From positions 1 through 44,333 of the forward strand of contig JASEGR010000015.1 of assembly GCA_030017955.1 (NCBI GenBank): a DNA stretch of 44,333 nucleotides, written 5' to 3'. The notes under the pieces are model-generated. The model saw only the letters and a program-made list of their open reading frames with translations, was not told the DNA's origin and ran no database searches. How positions within the stretch are numbered: position 1 is the stretch's first letter; each line of letters opens with the position of its first letter. Shown here piece after piece: positions 1-44,333 of this stretch. The DNA comes from Candidatus Eisenbacteria bacterium (GTDB lineage: Bacteria > Eisenbacteria > RBG-16-71-46 > JASEGR01). Position numbers and translations under genes: made by a program.

Positions 1-72
1 ATCCTGTATGAACTTGTCTCCACTGTCAAGACTGGAATTAGATCGTTATTATGCCGCTTGAGGATCAAGTGA
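1..72 (+). CDS. Possible 3' end of an upstream gene (partial)
   Basis: A frame is open from the window edge to a TGA at 70-72, giving 23 codons with an ordinary-looking composition (it begins ILYELVSTVKTG). The start lies outside the window. Nothing is recognisable from so short a tail and it may be chance. It overlaps the small frame at 51-152 by 22 bases, an arrangement seen in translationally coupled genes. Confidence 0.25.
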   Translation: MLYELVSTVKTGIRSLLCRLRIK

Positions 73-152
73 AGATGTTGTATCTTGGGCTCCTCGGAAC
101 AGGGATTGGAGTCTGGGGTTTCTCGGTAGCTGCATTTGCATGGATTCGATGA
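51..152 (+). CDS. Candidate small membrane protein, 33 aa
   Basis: The frame starts at ATG 51, has a second ATG at 75, and stops at TGA 150-152. It encodes an eight-residue charged head followed by one hydrophobic stretch (LGLLGTGIGVWGFSVAAFAW) that ends in Ile-Arg, so it looks like a single-pass membrane peptide. A GAGGAT sequence lies about nine bases before the second ATG. Small membrane subunits of respiratory complexes have this form, but I do not recognise a family. It could be a chance frame. Confidence 0.3.
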   Translation: MPLEDQVKMLYLGLLGTGIGVWGFSVAAFAWIR

Positions 153-155
153 AAC

Positions 156-171
156 AAAAACGTACGTTTTT
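156..171. other. Perfect 16-bp palindrome AAAAACGTACGTTTTT
   Basis: The bases form a perfect palindrome with a CGTACG core, directly after the stop of the small frame and about 70 bases before sppA. It could be a weak terminator-like hairpin, with an A run before and a T run after, or an operator for a dimeric regulator. The stem has no room for a normal loop, which favours a protein site. Confidence 0.35.
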
Positions 172-240
172 TCGTGTAATAGGAAAACAAAGTTCACGTA
201 GGAGCTTCCAGGCGTCGTCAACCTGACGGAGGAGGAGCAG

Positions 241-2703
241 ATGAGTCTATCTCGATTTTCGTTTTTCTTGCTGTGTCTGGTGTCAGTTGTGGCGGTTTCG
301 AGCCGGGTCTCTGCCGGCGGGACACAATGGGTTCCGTCCTACTACGGGCAGGCGGACTTCCTTACGGAGTCGCCCGGTACGGCCGGAGGTGCAGCCGGCG
401 CGTACGTCAACCCTGCGGTCCTTGGGGTCTTGCCCGGGCGGGACCTGCAGTTCTTCTGGACGGATCAGAATCTCAAGACCGACGGCGTAAGCCGCTGGGC
501 GCTTCTAAGCGCGGTTCCGCATCTCGGGTTGGGCGTTGAGCGATTCAAAACGCGCGTCCAGATCGGGAGCGTGCTTGAAGACAGGACCCTGACTCAGTAT
601 TCCCTCGCGACAGGGTTTGGCGACGAGGGATTCGCAGTTGGATTTGGTCACTCGTGGACGACCGGAGACGCAGCTCAGATGAACCGTGCGAACACTGTAA
701 GTCTCGGTCTCCTGGCGCGGCCTTGCAGGTTCGCTTCGCTGAGCGCTGTGGGCACCTCCGCATACCAGAAGGGAGACACTCGCCTTGTTGCAGACATTGG
801 AATACGGCCGCTCGGAACGACATTCCTTACGCTCCTTGGTGATGCCGAGTTTATGGATCATCAGTCGATTGATGATCTTGAGTGGGGGGCGGGCCTTGGT
901 TCTGAGATTCTCCCGGGGATTCTCGTGGCGGGCAAGGTGAGAAAGGGCGGCACATACCAGCTTGGAGTGTCGGTTTCATTTGGTTCGGTGGAAGGTTCTG
1001 TTCAGCCGCACTACGATAAGGACAATAACCGGACTTTCAACACGTACGGCCTAAGATCCGGCTATCTTCAGAGAAATGTTGTCACCGATATGACCCAGAA
1101 ACGGAAGCTCTATTACAAGCGCGCGATGAAAGGGCAAGTTGGTTACCAGCGCTTCCAGTTCATGGATCCGGTGAGCCACGATCTCAAACGCCTTCTCGCA
1201 CAACTCGAGGATGTCCGGCAGGATGATCGCTATGCAGGCGTTGCCCTCAACCTCTCCGACATGCAGATAAACTACGCTCTTGCGTGGGAACTGAGAGAGA
1301 AGCTGAAAGAGATCCGCTCTTCGGGCAAGAAGGTCGTCACATTTGTCGACAATATTGGAATGGTCAACTACTACGTCGCCTCGGCAGCCGACCGTGTTGT
1401 CATGGATCCAATCGGCATACTCGAGATGGGAGGCTTGGCACTAAACCGCACCTACTACCGGCAAATGTTTCAGAAGCTTGGTGTCGGCATGCAGGAATGG
1501 CGGTTCTTTACGTACAAGTCTGCTGCTGAAACCTTCGCAAGGGAGAACATGAGTGAGGCGGACAGGGAGCAGCGACAGGCTCTTGTGGATGGTTGGTACG
1601 CACAGATGCGGAAGGATGTCTGTGAGGCACGCAAGATCTCCCCTGCTCAGTTTGACAATATTGTGAACAAGGAAATGGTGATGCTGCCCAAGCGGGCCAT
1701 GGAGCTGGGATTGGTTGATAGCCTGGGGCACTGGCTTGATGCCGAGAAGATCGTGAAGGGTCTCGAGGGTGAAAAAGGAAAGCGCCTCGTCGGACCAAAG
1801 CGGTTCGAGGCACAGAAGTACCACAAAGACGAGTGGGGACGGCCGCCGGAGGTAGCGCTCATATATGGGCTCGGGCTCTGCGCCATGGATGAGGGCATAA
1901 CCGCCCGGAAACTCGGGAACGTCGTCAAAGGCGCAGGGAAAAGTAAGAGAATAAAAGCGATCGTGTTCAGGGCCGATTCACCCGGCGGGGATGCTCTGGC
2001 ATCCGAGGTGGTCGCGCGTGAATTACTGGAAGCTTCAAAGAAAAAGCCGGTGATCGTCACGCAGGGTATGGTCTCCGCGTCAGGGGGTTACTGGATTTCG
2101 ATGTATGGAGACACGATTGTCGCAACGCCCATGACAATCACCGGTTCGATCGGAGTCATTGGGTTCTGGGCATGGAATGACGGATTCGGCGGCAAGATAG
2201 GACTCACGTCTGACCATGTGCAGAAAGGCGACCATGCCGATCTGCCCCTGGGAATCGTGCTGCCGTTTGTCGGCATGGCGCTCCCGGACAGGAATCTGAC
2301 TTCCGACGAGTACGCGAAAATGAAGGATCTCATTCTTACAGCATACGATGAATTCCTCGAGCGGGTGGGGAGCGGCAGGGGCATGGCAAAGGCGGATGTG
2401 GACAAGGTCGGTCAGGGCCGGGTCTGGACTGGAACGGCGGGCAAGGAGAAAGGTCTTGTTGACGAGATAGGCGGGCTTGAGAGGGCCATGGTGATTGCTC
2501 GTGAGGCTGCCGGCATTTCCAAGGAGAGGACAGTCTTCATAAGAGAGCTTCCCGGAAGAGGGTTCATCAATCCGCAGGCGTTCGATTTCAGTCCGATCAA
2601 GGCTCAGGCGGATAGCTACGAGCTGCAGTACATCAGGAAACTTCTCGAAGCGAAGGGGCGTCCTGTTTACATGGTTCCGCCCGATCTGATTGTGGAAAAG
2701 TAG
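241..2703 (+). CDS. sppA: SppA-type signal peptide peptidase with barrel-like N-terminal extension
   Basis: This 820-residue protein has a signal peptide (about 1-25) and ends in a tandem peptidase S49 region that cleaves leftover signal peptides. The family's Ser/Lys dyad is visible: Lys426 in TYKSAAE in the first S49 half and Ser614 in SASGGYW in the second, preceded by ADSPGGD. Long SppA proteins are about 600-620 residues. The extra part is residues 26-285, which is rich in alternating Gly/aromatic beta-strand patterns and contains an NPAVLG motif like those of outer-membrane PorV/FadL-type barrels. That suggests anchoring to, or insertion in, the outer membrane, which is inference. A strong GGAGGAGG site precedes the ATG. 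A hairpin terminator follows. Confidence 0.88.
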   Translation: MSLSRFSFFLLCLVSVVAVSSRVSAGGTQWVPSYYGQADFLTESPGTAGGAAGAYVNPAVLGVLPGRDLQFFWTDQNLKTDGVSRWALLSAVPHLGLGVERFKTRVQIGSVLEDRTLTQYSLATGFGDEGFAVGFGHSWTTGDAAQMNRANTVSLGLLARPCRFASLSAVGTSAYQKGDTRLVADIGIRPLGTTFLTLLGDAEFMDHQSIDDLEWGAGLGSEILPGILVAGKVRKGGTYQLGVSVSFGSVEGSVQPHYDKDNNRTFNTYGLRSGYLQRNVVTDMTQKRKLYYKRAMKGQVGYQRFQFMDPVSHDLKRLLAQLEDVRQDDRYAGVALNLSDMQINYALAWELREKLKEIRSSGKKVVTFVDNIGMVNYYVASAADRVVMDPIGILEMGGLALNRTYYRQMFQKLGVGMQEWRFFTYKSAAETFARENMSEADREQRQALVDGWYAQMRKDVCEARKISPAQFDNIVNKEMVMLPKRAMELGLVDSLGHWLDAEKIVKGLEGEKGKRLVGPKRFEAQKYHKDEWGRPPEVALIYGLGLCAMDEGITARKLGNVVKGAGKSKRIKAIVFRADSPGGDALASEVVARELLEASKKKPVIVTQGMVSASGGYWISMYGDTIVATPMTITGSIGVIGFWAWNDGFGGKIGLTSDHVQKGDHADLPLGIVLPFVGMALPDRNLTSDEYAKMKDLILTAYDEFLERVGSGRGMAKADVDKVGQGRVWTGTAGKEKGLVDEIGGLERAMVIAREAAGISKERTVFIRELPGRGFINPQAFDFSPIKAQADSYELQYIRKLLEAKGRPVYMVPPDLIVEK

Positions 2704-2748
2704 TCCCGAAAAGTGCGTCTGTGAGCTATGGGTGGGATTGCGCAGCCC

Positions 2749-2778
2749 GGCAGGATTGTGCAATCCCGCTGCCTTTTT
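2749..2778 (+). terminator. Rho-independent terminator after sppA
   Basis: GGCAG at 2749-2753 pairs with CTGCC at 2769-2773 around an inner GATTG/CAATC stem, and five T follow at 2774-2778. An overlapping alternative stem, GGGATTGCGCA with TGTGCAATCCC, exists just upstream. The site lies between convergent sppA and hisA and reads as a terminator for sppA. Confidence 0.65.
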
Positions 2779-2831
2779 CTCCGTGGCTGCGTGGGCCAGA
2801 GTGGCCGGAAATTCAGTGAGGATTTTCGACT

Positions 2832-3581
2832 TCAGCAAGGATTGTTGAGAACTGATTGGACCGCGGAAATTCGGAGTTTCCCTTCGTAGAGTGCTCTCCC
2901 GACGATAATCGCACGCAGGGAATGCGATCCTAGTTTCTGCAACTCAGCGACGTGACCGAGAGTCGAAACGCCGCCCGCGAGAGAGAAAGAAGAGTCTTGC
3001 GGAAAATCTATGTTTCTCAGCAGCTCAACGTTGGGCCCTTTCATCGTGCCGTCCCTTGTCACATCGGTAAGCACGAAATCTCTGAAGCCCGCGTTGTGAA
3101 GATTGAGGATTCTGCCTTGCAGATTTTCTTGCGTCCTCCCGGGCGATTCTTCAAATAGAAGACCCTCTTCCCTGAAGTCAATGGCTGCGCTCAAGCTTCC
3201 GCCGAATCTCGCCAGGGCCTTCTTCACAAAAACACTTCTGGCCGTGGATCCTGGGCCAAGAACAACTTGCACGCCCCCCAAGTCAAGAATGGTCTCGATG
3301 GCATTCTCATCTTCGATGCTTGCGCTCAACTGCCACGGAATTTTCACCGCATCAGCAATGCTCCTGAGCGCCTTGACATTGTTACCCTTTTCTGAGAAGC
3401 GGCCACCCAGGTCAACGATGTGAAGGCAATCGGCTCCGTCTTTCTCCCATCGCCGGGCAATGGCTGCCGGATCAGAGCTGTAAGTTATCACTTCCTTCTT
3501 TTCTCCCCTTCTCATCCTGACAACTTTTCCATCAAGGAGGTCAATTGCAGGGAAAATCTGAATTACTTTCGCATCCCCCAC
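2832..3581 (-). CDS. hisA: Phosphoribosylformimino-AICAR-phosphate isomerase (HisA)
   Basis: This 249-residue TIM-barrel protein should catalyse the Amadori isomerisation of ProFAR in histidine synthesis. Both phosphate-binding halves are present. Catalytic Asp14 is in IFPAIDLLDGK, a second Asp is in AAIDFR at the barrel centre, and TDVTRDGT gives the family's second-half acid/Thr motif. The length is normal. The GTG start shares one base with the lysA stop (TAGTG), and GAGG lies nine bases upstream, so the two genes are translationally coupled. No other his gene is in the window, so this hisA stands apart from a his operon. A dual HisA/TrpF (PriA-type) role cannot be excluded from sequence. 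Confidence 0.88.
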   Translation of the reverse strand: MGDAKVIQIFPAIDLLDGKVVRMRRGEKKEVITYSSDPAAIARRWEKDGADCLHIVDLGGRFSEKGNNVKALRSIADAVKIPWQLSASIEDENAIETILDLGGVQVVLGPGSTARSVFVKKALARFGGSLSAAIDFREEGLLFEESPGRTQENLQGRILNLHNAGFRDFVLTDVTRDGTMKGPNVELLRNIDFPQDSSFSLAGGVSTLGHVAELQKLGSHSLRAIIVGRALYEGKLRISAVQSVLNNPC

Positions 3582-4843
3582 TACAAGTCTTCCTCAACGA
3601 ATGAGGGAATGCTCTCTCCCCTTTCGAGATCCTCATAAGTTTCTCTTTCCCTGATAACGGCAAATCTGTCGCCTTTCACAAGAACCTCGGCGCATCTCGG
3701 TCGGGAATTATAGTTTGATGACATGGAGAACCCGTAAGCTCCCGCACTCATCACCGCAAGGAGTTCTTCCCTCTCTACATTTGCGATTCTCCTGTCTTTC
3801 GCAAAGAAATCGCCTGTCTCGCAAATTGCTCCGACTACATCGGCGGTTTCACGTTCTTTGGTTTCCCTGACAGGCAGGATTTCGTGGTAGGCATCGTAAA
3901 GAGCAGGCCTCATCAAATCGTTCATGGCGGCATCCACAATGATGAATTTCTTTGCCTGTGTCCGCTTGATCTGGATCACTCTGGTCAGAAGGATTCCTGC
4001 ATTTCCGGCAATCACTCTTCCAGGCTCAAGGACCAGGTTTAGCTTTCTCTCATTGATCAGCGATGTGATTTCTCTTGCGAATTTTTCGAGCTCGGGCGGC
4101 TTTTCGTCCTTGTACGTTATTCCCAGGCCTCCGCCGAGGTCGAGGAATTTCAAATCGATGCCGGCGGTCTTGAGTTCATCGAGAAGTGAAAGGAGTCTCA
4201 GGAGAGATTCTTTGAAAGGACCGACATCAACGATTTGAGATCCGATATGTTCATGAATTCCCACCAGTTCAATTCCCGGCAATGCCGCTGCTTTCTGGCA
4301 TGATTCCAATGCTCGTCCAATGTCTATTCCGAACTTGTTGGTTGCCCCGCCGGTCCTCACGTAAGGATGAGTGATGGATTCGACGTGCGGATTTATCCGG
4401 AGCGCGACTTTCGCCCTTTTGTGCTTCCTCTTGGCCAATTCATTGAGCACTGCGAGTTCTTCAAGTGAATCCACGTTGAAAAACAGAATCCCGGAATCAA
4501 GGGCGAAATCAATCTCGTCATCGGTTTTCCCGACTCCGCCGAAGATGATTCTTCCGGGTGGAAAGCCCGCCTTGAGAGCTCTGTGAAGCTCGCCGCCCGA
4601 AACAATATCTGCGCCTGCACCCCGTTTCGCGATTGCCCGGAGAATTGCGAGGTTTGAGCACGCCTTCACGGAGTAAGCCACGAGCGGCTCAAGCGGAGCC
4701 CAGGCATGGACGTATCGTCTGAAGTGGTTGAGGATTGTGTTGAGACTGTAAACATAGGAGGGCGTTCCCGCCTGGGATGCTATCTCAGTTAGGGAGACGC
4801 CTTCACAGAAAAGTGATCCTTCGCGATACGAGAACAGATGCAT
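3581..4843 (-). CDS. lysA: Diaminopimelate decarboxylase
   Basis: This PLP enzyme of the fold-III alanine racemase type makes L-lysine from meso-diaminopimelate, the last lysine step. The PLP lysine is Lys60 in AYSVKACSN. GGGLGI and EPGR bind the cofactor phosphate, and the C-terminal CETGDFFAKDR and AYGFSMSSNYNSRPR motifs complete the site across the dimer. The frame opens upstream at a TTG (4942) with no ribosome site. ATG 4843 gives 420 residues, which matches the family, so I chose it. It forms a two-gene operon with hisA and diverges from the gene at 5164. The leader contains the nested hairpin at 4995-5088. Confidence 0.92.
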   Translation of the reverse strand: MHLFSYREGSLFCEGVSLTEIASQAGTPSYVYSLNTILNHFRRYVHAWAPLEPLVAYSVKACSNLAILRAIAKRGAGADIVSGGELHRALKAGFPPGRIIFGGVGKTDDEIDFALDSGILFFNVDSLEELAVLNELAKRKHKRAKVALRINPHVESITHPYVRTGGATNKFGIDIGRALESCQKAAALPGIELVGIHEHIGSQIVDVGPFKESLLRLLSLLDELKTAGIDLKFLDLGGGLGITYKDEKPPELEKFAREITSLINERKLNLVLEPGRVIAGNAGILLTRVIQIKRTQAKKFIIVDAAMNDLMRPALYDAYHEILPVRETKERETADVVGAICETGDFFAKDRRIANVEREELLAVMSAGAYGFSMSSNYNSRPRCAEVLVKGDRFAVIRERETYEDLERGESIPSFVEEDL

Positions 4844-4994
4844 CGGTTGAATTCCCAATTTCAGCAAAACGGCCAATTGCCTTGAAATATCTGGACAAAT
4901 GAACGGTTTCGAAAGACTATACTCTCTCTTGCAGCGTGTCAAACAATGGAGAGAGATGTCCTTGAACGGACATTTCGAAAATCTCTAGACTCCC

Positions 4995-5088
4995 TTCTTG
5001 GACGAGCGAGCGACCCAGCTGGGGGGCGAATTTGCGCTGTCTGAGGGCGAAGCCCGAGTTCGCAAATTCGAGTGAGCGAGTCCGAGAA
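4995..5088. repeat. Nested hairpin element in the lysA/deacetylase divergent region
   Basis: This fills much of the 320-base gap between lysA and the rightward gene. Arms nest: TTCTTGGAC (4995-5003) with GTCCGAGAA (5080-5088, one G:U-type mismatch), CGAATTTGCG (5027-5036) with CGCAAATTCG (5061-5070, perfect), an apex GGGC/GCCC around GAA (5045-5055), and a side palindrome CCCAGCTGGG (5014-5023). It could be a structured leader RNA for either gene or a palindromic mobile element. It does not match the lysine riboswitch as I know it. Confidence 0.55.
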
Positions 5089-5163
5089 GGATCGACATTT
5101 TCGGATGAAGTGAAAGGACAGCTCTTTCACGATGCTCAAGTCGAAGATTGGAGATTGTTCCGG

Positions 5164-6576
5164 GTGAGGAAACTAGTTGAAAGTCTACTTATTGTTCTGA
5201 TCCTTGGGGTTGGCATCGTGGCCTTTTTCTGGCCGCAGAACAAGGTGAATTGGAAGAAGCATCGGGCGATCATCTTCGAGAGCGATGATTGGGGAATGGC
5301 TGCGTGGACTCCGGACAGCGCCGCCTACAAGAGACTCCTTCCGCTTGGAGTCTATGCAGGGCCGGAGGGAAAGGACTACGCCCTGTCAACTCTGGAAAAT
5401 GCGCGGGATCTGGACCGTCTCTTTTCCCTCCTTGAGAGTTTCAAGGGTGCCGATGGAAGGCATCCTATGTTCCAGGCCAATTATGTCCTCGCCACGCCCG
5501 ACTATCCGCTCATCGAGAGGAATGGATTCAGAGAATTTTTCTACACCAGCTTCTGGGATTTTCCTGAAAGATGGAAGAGGCCCGGACTTCGCGAAAAAAC
5601 ACTCGAGGGCATAGACCGCGCAGTGTGGTGGCCCGAGTATCACGGGTTCTCGCATATCAGCATTCCGCATTGGCTTTCACTCCTCAGGGAAGGAAATGAG
5701 AACGCACTTGCTGCTTTCACGGAACAGAGTTTCGTCTCGGGCGAGCATTCTGTTCCTCCGGAATACTCTCCACTCGTTCCCGACTCGACAAGAGCCCGCT
5801 ATATCAAAGAAGGGCTCTTGAGATTCGAAGAAGTATTCAGGATGATGGCGCATTCAACAGTTGCCCCCGACCTCGTGTGGGACAGTTTTGCGGAGAATTA
5901 CCTTTGCAGGAATGGAATCCGGGTTATTCAGTCGAAGTGGGAAGAGCCAATTCCTGCATACACGTTGCCCTTGAGAATCAAAAAACTCTTGAAGAGGAAT
6001 ATACAGAAATGGGTGTTCAGAGACCGGTTCTACCCAAAGAGAAATGTGAATTTTGAACCAGCTGGTTCATTTGAAGCTGGAAGCATTCAAGGAGTGAATC
6101 AAGCCGAAAACCTCATAAGGAATTGCTGGGACAAAGGGGAGCCCGCAGTCGTCGGAACTCACCGGTACAACTATGTCTCACTGGATTTCATGTTTCGCGA
6201 AGCCGGGTTCAGGCAGCTCAGAGTGCTTCTTGCGCGGCTGACCAAATCGAACGACGTAATCTTCCTGACCGATACTGAGCTTCATCAACTTACGCGGACG
6301 GGGACATCAATACTCCCGTTTGGAAGGGGCGACCGCTCTCTGAATCCGGATTTGCTGCTCCGAAACTACACAGGTCATGCGGTCAAGAAACATGTGAGAA
6401 TCATGCCGATCGCTGCGACAGGACAGAAAGTCAGGTTTTCACTCGTGAGCCCACGGAGCGGTGAGATTGTGCCGGGAAGACAAAACGTGGCACGCAATGG
6501 TACGGTTTCAGTGAACCTTCCTGAAGGCGAGTGGATATTCCAGTTGAACCCTGACGTCCACCGGGATATGAGGTAA
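5164..6576 (+). CDS. Membrane-anchored polysaccharide-deacetylase-fold protein (uncharacterised)
   Basis: The protein has about 470 residues from GTG 5164. An N-terminal membrane anchor (about residues 5-25) is followed by a predicted beta/alpha domain. The motif FESDDWGM resembles the first metal-binding strand of NodB-type deacetylases (usually TFDDG). Later His-containing motifs MMAHSTVAPD and GTHRYNY could supply other ligands. The C-terminal 80 residues look like a small beta domain. The substrate is unknown; an envelope glycan is plausible. The frame extends upstream to 5032 inside the nested hairpin, which is not a credible start. TTGGAG lies ahead of the GTG. It diverges from lysA and sits 29 bases before gdhA. 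Confidence 0.6.
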   Translation: MRKLVESLLIVLILGVGIVAFFWPQNKVNWKKHRAIIFESDDWGMAAWTPDSAAYKRLLPLGVYAGPEGKDYALSTLENARDLDRLFSLLESFKGADGRHPMFQANYVLATPDYPLIERNGFREFFYTSFWDFPERWKRPGLREKTLEGIDRAVWWPEYHGFSHISIPHWLSLLREGNENALAAFTEQSFVSGEHSVPPEYSPLVPDSTRARYIKEGLLRFEEVFRMMAHSTVAPDLVWDSFAENYLCRNGIRVIQSKWEEPIPAYTLPLRIKKLLKRNIQKWVFRDRFYPKRNVNFEPAGSFEAGSIQGVNQAENLIRNCWDKGEPAVVGTHRYNYVSLDFMFREAGFRQLRVLLARLTKSNDVIFLTDTELHQLTRTGTSILPFGRGDRSLNPDLLLRNYTGHAVKKHVRIMPIAATGQKVRFSLVSPRSGEIVPGRQNVARNGTVSVNLPEGEWIFQLNPDVHRDMR

Positions 6577-6605
6577 TCAGAGGAACTTAGAAGGGAGAAA
6601 TCGTT

Positions 6606-7907
6606 ATGGCCATTACCCACGAGCCAAAGCGAGCAGCGGGATCAGGCACAAAAAAAGCGAGTCTGTATGATAACGTAACCAAACAGTTCGACGATGCGGC
6701 GGACCTCATGAAGCTTAATCCGGACATACGGAGTATCTTGGGAAAGACGATGAACGAAATCGTTGTCCATTTCCCGGTGAAGATGGATGATGGCCGGATT
6801 GAAATGTTATCCGGCTATCGCGTCCAGCACAACAACGTGCTCGGCCCATTCAAAGGCGGACTGCGCTATCACCCCGCGGTAGACATTGATGAAGTGCGAG
6901 CGCTCGCGACATGGATGACATGGAAGACAGCAATCTCCGGCATCCCGTTTGGCGGAGCCAAGGGCGGAATCCACCTGGACCCATCAGAGTACACGCCCGG
7001 TGAATTGGAGCGCATCACGCGCCGGTTCACGTTTGCCCTGGGCAACAACATAGGGCCTGAGTACGACATCGTGGCCCCGGATGTGAATACCAATGCGCAA
7101 ATCATGGCGTGGATTCTGGACACTTACCTTTCCACGATGCCTCCGGATGAGCGGAATCGCTGCACTCATATCGTGACCGGAAAGCCGGTGGAGTCCGGCG
7201 GCAGTTTGGGACGCGACAAGGCGACAGGGCAAGGTGTTGTCTTCGTGATGGAACGCTGGGCAAAGGATCACGGCTTCAATCTGAATGGCGCCACTTACAA
7301 GCTTCAGGGTTTCGGGAACGTCGGTTCCTGGACGGCTCGTCTCTTGAAGCCACATGGTGCAAGGCTTGTCGCAGTCGAGGATATTACCGGAGCCGTCAGC
7401 AACCCTGACGGTATCGACCCCGACGAACTGTGCAGTCACATGAAAGAGCACAGGCAAATCAAGGACTACCGTAAGGCGACCCCAATTGACCATGTTGCGT
7501 TCATGAGTGCTAAAGTTGACATTTTCATCCCGGCGGCAATGGAAAACCTAATCACAGCCGATACAGCCCATCTTGTGGACGTCAAACTTGTCGTCGAGGC
7601 TGCCAATGGACCTACCGACCCGGACGGCGATGTGATCCTCCGGAAAAAAGGAATAGAGGTCATTCCGGATATTCTCTGCAACTCGGGCGGAGTAATCGTC
7701 AGCTACTTTGAGTGGCTTCAGAATAAACGCAGCGAGAACTGGGAACTTGAAGAGGTCGATAGTAAACTCCAGAAGAAGATATTGGGCGGCTATGAACGTG
7801 TGAGCAGCACTGCGAAGAAGTACGAGACTGATTGGCGTACGGCCGCCTATATCGTTGCTCTCAAACGCCTGGAGACGGTCTACAGAGAACGCGGCATTTT
7901 TCCATGA
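6606..7907 (+). CDS. gdhA: Glutamate dehydrogenase, NAD(P)-dependent
   Basis: This 433-residue enzyme interconverts glutamate with 2-oxoglutarate and ammonia. The catalytic region shows GGLRYHP, MTWKTA (Lys107) and PFGGAKGGI with the catalytic Lys119, then a Rossmann NAD(P) site with GFGNVGSW near residue 235 and the C-terminal CNSGGVIVSYFEW motif. The length suits the roughly 420-residue hexameric class found in many bacteria and archaea. AGGGAG lies 11 bases before the ATG. Cofactor preference cannot be read with confidence. It is probably a single gene: the next gene is convergent and 24 bases away. Confidence 0.95.
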   Translation: MAITHEPKRAAGSGTKKASLYDNVTKQFDDAADLMKLNPDIRSILGKTMNEIVVHFPVKMDDGRIEMLSGYRVQHNNVLGPFKGGLRYHPAVDIDEVRALATWMTWKTAISGIPFGGAKGGIHLDPSEYTPGELERITRRFTFALGNNIGPEYDIVAPDVNTNAQIMAWILDTYLSTMPPDERNRCTHIVTGKPVESGGSLGRDKATGQGVVFVMERWAKDHGFNLNGATYKLQGFGNVGSWTARLLKPHGARLVAVEDITGAVSNPDGIDPDELCSHMKEHRQIKDYRKATPIDHVAFMSAKVDIFIPAAMENLITADTAHLVDVKLVVEAANGPTDPDGDVILRKKGIEVIPDILCNSGGVIVSYFEWLQNKRSENWELEEVDSKLQKKILGGYERVSSTAKKYETDWRTAAYIVALKRLETVYRERGIFP

Positions 7908-7931
7908 TTGCGTAAGATGCAGATTTCCCGG

Positions 7932-8390
7932 TTAGCTCTGAGCGCCCTGTCTCCCATCTCGTGACCGTAACATCAGCGTCAGATGTGAGCCAGCGATCGT
8001 CGTCAGGAATTGCAGAATTGGCGATATCACAATCATCAGAACCAACCAGCCGATGAAGCTTGCCCTCGGATCATATAAGATCAGCGGAACCCCCAAGTTA
8101 GCATAGTCTGTACTGGGATTGAACAGCATGACAATGCATCTTCCCCAAATTATTGCCATCAGAACGAAAGTGAAGGCCGAGGTAACAACCGCATAGAGGA
8201 AGAACTTCTGCAGAAGTTGTCTGATCTCGTGAGTGGTGGGAGCGACAACCCTGGCGATATACCAGCCGGTCAGAAAACCGAGAAAAATGCAGAAAACTGG
8301 GACTCCCATTCCAACTCCGGCGCAGATTGTATCGACGATTGCGAAGATCCCAAACGCCCATCTGAGTTTGATCGTGAAGAAACTATTCAT
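7932..8390 (-). CDS. Small four-helix membrane protein, unknown function
   Basis: This 152-residue protein has four hydrophobic segments (about 10-27, 29-46, 66-86 and 112-135) separated by short charged loops. I recognise no family. It starts eight bases after the stop of the GHKL ATPase, so the two are almost certainly cotranscribed and may work together, with this protein tying the ATPase to the membrane. That pairing is inference. The C-terminus is short and basic (RSRDGRQGAQS). Confidence 0.6.
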   Translation of the reverse strand: MNSFFTIKLRWAFGIFAIVDTICAGVGMGVPVFCIFLGFLTGWYIARVVAPTTHEIRQLLQKFFLYAVVTSAFTFVLMAIIWGRCIVMLFNPSTDYANLGVPLILYDPRASFIGWLVLMIVISPILQFLTTIAGSHLTLMLRSRDGRQGAQS

Positions 8391-8398
8391 GCAGAGAG

Positions 8399-9865
8399 CT
8401 AATCGACCCTCTCAATAAACGCGTCCCTAAGAAGCTTGCTCTGACGGTTGAATGCCTGCCTCGGGTTCTTAGGGTCCTTCATAAGAGCAATCTCCTGAGT
8501 GATAAGCCGGGCAAGATTCAACGTGTGCGTGTCGGCTCTCGCGGCTTCTCTCCTGTAAAGCGGATGGTCACGGTTTATGTATATAGTCGTCTCCTCTGAG
8601 AAGACCTCAGCGCTATCTTCCCCATAACTGTCAACTACACATGAGACGCCCGTTTCGCCGAATTTCATTCTCTTGATGATTGCATTAGGCGTGAGTGCCT
8701 TTACTTTCGGACGTTTCTTTCTTTTCTTTGGGGGTTCAGGACGCTTTTCTTCGGACTTCACCTCCTCATCCGCTCCTTCGCGCTTCTTGGCGACCGGAGC
8801 AGCATGCCCAATGCCCCCTTCCCCACCGCCTACGGGAAGAGCTCCAAACGGTGAAAGGTCAGGATTCGCGGCAAGTGCCCTGTAGATTCTTTGCAGGGCT
8901 TCCTTGAGCGCATGGCTAACCCTTCTTCCTTCCTTCTTGGCAGTCAGCCTCTGAAGATATTCCCTCACATTTTCCATTACTCGTTCCATCACCTCAAGAA
9001 AGCTCTTGTACTCGCCTGAGTCTTTTAGGAACCCGGTCCTGTCGCTGGTTATGGGAAGGAAGTCGGCATTAACCTCTCCTCTCACCCTTGCCATCACCTT
9101 CCCCCATGTTTCCATTCCAAGGAGCTCTCTTCGAATCGTCACCTGTTTCACCTTTATCTCGATGCCTGGCTGTGTCTCAGCAGACGCAGTCTCGGCCAGG
9201 ACTATTATCTCTCCCGTTATGGGCCCGAAAGCTGTTCCCTCAAGAAGAGGAATTCTGTGTCCCGAAAGGCTCCTTGGAGTTACAGTATGGGCGTTTATTC
9301 TCACCCGGAAGTGAGGGGCCTTGATTGGTGTTCCTTCTATTATCTTTGCCTCTATGTCCGCTGGCTCAAATTCCTTTTCCAACGCGGACAAGATGACGGT
9401 CGTACCGTTTTCTCTTCTGAAGTGAGGAGGAAGTATCTCAAGCGGAAGCTTCCATTCATCTACTTCCTTTTCCCACCGATCCTTGTCGAAAACGACTCTT
9501 GCTACAAAGTCCTCTTTCCTGGTAATGACTTCAAACCTCTTGCAGGCCCCAAGACTCGCGAACTTGCCGATGCCGAACTGCCCTATCCTGTCTCTCCGGT
9601 ACACGGGAGATTTTGGAGAATAGAGCTTCTGCTGAGAGCCGATGTTGAAATACTGCTTGAGCCCTTCTCTGTCCATGCCGCTTCCATTGTCGCTTATCTC
9701 TATTGAGTTCTCCGAGACCAGGACACTGACCAGAGTGGCATCAGCATCATAAGCGTTGTTGACGAGTTCCCTCACAAACTCGATGCTCTCAGCATAGAGT
9801 CTCTCTCCTAGGGTCGTTATGTGGCTCTTGTCGATTGTTACCTGAATGAATTCCGGGGATTCCAT
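8399..9865 (-). CDS. GHKL (Hsp90/MutL/MORC-like) ATPase
   Basis: This 488-residue protein has an N-terminal Bergerat ATP-binding fold. The N-box RELVNNAYDADA carries Glu33 and Asn37, DNGSGM sits at 59-64, GQFGIGKFAS at 95-104, and an NGTTVIL motif follows near residue 150. A second S5-like region may follow, then a low-complexity Lys/Glu/Pro linker (about 355-390) rich in KKRKKRPK, and a small C-terminal domain. The layout is closer to MutL/MORC-type ATPases than to histidine kinases, since no dimerisation His box is seen. The frame opens at 9892, but ATG 9865 has AGGAG nine bases upstream, so I chose it. It shares an operon with the membrane protein after it. Confidence 0.75.
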   Translation of the reverse strand: MESPEFIQVTIDKSHITTLGERLYAESIEFVRELVNNAYDADATLVSVLVSENSIEISDNGSGMDREGLKQYFNIGSQQKLYSPKSPVYRRDRIGQFGIGKFASLGACKRFEVITRKEDFVARVVFDKDRWEKEVDEWKLPLEILPPHFRRENGTTVILSALEKEFEPADIEAKIIEGTPIKAPHFRVRINAHTVTPRSLSGHRIPLLEGTAFGPITGEIIVLAETASAETQPGIEIKVKQVTIRRELLGMETWGKVMARVRGEVNADFLPITSDRTGFLKDSGEYKSFLEVMERVMENVREYLQRLTAKKEGRRVSHALKEALQRIYRALAANPDLSPFGALPVGGGEGGIGHAAPVAKKREGADEEVKSEEKRPEPPKKRKKRPKVKALTPNAIIKRMKFGETGVSCVVDSYGEDSAEVFSEETTIYINRDHPLYRREAARADTHTLNLARLITQEIALMKDPKNPRQAFNRQSKLLRDAFIERVD

Positions 9866-9903
9866 GAATACTCGTCTCCTGTCAGTCTTCACACCGGCCC
9901 TGA

Positions 9904-10146
9904 CCGTCTAGTACTAATACTACCACCATTCCCTGGAAGCAACCAGTTTCAATTACTGTTGCCGGGGCAGGGGCCGCTCAAGAGGACGCAATCAACGCCG
10001 AAAGAGTCAACCAGCTCAGGCGGCACAACGAAAGTATTACTTGGCAAAAGGGACTACCGTTTGTAAAGTTCAACATAATGACCGGGCCGAGCCTCAGAAG
10101 ACCATACCTTGCAGGCATCAATAAGATTCTAAGCCCGCACTTTTAA
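9904..10146 (+). other. Startless 80-codon open frame in the gap before atpZ; possible gene remnant
   Basis: The 381 bases between the GHKL gene and atpZ hold no clear gene. One rightward frame stays open for 80 codons from the TGA at 9901 to TAA at 10144-10146. It has plausible amino-acid composition (for example ITVAGAGAAQEDAINAE) but no usable start before an internal ATG near its end. It may be a decayed 3' gene fragment or chance. Just downstream, TAGAAT at 10171 is a possible -10 box for the atp operon, without a convincing -35. Confidence 0.22.
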
Positions 10147-10246
10147 CTGTATCAAACATCCCTGTTTTGGTAGAATCGCCGCGCATTCTCATACGTTTGT
10201 CGTTGGGCGGGCAGGTCGCAAAGATGTGAGCAAAGGCGGTCCTCAC

Positions 10247-10501
10247 ATGGGGAAAAAACGTAAGGATGGATATTCGTCCCTAAGGGAAGCAGGACTCTTA
10301 TCGACAATTCCGTTTCTCCTTGCCGGTGGGCCGGTAATTGGTTTTTTCGTTGGGAGTTTTCTCGACAAGAGACTGGGGACTTCACCTTACCTCTCCATAG
10401 TCTTTGTCGTGCTGGGATTTGTTGCAGGAATAAGAGAAGTCTACAAGGTAATAAGTCTGGCGATGAGAGAGGAAAGGAAAAGAGAGGAAGAAAGGAAATA
10501 G
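10247..10501 (+). CDS. atpZ: AtpZ/AtpI-like ATP synthase accessory membrane protein
   Basis: This 84-residue protein has two transmembrane hairpins of the ATPase_gene1 type: GLLSTIPFLLAGGPVIGFFVG, then a short DKRLGTSPY loop and a second helix, with a highly charged C-terminal tail (REERKREEERK). Such proteins open many ATP synthase operons and are linked to Mg2+ supply or ring assembly. An upstream in-frame GTG at 10226 exists, but ATG 10247 has AGGCGG eight bases ahead and gives the usual length. The next gene follows after four bases. Confidence 0.8.
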   Translation: MGKKRKDGYSSLREAGLLSTIPFLLAGGPVIGFFVGSFLDKRLGTSPYLSIVFVVLGFVAGIREVYKVISLAMREERKREEERK

Positions 10502-10505
10502 GCTA

Positions 10506-11924
10506 TTGGGTCTCGAATTCTACCTAAGAGGAAGAAATCTAACACTTTTTCTCTCCATCCTGGCTTCACTGTTTGGCGCAACCTACCATTCGCCCTCGGC
10601 CGCTCTTGGATTTCTCGCCGGCACTCTGTGGAGCATTCTTAATTTCGAGCTGATTCGCTCCCTTGTCTCATTTCTGAGCGAGCGCCATTTGGCCGTTGTT
10701 CCTGAACCTTTTGGCGGCGCGAAATCCGGCGTGTCTGGTTGGGGTCCGATTCCGAGCGTCCTCGCTCTTTTCCGCACTGTCTGGCGCAATACCGGAAAAA
10801 AGCTTCAGAGAATGCTTGAAGGTCATCGTCGAATCAAGCTTGTCGTTATCGTCGCAATCAAGTTTCCGGTTCTCTACGGCTTGGGCTGGGTTCTCCTGGC
10901 ATCGGACCGTCTCCCAATCTACTTCCTTCTTGCGGGCTACACGCTTCCGTTTGCTGTGATCTTCCTGAAAGCGGTCGGAAGCGCGCTCACGTCAAGCTCA
11001 TCTCGTCCAACCCCCTCACCCTGCCCTCTCCCCAAAGGGGAGAGGAATGAGGAGAATACTCCTGCGGGTGCCCCGAAAAAGCTCCTCTTTCTCGTTCCGT
11101 TCGTTGTTCCCTTCTTTCTCTACGCCCTTCCATCTTTGACTTTTTCTTCCGAAGCAAAGAAAGAAGGCGGAGCACCCGAGCTTCCCAATATCATCATCCT
11201 TCTTGCGGAAGGAATAGGAAATGTCGGCTGGGCAGAGTTCCTGGAAAGATACCAGAACATCTTTTTCTCCTGGCTCATTATCATCGGGCTCAGCATTCTC
11301 GGCTATCTTGCATCAAGAAGGCCCGCGATGGTGCCCGGGAAATTTCAGAACGGCGTCGAACTCGTCGTCGAACAGATTGAGAATCTCATCGTCGGAATCC
11401 TTGGCGAGAGAGGAAGAGAATTGGTTCCGTTCCTGGGCACTCTGTTCATCTATATTTTCTCCATGAACCTCTTCGGCCTGATCCCCGGGATGAAATCTCC
11501 TTCGTCGAGCCTGAGCACGACGGCAGCCCTCGGCATAACAGTCTTTTTCTATGTTCAGTACAGTGGAATAAGGAATCTTGGCTTCCTCGGATATTTTCAC
11601 CACCTTGCAGGAAGTCCGCGTGACGTGATTGGCTGGGCAATGGTCCCGATAATGCTTCCGGTCCATATCCTCGGAGAGCTCATAAAGCCGGTGAGTCTCT
11701 CTTGCCGTCTCTTTGGAAACATTTTTGGTGAGGATGTCTTGATAGCAGTTTTTGTAGGGCTTGGTGTTACTATCCTGAGCTTTCTTCATCTTCCCGTCGG
11801 AATTCCTCTCCAGCTTCCATTCATTTTTCTTGCTTTGTTGACCAGTGCAGTCCAGGCACTGATTTTTACTCTTCTTAGCACAATTTATTTCTTGCTGATG
11901 TTTCCTCACGAGGAGAGTCATTGA
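10506..11924 (+). CDS. atpB: Fused ATP synthase subunit I and subunit a (AtpI-AtpB)
   Basis: This single 472-codon frame starts at TTG 10506. Residues 1 to about 160 look like the four-helix AtpI (subunit I) protein: hydrophobic segments near 10-50 with LAGTLWSILNF, then 110-155. Residues about 163-182 are the translation of a palindromic repeat (SRPTPSPCPLPKGERN). From about 188 a new leader-like hydrophobic segment (KKLLFLVPFVVPFFLYALP) begins subunit a, with the essential stator Arg401 in LSCRLFGNIFGEDVL and the final helices ending MFPHEESH. No in-frame ATG, GTG or TTG lies between about 10990 and 11220, so subunit a appears unable to start by itself. Subunit a forms the proton half-channels against the c-ring. 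Whether a fused chain is made or later cleaved is not visible. Confidence 0.85.
   Translation: MGLEFYLRGRNLTLFLSILASLFGATYHSPSAALGFLAGTLWSILNFELIRSLVSFLSERHLAVVPEPFGGAKSGVSGWGPIPSVLALFRTVWRNTGKKLQRMLEGHRRIKLVVIVAIKFPVLYGLGWVLLASDRLPIYFLLAGYTLPFAVIFLKAVGSALTSSSSRPTPSPCPLPKGERNEENTPAGAPKKLLFLVPFVVPFFLYALPSLTFSSEAKKEGGAPELPNIIILLAEGIGNVGWAEFLERYQNIFFSWLIIIGLSILGYLASRRPAMVPGKFQNGVELVVEQIENLIVGILGERGRELVPFLGTLFIYIFSMNLFGLIPGMKSPSSSLSTTAALGITVFFYVQYSGIRNLGFLGYFHHLAGSPRDVIGWAMVPIMLPVHILGELIKPVSLSCRLFGNIFGEDVLIAVFVGLGVTILSFLHLPVGIPLQLPFIFLALLTSAVQALIFTLLSTIYFLLMFPHEESH
11012..11049. repeat. Palindromic repeat (CCCCTCACCCT family) inside the atpI-atpB frame
   Basis: The core is CCTCTCCCC (11025-11033), AAA, then GGGGAGAGG (11037-11045), a perfect nine-base hairpin, preceded by CCCCTCACCCTG. 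The same unit recurs near 12287, 13395-13480 and 38517-38651. Here it lies at the join between the AtpI-like and subunit-a parts and contributes about 13-20 in-frame codons. Confidence 0.8.
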
Positions 11925-11939
11925 GAGGAGGTGAAACAG

Positions 11940-12170
11940 GTGAGTCTTCAGATAGCGCTAGGTTTTGCTTTGCCTGTCTCGCTTGCGATTGCAGCGTTGG
12001 GCTCCGGGCTGGGTCTTGGAAAGATGGGTTCGTCCGCGATGGAAGCCATGGGACGGCAGCCTGAGGCGGCAGGAAAGATTCAGATTGCGATGATCATTGG
12101 ATTTGGATTCATCGAGGCTCTTACGATCTACGCATTCGTGACCATGTTCTTCCTCTCGGGAAAAATCTAG
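11940..12170 (+). CDS. atpE: ATP synthase subunit c
   Basis: This 76-residue proteolipid forms the rotor ring. Two helices flank the polar loop RQPE (39-42), and the ion-binding carboxylate is Glu59 in GFGFIEALTIYAF. The Na+-ring signature (Gln in helix 1 and a Ser/Thr after the Glu) is absent, since Ala follows the Glu, so protons are the likely ion. The frame opens at GTG 11931, but GTG 11940 is preceded at ideal spacing by AGGAGGTGA, a perfect anti-16S match that includes the earlier GTG, which decides the start. This unusually strong site suits the many c copies needed per enzyme. Confidence 0.93.
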   Translation: MSLQIALGFALPVSLAIAALGSGLGLGKMGSSAMEAMGRQPEAAGKIQIAMIIGFGFIEALTIYAFVTMFFLSGKI

Positions 12171-12286
12171 AAAAGAATCCGGGATCGGGAGTCCGATTGT
12201 GCCTCTTGAGTGCGGCCCTGACAAAGTCGGCCGCGCTTCTGAGCACCTCGGGATGAAGAATTTCTGGATTAGCCCTTATCCTTGTT

Positions 12287-12309
12287 CCTCTCCCCTTTAG
12301 GGGGAGAGG
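12287..12309. repeat. Palindromic repeat between atpE and atpF
   Basis: CCTCTCCCC and GGGGAGAGG pair around TTTAG, a perfect nine-base stem of the same family as at 11025. Its flanks are more diverged than in other copies. It lies in the 187-base atpE-atpF gap, the longest gap within the operon, where a stable mRNA hairpin could protect the atpE message. No gene is seen in the gap. Confidence 0.75.
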
Positions 12310-12357
12310 AGAGGGCGTGGGACACCTGGATGAGATTGGACTTGTGCAGGAGCCGAA

Positions 12358-12846
12358 ATGGGATTAATTGACTTGAGTCAGGTCGTAACACAGATTATCG
12401 GATTTCTCCTGGCGCTCTATCTTCTCAAGCGGCTTGCCTGGAAGCCTCTTCTTCACATTCTTGACGAAAGAAGGGGAAAGATTACGGGCGAGTTTGAAGA
12501 AATTGAGAAACTGAAGGGTGAGATAAAGGCGATCGAGCTGAAGCTGACGACTGCGCTCAAGGGGATTGAGGCACTCGAAAGAGCAAAGATCCAGGAAGCA
12601 ATCTCGGAAGGACAAAAGATTGCACGGGAGATCAGAGAATCTGCCAGGGACGAAGCGAAAGAAGTCATCGAAAAAGCAAAGATGGAAATCGGCAGGGAGA
12701 GAGCAAAAGCAAGGATTGAGCTTAGAGATGAGATTGTTGATGCCGTTGTCCGGGCAACCGAACGCATCATAAAGCAGACTCTCACCGAGGAAAATCAGAA
12801 GAAACTCATATCGGATTTCATAGAAGGGCTTGAAACACTCAAATGA
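12358..12846 (+). CDS. atpF: ATP synthase subunit b
   Basis: This 162-residue stator subunit has an N-terminal membrane helix (about 8-27, VVTQIIGFLLALYLLKRLAW) followed by a long charged helix predicted as coiled coil, rich in Lys/Glu/Arg with ERAKIQEAISEGQKIAREI. It dimerises and connects subunit a to delta and F1. The length matches the usual 156-170 residues. ATG 12358 has CAGGAG upstream. Its stop overlaps the atpH start by four bases (ATGA), which indicates translational coupling. Only one b gene is present, so a homodimer is expected. Confidence 0.93.
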   Translation: MGLIDLSQVVTQIIGFLLALYLLKRLAWKPLLHILDERRGKITGEFEEIEKLKGEIKAIELKLTTALKGIEALERAKIQEAISEGQKIAREIRESARDEAKEVIEKAKMEIGRERAKARIELRDEIVDAVVRATERIIKQTLTEENQKKLISDFIEGLETLK

Positions 12847-13391
12847 ACACTGGCTTGCTTTCAAAAAAGTATGCGGTCGCCCTTTTCGGATTCGCGCGAA
12901 AGAAAGGCGAGGTTGAAACCGTCGAGAATGATCTGAATGCGCTTAGGGAGTTCCTGAAGAGGGATGCAACTCTCATCACTTTTCTTGAATCCCCCGATGT
13001 TCTCGACAGCCACAAAGAAACGCTTCTTAAGGATGTCTTCGGTCAGAGAGTATCGAGGAGCGTGCTTGAGTTTCTTCTCCTTCTCTTTAGAAAAAAACGA
13101 ATGCGCCTGCTTGAGAATATCTGTGACGATTTCGAATCTCTTGCACTGGAAGCGAGAGGCGTGCAGAGGGCCAAAGTGATTACCGCTTTCAAGCTTAGAG
13201 ATGACCTGAGAGATTCTCTTGGGAGCGCCTTGGAGTCCGTGACTCGCAAGAAAATCGTTCTTCAGGAAGAGGTCAATCCCGAGCTCATCGGAGGCGCCGT
13301 AATCATTGTTCACAACAAAGTGATCGATGACAGTGTAAGAACAAAACTGGAGAAACTGAGAGATTCCCTGATAAGTACACGGGTTCATTAG
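12843..13391 (+). CDS. atpH: ATP synthase subunit delta
   Basis: This 182-residue protein of the OSCP/delta family joins the b stalk to the top of F1. Visible features are the N-terminal helical bundle starting LSKKYAVALFGFARK, a central LLLFRKKRMRLLENI segment, and the C-terminal beta-rich NPELIGGAVIIVHNKVIDDSVRTKLEKLR motif typical of the family. The length is normal. Its final bases (ACGGGTTCATTAG) are repeated exactly 151 bases downstream, around a palindromic insert. Confidence 0.92.
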   Translation: MNTGLLSKKYAVALFGFARKKGEVETVENDLNALREFLKRDATLITFLESPDVLDSHKETLLKDVFGQRVSRSVLEFLLLLFRKKRMRLLENICDDFESLALEARGVQRAKVITAFKLRDDLRDSLGSALESVTRKKIVLQEEVNPELIGGAVIIVHNKVIDDSVRTKLEKLRDSLISTRVH

Positions 13392-13542
13392 TGCCCCCTC
13401 ACCTCGATCCTCTCCCCGGTGGGGAGAGGTTGGTAAGGGGCTCTCCCCTCTCCCCATTGGGGAGAGGGGAGGGTGAGGGGCTGATTGATTGCATACATGC
13501 GATTGCTACATAGCTTTCCCGATTGAATTACGGGTTCATTAG
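13379..13542. repeat. Palindromic insert flanked by a 13-bp direct repeat at the atpH 3' end
   Basis: ACGGGTTCATTAG occurs at 13379-13391, where it includes the atpH stop, and again at 13530-13542. Between them lie two hairpins of the palindromic family, CCTCTCCCC/GGGGAGAGG at 13409-13429 and CCCCTCTCCCC/GGGGAGAGGGG at 13445-13469, bounded by CCCCTCACC near 13396 and GGGTGAGGGG at 13471-13480, then about 50 unassigned bases. This is what target-site duplication after an insertion would look like. Confidence 0.7.
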
Positions 13543-13572
13543 CGAAAAAAGGCGGCTCTTGGAGGTGCGAGA

Positions 13573-15084
13573 ATGAAGCTTAGACCCGAAGAGGTCAGTT
13601 CAATAATCAGGAAGGAAATCGAGAAGTACGAAACGACCCTCGAGATGAAGAGCGTCGGTCTTGTTCTTCAGGTTGGAGACGGCATTGCAAGGGTGTGGGG
13701 ACTTGAAGATGCGATGGCCGGCGAACTTCTCAAGTTTCCAGGCGACGTAATGGGAATGGTATTGAACCTCGAGGAAGACAATGTCGGCGCAGTCCTCTTC
13801 GGTTCTGACGAGAAGATAAAGGAAGGCGACATGGTGACCAGAACAGGGAAGATTGCCTCTGTTCCTGTCGGACCGCATCTCAAGGGAAGAGTGGTGAATG
13901 CTCTGGGCATGCCGGTGGACGGGAAGGGTCCGATTGCCACGGATAAGTTCCGCCCAATAGAGGGAAGAGCGCCGGGGGTGGTCGAAAGACAGCCGGTCAA
14001 GGAACCGGTCCAGACTGGCCTCAAGGCAATTGACTCCATGATTCCAATCGGCAGAGGTCAAAGAGAACTCATAATCGGGGACAGGCAGACAGGAAAGACT
14101 GCCATTGTGGTTGACACGATTCTAAATCAGAAGGGGACTGACCTTCACTGCATATACGTTGCGATAGGTCAGAAAGAATCCACAGTGGCAAGGGTCGTTC
14201 AGATTCTTGAAGAGCACAATGCGATGGAGTACACGACTGTGGTGTCAGCGACAGCCAGCGAGCCGGCGCCGCTTCAGTATATCGCTCCCTATGCAGGGTG
14301 TGCGATTGGGGAGGAGTATCTCTACAACGGAAAACATGTAGTGGTTTTCTACGATGACCTTTCGAAGCACGCTCAGTCATACCGGCAACTCTCCCTTCTC
14401 CTGAGAAGGCCGCCCGGCCGCGAAGCTTTTCCCGGTGATATCTTCTATCTCCACTCGCGGCTTCTTGAGCGGTCAGCCAAGTTGAACAACGAGCTCGGAG
14501 GCGGTTCATTGACTGCGATCCCGCTGGTCGAAACACAGGCAGGCGACATCTCCGCCTACATTCCCACAAATGTTATTTCCATAACTGACGGACAGATATT
14601 TCTTGAATCTGACCTTTTCTACTCGGGAATCAGGCCCGGAATAAATGTTGGAATATCCGTATCACGAGTAGGAGGGAAGGCTCAGGTCAGCGCGATGAGA
14701 AAGGTTGCGGGACGGTTGAGGCTGGAGCTTGCACAGTACGGAGAGCTTGCGGCATTTGCGCAGTTCGGCTCAGACCTCGATAAATTAACACTTGCTCAGC
14801 TCACAAGAGGTGAAAGGCTTACGGAAATCCTGAAGCAGAATCAATATGTGCCAATGCCGGTTGAAAAGCAGGTGATGATAATTTACGCGGGGACTAACGG
14901 ATTCCTTGACGACCTGGCAGTGGAAGCCGTCCGGAAGTTTGAAGGGGAGTTCCTTCAGTTCATGGAAAAGGAATACCCGGATGTCGGGCATGATATCGCC
15001 AGGACCAGGGACTTGAGCAAGGCAACCGAGGCAAAACTGAATGAGGGAATCAAGACATTCAAAGAGCAGTTCGTAAAACAGTAA
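13573..15084 (+). CDS. atpA: ATP synthase subunit alpha
   Basis: This 503-residue subunit of F1 carries the non-catalytic nucleotide sites and forms the alpha3beta3 hexamer. The N-terminal barrel, the Walker A motif GDRQTGKT near residue 172, the [16 protein letters not shown] region, and [26 protein letters not shown] are all present and unbroken, as is the SRVGGKAQ stretch with the family's Arg finger. The length is standard. TTGGAGG lies ahead of the ATG. It follows the palindromic insert after atpH and precedes atpG by seven bases. Confidence 0.97.
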
Positions 15085-15091
15085 GGGGAAT

Positions 15092-16036
15092 ATGCCGCCC
15101 GCCAGAGAGTTCAGAAGAAGAATAAGAAGCGTTAAGAACACGATGCAGGTCACAAAGGCCATGGAGCTGGTCTCTGCTGCCAAGCTCAGGCGCTCTCAGC
15201 AGAAGGTGCTTAACGCAAGGCCGTACTCGACTGGCATGAAAGGAATCCTTGAAAGGGTTTCTCTGGCAGCAAGAGAGTTTTCCCATCCGTTCTTCGAGGC
15301 GAGGGAAGGCGGGAAGACTTGCCTTGTTGTCGTGACTTCCGATAAGGGGCTCTGCGGCGCATACAATACGAATGTGTTGAAGAAGGCAGAGGAGTTCCTC
15401 GAAGAATGCGAGCTCGAGAATACGGTGCTGTTTCTGATTGGCAGAAAGGGCTTTGACTACTTCAGGAAGCGGAGATGGAAAATCGCCGGAAAGCACACTG
15501 AAATGCGCGGACGGCTTGACTTGAGGACGGTAAAGAAGGTGACTGACGAGTTGCTTCATCTCTATCTTTCCGGAGAGGTCAACGAAATCCGTCTTCTTTA
15601 TACGAGCTTTATCAGTTTGCTCTCAAGAAAGGTGACTCTCGAAAAATTCCTGCCGATTTCTCCAGTGGGAAGTGAGCAACGTGGCAGAAGCATTGATGGA
15701 AACAAAGAGTCACCTCGTGAACCGCATCTTACGACGGCTGGGCCGGGGCCGGGAAAATCTGAAGAATCCAGGGAAGTTCTGGACTACATCCTTGAACCGT
15801 CGCCGGAAGCCATATTCGAGTCTCTTCTTCCAAGGTATGCGATGACCCGCATCTTCATCGGCCTTGCTGAATCGTTTGCATCGGAGAATTCTGCAAGAAT
15901 GATTGCTATGAGCGCTGCCACCAAGAATGCGCAAGAGATGATAGATTACCTCACACTTATTATGAACAGGCTGAGGCAGGCGGCAATAACCAAAGAGATT
16001 TCTGAAATTGTTGGCGGAGGAGAAAATCTCAGATAG
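15092..16036 (+). CDS. atpG: ATP synthase subunit gamma
   Basis: This 314-residue central shaft of F1 has the N-terminal helix REFRRRIRSVKNTMQVTKAMELVSA and the C-terminal helix SENSARMIAMSAATKNAQEMI, which form the rotating coiled coil, with a Rossmann-like middle containing VTSDKGLCGAYN. Most family members have about 285-295 residues. The excess is a polar stretch near residues 190-220 (after KFLPISP, before LDYILEPSPE), rich in Gly, Ser, Pro and charge, probably a disordered surface loop. No palindromic repeat is seen in that stretch. Confidence 0.95.
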   Translation: MPPAREFRRRIRSVKNTMQVTKAMELVSAAKLRRSQQKVLNARPYSTGMKGILERVSLAAREFSHPFFEAREGGKTCLVVVTSDKGLCGAYNTNVLKKAEEFLEECELENTVLFLIGRKGFDYFRKRRWKIAGKHTEMRGRLDLRTVKKVTDELLHLYLSGEVNEIRLLYTSFISLLSRKVTLEKFLPISPVGSEQRGRSIDGNKESPREPHLTTAGPGPGKSEESREVLDYILEPSPEAIFESLLPRYAMTRIFIGLAESFASENSARMIAMSAATKNAQEMIDYLTLIMNRLRQAAITKEISEIVGGGENLR

Positions 16037-17518
<1,482 letters not shown>

Positions 17519-17522
17519 AATC

Positions 17523-17936
17523 GTGGCCACTCTTTTCCAGTTTCAAATTCTCACACCGGAGTCGGTTGTCTTTGAGAAGGAAATCTCCTCAGCCATAGTC
17601 CCTGGAACCGAGGGCTATCTCGGCATCCTTGCTCATCACGCGCCGCTCATCTCGGGAATAGTCCCCGGGAAAGTAACAGTCAAGGACGTGGATTCCAGAG
17701 TCCAGCACTTCAGCGTGGGCGGGGGATTCGTTGAAGTCTCGCTTAACAGGGCTGTTTTGCTTGCAGATTCAATCGAGGCTGTATCTGACATTGATATCGA
17801 GAGAGCAAGGAAATCCCTGGAAAGGGCGAGAGAACGGCTTTCATCGCGGTCGCCCGGCACCGATGTGGAAAGAGCACAAGCATCGATGGCCAGAGCGCTA
17901 AACAGGATACGAATAGCTGAAGCGGTGAGAGAATAG
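17523..17936 (+). CDS. atpC: ATP synthase subunit epsilon
   Basis: This 137-residue subunit has an N-terminal beta sandwich (FQILTPESVVFEKEISSAIVPGTEGYLGILAHHAPLI, the classic family opening) and a C-terminal helical hairpin rich in Arg, Glu and Ala that can inhibit rotation. The start is GTG 17523, four bases after the atpD stop. The stop at 17936 overlaps the ribosome site of tsaD, so the last ATP synthase gene and tsaD are read together. Confidence 0.93.
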   Translation: MATLFQFQILTPESVVFEKEISSAIVPGTEGYLGILAHHAPLISGIVPGKVTVKDVDSRVQHFSVGGGFVEVSLNRAVLLADSIEAVSDIDIERARKSLERARERLSSRSPGTDVERAQASMARALNRIRIAEAVRE

Positions 17937-17949
17937 GAGGATTTCGCGC

Positions 17950-18939
17950 CTGACAATTCTTGGAATTGAAACATCATGCGATGACGTTGCCTGCGCTATT
18001 GTACGGGGAAGAGAGGTCCTTTCCTCGGTTGTTTCCTCCCAGGAAGTCCACAAGCAGTTTGGAGGTGTTGTTCCGGAGCTTGCATCTAGAGCCCATCTCC
18101 GCCTCATACTCCCAGTTCTCGAAGAATCATTGAAGAGAGCGGATCTTGAACTCCCGGATGTAGATGCCATAGCAGTTACGAGCGGTCCGGGGCTCATTGG
18201 ATCGCTTCTCGTCGGTCTCTCGGTTGCCAAAGGCATTGCGTTCGCCCGCTCGATTCCAATTGTCGGCGTGAATCACATCGAAGCTCACCTTCTTACACCG
18301 CTTGCTGAAGGAATTGAGCTTTCTCCGCCATTTGTTGGACTGGCGGTCTCCGGCGGACATACGGAGTTCATCTTTGTGAAAGCACTGGATGATCTTATTA
18401 CGATCGGTTCAACAAGAGACGATGCTGCAGGGGAGGCTTTCGACAAGGCCGCAAAGCTTCTTGCGCTGGGCTATCCAGGGGGACCGGAGATAGACAAGCT
18501 GTCAAGAGAGGGAAACAGAGAAAGCTACTCATTCCCCAGAGCATGGCTCGGCAAAGACAGTTTCGACGTTAGTTTCAGCGGTCTCAAGACGGCACTCAGA
18601 TACTTGCTTGCTTCGATGCCGGCAGAGAAGATTGAGAAGGAAAAGAAGAACATTGCGGCAAGTTTTCAGGAAGCAATTGTTGATGTGCTCGTAACAAAAC
18701 TGTTTCTTGCAGCGGAGAAGTTCAATGTCACTGAGGTGGTCGTTGCAGGCGGAGTTGCCTCGAATTCAAGACTGAGAGAAGAAGCTCTTCGCGAGGGAAA
18801 AAGAAAAGGTATCAAAGTTGTAATACCCTCACCTTCTCTCTGCATGGATAACGCTGTAATGGTTGCAATCGCCGGAGCTCTGAGACTCGAGCGGGGCGAG
18901 CGTGCAAACCTCTTTCTTGATGCTCTTCCTACCCTATGA
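17950..18939 (+). CDS. tsaD: tRNA N6-adenosine threonylcarbamoyltransferase (TsaD)
   Basis: This ASKHA-fold protein transfers the threonylcarbamoyl group to A37 of ANN-decoding tRNAs with TsaB and TsaE. The first in-frame ATG is at 18130, but the conserved family start ILGIETSCDD lies upstream at 17953-17982, so that ATG would lose about 60 essential residues. The likely start is CTG 17950, nine bases after a perfect AGGAGG at 17935-17940, giving 329 residues. The metal-binding HIEAH motif is His109-His113. DDAAGEAFDKAAK and VAGGVASNSRLR are intact, and DNAVMVAIAG closes the site. It is the final gene of the atp transcript. Confidence 0.9.
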   Translation: MTILGIETSCDDVACAIVRGREVLSSVVSSQEVHKQFGGVVPELASRAHLRLILPVLEESLKRADLELPDVDAIAVTSGPGLIGSLLVGLSVAKGIAFARSIPIVGVNHIEAHLLTPLAEGIELSPPFVGLAVSGGHTEFIFVKALDDLITIGSTRDDAAGEAFDKAAKLLALGYPGGPEIDKLSREGNRESYSFPRAWLGKDSFDVSFSGLKTALRYLLASMPAEKIEKEKKNIAASFQEAIVDVLVTKLFLAAEKFNVTEVVVAGGVASNSRLREEALREGKRKGIKVVIPSPSLCMDNAVMVAIAGALRLERGERANLFLDALPTL

Positions 18940-19003
18940 TGTGCCCAGCCACCTGAAATCCACTGTTGGAAAAGCGGTTCCCTGATCCCGGGGTTCTTGA
19001 AGT

Positions 19004-19042
19004 GCAGATTGCCAAGCAGGAAATGTGTGGCTTGCAAACTGC
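19004..19042. promoter_or_regulatory. Interrupted palindrome upstream of the sigma-54-like promoter
   Basis: GCAGATTGCCAAGC (19004-19017) and GCTTGCAAACTGC (19030-19042) are inverted copies with one gap and one mismatch, separated by 12 bases. The centre lies about 130 bases before the -24 element, where enhancer-binding activators usually sit. The rest of the 300-base gap after tsaD shows only a small CGTCC/GGACG repeat (19060-19077). Confidence 0.35.
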
Positions 19043-19155
19043 AACACCTCCCACGTGACCGTCCAAAGTGCCGGACGTTTGACAGATTACAGTTTCTTGT
19101 GATTTGTCCGACCTTTGTGCTAAGTGGGCGGCATCCTGTCGAGATAGCGGATGGG

Positions 19156-19170
19156 TGGCACAGGAATTGC
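19156..19170 (+). promoter_or_regulatory. Sigma-54-type (-24/-12) promoter
   Basis: TGGCAC, five bases, then TTGC gives the invariant GG and GC separated by exactly ten bases, as RpoN holoenzyme requires. It is oriented toward the response-regulator gene and ends 74 bases before its ATG. Transcription would start near 19182. No rpoN or activator gene is in the window. Confidence 0.5.
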
Positions 19171-19243
19171 GGACACAAGACTGAAAAAGAAGAGAAATCG
19201 ACTGATTTCACGGAAAACTCCAACAACAGAAAGGCATCCAACC

Positions 19244-20227
19244 ATGAGTGCATTCAAGATACTCATCATCGATGATGAGCCAAGCATAAGGAGACTGATC
19301 AGGCTTCAACTCGAGGATGCGGGCTACGAGGTCCTCGCAGCACACGATGGGCCCTCCGGATTGGACATAGCCAGGAAGGAGACCCCGGATTTGATTCTGC
19401 TCGATCTCATGATGCCGGACATGGACGGCCACGAAGTCTGCAGGCGGTTGAAAAAGAACTACCGGACCAGCTACATCCCGGTCGTTATACTCACTGCTAA
19501 AACCGGCATCAAGGACTTGCTGATGGGGCTTGGCGGTGGAGCAAATGACTATCTGACCAAGCCGTATGAAAGGGACGAGCTCCTTGTGCGCGTGAAGAGC
19601 GTGCTCGAATGGAGCAGAAGCCAGAGGGAAGCGAGTCCTCTCACCGGGCTGCCCGGGAACATCGCGATAGAGAGAGAAGTAACCAGGAGAATCGCGGAAA
19701 AGGAAACGTTCGCGTTCCTCTACGGTGACCTGGACAACTTCAAGGCCTTCAATGACCACTACGGATACGGAAGGGGCGATGAGGCAATAAAGTTCTCTGC
19801 CAGCGTCTTCATAGATGCACTGGAGTCAATCAACAGGGAAGACGGTTTCCTTGGTCATATAGGCGGGGATGATTTTGTAGTGGTGACGCACCCTTCAGTA
19901 GTTGAGGAACTTGCTCACGATGTCGTGAGAAGGTTCGAAGAAGGGATCAAGAAGTTCTATGACCCGCAGGACAGAAGGAAGGGTTACATAGAAGTTGAAA
20001 CAAGACAGCACGGCCTTGAACGATATCCGCTTATGACAATAACCCTGGTCTATGTTTCGAGCGCTTCAGTGGAAATCGATCACTACGGGAAGGTGAGTGA
20101 CATCGTCACAGAACTGAAGAGACACGGTAAGGGCATTCCTGGAAGCGTTGTTCTCAAGGAGAGACGGCGTAAGGAAAACAAGCGGGAGGTTGAGAACAGT
20201 GTCCAAAGGCAAGATTCTTGTCGTTGA
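19244..20227 (+). CDS. REC response regulator with degenerate GGDEF domain
   Basis: This 327-residue protein has a receiver domain (1-120) with acidic pocket IIDDE, phospho-acceptor Asp54 in LLDLMMPDMDG and a conserved TKPY Lys. A GGDEF-family domain follows: PLTGLPGN at 131, GDLDNFKAFNDHYGYGRGDEA at 161-181, and the signature loop as HIGGDDF (207-211), with Asp in place of the catalytic Glu. That change may weaken or abolish cyclic-di-GMP synthesis and could make it a sensor. The ATG at 19244 follows AAAGG; an upstream in-frame ATG at 19151 lies within the promoter and is rejected. The next regulator overlaps its end by 29 bases. Confidence 0.85.
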   Translation: MSAFKILIIDDEPSIRRLIRLQLEDAGYEVLAAHDGPSGLDIARKETPDLILLDLMMPDMDGHEVCRRLKKNYRTSYIPVVILTAKTGIKDLLMGLGGGANDYLTKPYERDELLVRVKSVLEWSRSQREASPLTGLPGNIAIEREVTRRIAEKETFAFLYGDLDNFKAFNDHYGYGRGDEAIKFSASVFIDALESINREDGFLGHIGGDDFVVVTHPSVVEELAHDVVRRFEEGIKKFYDPQDRRKGYIEVETRQHGLERYPLMTITLVYVSSASVEIDHYGKVSDIVTELKRHGKGIPGSVVLKERRRKENKREVENSVQRQDSCR

Positions 20228-20600
20228 TGACGAGATATACATAGTCCATATACTAGATTTCAGTCTCGGAATGGAAGGCTACGAAGTCGTGACTGCCCTC
20301 GACGGCCAGCAGGCGGTTGAGAAGGCAAGGACGGAAAGGCCCGACTTGATAGTCCTCGACATCATGATGCCCAAGATGGACGGCTACGAGGCCTGCAGAA
20401 AACTGAAGGACGATCCGGAAACCAAAGAAATTCCCGTAATTCTTCTGTCGGCAAAAGGAAGAAGTGTTGACCAAAAGATGGGATTCGAAGTGGGCGCGGA
20501 TGACTATGTGACGAAGCCCTTCAGTCCCAAAAAGTTGGTCGAAAGAATAAACACCACTCTGAGACAAGCTGCAATGAAGGTCGTCGGCCGGGTGGAATAG
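20199..20600 (+). CDS. Single-domain REC response regulator
   Basis: This 133-residue protein consists only of a CheY-like receiver: acidic pocket VVDDE at 9-12, phospho-acceptor Asp54 in IVLDIMMPKMDG, the switch Ser in LLSAKG and TKPF Lys. It resembles the receiver of the preceding gene and may be its duplicate partner. The start is GTG 20199 with GGGAGG about ten bases ahead; it overlaps the previous stop by 29 bases, so both come from one transcript. No output domain is present, so it probably acts by protein contact or as a phosphate sink. The cognate kinase is not nearby. Confidence 0.88.
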   Translation: MSKGKILVVDDEIYIVHILDFSLGMEGYEVVTALDGQQAVEKARTERPDLIVLDIMMPKMDGYEACRKLKDDPETKEIPVILLSAKGRSVDQKMGFEVGADDYVTKPFSPKKLVERINTTLRQAAMKVVGRVE

Positions 20601-20659
20601 GCCTCACTCAAGAAAGCTTCAGCTTTTCCCTCACGAGGCTCCTTGCCGCCGGCGTTGAT

Positions 20660-20882
20660 CTAGTGTGCCGTCCCAGAAATAACTTTATGGAATGCAGGGC
20701 GTTTCATGAGGCACACTGCCGGGGGGTATGAGGGGGTCGCGGCCGACCCCCTTAAGGGGTGACAGCGGAGGGATGCGACGAGTAGGAGCATCCTGAAGCG
20801 TCAGAGGGGCGAGAAGCCCCTATGAAAGTGTCGTGTCCGGGGACAAAGACATAGACAAGGAATTTCCGGGACACGACACTAG
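20660..20882. mobile_element. MITE-like element with CTAG-terminal inverted repeats
   Basis: The ends are imperfect 26-base inverted repeats (20660-20685 and 20857-20882, about 20 of 26 identical) that begin CTAGTGT. Inside are AGTGTGCC/GGCACACT (20662/20710), GGGGGTCG-CGGC-CGACCCCC (20732-20751), CCCCTTAAGGGG (20748-20759), AGGGGC/GCCCCT (20805/20816) and AGTGTCGTGTCC/GGACACGACACT (20827/20869, perfect 12). No coding frame is present. It fills the gap between convergent regulators. A 15-base copy of the right end with one mismatch occurs at 23970-23984. Confidence 0.55.
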
Positions 20883-20890
20883 CAGAAGCC

Positions 20891-21640
20891 TCACAGACTG
20901 ATTTTGCGTTTGAATGAGGCCATGTACCCCCTACTGACAGTGATCTCCTTGCCGTTTTTCATCTTGACTAGGAGTTTGCCTCCGAACCACCGGTTGACCG
21001 ACTCAATGAAGTTCAGATTAACAACATACGATCGGTGCACACGGACGAATTTGGCGGGATCAAGGCGGTTCTCGAGATCCTTGATCGGGAATGAGACAAT
21101 GAAATCGTGATCGCGGGTGTTGAGAAAAGTGTATTTGTCTTCTGCGTTGAAAAAGTAAATCTCATCCTCCGGGATAAGCACAATCTTGTTGCCGGCGGTG
21201 ACAGAGAATCGCCTGATAACTCTTCTTTGCTCCTCCATGCTGCGAGCAAGCCGCTCGAGATCTATTGTGACCGATTTGCCCCGCTTCAGGAAATCGGTGA
21301 GTTTCGAGATAGCTCTGTCCATGGCTTCCTCTGAAACCGGCTTAAGAAGATAGTCGATAGTATTCTCCTCAAATGCCCGGAGCGCAAACTCATCATAGGC
21401 AGTCGTGAATATGACATAAGGCGATTTGTCCAATCCCCTGAGCATCTCAAATCCGGAAGTGACCGGCATCTTGATGTCCAGGAAAATGACATCCGGAGAG
21501 GTTTTCCTGACCAGATCCACGCCTTCTTTCCCATTGACAGCCTCGCCAATGACCTCTATCTGCTTGTGCCGTTGGAGTAGATGCTTGAGACGAGAACGCG
21601 CAAGCTTCTCGTCATCAACTATGATTGCTCTTATCTGCAT
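20891..21640 (-). CDS. LytTR-family response regulator
   Basis: This 249-residue protein has an N-terminal receiver with IIVDDE, Asp55 in VIFLDIKMP and a LLKPV Lys, then a LytTR DNA-binding domain (about 150-249) with EIYFFNAEDKYTFLNT and FVRVHRSYVVNLNFI, both characteristic. Such regulators act with LytS/AgrC-type kinases. Here the kinase gene lies directly upstream and overlaps by 26 bases, so the pair is coupled and sits last in the Lol-like operon. Its targets are unknown; the inverted repeat at 27398-27422 before the first gene is a candidate. Confidence 0.92.
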   Translation of the reverse strand: MQIRAIIVDDEKLARSRLKHLLQRHKQIEVIGEAVNGKEGVDLVRKTSPDVIFLDIKMPVTSGFEMLRGLDKSPYVIFTTAYDEFALRAFEENTIDYLLKPVSEEAMDRAISKLTDFLKRGKSVTIDLERLARSMEEQRRVIRRFSVTAGNKIVLIPEDEIYFFNAEDKYTFLNTRDHDFIVSFPIKDLENRLDPAKFVRVHRSYVVNLNFIESVNRWFGGKLLVKMKNGKEITVSRGYMASFKRKISL

Positions 21641-22709
21641 TTCTGACCTGGGGTTGGCGTATCACTCCACTCTCGGCACGCTCCGCTGGAATGGTAATCG
21701 AGACTGTCGTGCCCTTACCTGGCTCGGAAGCTATGTCGAACCTGTATTCGTCCCGGTACTGAAGCTGAAGCCGCTTCTGCACGCCAAAGAGTCCGTATCC
21801 GTAAGAAGCTGTGGCCACATCGAAGCCGGGCCCGTTATCGGTGACCTTGATTATGACCTTCCCATCAGCGTCGGCCGCGGATACTGTGACATTCAATCCA
21901 TCTGTTGACCCGCGGTGTTTGACTGCGTTCTCGACGAGAGGCTCAATCAAAAGTCCCGGCACCCGCATTTTCATCACGCTCTCCGGGCATTCGATCCTGT
22001 AGGAAAGTTTCTCGTCCAGCAGCTCCTTCTCAAGTTCCAGATAATCTCTGACCAGCGCGATCTCATCACCCAAGGGAATCATGCCTCTCTCCGTCATCAA
22101 AAGTACTCTGCGGTAAAGGCTGGACAGGCGAACTATGTTCTTGTCTGCACGCTTCGGGTCATCATAGACCAAGGCGGCCAGTGCATTGAGCGTGTTAAAC
22201 AGGAAATGCGGATTGAGTTTGGCTTGCAGGCTCATAAGCCGGGCTTCGAGCTCAAGTCTCTTGAGCATCTCGTTTTCGAACTCGATTTCCCTGATGCGCG
22301 TAATCTTCTCTGCCAGGGTGGACTTGAGATGTTCGTGGGCAACCATGATTATGCTGGTCACAAGGGAGACGGCAAAGCTGAAGATGATGATCCTGCTCCC
22401 CACGTGCAGTCTCCGGTAGAGAACAAGGCTCGCGGTCTGGGTGCCAAGCAGGGCGCCGGCCAAAACAAGCACAACGAAGGAGGTGAAGAAATAGGTGCGC
22501 GGCAAAGCATAGATGAATCGGTAGAATGATCCCAAGAGCATGCTGATGAAAAAAGTGCACGCTGTAGTGTAAACAAATGTGTAGATGTAAACGGCATAAG
22601 TCGATTCCCCGGTGAAGAGCGAAATCAGGGTCCCTACGAATAGCGTGATTAGAGCAATCAGAATAGCGAGGTTTCTGTACGGAAGGTTCTTGAATGGATT
22701 CTCGATCAT
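21615..22709 (-). CDS. LytS-like membrane sensor histidine kinase
   Basis: This 364-residue kinase has four or more hydrophobic segments (about 14-31, 40-68, 73-99 and 106-124), a short coiled coil (130-160), then the His_kinase (LytS-type) domain with phospho-acceptor His168 in LNPHFLFNTLNAL. The C-terminal ATPase domain shows VENAVKH (N box), DNGPGFD and a GYGLFGVQKRL G2-type loop. It should phosphorylate the LytTR regulator encoded next. The sensor region is nearly all membrane with little periplasmic loop, so it may sense the membrane or a membrane partner such as the exporter. Its start overlaps the barrel gene's stop by four bases. Confidence 0.92.
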   Translation of the reverse strand: MIENPFKNLPYRNLAILIALITLFVGTLISLFTGESTYAVYIYTFVYTTACTFFISMLLGSFYRFIYALPRTYFFTSFVVLVLAGALLGTQTASLVLYRRLHVGSRIIIFSFAVSLVTSIIMVAHEHLKSTLAEKITRIREIEFENEMLKRLELEARLMSLQAKLNPHFLFNTLNALAALVYDDPKRADKNIVRLSSLYRRVLLMTERGMIPLGDEIALVRDYLELEKELLDEKLSYRIECPESVMKMRVPGLLIEPLVENAVKHRGSTDGLNVTVSAADADGKVIIKVTDNGPGFDVATASYGYGLFGVQKRLQLQYRDEYRFDIASEPGKGTTVSITIPAERAESGVIRQPQVRNADKSNHS

Positions 22710-23965
22710 GGCCTAAACCTTATGCCCGCATCCACTAACCGGGATTGAATTGCACTCCCGAACTCAGAATCCGCAGCACCGGAGAGGATAGCTCCTCGTA
22801 CAAAGAGTGTCACGCCTTTTCCGGCAGATATTGTCACTTGAGGAAGCCACACTCTGCTCATATCGGCTGCGTTCAACAGCAGCGCCAGCTCAAGTCCGGC
22901 TGTCCTTTCGGACGGACTCCTGGCATACGCGACAACATAATCATGCATGGCTCCACGTGCAGAAAATACATCGAGACTCCACGCAAGGTTGATGGCCGCC
23001 AGCGAGGCCTGGCCGGTCTGAAGCCACCCCCTGAGATACCCGGCGTAGCCGGTAACGCGGCGCCACTCCGCTTTCGAATATCCTTGGTCCCGGTGGAAGT
23101 ACTCGAGCACGCAGAGATTGTCGCGGGACAGTGTGTACTGAACTCCGACAAGATACTGAGCAAAGCACTTATCGCTGTCTTCTCTAAGCTGCTCAAAGGG
23201 GCGTTCATAAAAGAGCTGATAATTGTTGTCGAGCACCTTGTGATAAGAACCGTAGTCACCTTTCTGGAAGCTTGCCTCACCATGAATTTCGGTTCTCTTG
23301 CCGGCTGCCGTCGCAAAGTTGAATCCCCATACCGGCGTTTCATGCTCATTGGAAAGGATGGCCGCCGAAACATCCACATTATGAAGACGTCTGTTCAGAC
23401 GGAAGGCGCCCCCGGTTTGATCCGGCTCAATGTCCGCATGAAAGCGAGTCGACAGGCACGCTGCGATTGACCAGTCTTCGCCGAAGTACTCAACCTTGAT
23501 CATGTCATTGCCGTCAACTTCTCTGTCCTTGTTCTCTGGATCGGCAAGGTCCTTCTCGGGTGCGACGAAATCCGTAGGGTTGAATGCATAGCCCGTTCCC
23601 CATCTCAGGATGCGCCTGCCGGCCGTCAAATTACAGCTAGCCAGGAAATCCCGCTCGAAATAGAGCTGCTTCACGTGGACTTTCCCGTGCCACTTGCTGG
23701 CACCTCGCATTTCGCCCGTGAGATCACTGTGCCAATGCAGAGTGAGGATTTCCTGTTCCATCTCGAGAAACTGTGTGACTCGATGAGTCACATCTTCGGT
23801 GAGACCAGTGAGATTGACCGTAGTATTGCAGGGGTTGAAGAGTCCGGCGCGGTAGCAGGGCCGGACTGCCCTGTAGAGGCCATCTGCCTTCCACGCAAAT
23901 CCGTGGGCATACCGCGGGAAGGAAGCAGCGATAATCGCAGGGAGGGCCCAGGCAAGGAGTTTCAT
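22706..23965 (-). CDS. Outer-membrane beta-barrel protein
   Basis: This 419-residue protein has a signal peptide (about 1-22, ending AHGF). The rest is rich in amphipathic strands with alternating aromatics and charged turns, for example WGFNFATAAGKRTEIHGEAS and YLVGVQYTLSRDN, and the chain ends DAGIRFRP, the strand-like end of a barrel. Two Cys pairs may be present near the N-terminus. I do not recognise the exact family; DUF1302-like or porin-like barrels that accompany LolA-type proteins are possible. Its place between the carrier gene and the kinase suggests it takes cargo from the LolA-like protein. It starts 15 bases after that gene. Confidence 0.7.
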   Translation of the reverse strand: MKLLAWALPAIIAASFPRYAHGFAWKADGLYRAVRPCYRAGLFNPCNTTVNLTGLTEDVTHRVTQFLEMEQEILTLHWHSDLTGEMRGASKWHGKVHVKQLYFERDFLASCNLTAGRRILRWGTGYAFNPTDFVAPEKDLADPENKDREVDGNDMIKVEYFGEDWSIAACLSTRFHADIEPDQTGGAFRLNRRLHNVDVSAAILSNEHETPVWGFNFATAAGKRTEIHGEASFQKGDYGSYHKVLDNNYQLFYERPFEQLREDSDKCFAQYLVGVQYTLSRDNLCVLEYFHRDQGYSKAEWRRVTGYAGYLRGWLQTGQASLAAINLAWSLDVFSARGAMHDYVVAYARSPSERTAGLELALLLNAADMSRVWLPQVTISAGKGVTLFVRGAILSGAADSEFGSAIQSRLVDAGIRFRP

Positions 23966-23980
23966 CTCAGGGACACGACT

Positions 23981-24751
23981 CTAGAGACCCCGCACGTGCA
24001 TCAGGTAATCCTTGTTGAAATATTTGGCGGGGAGGAATCTGGGTGTGACATTCAAGTATTCAAAGGTCGTTCTTGACTGCTTCTTGACTTCATCGTGAAT
24101 CGTCATCCTGGTAAGAATTTGCTTCCCGTCGATCTCAGCAAACTCTTCAAACCGGACGGTCTTCAATCGCTTTCCTGAGACGAGATAGAATTCGCCACAA
24201 ACCGGGCGGCAGTCATCCTGTCGTACCCAAAGCACAATTCTCTTGTACGATGCCGATGTACTCCTGGCGTCAAGGTCGAGCTTCAAACAAGGCATCCCTA
24301 AAATGGTGTCCTTGTCAGCACGCCGTACCATGTAGTTCTGCGAATAGCTTACTTCGAGCACGTCCCCATTGGACGCCTCGCCCATGAGACGCTGGATCGG
24401 CGTGATCCTTATCGGCCGCCGCGAGTTCGGCAGATGAACCCACATGTTTTCTCCGACATAAAGAATCTTCATATCCCGGGTTCTGTATTTCCTGGCAATC
24501 GCAAGACTTCTGTCTTTGCCGCCGACGTACACATCAAAGAGAGCCGTCTCGACAACAGTGCCGCCTTCGACACTTGTGAGCTTGAGGTGCACGGTGAACT
24601 GTTGTGATGGGCCGCGGTATGCGTCAACTTTCTTCAGAATCTGCCGAAACGCAGGACCGGTTTCCGCCCCTGCACATGCTGCGAGTGCTAGAGTGGCACC
24701 CAGAAAGCACCAGCCTGGATGAACACATTTCAACATCAGTGACCTGGACAT
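23981..24751 (-). CDS. LolA-like outer-membrane lipoprotein-sorting protein
   Basis: This 256-residue periplasmic protein matches the LolA_like/outer-membrane lipoprotein-sorting family (PF17131 as I recall). After a signal region (about 1-29, ending CAGAET) it has half-barrel strands: RSLAIARKYRTRDMKILYVGENMWVHLP, the RRPIRITPIQRLMGEASNGDVLEVSY motif typical of the family, and C-terminal NVTPRFLPAKYFNKDYL. Such proteins carry a lipid or lipoprotein across the periplasm and are often found beside RND or ABC permeases. The first start is uncertain (Met6 is an alternative). It lies 15 bases after the permease gene. LAACAG could also be read as a lipobox. Confidence 0.85.
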   Translation of the reverse strand: MSRSLMLKCVHPGWCFLGATLALAACAGAETGPAFRQILKKVDAYRGPSQQFTVHLKLTSVEGGTVVETALFDVYVGGKDRSLAIARKYRTRDMKILYVGENMWVHLPNSRRPIRITPIQRLMGEASNGDVLEVSYSQNYMVRRADKDTILGMPCLKLDLDARSTSASYKRIVLWVRQDDCRPVCGEFYLVSGKRLKTVRFEEFAEIDGKQILTRMTIHDEVKKQSRTTFEYLNVTPRFLPAKYFNKDYLMHVRGL

Positions 24752-24766
24752 GCGGCTCCACCTCTT

Positions 24767-25999
24767 TCAAATGTGGCCCAGAGCATCCACAATCTTCATA
24801 GTGGTCACCTTCAGTGCAGGAAGTATGGAGGCTACTGTCACGACAACAACTGTGGCGATGAACGTCTGGATGTGGAATCCAATCGCGTTCCGGATGCTCA
24901 ACGGATACCCGAATGTCAGGCCCGGCGGTGGAGATAGCATGATACCCGCGTCGTTTATGATGCGAGAAAGAGCGAGGGCAAAAACCGCACTCAGGGCACC
25001 GCCGATAATTCCGATGAAGAGACCCTCAAAGAAGAATATTCTCAGTGTTTGCCATCGGGACGTGCCGAGCGAGAGCATCGTACCTATTTCGCGAGTTCGT
25101 TCCACTACTGCCATCATCACGGTGTTGGCGGTGCTGAAGAAAACGATTATGAAGAGCACGAGTGAGAGAAAACCTACCATCTGGTGATAGAAGGAGCGGA
25201 CTCTGTCATAGTACATTGACAGGTCGGACCATTTCTTCACTGTTACCCGGAAGCCCTTCTCCTTGAGACGGCTTGCGATCTCATCCCGCAGGTGCCCGGT
25301 TTTCTCGGTTTCATCAAGAGCAACAACCAGATTCTTCACCTTGTTTGTGTTGAGCAGAAGTTGTGCGGTGTGCAGGGGCACGATGAGCGCTCTCTTGTCG
25401 TATTCCGGCGAAGATGCCTGAAATGATCCGGCGAACTCAACGTCAATGGCATTCAATGCTCCATTTGCAGTTGTTGCGAGCAGAGTGAAGCAGTCACCTG
25501 TCCTGGCGTTGATGGACTTCGCGAGACCGCTCCCAAGGACCACGATGTCGGCTCTACCGTCATACTTCATCAAGGAATCGTACGCCGGGTCGCCGACGCC
25601 AAAAAGATTTCGCATTTCCTGCTCTGCCTCCGGTTCGATACCTTCGCCAACGAAGGCAACCGACTTGTCCCCGTTGGAAATGAGCCCCATGAAACTGATT
25701 CGCGCGGCCACGACCTCGACATCGCGAATACGATTGAGCTCGCCCCGGATGCGCTCGTAGTTCTCCAAACCATGTTTAAGGACTGTATCTTCTTCCCGGG
25801 AGAAATAGTCTTCACTGAAAATCTGCAGGTGGCCGGTCTCTGTGTGCGTCGTAAGCTCTCTCAGGCCCCATTCCACATATCTGGAATGCCCTTCGGCCAT
25901 GAGCAGGCATCCGATGCCGAAAGTCATGACCAGAAGCGTGGTGGCTGTGCGCCGTTTCTGCCGGAAGATGTTCCTGAGGCCGAGCTTCGGGGCGTACAT
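24767..25999 (-). CDS. ABC transporter permease of the FtsX/LolE/MacB type
   Basis: This 410-residue inner-membrane protein has the standard layout: helix 1 (about 19-36) after the cytoplasmic LGLRNIFRQKRRT segment, a large periplasmic domain (about 37-275), then three helices (about 276-303, 325-350 and 375-400), with RTREIGTMLSLGTSRWQ between helices 2 and 3, the coupling motif of the family. It ends DALGHI. Members extract lipoproteins (LolC/E), export substrates (MacB) or transmit force (FtsX). Because a LolA-like gene follows, a Lol-like role is the best inference. It begins two bases after the ATPase gene stop; one gene implies a homodimer. Confidence 0.92.
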   Translation of the reverse strand: MYAPKLGLRNIFRQKRRTATTLLVMTFGIGCLLMAEGHSRYVEWGLRELTTHTETGHLQIFSEDYFSREEDTVLKHGLENYERIRGELNRIRDVEVVAARISFMGLISNGDKSVAFVGEGIEPEAEQEMRNLFGVGDPAYDSLMKYDGRADIVVLGSGLAKSINARTGDCFTLLATTANGALNAIDVEFAGSFQASSPEYDKRALIVPLHTAQLLLNTNKVKNLVVALDETEKTGHLRDEIASRLKEKGFRVTVKKWSDLSMYYDRVRSFYHQMVGFLSLVLFIIVFFSTANTVMMAVVERTREIGTMLSLGTSRWQTLRIFFFEGLFIGIIGGALSAVFALALSRIINDAGIMLSPPPGLTFGYPLSIRNAIGFHIQTFIATVVVVTVASILPALKVTTMKIVDALGHI

Positions 26000-26000
26000 G

Positions 26001-26693
26001 TTACTTTTCTCCGTTCTCTTCGATTCGCCCGTCTCTGAGCCTTATCACTCTCCGTCCCCTGGAGATGATCATCGAGTCGTGAGAAGAAATCAGAAAAGTG
26101 ATACCGAGTTCCTTGTTGAGCTCCTGCATAAGGCCAACGACTGCGATGCCTGTTGCGGAATCGAGATTGCCGGTTGGCTCATCTGCGAGCACTAACCATG
26201 GGTCCTTGACAACGGCGCGAGCTATGGAAACCCTCTGGCGCTCTCCGCCGGATAGCTCATCCGGCCTGTGTTTTATTCTGTGGGAGAGACCGACGCGTTC
26301 AAGAATGCTGGTAACTGCCTTGTGACGCTCCGCCCTCGTCGTGCCGCATAGAAGCAGCGGGTATTCGACATTCTCGTAAACATTGAGCACGGGGATCAGG
26401 TTGAAACTCTGGAAGATGTAGCCAATCTTGTCCCTTCTCAGCCGGTGCAGAGAGTTAAGGCTCTTGTCTGTCACATCCTCTCCGTCAAGCCGGACCCGCC
26501 CGGCTGTGGGCTTGTCTATCAAGCCTGCTATGTTGAGCAGTGTGGTCTTTCCGCTTCCGGAAGGGCCGGCCAACACGACGAAATCACCTTCGCTGATCTC
26601 AAGATTGATATCCTTCAGAGCTTCGAGCCGCACCGTCCCGAGACAGTATTGCTTGCACACGTTATCGATTCTGACTGCTGACCGGATATTCAT
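26001..26693 (-). CDS. ABC transporter ATP-binding protein (LolD/MacB type)
   Basis: This 230-residue nucleotide-binding domain has Walker A GPSGSGKTT near residue 43, Q-loop YIFQSFNLIPVLNVYENVEYPL, signature LSGGERQR, Walker B WLVLADEPTGNLD and switch His in SSHD. The NVEYPL and GNLD stretches are typical of LolD/MacB/FtsE ATPases that pair with FtsX-type permeases. The frame opens further upstream at 26738, but ATG 26693 has GGGAGG about 11 bases ahead and gives the family length. It overlaps the end of the TPR gene by 32 bases. Confidence 0.93.
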   Translation of the reverse strand: MNIRSAVRIDNVCKQYCLGTVRLEALKDINLEISEGDFVVLAGPSGSGKTTLLNIAGLIDKPTAGRVRLDGEDVTDKSLNSLHRLRRDKIGYIFQSFNLIPVLNVYENVEYPLLLCGTTRAERHKAVTSILERVGLSHRIKHRPDELSGGERQRVSIARAVVKDPWLVLADEPTGNLDSATGIAVVGLMQELNKELGITFLISSHDSMIISRGRRVIRLRDGRIEENGEK

Positions 26694-27363
26694 TGTCGGC
26701 CTTGCCTCCCTTGAGACGCAGGCGTGCCTTTGCCGCATAGTCAGAACCTGGATCAGTTGCTATTACGCGCGCATACCTGAGCCTTGCCTCAGAAATATCT
26801 CCGGCGTCTTCAAGCAGCAGACCGTAGTGGTAAAGGTAGGAGAGCCAGAAACTGATGGGCGCATCAAAGCCCTCCTTCCTGGTTAACTTATCGATGTGTT
26901 TGAAATCCTGTTCGGCGATACGACGTCTCTTGAACATCTTGGGGACAGTGGCGCTGTTTATGGCTCTCACCATCCTGACATGATAATTATCCGGATCCAG
27001 TCTCACCGCCTTGTCCATGTACTTGAAGCCCTTCTTCATATAGCCCATCTTCTTCCAGAATGGAGCCCGATCTCTCGCTATGATGGTGTGCAGCGATCCG
27101 AAATAGACCATCGCAATGGCGTTATCCGGCTCGATCTCGAGTACTCGTGAAAGGCATTGTTCGGCCTTAATAATATCGTCTGGCGCCCTGCCCCGGGCCG
27201 CCACGTCATGATGCCGCATGCCATTTGCCAAAAGACTGTCCGCTAAAACCTGTTCTTCAGGTCCGGAGTACTCCCCGTGCACTTCATGGAGTGTGATTGC
27301 ATGGGCGTAACCGGAAAACAGCAGCGCCGCGGCGGTGAAATGAATAAGGAGTGTTTTTCTCAT
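26662..27363 (-). CDS. Periplasmic TPR protein, first gene of the Lol-like operon
   Basis: This 233-residue protein has a signal peptide (about 1-22, ending YAHA) and degenerate tetratricopeptide helices, with LEIEPDNAIAMVYFGSLH, VRLDPDNYHVRMVRA and ARVIATDPGSDYAAKARLRL showing the repeat spacing of 34 or so. No catalytic motif is visible. TPR proteins generally serve as scaffolds. As the first gene of the operon it may recruit cargo or the permease's periplasmic domain, which is inference. GGAGG lies eight bases before the ATG. Confidence 0.75.
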   Translation of the reverse strand: MRKTLLIHFTAAALLFSGYAHAITLHEVHGEYSGPEEQVLADSLLANGMRHHDVAARGRAPDDIIKAEQCLSRVLEIEPDNAIAMVYFGSLHTIIARDRAPFWKKMGYMKKGFKYMDKAVRLDPDNYHVRMVRAINSATVPKMFKRRRIAEQDFKHIDKLTRKEGFDAPISFWLSYLYHYGLLLEDAGDISEARLRYARVIATDPGSDYAAKARLRLKGGKADNEYPVSSQNR

Positions 27364-27397
27364 ACCGGTCCTCCATTTCGAAAGCTGAAATCACTCG

Positions 27398-27422
27398 CAT
27401 TCAAATGCTTCACACTTGAATG
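27398..27422. promoter_or_regulatory. Inverted repeat upstream of the Lol-like operon
   Basis: CATTCAA (27398-27404) and TTGAATG (27416-27422) form a perfect seven-base inverted repeat with an 11-base spacer, 35-60 bases before the first gene. The position suits an operator. LytTR regulators usually bind direct repeats, so it may belong to another regulator. Confidence 0.3.
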
Positions 27423-27553
27423 GTACGACAGACCTTCGGGCAGCGTGTCTTAATTGCGACGAAACGACAAATCTGGTGGATAGAATGTATGAAGAAGAGA
27501 TGGAAAACATGAGAGGCGCCTGGCTGCGGCCGGCACAAATCCTGGAAATATTC

Positions 27554-27582
27554 TTGACTTCATCTGCGTCGTGCTGTCCAAT
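27554..27582 (+). promoter_or_regulatory. Possible sigma-70 promoter for the glycosyltransferase pair
   Basis: TTGACT (27554-27559) and TCCAAT (27577-27582) are 17 bases apart; the first matches -35 at five of six, the second -10 at four of six. It lies about 90 bases before the glycosyltransferase start. A CGTCGC/GCGACG hairpin (27607-27630) follows in the leader. The remainder of the 312-base gap shows nothing else. Confidence 0.3.
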
Positions 27583-27675
27583 GGCGGCGTGAGGTCCGGG
27601 ATTGCTCGTCGCTTCCGGCGAGAGGCGACGCTGATCAGACCTTCTTAGTGCTTGTTCCGCCGGCGAGGTTCAGTC

Positions 27676-28461
27676 GTGTGGTCAGGAAAACGAGTATCAA
27701 TCATCTTTCCAACCTTCAACGAGAAGGACTCCATAGCGGATTGCATTGAGGAATTCTTCCATCTCCCTTACGTGGACGACATTCTGGTCGTGGACAACAA
27801 TGCCGCTCCCGGGACAGTGGAGGAGGTTGTCCGCACGTACGCCCGGATCGTGCATGAACCCAGGCAGGGCTATGGATGGGCTATCCGGCAAGGAATGGAG
27901 AAGACCGATGGCGACCTGGTCGTGATCTGCGAACCCGACGGGACTTTTGTCCCTGATGATCTTGAGAAGCTTCTCGCATACACAAAGGACTTCGATATTG
28001 TCTATGGGAGCAGGACGCTGGGCTGGATGATCTGGGAGCGTGCGAACATGGGATGGTTCCTTCGGCTCGGCAACATAGTCGTTGCAAAGATGATTGAGGT
28101 CCTGTTCAATTGCCGATCACTCTCGGACGTCGGCTGCACTTTCAGAGTCCTGAGAAGAGAGGTTTCGGATTTTCTGCTTCCGCACTATCGAGTCTCAGGT
28201 TCGGACTTCGGACCGGAGATGATGCTTCGCTCAGTCCTCGCTTCATGCCGCGTCGTCCAGATCCCGGTGAACTACCGTCGCCGGGTTGGCGTGTCTTCAG
28301 TGACAGGGGACCCATTTAAGGCATTTATCCTGGGCATGCGAATGATCTTCATGATTCTTTCGTTCCGCCTGGGGTCACTGCTCCGCATGCAACGGTATGT
28401 GATGCCTGCCTACAGATTGTCAAAGGCACCCGAATCCGTGGAGCCGAAGAGTGTCGGTTGA
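27676..28461 (+). CDS. Family 2 glycosyltransferase (polyprenyl-phosphate sugar synthase-like)
   Basis: This 261-residue GT-A protein has SIIFPTFNEKDSI at its start, VDDILVVDNNA and VICEPDGTFVP (the DXD-like site) in the order expected of DPM1-like enzymes, plus IVYGSRTLGW. A C-terminal hydrophobic segment (KAFILGMRMIFMILSF) may lie on the membrane. Such enzymes charge a polyprenyl phosphate with a sugar from a nucleotide donor. I chose GTG 27676, with GAGGT seven bases ahead, over TTG 27652, which has no ribosome site. It overlaps the next gene by 11 bases, so the pair likely forms one pathway. Confidence 0.85.
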   Translation: MWSGKRVSIIFPTFNEKDSIADCIEEFFHLPYVDDILVVDNNAAPGTVEEVVRTYARIVHEPRQGYGWAIRQGMEKTDGDLVVICEPDGTFVPDDLEKLLAYTKDFDIVYGSRTLGWMIWERANMGWFLRLGNIVVAKMIEVLFNCRSLSDVGCTFRVLRREVSDFLLPHYRVSGSDFGPEMMLRSVLASCRVVQIPVNYRRRVGVSSVTGDPFKAFILGMRMIFMILSFRLGSLLRMQRYVMPAYRLSKAPESVEPKSVG

Positions 28462-30058
28462 GCTCCCGCCGCTAACCCCCAAAGCCGGCGTGGCGATTCT
28501 GATTCTCACAGCGGCGTTCCTCGCTCTTTACCTCTGGGGAAGCGCGCCCAGTGTAATGGAAGGGGACAGCGCAGAGCTGCAAACTGTGGCGCTCGTGGGA
28601 GGGATCGCCCATCCCAGCGGCTATCCGCTCTTCATCATGGCGGGTAATCTCTTTCGTCACACCTTGAGCGGCGACCTTGCTCACCGGATAACTGCAATGT
28701 GTGCCTTCTTCGGCGCCCTCACAATTGCAGTTTACGTGCTCGTTCTTCGCCAGGTCGGTCTTCCATTCTGGTCGTGCCTGCTAGGCGCTGCCTGGTATGG
28801 AACCACGTACACGTTCTGGTGGTCATCCATCCGCACAGAGGTGTACACGCTTGCCCTTTTGTGCTTCGCAATTGCCATGTTGAAGTCACTGACCTACCTG
28901 CGCACGCGAAATCCGCGGGATGCTGCCATGACCGCTTTTGCCTTGGGGCTCACCCTTGCCGGTCACCTTGCGTTCTGTCCAGCCGTGCTCGTGATCGCGG
29001 CAACGCTCATCATCCTCAGACCCGGACATATGTCTTTCATCGGCTATCTCTTGCTGCTCTTTCTTCCCTTTGTTATCGGTGTGTCGCCGTACCTCTATCT
29101 TTTCTGGGCAGACGCCAGACACCTGCCCATGAATTACCTGAATTACACGATCAACCTGGATGCCCGGCAATACGGCCTCAGCACCGCCGCGTTTGATGAT
29201 TTCTGGGAGCGCATCCCTTGGCTGGTGTTTGGTAAGGAATCGCATCCAAACGTCTTCCTATTTAGTCCCAGGATGCTGGCGAGAAATCTCCTTAGTGCAG
29301 GCGCAGTGGAGTTTCTCTTCGAGTTCGGCCTGCCTGCATTCATTCCATTCATATTGGGGATTGTGAAGTACAAGGCATTCAAGAAAACTGCAGCCTTGCT
29401 GCTCCTCGCCATTGCCTTATCCACCGTAGGACTTGGCATCGCTTTTGCCTATGGCCGCATGCTGCCTGTCTTCCTGATGGCTGCCACATTCGTCGTCGGG
29501 ATCGTGCTCGCTCACGGCATCGCCGTCTTGGTCGCCGCCGCACGCCGCCATCTTCATGCGCCGAAGTCACTGGCGATAGCCTTCGGTAGTTTGTTCCTGG
29601 TCGCAGGTATGCTGACTCCCCACATTCTCCGTGTGTCCACGTACTATTCATATCTTGGACCGCTGGATTGGTACGTCCGGGAAGAAGGGCAACCAACAAT
29701 CGACAACGTTATCCCTCGACTGCGGCACTACTGGGAACCGAGGGAATACGGTAACCGGGTCATGTCGATTGTTCCCAAGAATGCTCTTGTCGCCGGAGCG
29801 TGGGATGACATCATGATTCTGTTTTACCTGCATTATGCCGAAGGTGTCCGTCCGGATCTCACTCTGGACTCGTTCTATAGGGAGCACCTGACGAGACTTG
29901 CCGGATGGCAGAAGACTTATGGCCTAGGAGAGAGACCGGTTGTGCTTACAAGTCCGCCATCTATTCTCCTCGACCGTCCTGTGCAGGCCGACTCGATGGC
30001 GGTCACAGCCGGTAAGTGGATCTACATCCTCAAGGAACCGATACGCACTGCAGACTAG
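28451..30058 (+). CDS. DUF2723-family membrane glycosyltransferase
   Basis: This 535-residue protein has about ten hydrophobic helices. A loop after the first helix carries the acidic motif EGDSAELQT, and IAHPSGYPLFIMAGNLF resembles the HPPGYPLY motif of DUF2723/GT39-type enzymes, which use polyprenyl-phosphate sugars. The C-terminal 120 residues look soluble and periplasmic. The substrate is unknown, perhaps protein or lipid glycosylation. The GTG start overlaps the upstream transferase, which could supply the donor. Its end overlaps the convergent gene by four bases. Confidence 0.82.
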   Translation: MSVELPPLTPKAGVAILILTAAFLALYLWGSAPSVMEGDSAELQTVALVGGIAHPSGYPLFIMAGNLFRHTLSGDLAHRITAMCAFFGALTIAVYVLVLRQVGLPFWSCLLGAAWYGTTYTFWWSSIRTEVYTLALLCFAIAMLKSLTYLRTRNPRDAAMTAFALGLTLAGHLAFCPAVLVIAATLIILRPGHMSFIGYLLLLFLPFVIGVSPYLYLFWADARHLPMNYLNYTINLDARQYGLSTAAFDDFWERIPWLVFGKESHPNVFLFSPRMLARNLLSAGAVEFLFEFGLPAFIPFILGIVKYKAFKKTAALLLLAIALSTVGLGIAFAYGRMLPVFLMAATFVVGIVLAHGIAVLVAAARRHLHAPKSLAIAFGSLFLVAGMLTPHILRVSTYYSYLGPLDWYVREEGQPTIDNVIPRLRHYWEPREYGNRVMSIVPKNALVAGAWDDIMILFYLHYAEGVRPDLTLDSFYREHLTRLAGWQKTYGLGERPVVLTSPPSILLDRPVQADSMAVTAGKWIYILKEPIRTAD

Positions 30059-31692
30059 TCCTGTTCTTCCACAGCGGCTTCAGCTCGATACAGTACAATC
30101 GGGGCAATAGGTTTCCGGCTCAATGCCCAGGGCGGGTTGGAGAAGGTAGAGATGTAGAATCCTCCACCATCTCTTGTGGAGAACACGGTAAACGGACTCG
30201 CAGGTTCAGTGTACTTCTTCACTACCTTTAGCTGAAGATTCTGAGAAATCTTTGTCAGCGATTGCTGATGAATGCCTTCCGGGTATGCAAGGTAATCTCC
30301 CTGCTCAAGTTGTGGATTGAGAGCTTCGAGCTGCTTCATGCCGTTCTGTCCGGCATACCATTGCCATCCCCAGTGACCGCTGAAATATATATTAGCTCCG
30401 CCGGGCAGCTCACTGCGAATCAGCGCAGCCTTTTCCTTATAGAAGTCGGCCCAAATTCGATCAGAGAGACCCAAAGCCGAAGTAATCAGAATAGTCAAAA
30501 GAAGCATTCCTGCATTCCAAGAAAAGGATGGACGCACTTCCAGGAAGCGAGCCAGCACCAGGCAGAGAGGCACAATCACCAGTAGGACGTGCCGTGTTGC
30601 TATGAAAGGAGCGAGAAAAACGGTGAACAGTGCGCCGGAAACCAACCAGAGATAAAGAAGCAAAGTAATCTCTCGAGTTTCAGTGAATATCGTTTTCAGA
30701 TTACGCAGGAAACTTCCACATGCCAACAGAACGATGCCGATCCCGTTTACAAGAAACAACATGCACAAAAGTCTTCTGATTATGTATTCGTTTGCCGCGC
30801 CAAGATACACTCCAACAATCATGACGGCCAGAGAGATAAGTGCAAGAATCAGGGCTGTCCTGACTCCGGCGTTCAGGAGCTTCATGGTATGCCAGAGATT
30901 TCTGAGATAGATTGGGGAAAAAGTCAGAATTGCGCCAAGACACGCTAACCAGGCCAGACCCATGTCCGTAAATCCCTTGCCTCCGAAAAGCCGGGATGGG
31001 CGATCGAGAATATGGATCGAGCCGTAATCCCAATAGTTGAAACAGGACCACAGAACCAGAATCCCCACCGGGATGCCCATCGTCCAAACTAGGCGGAATT
31101 GTTTTCTGACGATCATGTAGATCAGCATCGTTGCGATTAGACACAGGCTCGAGTACTTGATCAGGCACGCGCATCCCGCTAGGAAGCCGGCCAATGCAAA
31201 CCGCCGTGTTTCGGATTTGGTCCCAGGTCTTATCAGCACATAGTAAAAAGCCAGCCAGAAAGACAGAAGAGGAATATCGACCATCAGGTTTTGCCCTACT
31301 ACAAACGCAGGGCTCAGGGTCAGGAGAGCCGTAAGAAAGAGCGCACGGGACGGGATGACAACGTTACAAATGAGGTAGATGAGTATGATGCATGCAAGTG
31401 TGAAGAATGATTGCAGAGTGTGCATCCACACTTCACCAAAGCCCAGGAACTTGCTCCAACCCGCAAGCAAATAGGGGTACAAATGAGGTTGGTTCAACAC
31501 AGAAATCGGCTCGGCATTCTGCTCCCAGTTTACCAAACCGCTCATCGGGTGCAGCGGATTCTGAAGAATCCATTCTGCCATCTCTAAGTAAGCCGCATCG
31601 TCTATGTGATACGCCTTATTCAGATTTATGGCTGTGGCAAAAAGCCAGATGGTCACGAAGACGATGACTTTGAAAGAACGGCGGGTCTTCAT
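30055..31692 (-). CDS. ArnT/GT39-like membrane glycosyltransferase
   Basis: This 545-residue protein has about eleven hydrophobic segments. Its first periplasmic loop carries HIDDAAYLEMAEWIL, an Asp-Asp motif like that of GT39/ArnT enzymes, followed by QPHLYPYLLAGWSKFLG and VDIPLLSFWLAFYYVLI, which fit the PMT_2-type domain (PF13231 as I recall). It should transfer a sugar from a polyprenyl carrier to an acceptor outside the membrane. The C-terminal 100 residues form a soluble tail. It is convergent with the DUF2723 gene and is not in its operon, but both could share the carrier made by the GT2 enzyme. Confidence 0.82.
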   Translation of the reverse strand: MKTRRSFKVIVFVTIWLFATAINLNKAYHIDDAAYLEMAEWILQNPLHPMSGLVNWEQNAEPISVLNQPHLYPYLLAGWSKFLGFGEVWMHTLQSFFTLACIILIYLICNVVIPSRALFLTALLTLSPAFVVGQNLMVDIPLLSFWLAFYYVLIRPGTKSETRRFALAGFLAGCACLIKYSSLCLIATMLIYMIVRKQFRLVWTMGIPVGILVLWSCFNYWDYGSIHILDRPSRLFGGKGFTDMGLAWLACLGAILTFSPIYLRNLWHTMKLLNAGVRTALILALISLAVMIVGVYLGAANEYIIRRLLCMLFLVNGIGIVLLACGSFLRNLKTIFTETREITLLLYLWLVSGALFTVFLAPFIATRHVLLVIVPLCLVLARFLEVRPSFSWNAGMLLLTILITSALGLSDRIWADFYKEKAALIRSELPGGANIYFSGHWGWQWYAGQNGMKQLEALNPQLEQGDYLAYPEGIHQQSLTKISQNLQLKVVKKYTEPASPFTVFSTRDGGGFYISTFSNPPWALSRKPIAPIVLYRAEAAVEEQD

Positions 31693-31749
31693 TTCTCCAC
31701 GTTGACTTCCTGTTGAAATGCCAAGTAGAAAATAGATGCCGCGCGCACG

Positions 31750-32055
31750 CTATGCTCCGGGCTTCACCGGAGATGCGGCACCTTCGCCCACGGCCGTGGT
31801 CCAAGTTCGCACCCACCAGCGCTTCACCAGACCGTTTCGAACGTAGGGGTCTGCCTTTGCGAATCGCTCGGCGACTTCGGGAGATTCCCCCTGAAAAATG
31901 AGCACTGCGCCGTCAACCGGATCCGCAAATGTGCCGCCGAGAACAAGCTCGCCCTTGGCGTGGGCGTTCCACGCCAGTGTCAAGTGTTCGTTACGAAATT
32001 CAGCTCTCCGCGCCAAATAGTCCGGGGCAGCATCATAAAATAGAAGATAGTGCAT
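31750..32055 (-). CDS. YciI-like protein
   Basis: This 101-residue protein has the YCII fold: MHYLLFYDAAPDYLARR, HLTLAWNAHAKGELVLGGTF, AVLIFQGESPEVAERFAKADPYVRNGLV, with the conserved His and the DPY Asp that are the supposed active-site pair. Members are linked to ring-cleavage or dehydratase-like chemistry, but few functions are known. The C-terminus has a short polar tail. It lies 34 bases after the PAS gene in a leftward cluster with Tag. Confidence 0.88.
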   Translation of the reverse strand: MHYLLFYDAAPDYLARRAEFRNEHLTLAWNAHAKGELVLGGTFADPVDGAVLIFQGESPEVAERFAKADPYVRNGLVKRWWVRTWTTAVGEGAASPVKPGA

Positions 32056-32089
32056 CGTGACTTCCTATGAGTCTTGGTACAGCGCCGTG

Positions 32090-32428
32090 CTAAGCGGATT
32101 TCTTTGGAGGCTCATACCTCTCGTAATATCCAAGGAGGTTTCCTTTAGTGTCCCGAACGGCCCTCGTGAAAACGCGATGCTCGTTGTCATCGACGATCAT
32201 CCGTTCATCTTCGCCGTTCTTGAGATGTTCAAATACATCCAGGATTATCTTGTTGGAATTTTCGTTGTGGCAATCAAAGATTGATCTTCCAATCTCGGCG
32301 GGCTTGCCCTTGTAGCGCTCGAAGGCGGTCTTGTTCATGTATCGTATGACGTGCTTTGTGTCCACAAATACAAACGGGTCTCTCAGACTGTCCATGAGGT
32401 ATTCGAGCAGCTGCAATTTATCGTCCAT
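32090..32428 (-). CDS. Stand-alone PAS-domain protein
   Basis: This 112-residue protein is a single PAS domain: FVFVDTKHVIRYMNKTAFERYKGKPAEIGRSIFDCHNENS has the PAS fold and the IGRSxFDCH motif of the PAS_10/DUF438 type, which may bind a haem or other cofactor through His. It ends GYYERYEPPKK. No kinase or output domain is attached, so it must act through a partner or store a ligand. It follows Tag by 18 bases. Confidence 0.82.
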   Translation of the reverse strand: MDDKLQLLEYLMDSLRDPFVFVDTKHVIRYMNKTAFERYKGKPAEIGRSIFDCHNENSNKIILDVFEHLKNGEDERMIVDDNEHRVFTRAVRDTKGNLLGYYERYEPPKKSA

Positions 32429-32446
32429 TACCCCTCCGTTTGGCGC

Positions 32447-33055
32447 TCAACGTCGCGATTTATGGTGTGCGGTACGTTTGTCCTGTCGAGCTATCTTGAC
32501 TAGCTCCCTGTGGCGGAAGCAGTTGACTACGTGGTCATTCACCATTCCGACCGCTTGCATGAATGCGTAGCAAATTGTCGAGCCGACGAAACTGAACCCT
32601 AGTTTCTTCAAATCCCTGCTCATCGCATCGGATTGTTGCGTCCGGGCCGGCAGTTCAGAAAGAGACTTCCACGCGTTCTGCCTGGGCGCGTGATTGACGT
32701 AACGCCAGATGAACGAGTCGAACGAACCGTACTCTTTCCTGATGTCCAGCACTCCGTGTGCATTCTTGATTGCAGATTCTATCTTGAGGCGATTGCGCAC
32801 GATGCCGGGATCTGAGAGCAGGCGCTTGACGTCAGCTCGGGAGTACGACGCAATTTTCTTGATATCGAAGCCGTGAAATGCCTTACGGTAGTTCTGTCGC
32901 TTCTTGAGGATGGTTGACCAACTCAGACCCGCCTGCGCTCCCTCAAGGATCAACATTTCGAACAAGCGCCGGTCGTCATGTACAGGTGTGCCCCACTCGA
33001 CATCATGGTACAAGACGTAAAGAGGATCGCTCCCGGCCCATCCGCACCTTGTCAT
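32447..33055 (-). CDS. tag: DNA-3-methyladenine glycosylase I
   Basis: This 202-residue base-excision enzyme removes 3-methyladenine from DNA. The family's residues fall at the same positions as in E. coli Tag: Cys4 and His17 as zinc ligands, Glu38 in the base pocket (LILEGAQAGLSW), and a C-terminal NDHVVNCFRH supplying the other zinc His and Cys. The length is standard (187-200). It is the first gene of the short leftward cluster with the PAS and YciI-like genes. The start is ATG 33055. Confidence 0.95.
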   Translation of the reverse strand: MTRCGWAGSDPLYVLYHDVEWGTPVHDDRRLFEMLILEGAQAGLSWSTILKKRQNYRKAFHGFDIKKIASYSRADVKRLLSDPGIVRNRLKIESAIKNAHGVLDIRKEYGSFDSFIWRYVNHAPRQNAWKSLSELPARTQQSDAMSRDLKKLGFSFVGSTICYAFMQAVGMVNDHVVNCFRHRELVKIARQDKRTAHHKSRR

Positions 33056-33188
33056 AACGTTTGCCCCCGCTCAACGTGTCTCCGCAGAGCAAATCAGAAT
33101 CGAGCTTGAAGTATAGCATGACAGACGTCTTGGGGGTTACGGTTCTTGGGGGTCTATCCAATGGGGAGAGGTCAGACGCCCAGCCGAA

Positions 33189-33392
33189 TCACCACATCTT
33201 CTTTCCAGTGGCTTTGTCGAGGGCATTCATGCTGACCATGCAATCATATATGGATCTCAAATGGATGAGCTTCGCCTGCGACAATGCGGTCTGGACATCA
33301 AGGAGATCCAGGTTTGTCACCACGCCCGCCTCGTATTGTGCCTGGGCTCTAGAGAGAGCAGCTTCCGCTTCAGATACGATTCCGGAGGGACA
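33189..33392 (-). pseudogene. C-terminal remnant of a TolC-family outer-membrane efflux protein
   Basis: The leftward frame gives 67 codons ending KATGKKMW with TGA at 33189-33191. It contains EAEAALSRAQAQYEAGVVTN and LDLLDVQTALSQAKLIHLRS, the classic last coiled-coil segment of TolC proteins, whose full length is about 420-480. The TolB-like stop (33393-33395) immediately precedes it in the same frame, so there is no start and no N-terminal part. It is a fragment left by recombination or deletion, unless read through from the upstream gene. A rightward 111-codon frame over the same bases is its antisense shadow. Confidence 0.75.
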
Positions 33393-34643
33393 CTAGTCAA
33401 CGTTCAAAACAAGAATGTCCCAGTTTGGTCTCGTGGCTGCACTGAGCTGAATCATCATGCGATTATCCGCGGGTGACCACTTTCCATAGCCAACATTATG
33501 TACAGAAGTCCCAGTGACCTGACGGAACCTGCCACCTGCAATTTCATAGATCCACAACTCGTTATGGCCGGATCTGGTGCTGGTGAATGCAATCTTTGAT
33601 CCGTCAGGTGACCATGTCGGGAAGAAATTGTCCCATTGGGATTGAGTAATTGCCACCGGCTCCCCGCCGTCTGCAGAGATAGAATAGATGTTCCTTGAGT
33701 TTCCGTCGGATTTCGCGTAGATGATGCGTTTGCTGTCGGGCGACCACTCGGGATGAAACTTGGAACCACTGTCCCAGGTAAGTTGAACTGAACTTCTCTC
33801 TTTGACAGAAATCTTACAGATCTGGTGTGCACTGCCGACGGTCCCGGATGTGTATGCGACCCAGCTGCCATCAGGAGACCATCTGGGATACCATTGGATC
33901 TTGTCGTCCTTGGTTAGCTGTTGTGAGGTTTGAGAGCCGACGTCGAATGTGCAGATATGGCTTACGTCGGTTCCAAGATTGGAATTAGCATGAGTGGAGT
34001 AGACGTTGGTATTGTATGCGATATGCGAACCGTCTGGGGAAAAGGTTGGGAAACAAGCATCGCCACTGAGAGCCAGACGGTGAGATTCCCCGTTTACCGG
34101 AGAGCACACAACAATGCTGTACAACCACGGCCCATCTCTAGGTTCCGCTGTGACATAAGCGATAGAGTTTCCATCCCGGGACCAGGTGCATGAGGAAGGG
34201 TAGAGGTATTTGTCCGCAAATATACGCGTCACCTTTTCTGCTTTTGATGGCATGACCATAACTAAATTCGAGAGGTCGCTTGATGTCCCCTTCTCGCCAA
34301 TTGTCCTGACTGCAAAGTAGTAGATGGTATCGTTCGTCAAGCCGTTCACTGTGCATTCCCTGACGGCTGTTTGGCCGCTGTCATTGCTAACGGTCTTGAG
34401 CAATCGAAGCGAAGATTGATCCTTGTCGGAGAAATAGACCTCAAAGGATCTTGGGCCGGAGCGTGTTGACGGTTCAATCCTCGGCATCTCATCACCCCAG
34501 CACCATGCTAGAGTGACCATGCCGTCGCCCCTGCGGCTATCCAGCCGGGGTGCATAAAGAGGATCAGGTCCTGGCTGGACCAGCTGGTTGCATGTGGTAA
34601 GCGTGAAGACGGCAAGACACAGCAGGGGGAGATTTCGTTTCAT
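33393..34643 (-). CDS. TolB-like beta-propeller lipoprotein with fibronectin-like domain
   Basis: This protein of about 416 residues has a signal peptide with lipobox LTTC, which would be cleaved and lipidated. A fibronectin type III-like domain (about 25-125, with VNGLTNDTIYYFAVRTIGEKG) is followed by TolB-type PD40 propeller blades with repeated WSPDGSxIAYxS motifs (PTFSPDGSHIAY, PRWSPDGSWVAYTS, PTWSPDGSKIAFTS). Such proteins are envelope scaffolds; the true TolB partners are not here. The start could be ATG 34655 (GAAGG five bases ahead) or 34643. Its stop lies directly against the TolC remnant. Confidence 0.85.
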   Translation of the reverse strand: MKRNLPLLCLAVFTLTTCNQLVQPGPDPLYAPRLDSRRGDGMVTLAWCWGDEMPRIEPSTRSGPRSFEVYFSDKDQSSLRLLKTVSNDSGQTAVRECTVNGLTNDTIYYFAVRTIGEKGTSSDLSNLVMVMPSKAEKVTRIFADKYLYPSSCTWSRDGNSIAYVTAEPRDGPWLYSIVVCSPVNGESHRLALSGDACFPTFSPDGSHIAYNTNVYSTHANSNLGTDVSHICTFDVGSQTSQQLTKDDKIQWYPRWSPDGSWVAYTSGTVGSAHQICKISVKERSSVQLTWDSGSKFHPEWSPDSKRIIYAKSDGNSRNIYSISADGGEPVAITQSQWDNFFPTWSPDGSKIAFTSTRSGHNELWIYEIAGGRFRQVTGTSVHNVGYGKWSPADNRMMIQLSAATRPNWDILVLNVD

Positions 34644-34770
34644 GTTCCGGTGCATGAGCCTTCGAGCACAACGACAATCACGTAAATAGGGATAAGGCAC
34701 CCTCGGCCACTCAAACCTGCAATGCATCACAACAACGGCGCGACAAGTTTGCCGAGCGTCACCTCACCTC

Positions 34771-34788
34771 TTAAGCATATTAAGCATA
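34771..34788. promoter_or_regulatory. Tandem 9-bp repeat upstream of priA
   Basis: TTAAGCATA occurs twice in a row (34771-34779 and 34780-34788) in the AT-rich gap between divergent tolB-like and priA genes. It may be a regulator site or the -10 part of a promoter; no clear -35 is seen. Confidence 0.25.
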
Positions 34789-34909
34789 ATGTGACTGAGA
34801 TGCAAGCTGTTTTCTTGCAAAGAAGTTAGAATTATTTCACACCCGGCCCATTTCTTCTTGCTAGGTTTTCCTTCGTTCTCTAGTATTAGGCGACGGAGGA
34901 AAAACTAGA

Positions 34910-36931
34910 TTGCCGGAAACCCTTTTTGCAGAGGTTGCGTTACCGCTTCCGATTTCACAGACTTTCATTTACTCAGTTCCTTCTTCTTTCAAGGAGAATC
35001 TCTTCGTTGGCTCGTCCGTGAGGGTTCCATTTGGGGGAAGAAAGCTTGAAGGGTATGTTGTTCGAACCTCTTCTGATTACCCCGAGGGTCTCAAGGGAAT
35101 AAAAGAAATAATCTCGGTTTCTCCCCAAGGTTCGCTCTTTGACGCTCAACTATTCAAGCTCACAAAGTGGGTCTCTGATTACTACATGGCGCCGCTTGGC
35201 GAAGTTCTGAGAGCTGCGGTTCCCGGGAGTCTTGCCAGGAAGGAGAGAAAAGGAATCGATGCATCTCTTTCGGAGGCGCCCCCGTCGTGGATAGCTGCCG
35301 CGGGTCAAAAAGAGAGGATGGAGCTTACAAAGCCTCAAAGAGAAGGGCTAGAGCTCATAGAAAGCTCGCTCGAAAGCGGAGGTTTCAAGGTTTTTCTGAT
35401 ACACGGCGTCACTGGCTCAGGAAAAACTGAAATCTACATACGGGCAGTGAGAAAAGCGTTGGATAGTGGCGGCTCTGCTCTAATTCTTCTACCGGAGGTT
35501 TCGCTTTCCACCCAGATAGAAAGGGTGTTTCGGGATTCATTCGGTGACGAAGTCGGAGTGCTTCACAGCTATCTATTGGATTCAGAACGTAAGAAGAACT
35601 GGCTCGATGCGCGAACGGGGAAACTCAGGGTCATCATAGGCGCAAGGTCGGCAGTTTTTGCTCCGCTTAAGGATCTCAAGCTCATTGTTGTTGATGAAGA
35701 GCACGAGACCACCTACAAACAGGGAGATTCCCCGCGGTACAACGCAAGAGATGTGGCTGTAATGCGCGCCAAGCTTCTCGGGATTACGTGTCTTCTTGGC
35801 TCGGCAACGCCGAGTCTTGAGACATATGCAAATGTAAAAAAAGGGAAATACACGCTGATTGAGCTCCCCGAAAGAGTTGAATCGAGAAGCCTTGCTTCGG
35901 TTGAAATTGTTGACATGCGTGAGAAAGAACGAAAGAAGCAAAAGATATTTTCGGAGCTCATGGAGACGGAAGTGAAGGAGGCGCTTGCAAGGGACGAACA
36001 GGTCATCCTTTTCATAAACAGGAGAGGATTTTCGCCATTCGTTCAATGTCTCGGGTGTGGCTTCGTGGTGGAATGCCCTCACTGCGATGTTCCGCTCACC
36101 TATCACATCGATTCGCTAACACTCCAGTGCCACTACTGCGGCTACAGGATGAAGATAGTCGAGAATTGCTCGAACTGCAAGGGGTCAATCTTCAGGTATG
36201 GCGGCGTAGCAATTCAGAAAGTCGAAAAGGAAATAGAAAAGCTTTTTGAGAATGCCAGGCTTGCGAGGATGGACCTTGACACCACAAGAAAAAGAGGCGC
36301 GCACAGGGAGCTGTTTCGGGCTTTCGAAGCCCGCGAGAAAAACATTCTCCTGGGCACTCAGATGGTGACGAAGGGCTTTGATTTTCCCGAGGTGACCCTT
36401 GTCGGAGTGATATCCGCCGACACCCAGCTCAATCTTCCTGATTTCAGGTCGTCGGAAAGGACATTCCAGCTTCTTACTCAGGTTGCCGGAAGGGCTGGGA
36501 GGGGAGACAAGCCCGGTAAGGTCGTAGTTCAAACCTATCTTCCCGAGACTCCGAGCCTCGTCGCTGCCCAGAAGCAAGACTATGCAGAATTCTTCGAAGC
36601 CGAGATTTCAGAAAGAAAAGAACTTGGTTACCCGCCGTTTTCAAAGTTGATCGAAGTCGAACTCAGCGGAAAGAAGGAAGAACTTGTTGTCGAGAGAAGT
36701 AAGATGCTGGGTGCTGCTCTGAAAGAGGAAGCTCACGGAACCGGCGTGGAAGTTTTGGGCCCCGCTCCGCACCCAATCTCAAGACTCAAGGGAAGATTTC
36801 GCTGGCGAATCACGCTGAGAGGCAGCAGTCACGAGAAACTGAAGGCGCTTCTCCAGAAAGGCCTTGCGAAGATTGAGAAGAAGAAGTTCCCCAGCTCGCT
36901 CCGTCTCACGATCGATGTCGATCCGTTGTGA
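34910..36931 (+). CDS. priA: Primosomal helicase PriA
   Basis: This 673-residue superfamily 2 helicase restarts stalled replication forks. An N-terminal DNA-binding region (LPLPISQTFIYSVP, VRVPFGGRKLEGYVV) is followed by Walker A GVTGSGKTE near residue 165, DEEH box VVDEEHETTYKQ, LLGSATPSLET, then eight cysteines in pairs (CLGCGF, CPHCD, CHYCG, CSNCKG) that bind two zinc ions, and the helicase motifs GTQMVTKGFDFPEVTLVGV and QVAGRAGR. It is slightly shorter than E. coli PriA. The start is TTG 34910 with GGAGG about ten bases ahead. Confidence 0.96.
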   Translation: MPETLFAEVALPLPISQTFIYSVPSSFKENLFVGSSVRVPFGGRKLEGYVVRTSSDYPEGLKGIKEIISVSPQGSLFDAQLFKLTKWVSDYYMAPLGEVLRAAVPGSLARKERKGIDASLSEAPPSWIAAAGQKERMELTKPQREGLELIESSLESGGFKVFLIHGVTGSGKTEIYIRAVRKALDSGGSALILLPEVSLSTQIERVFRDSFGDEVGVLHSYLLDSERKKNWLDARTGKLRVIIGARSAVFAPLKDLKLIVVDEEHETTYKQGDSPRYNARDVAVMRAKLLGITCLLGSATPSLETYANVKKGKYTLIELPERVESRSLASVEIVDMREKERKKQKIFSELMETEVKEALARDEQVILFINRRGFSPFVQCLGCGFVVECPHCDVPLTYHIDSLTLQCHYCGYRMKIVENCSNCKGSIFRYGGVAIQKVEKEIEKLFENARLARMDLDTTRKRGAHRELFRAFEAREKNILLGTQMVTKGFDFPEVTLVGVISADTQLNLPDFRSSERTFQLLTQVAGRAGRGDKPGKVVVQTYLPETPSLVAAQKQDYAEFFEAEISERKELGYPPFSKLIEVELSGKKEELVVERSKMLGAALKEEAHGTGVEVLGPAPHPISRLKGRFRWRITLRGSSHEKLKALLQKGLAKIEKKKFPSSLRLTIDVDPL

Positions 36932-36939
36932 GAGCAACC

Positions 36940-37109
36940 GATGGCGATGGGCGATCGCCGGCTCCGCTCCGGGATGACCCATCTACAGGCTCGCCAGGCG
37001 GGGAATCCTTGCCCCTCCCAGCCTCTAAAGGGCTGGGTATCCCCACCTTGCTCGCCGAGATGGGTTCCCCATCCCTCCCGCGAAAGCCGGCTCACGGCTC
37101 ATCGCCATC
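36940..37109. repeat. 170-bp imperfect palindrome after priA
   Basis: Nested arms: GATGGCGATG/CATCGCCATC (36940/37100, ten bases), CCGGCT/AGCCGG (36958/37085), GGGAT/ATCCC (36971/37071), ACCCATCT/AGATGGGT (36977/37058, eight), GGGGA/TCCCC (37000/37040), and the apex CCCAGCC/GGCTGGG (37017/37031, seven) with loop TCTAAAG. It starts nine bases after the priA stop and ends 35 before the next gene. It could be a palindromic interspersed element or a long terminator-like RNA; no T run follows. Confidence 0.6.
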
Positions 37110-37143
37110 CAGAGCACTCAGATGGAGCAGGAGGGAGCACATA

Positions 37144-38502
37144 ATGAGAATCAGTAACGTAATCATCTCTCTTGTCACGCTTTCGATCGCGGGTTTCGCC
37201 GTTGCCGCCTTCTGCGGGCAGGACGTGCTGCGGGAACGCGGGTTTGCGGGGTTCAGTTACCGCGCAGTAACGCAAAAAGATGTTGATTCGTTGAAGTTGC
37301 CTGACGACAAGGGCGTATTCGTGGTCAGAGTGTTCGAGAATACTCCGGCATCTCGTGCGAAGCTTCGGGCTGGAGACATTCTGAAAAAATACGATGACAC
37401 CGGGCTTCTTGACACGTCCGTTCTGGTGAATCTCCTGAACAAATATTTTGCAGGTGATGTGATTCACGTCACATACCTGCGGAATGGAGTACAGGGGAAG
37501 ACCGAACTTGCGCTTGCGGAATATCCGAAGGAGAAACATCAGGGTCTCGACATCGAATACACATCATTCCTGAGCAAGGATGTCCGTCTCAGAACGGTGA
37601 TCGCTTCTCCTTCAGGGAATCCTGGGGAAAAGCTTCCTGCATTGCTCATCGTCAGCGCCCTGGGAAGCCCAAGGTTGCGCGAACTTCCTGCCTACACGAT
37701 GACACGCGAGTTGGCATATGAAGTCGCAAAATCGGGTTTCAGGGTCATGCGATTTGAACTTCGCGGGTCCGGAGATTCAAAGGGGGATGATTATCGTACG
37801 ACCGATTTCTACGCAGAGGTTGAAGACAATAGGGCGGCCTTGGATTATCTTCGCAAGAGGGATGATGTTGATAAGGAAATAGTCTTCGTGTTTGGTCACA
37901 GTACGGGCGGCATGATTGCAGGCCTCCTGGCAAGCGATAACGATGAGATCGCCGGAGCAATCATATCGTGCTCAATAGGGCGGTCCTATTTTGAACGCAT
38001 GGCTGAAACCCTGCGAATGCAGGATGAATTCGAAGGCACTTCATACGCGGAGACGGAAAAAAACGTGAAGGACTACCTGTGCTTTGCCGGCTTGCTGGCA
38101 AAAGGATTTCCTCTTTCGGATATCGTTCAAAAATTCCCGGAATTCTCCAGGTTCGTCAATAAGAGCGGGAGAATCATGGATGACAGGACCGCGAAGTACT
38201 GGGAGCAGCAACTGAACTTGAACTTGGCTGAGACATATGGCAAAATACGAAAACCAACCCTGGTTGTCTATGCAACCTCAGATTTCATCACCCAACTTGA
38301 ATGCCACAGAAAAATGCAGGAGATTGTCAGAGCGAATGGAAATGATGATGTGACACTGGTAACGATCGCCGATGCGGACCACACTTATTCTTTCGCAAAG
38401 ACGAAAAAGGAAAGCCATACCAACTACAAAACCAGAAACTTTGTGGAGAATCCAGAGGCCAAGAGACAGATCGCGGAGTGGTTGCGGAAACATGTAGGGT
38501 AG
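37144..38502 (+). CDS. PDZ domain-alpha/beta hydrolase fusion, exported
   Basis: This 452-residue protein has a signal peptide (about 1-20), a PDZ-like domain (about 24-110; VFVVRVFENTPASRAKLRAGDILKKYDD is the peptide-binding fold) and an alpha/beta hydrolase domain. The nucleophile Ser is in FGHSTGGM, an Asp lies in YATSDFIT and a His in DADHTYSF. The oxyanion segment FELRGSGDS fits the family. The start is ATG 37144 with GGAGGG nine bases ahead; the frame's earlier opening at 36928 falls in the palindrome and priA and is rejected. The substrate is unknown. The PDZ part may dock it to membrane proteins. Confidence 0.82.
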   Translation: MRISNVIISLVTLSIAGFAVAAFCGQDVLRERGFAGFSYRAVTQKDVDSLKLPDDKGVFVVRVFENTPASRAKLRAGDILKKYDDTGLLDTSVLVNLLNKYFAGDVIHVTYLRNGVQGKTELALAEYPKEKHQGLDIEYTSFLSKDVRLRTVIASPSGNPGEKLPALLIVSALGSPRLRELPAYTMTRELAYEVAKSGFRVMRFELRGSGDSKGDDYRTTDFYAEVEDNRAALDYLRKRDDVDKEIVFVFGHSTGGMIAGLLASDNDEIAGAIISCSIGRSYFERMAETLRMQDEFEGTSYAETEKNVKDYLCFAGLLAKGFPLSDIVQKFPEFSRFVNKSGRIMDDRTAKYWEQQLNLNLAETYGKIRKPTLVVYATSDFITQLECHRKMQEIVRANGNDDVTLVTIADADHTYSFAKTKKESHTNYKTRNFVENPEAKRQIAEWLRKHVG

Positions 38503-38516
38503 AGAACTGTCTGATT

Positions 38517-38651
38517 CCCCTCACCCTACCCTCTCCCCAAAGGGAGAGGAGGAATGCCGGCCATCACCCTACCCTCTCCCCCCAGGGGAGAGGAGGAATA
38601 CCGGCCCCTCACCCTTACCTCTCCCCCAGGGGAGAGGTAAGTAAGGGTGAC
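38517..38651. repeat. Tandem array of palindromic repeats (three units)
   Basis: Three units of the CCCCTCACCCT family lie at about 38517-38549, 38562-38593 and 38606-38651, roughly 44 bases apart, with the first two followed by AGGAAT(G/A)CCGGCC. The third is nearly a full palindrome: CCTTACCTCTCCCC and GGGGAGAGGTAAG with outer TCACCC/GGGTGA. The other copies are near 11012, 12287 and 13395. It fills the gap before the S9 peptidase. Confidence 0.8.
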
Positions 38652-38758
38652 CTTCAGCGCGCTCGCGCAGGGTCGGTGAGGAGTGCTATGTGGCATGTAG
38701 GTCTGGAGATGTCCTTGAACGGATATGCGGTTGGTTTGTCGTATGTTTTGCTCTAACG

Positions 38759-38771
38759 GCGGCTAAGCCGC
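38759..38771 (+). other. Small hairpin before the S9 peptidase ribosome site
   Basis: GCGGC, TAA, GCCGC form a perfect five-base stem, ending just before AAGGAGGAGG and 14 bases before the ATG. It may shape access to the ribosome-binding site. Confidence 0.35.
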
Positions 38772-38785
38772 AAGGAGGAGGTCCA

Positions 38786-40729
38786 ATGATTCGAAGGCTT
38801 ATTGTCCTTGCATTGTTTCTGCTTATTATCACCCCGATCTCAATCACGGGTCAGGCATTCGCACTTCTTCCTCCGGACAATCTGGTGCTTCAGGGAATTC
38901 AGAGTATCCCGGACTCTATTGTCGCAGGAGTCGGCCGCTACACTGAATTCAGGACGGCGGCATTCTGGAGTTGGAATCCAACCAAGCGGGAGATGCTGAT
39001 TGGCACGCGCTTTGCCGATACGAGGCAGGTGCATCAGGTGAAATTCCCCGGCGGCGCGCGGACGCAGTTGACATTTTTCAAAGATTCCGCTGAAGGCGCG
39101 ATGTATCATCCAACCGGGGGAGATTGTTTCATTTTCGGCAAAGATACAAACGGAGACGAATTCTACCAGTTTTATCGCTACGACTTTGCGACCGGTGATG
39201 TCACTCTCCTCACGGACGGGAAATCAAGGAACACGTCGGCCGAGTGGTCAAATGTCGGTAACTTTCTGGCCTACTGTTCAACGCGCCGCAACGGAAAAGA
39301 TGTTGACCTGTACGTCGTGGCTCCGTCGGATCCGAAGACCGACCATCTGCTGGTTCAGCTCGAGGGCGGCGGCTGGGACGTTCTGGACTGGTCGCCTGAT
39401 GAGCGTACCCTTCTGGCCGCAGAATGGATCTCTGCGAATGAAAGCTATCTGTGGCTTGTCGATGCAGGGACAGGGAACAAGACCCTGCTCACTCCCAAGG
39501 GGAAGGACAAGATCGCATACAGTTCCGGGCTTTTCAGCAAAGACGGGAAGGGGATTTACGTCACGACCGACCGGGATTCGGAGTTCCAGCGCCTTACCTA
39601 CATCGATCTCGCATCGAAGCAGCACATTTACCTGACGGCCCATATCAAGTGGGACATTGACTTGTTTGATCTCTCCCATGATGGAAAGACAATTGCTTTT
39701 GTTGCGAATGAGGACGGCATTAGTGTCCTTCATTTACTTGATACTGTAATGGGCAAGGAGAAGACTGCGCCTAAACTGCCGGTTGGTGTCATTTACAGAC
39801 TCAGGTGGCACAATAACGGCAGCGATCTGGCGTTCAACTTCCAGTCCGCGCGGTCCGTTCCTGATATCTATTCCGTCAATGTGGATACCGGCAAGATAGA
39901 CCGCTGGACTTACAGCGAAACAGGCGGAGTGAACACCGAGAATTTCGTCGAGCCGGAGTTGATCAGATGGAAAAGCTTTGACGGAAGAATGATATCGGGG
40001 TTTCTGTACAGGCCGCCGTCAAAGTTTGCCGGCAAGCGTCCTGTTGTCATTGACATGCACGGCGGCCCGGAAGGACAAGCTCTCCCAACGTTCTTGAGAG
40101 GCGACAACTATGTGCTTAACGACCTGGGCGTCGCGGTGCTCATGCCCAATATCCGCGGGTCCTCAGGTTACGGCAAAACATTTCTGAAGCTCGACAATGG
40201 ATTCCTGCGTGAAGATAGCTACAAGGACATAAGCGCCCTGCTCGACTGGATCAAAACAGATCCGGGTCTGGATGCCGGCCGCATCATGGTCACCGGTGCA
40301 AGCTACGGCGGCCACATGACGCTTGCGATTGCAACTTTCTATAGCGATCGCATTCGCTGCGCGCTGGACGTGGTCGGGATGTCCAATCTTGTCACCTTTT
40401 TGGAAAACACGCAGGGCTATAGAAGAGACTTGCGCCGCGTAGAGTACGGTGACGAGCGGGACCCCAAGATGCGCAAATTCATGGAGCGCATCGCGCCCAT
40501 GAACAACCTCCAGATGATAAAGAAGCCGCTAATGGTCGTCGCTGGAAAGAATGATCCCCGCGTCCCGGTGACCGAATCGGATCAGATTGTGGACGCGGTC
40601 AGGAAGAACGGTGTGCCGGTCTGGTACTTGATGGCAAAAGACGAGGGACACGGTTTTGTCAGGAAGAAGAACGTGGATTTTCTCCTCTATACGAGCGTGC
40701 TTTTCATGAAAGAATATCTTCTGAATTGA
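38786..40729 (+). CDS. S9-family serine peptidase (prolyl oligopeptidase type)
   Basis: This 647-residue protein has a signal peptide (about 1-27) and an N-terminal seven-bladed propeller (about 45-390; blades with SAEWSNVGNFLAYCS, LDWSPDERTLLAAEW) that restricts entry to an alpha/beta hydrolase. The catalytic triad is Ser in VTGASYGGHMTLA, Asp in AGKNDPRVP and His in KDEGHGFVRK, all conserved, so it should be active on peptides outside the cytoplasm. ATG 38786 has AAGGAGGAGG ahead and is chosen over 38690. It follows the PDZ-hydrolase in the same direction across the repeats. Confidence 0.93.
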   Translation: MIRRLIVLALFLLIITPISITGQAFALLPPDNLVLQGIQSIPDSIVAGVGRYTEFRTAAFWSWNPTKREMLIGTRFADTRQVHQVKFPGGARTQLTFFKDSAEGAMYHPTGGDCFIFGKDTNGDEFYQFYRYDFATGDVTLLTDGKSRNTSAEWSNVGNFLAYCSTRRNGKDVDLYVVAPSDPKTDHLLVQLEGGGWDVLDWSPDERTLLAAEWISANESYLWLVDAGTGNKTLLTPKGKDKIAYSSGLFSKDGKGIYVTTDRDSEFQRLTYIDLASKQHIYLTAHIKWDIDLFDLSHDGKTIAFVANEDGISVLHLLDTVMGKEKTAPKLPVGVIYRLRWHNNGSDLAFNFQSARSVPDIYSVNVDTGKIDRWTYSETGGVNTENFVEPELIRWKSFDGRMISGFLYRPPSKFAGKRPVVIDMHGGPEGQALPTFLRGDNYVLNDLGVAVLMPNIRGSSGYGKTFLKLDNGFLREDSYKDISALLDWIKTDPGLDAGRIMVTGASYGGHMTLAIATFYSDRIRCALDVVGMSNLVTFLENTQGYRRDLRRVEYGDERDPKMRKFMERIAPMNNLQMIKKPLMVVAGKNDPRVPVTESDQIVDAVRKNGVPVWYLMAKDEGHGFVRKKNVDFLLYTSVLFMKEYLLN

Positions 40730-40982
40730 TGGGCGAAGAGCCGCGGTTTGAACCGGTGTGATTGAGGCGCTGTCAGATTCTTGTTGCCAGAACTCGGGGG
40801 ATAGGTTAGCTTCCTGAATACACGGAGAATGTGAAAAGAGTCCTGCTTCCGCGGTAAATTGCCAGCCGGCATGCATCAGCTCCATAGTCGTGCCGTCCAC
40901 GCAGCACTCATGCGCTTCCGGTTGCCGCATTGACAAACGGACAATCCGCGCGGCAGACTCTACATCATTGGAAAAGAAAACG

Positions 40983-41657
40983 ATGGCTCAGGCCAACATG
41001 GTTACGCTTGAAAAAGTGAAGTCTGACGCTGTGGTGAAGATGTACATGAAGAAGGCAGATGACTTCCTTGGAGTTCTCGGTTACACGGAGCATGGCCCGC
41101 GGCATGCCACACTAGTTTCGAATATCGCCATCAACCTTCTGAAAAGGCTTGAAATAAGCGAGAGAGAGACAGAGCTTGCCGGCATTGCGGCCTATCTTCA
41201 TGACATAGGGAATGTCATAAACAGGGATTTTCATGCTCAGTCGGCGGCTCTCCTCTCACACTTTATTCTCACCAGGATGGGGCTTCCGGATGAAGACGTT
41301 GCAGACATAATCGCGGCCATCGGCAACCATCATGAGACTGACGGCGATCCCATAAGCAACATTGCCGCTGCTGTGATCCTTGGCGACAAGTCGGACGTCC
41401 ACCGGTCTAGAGTGCGAAATCCGGCGATGATAAAATTTGACATACACGACAGGGTGAATTATGCTTCCACGGCCTCCTTCCTCAGGGTAATCCCGGAAAA
41501 GAAAGTGATTTCCCTTGAGGTGACAATCGATACGGAAATTTCCCAGGTCATGGAGTACTTTGAAATCTTCCTTTCCAGGATGATAATTTCGCGCAGAGCT
41601 GCGGCTTTTCTCTCCTGCGCTTTTGAGCTTGTGATCAACGGCAATAAATTGATGTAG
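40983..41657 (+). CDS. HD-domain metal-dependent phosphohydrolase
   Basis: This 224-residue protein has the HD motif set: His in PRHATLVS, His-Asp in AAYLHDIGNVINR, HAQSAALLSHFIL and GNHHETDGDP with further ligands, and an Asp near the VILGDKSD stretch. It probably cleaves a nucleotide or phosphoester; the substrate is unknown. The C-terminal 60 residues form a small alpha/beta unit. The frame opens at 40890; ATG 40983 with GGAAAAG before it gives a compact protein and is preferred. The 253-base gap upstream holds a TTGACA (40930) without a good -10. Confidence 0.8.
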   Translation: MAQANMVTLEKVKSDAVVKMYMKKADDFLGVLGYTEHGPRHATLVSNIAINLLKRLEISERETELAGIAAYLHDIGNVINRDFHAQSAALLSHFILTRMGLPDEDVADIIAAIGNHHETDGDPISNIAAAVILGDKSDVHRSRVRNPAMIKFDIHDRVNYASTASFLRVIPEKKVISLEVTIDTEISQVMEYFEIFLSRMIISRRAAAFLSCAFELVINGNKLM

Positions 41658-41807
41658 AGGGCAGAGTGAAGGCGGGAGCGTCATTTCTTACTGCTGCTTG
41701 AGGCCAGACGAGAATCCCGATACGTACAAACATGCCTGTTTGGGGCCGGGCAGGGTACTTGGCCGGTCCCGAAGATTTGCGAAAGTACCGAAGAATGGGG
41801 GGTCCCA

Positions 41808-43136
41808 ATGAAGATCGCTCGGTTTGCCTTTGCGGGTTGTCTTATATCTCTCATGGTCTTTCTTCTGTCCGGATGCGGCAATCCTCACCTGAGCGGAGGA
41901 CGGCTGTACTTCGCCCAGAAGAACTATGAGAAGGCAATACGGGAACTCGAGCTTGCCGCTCAGCAATTGCCCAAGAACGCCGATGTTCACATGAATCTCG
42001 CGATGTCATACGCCGAGGTTGGGAGAACTGCTGATTCCGGTAAAGAATTCGCCATCGCGCTGAAACTCATGGTGAGGGGATCGAAGGGCTACAAAGACTG
42101 CAAAGACAACCAGAGGCACTACTGGGCTGAGCACTTCAACAAAGGTCTTGAGTTGCAGCAGGATGACAGATTTGATGAATCTGCTGCCGAATTCCAGAAG
42201 GCGCTCGACATCGACCCGATGGAGCCGGCCGCATATGTCAATCGCGGCGTTGTCCTTTCCAAGCTGAATCGCATGGACGATGCGATCAAGTCGTTCAAGA
42301 ACGCATTTAAGCTTGCGCCAAACGACGAGAAGACAAAAGGAAACCTGGTTGCTGCCTATATCGATCTCTCAAGGAGGCAGCTTGACGGGAAAAACTACGA
42401 TGATGCGATAGTGTACGCTGAAGAAGCCGTCAAACTGAATCCGACTCCGAACCTGAAAAACCAGGCCCTTGACCTGGCAGGGTCGAGTTATTTCAGCAAG
42501 GCGACGGCGGAAACGGATCCGGATGTGCGGAATGACTACTACGACCGCGCCGGGGAGACGTACGCCGGCATACTTGAGATGTTCCCTGCAGACACTTCAG
42601 CCCTCTTCAACGCAGGTGTATCTTTTTTGCAGATGAAGGATTGCGGAAGAAGCCTCCCTTACTTACGCAAGCTCGCAGAATTGACCCCCAAGAGCAAAGA
42701 AGCTCTCAGCATCCTGGGAAGGGGAACACGGGAATGCGGAGAAATCGATTCATCGATTGTGGTGCTGAAGAGACTCCTTAATGTTGATCCGCGTGACACC
42801 AAAAGCCATAGGTATCTGGCGAGTGCTTATATAGTGAAGGGCGACAAGGACCTGGGGGCAATGCATTTTGTGATTGCAACGGCATTGACCGAGGGTCAGA
42901 TGATTCCAGATGTGCAGGAAAGGATCAAAAGATTGAAAAATGACTACCCCAAGGGATCGTCGATATTGGACGCGGCAAAGAAGTATGGCGTTCCCGAAGA
43001 GATCTATGGATATGTTGACCCACAAACTTCAGTGAAAGTGGAAGTGTGGTTCTACTGGACCAAAGGTACGGCCCAGCCGTTTCTTGCCGGAAGACCGGGG
43101 GTCTCGACCAGTTTTGCACCTCTGGTGTGGCAATAG
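41808..43136 (+). CDS. TPR-repeat lipoprotein
   Basis: This 442-residue lipoprotein has a signal sequence with lipobox LLSGC, so Cys23 or so is lipidated. Several tetratricopeptide repeats follow (for example YEKAIRELELAAQQLPKNADVHMNLA, FDESAAEFQKALDIDPMEPAAYVNRGV, MDDAIKSFKNAFKLAPNDEKTKGNL). The last 50 residues (YGYVDPQTSVKVEVWFYW) form a beta-rich tail. It is probably an envelope scaffold at the outer membrane; the partner is unknown. GGGGGG lies upstream of ATG 41808. The downstream gap (43137-43267) shows no convincing terminator. Confidence 0.85.
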   Translation: MKIARFAFAGCLISLMVFLLSGCGNPHLSGGRLYFAQKNYEKAIRELELAAQQLPKNADVHMNLAMSYAEVGRTADSGKEFAIALKLMVRGSKGYKDCKDNQRHYWAEHFNKGLELQQDDRFDESAAEFQKALDIDPMEPAAYVNRGVVLSKLNRMDDAIKSFKNAFKLAPNDEKTKGNLVAAYIDLSRRQLDGKNYDDAIVYAEEAVKLNPTPNLKNQALDLAGSSYFSKATAETDPDVRNDYYDRAGETYAGILEMFPADTSALFNAGVSFLQMKDCGRSLPYLRKLAELTPKSKEALSILGRGTRECGEIDSSIVVLKRLLNVDPRDTKSHRYLASAYIVKGDKDLGAMHFVIATALTEGQMIPDVQERIKRLKNDYPKGSSILDAAKKYGVPEEIYGYVDPQTSVKVEVWFYWTKGTAQPFLAGRPGVSTSFAPLVWQ

Positions 43137-43267
43137 AGCTTTCTTGCTTTTTTCGCCCTTCATACTGACAAGGGCGCCGTCACTCACTGATTGGTGTGTT
43201 TTCAGGAGTCACCTTCTGCGGATGCCGGACTGCGCAGTGATTTGAGTCGAAGTTGGCTGGCAGGTAC

Positions 43268-44296
43268 ATGTCTCCAGTTTCATCCATCTATCTTGGCAAT
43301 GACATTTCCCTCGAACCGCTGCGTAAGAGGACCGTCGGAATCATCGGATACGGAAATCAGGGACGGGCTCAAGCTCAGAATCTCAGGGACAGCGGGATTG
43401 CCGTTGTCGTCGGCTTGAGAAAAGGAAGCGCCTCGAGAAGAACTGCCGCAGAGGATGGGCTCGAGGTCAAGGAGATCCGGTACTGTCTTCTTGAGTCGGA
43501 CATCTGGATGCTCCTTCTCCCCGACGAATTTCACGGTCAAATCTTCGAGAGTGAGATTGCCCCGGTCCTGAAGCCGGGCAAGGCGCTCGGATTCGCTCAT
43601 GGCATGAGTGTGACCTCAAAAGATGTCGTTCCTCCGGACGGGGTTGACGTTTTCCTTGTTGCCCCAAGTGCACCCGGGACTATTTTGAGAGAGAATTTTG
43701 TTCATGGGAAAGGAGTACCGGCTCTCTTTGCAGTCCACAGGAATGCAACAGGCGGAGCGAAGGAACTTGCGCTGGCATACGGGAAGGGAATAGGGTGCGG
43801 AAGGGCATGCCTCTTAGAGACGACCTTTGAGGAAGAAACGACGATTGACCTGTTTGGCGAGCAGGCGGTTGTGTGCGGAGGAGTTTCAGCCCTCATAACA
43901 ACGGCATTTGAGACACTTGTGGAAAGCGGGTATTCCCCGGAAGCTGCTTATATCGAATGTCTCCATCAGTTGAAACTCACAGTTGACCTCATTCACCGGG
44001 AAGGAATCGCCGGGATGAGGAACAAGACAAGCAATGTGGCTCTTTATGGAGACCTGACAAGGGGACCGAGACTGATCGACGGTTCCGTAAAGAAGACGAT
44101 GAGAAAAATGCTCGAAGAAATAGAATCTGGCAGTTTCGTCAAGGAATGGAAAGAGGAAAACATGAAGGGAGGGGTGAATCTAAAAACACTCAAGAGAAAT
44201 GCTGACGGACACGATATAGAGAGAGTAGGGGCCCACCTCAGGAGCATTCTCTTCGGGCAATGCGAGGGGGCAAAAAAATCTGTTAGGGAAAGTTGA
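43268..44296 (+). CDS. Divergent ketol-acid reductoisomerase (IlvC family)
   Basis: This 342-residue class I-sized protein has a Rossmann NAD(P) site (VGIIGYGNQGRAQ at 23-35) and a knotted C-terminal domain (ETTFEEETTIDLFGEQ, AYIECLHQLKL). KARI makes the isoleucine and valine precursors. Metal ligands Asp194, Glu198 and Glu230 are kept, but the fourth ligand Glu is Gln234, and the conserved Lys of VAPKxPG is Ser134. The usual GSQGHAHA reads GNQGRAQA, and AHGFxIH reads AHGMSVT. It may have a changed reaction or be inactive. ATG 43268 is chosen over TTG 43253. Its last residues run into the repeat at the window end. I leave out the symbol because the function is in doubt. Confidence 0.8.
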   Translation: MSPVSSIYLGNDISLEPLRKRTVGIIGYGNQGRAQAQNLRDSGIAVVVGLRKGSASRRTAAEDGLEVKEIRYCLLESDIWMLLLPDEFHGQIFESEIAPVLKPGKALGFAHGMSVTSKDVVPPDGVDVFLVAPSAPGTILRENFVHGKGVPALFAVHRNATGGAKELALAYGKGIGCGRACLLETTFEEETTIDLFGEQAVVCGGVSALITTAFETLVESGYSPEAAYIECLHQLKLTVDLIHREGIAGMRNKTSNVALYGDLTRGPRLIDGSVKKTMRKMLEEIESGSFVKEWKEENMKGGVNLKTLKRNADGHDIERVGAHLRSILFGQCEGAKKSVRES

Positions 44297-44328
44297 AAAC
44301 CGGACTATTTAAGGTTCAAAACCGGACT
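44292..44328 (+). repeat. Direct repeat at the window edge
   Basis: GTTGAAAACCGGACT (44292-44306) and GTTCAAAACCGGACT (44314-44328) differ at one base and lie 22 bases apart. The first copy contains the stop of the IlvC-like gene. More copies may continue beyond the window; short stacked direct repeats occur at ends of some insertion sequences. Confidence 0.5.
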
Positions 44329-44333
44329 TTTGG

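What the first reader, a model, noticed from the sequence alone, without database searches (positions are those of the whole stretch)
10506..11924. ATP synthase subunits I and a fused in one frame through a palindromic repeat
One 472-codon frame holds an AtpI-like domain, then about 20 codons that translate a palindromic repeat found elsewhere in the window, then a full subunit a with its own leader-like hydrophobic start. No in-frame ATG/GTG/TTG lies between about 10990 and 11220. AtpI and AtpB are normally separate neighbouring genes; a repeat insertion that removed the stop/start is the simplest explanation. If translated as one chain, the ATP synthase would carry its assembly factor covalently on the stator.
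Basis: partly seen in the sequence, partly recalled or inferred. Interest (0 to 1): 0.75.

Follow-up and report, generated by a model that had tools for sequence, protein, structure and literature searches.

The report
ATP-synthase helper AtpI fused to subunit a
In this uncultured bacterium (Candidatus Eisenbacteria) the gene for the ATP-synthase assembly helper AtpI runs straight on into the gene for the proton-channel subunit a, and the same kind of joined gene occurs in several separate lineages of its relatives, so it is a real, recurrent gene fusion rather than a one-off accident, although whether the two halves stay joined in the cell is not known.

Summary
One open frame (TTG 10506 to stop 11924, 472 aa, 51.7 kDa) carries an AtpI-type four-helix domain, a linker that translates a palindromic repeat, a signal-peptide-like helix, and a complete subunit a with its stator arginine (R401). 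The window belongs to Candidatus Eisenbacteria. Among held genomes of that phylum, AtpI and AtpB share one stop-free frame in 28 of 39 testable genomes (families f1, f3, f7, f8) and are separate in 11 (f4, f6, f9, f10, f11). A second phylum has three more fused cases; no other was seen in the parts of broader surveys that I checked. The fused state is not one clade (AU p = 0.002 for f1+f3+f8), so it arose, or was undone, at least five times in all. The repeat is private to this genome (127 copies; practically absent from 45 other class members), so it cannot explain the fusions in general; here it sits exactly at the old gene boundary and may have caused this one. Best reading: one precursor in which subunit a's former signal peptide is an internal fifth helix, probably cut by signal peptidase; the cut is inferred. 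I found no earlier description in open-licence papers.

The parts
10506..11924 (+). fused atpI-atpB reading frame, 472 aa, TTG start (MGLEF), stop at 11922-11924
   Evidence: start matches the MGLEFLARVRR start of family f8
10506..10991 (+). AtpI domain, residues 1-162, four predicted helices (3-27, 30-63, 85-132, 138-162), with a private insertion of about 40 aa between membrane helices 2 and 3
11011..11045 (+). palindromic repeat copy read in frame as (T)PSPCPLPKGER, in the predicted cytoplasmic loop between AtpI helix 4 and the next helix; strong RNA hairpin
   Evidence: -22.8 kcal/mol, z -3.0
11047..11049 (+). ATG with purine-rich leader, out of frame (+1) with AtpB: not a usable start as sequenced
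11082..11132 (+). hydrophobic helix (residues 193-209), corresponding to the N-terminal signal peptide of stand-alone subunit a
   Evidence: stand-alone AtpBs of f4, f9, f10 begin with signal peptides
11136..11138 (+). only in-frame start-type codon (TTG) between the AtpI domain and subunit a; no Shine-Dalgarno
11148..11156 (+). candidate signal peptidase I site S-E-A, cut after residue 217 (inferred)
11157..11921 (+). subunit a body with invariant stator arginine R401 (codon 11706-11708), RLFGNIFGED
10226..10501 (+). upstream AtpZ / ATPase_gene1 (PF09527)
11931..12170 (+). atpE, subunit c (PF00137)
12358..12846 (+). atpF, subunit b (PF00430)

Best explanation
This is a true in-frame fusion of atpI and atpB, made as one precursor. 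Steps: (1) ribosomes start at TTG 10506 and read through both genes, because no usable start for AtpB exists inside (the sequence is shown, translation itself is not); (2) AtpI inserts as four helices with both ends in the cytoplasm (from prediction and charge pattern); (3) the linker with the repeat peptide stays in the cytoplasm; (4) the former signal peptide of subunit a acts as a fifth helix and carries the chain to the periplasm, giving subunit a its normal N-out topology (inferred); (5) most likely signal peptidase I cuts behind that helix, leaving AtpI plus one helix as assembly factor and a normal subunit a in a fixed 1:1 ratio (inferred). This tolerance, from a ready-made signal helix at the joint, would explain why the fusion recurs. 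In this genome a private palindromic repeat sits at the joint and may have helped to remove the stop and start.
For: 28 of 39 testable phylum genomes have AtpI and AtpB in one stop-free frame. Family f8 keeps a fixed-length in-frame motif across the joint (AW.RL..SPWRA-like) in 16 of 16 genomes; the close pair G002/G020 shows pN 0.038 against pS 0.32 across joint and helix. A start with a Shine-Dalgarno match before the helix exists in 4 of 31 fused genes against 12 of 19 separate ones. AtpI identity. Predicted helices. Separate AtpBs in f4, f9, f10 start with signal peptides. A-x-A followed by Q/E/D behind the helix in 15 of 31 fused genes, 5.7 expected from shuffles. Only 16 specific single edits out of about 1,480 would split this frame cleanly.
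Against: This genome alone represents its family, and its nearest relatives (f6) have separate genes, so the fusion here rests on one assembly. The A-x-A pattern was chosen after looking and ignores relatedness; the site here (S-E-A) is weaker than in f3 and f8. The linker and helix are predicted with low confidence (pLDDT 35-41). No protein or RNA data.
Confidence: 0.6

Rival explanations
1. Uncut fusion: the chain stays whole, so every ATP synthase of these organisms carries AtpI tethered to the stator next to the c-ring.
For: Topology allows it; AtpI (UncI) is described as a c-ring assembly factor (PMC4154653), so a tether beside the ring is conceivable; joint conserved as protein in f8.
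Against: Signal-peptide architecture and A-x-A[QED] enrichment behind the helix suggest processing; poorly conserved periplasmic linkers follow the helix.
Confidence: 0.25
2. Sequencing or assembly error at the joint in this genome: with one base missing in the C-run near 11011 and one in the A-run near 11075, AtpI would end and AtpB begin at an ATGA overlap at 11047-11050.
For: Nearest relatives f6 are separate; ATG 11047 has a purine-rich leader and one more base behind it would give a fitting signal peptide.
Against: Needs two independent indels; one indel alone leaves AtpI overrunning AtpB to about 11381. The rest of the atp operon is intact. Many independent assemblies in f3, f7 and f8 show the fusion.
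Confidence: 0.07
3. One frame, two products: subunit a is also or only translated from an internal start (TTG 11136 here, GTG or ATG in others) although the frame is continuous.
For: TTG 11136 is in frame; f7 genomes G007 and G031 have in-frame starts with Shine-Dalgarno matches before the helix; some bacteria make subunit a without a signal peptide (own knowledge; compare L062).
Against: TTG 11136 has no Shine-Dalgarno and would drop the signal helix; most fused genes have no conserved internal start.
Confidence: 0.12
4. The repeat insertion alone explains the fusion in this genome.
For: Repeat sits exactly at the boundary present in f6; repeat family is private to this genome.
Against: f3, f7, f8 and the second phylum are fused without any such repeat, so fusion may have come first and the repeat later into a tolerant linker.
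Confidence: 0.35

Closest known systems
Separate atpI (uncI, PF03899) and atpB (PF00119) genes at the head of bacterial atp operons
   Same: Same two proteins, same order and strand, behind an AtpZ-type gene and ahead of atpE and atpF
   Different: Here both lie in one frame without stop or usable internal start
Yeast mitochondrial Atp6, whose precursor is processed by Atp23 (PMC8877559)
   Same: A subunit a made as a longer precursor and then cut
   Different: There the leader is short and not an assembly factor; here a whole AtpI would precede the cut, and the protease would be signal peptidase I (inferred)
Plant CGL160, distantly related to bacterial Atp1/UncI (PMC9806626)
   Same: AtpI-like factor in c-ring assembly
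   Different: Not fused to subunit a

Membership tests
F-type ATP synthase subunit a | PF00119 domain above cut-off | tested here: met
   178.3 bits, cut-off 33.9; predicted fold matches solved subunits a
F-type ATP synthase subunit a | conserved stator arginine | tested here: met
   R401 invariant in 30 sequences
F-type ATP synthase subunit a | own start codon, chain begins with subunit a | tested here: not met
   no usable in-frame start upstream of the helix
AtpI / UncI (PF03899) | Pfam gathering score | tested here: not met
   16.2 bits against 25.1; four of seven stand-alone AtpIs next to atpB in relatives and other phyla also fall below
AtpI / UncI (PF03899) | profile similarity to stand-alone AtpI upstream of atpB | tested here: met
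   hhalign 99.5 %, E 4e-22
AtpI / UncI (PF03899) | four membrane helices | tested here: met
   four predicted helices, pLDDT mostly 73-96 outside the insertion
AtpI / UncI (PF03899) | c-ring assembly activity | not testable with these tools
   needs biochemistry
Signal-peptidase-I-processed precursor | n-h-c regions with small residues at -3 and -1 | tested here: inconclusive
   KK + hydrophobic stretch + S-E-A here; A-x-A[QED] 15/31 against 5.7 by shuffle, post hoc

The most novel reading that the evidence does not exclude
In several lineages of Eisenbacteria and one family of a second phylum, the c-ring assembly factor AtpI is a permanent covalent part of the ATP-synthase stator: a subunit a with five extra N-terminal helices, which would be a new subunit architecture for an F-type ATP synthase.
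Probability: 0.25. Interest if true: 0.75.

Novelty: new variant of a known kind. Interest (0 to 1): 0.52.

Why it matters
AtpI is among the least studied parts of the ATP synthase operon (PMC4154653). A natural, recurrent fusion to subunit a suggests that the two act at the same place and in a 1:1 ratio, at least during assembly, and gives a direct handle to test it. It also offers a case where a cleavable signal peptide may make neighbouring membrane-protein genes free to fuse, which would be a general route to bacterial polyproteins.

Tried and rejected
Fusion as a private accident of this genome: rejected. Fusion kept from one ancestor in one clade: f1+f3+f8 and f1+f3+f8+f7 rejected by AU tests (p 0.002 and 4e-56); f1+f3 alone p 0.023. 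A single base error: only 16 specific edits would do. Long AtpB frames in other phyla: 18 fetched, none holds AtpI in frame (two of them gave no AtpI hit at all). Plasmid records: matches to subunit a only, none covers most of the query. Literature on an AtpI-AtpB fusion: searches found nothing; PMC4154653 describes duplications and rearrangements of atpI, and the one use of the word fusion there was not among the passages shown.

Full report
What is there. The frame from TTG 10506 to the stop at 11922-11924 is open for 472 codons and follows the AtpZ-type gene (10226-10501) by four bases. Its start MGLEF is the start seen in family f8 of the same phylum (MGLEFLARVRR). Residues 252-462 are subunit a (PF00119, E 2.6e-52), with the stator arginine R401 and the RLFGNIFGED block invariant in 30 relatives and a predicted fold that matches solved subunits a. 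The first 162 residues score only 16 bits with the Pfam AtpI model, below its cut-off. Four of seven stand-alone AtpIs next to atpB also fall below it, and a profile comparison with such AtpIs gives 99.5 % probability and E 4e-22. AlphaFold predicts four helices there and a disordered linker at 166-220.

Where it comes from. Related records bear the name Candidatus Eisenbacteria. The held genomes of the phylum number 47. I built an AtpI profile from the relatives and looked upstream of every AtpB in three frames. AtpI and AtpB share one stop-free frame in 28 genomes: this one (f1), seven of f3, three of f7, seventeen of f8. They are separate in eleven: f4, f6, f9, f10, f11. Genomes with AtpB at a contig edge were not counted. 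All ten fused loci among the 80 named loci are Eisenbacteria; the other seventy, mostly other phyla, showed no fusion. In a survey of 385 genomes, whose weaker matches were not listed, the only other fused cases belong to one family of a second phylum (G058, G087, G088), which the tree puts beside Krumholzibacteriota. In those three the AtpI profile scores are weak (8.6-11.7 bits), so the AtpI label there rests on position, length and hydrophobic pattern.

Is the joint translated? In f8 the stretch between the last AtpI helix and the next helix has a nearly fixed length and an in-frame motif with conserved aromatic residues in 16 of 16 genomes. In the close f3 pair G002 and G020 the joint plus helix has pN 0.038 and pS 0.32. 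Over wider sets the ratio is less sharp, as expected when synonymous sites are saturated. Start codons with a Shine-Dalgarno match before the helix occur in 4 of 31 fused genes and in 12 of 19 separate ones; about a third of the fused genes, this one included, have no ATG, GTG or TTG at all between the AtpI profile match and the helix. Exceptions are f7 genomes G007 and G031, which keep plausible internal starts. For this genome the evidence is by homology and by the lack of a start, since no second genome of its family is held.

One origin or many? A tree of AtpB, AtpA and AtpD puts this genome beside f6, which has separate genes (support 96/93), then f3 (fused); f8 (fused) stands beside f11 (separate), f7 (fused) beside f10 (separate). 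At least five changes of state are needed. Holding f1+f3+f8 together is rejected (p 0.002), adding f7 more so; f1+f3 alone gives p 0.023. The counts cannot tell repeated fusion from repeated splitting.

The repeat. The palindrome has 127 forward copies in this genome and practically none in 45 other class members. Most copies sampled lie outside long reading frames; in this operon others lie between atpE and atpF and between atpH and atpA. The copy in question lies just where f6 has the AtpI tail, its stop and the AtpB start. So it spread after the split from f6, and may have taken part in this one fusion. It cannot explain the others.

How it would work. Stand-alone AtpBs in f4, f9 and f10 begin with signal peptides. 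In fused genes this segment is kept as an internal helix, often preceded by basic residues and followed by A-x-A and then Q, E or D: 15 of 31 against 5.7 by shuffling (the pattern was chosen after inspection and related genomes are not independent). From general knowledge of these proteins, AtpI has both ends in the cytoplasm and subunit a has its N-terminus outside; one extra helix between them is just what a fusion needs. I therefore think that the chain is made as one precursor and probably cut by signal peptidase I. The cut is inferred, and an uncut chain is the main rival.

Limits. One assembly supports the fusion in this species. Two indels at the joint would restore a classic ATGA overlap at 11047-11050; a single indel would rarely give a tidy pair of genes. 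No expression data exist here. I found no earlier report in the open-licence library, which lacks most subscription papers.

Noticed in passing
window 12276-12321, 13409-13480, 38517-38632: Further copies of the palindromic repeat sit between atpE and atpF, between atpH and atpA (two in a row), and as three in a row at 38517; the family has 127 forward copies and is private to this genome within the class.
   Followed up: partly
window 10686-10830: This AtpI has an insertion of about 40 residues with many basic ones between membrane helices 2 and 3 that no aligned relative shows.
   Followed up: no
L046 (G031:C817), L047 (G012:C68), G021:C78: A second, divergent subunit a gene in some Eisenbacteria, only about 31-38 % identical to the main one, perhaps part of a second ATPase.
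   Followed up: no
L012, L020, L032 and f8 loci, N-terminal linker of AtpB: Long stretches rich in histidine, alanine and glutamate ahead of subunit a, on the predicted periplasmic side, with repeats such as EAHEEHGEAHEEH.
   Followed up: no
window 8399-9892 (-): A 497-aa reading frame that looks like a GHKL-type ATPase lies just upstream on the other strand.
   Followed up: no
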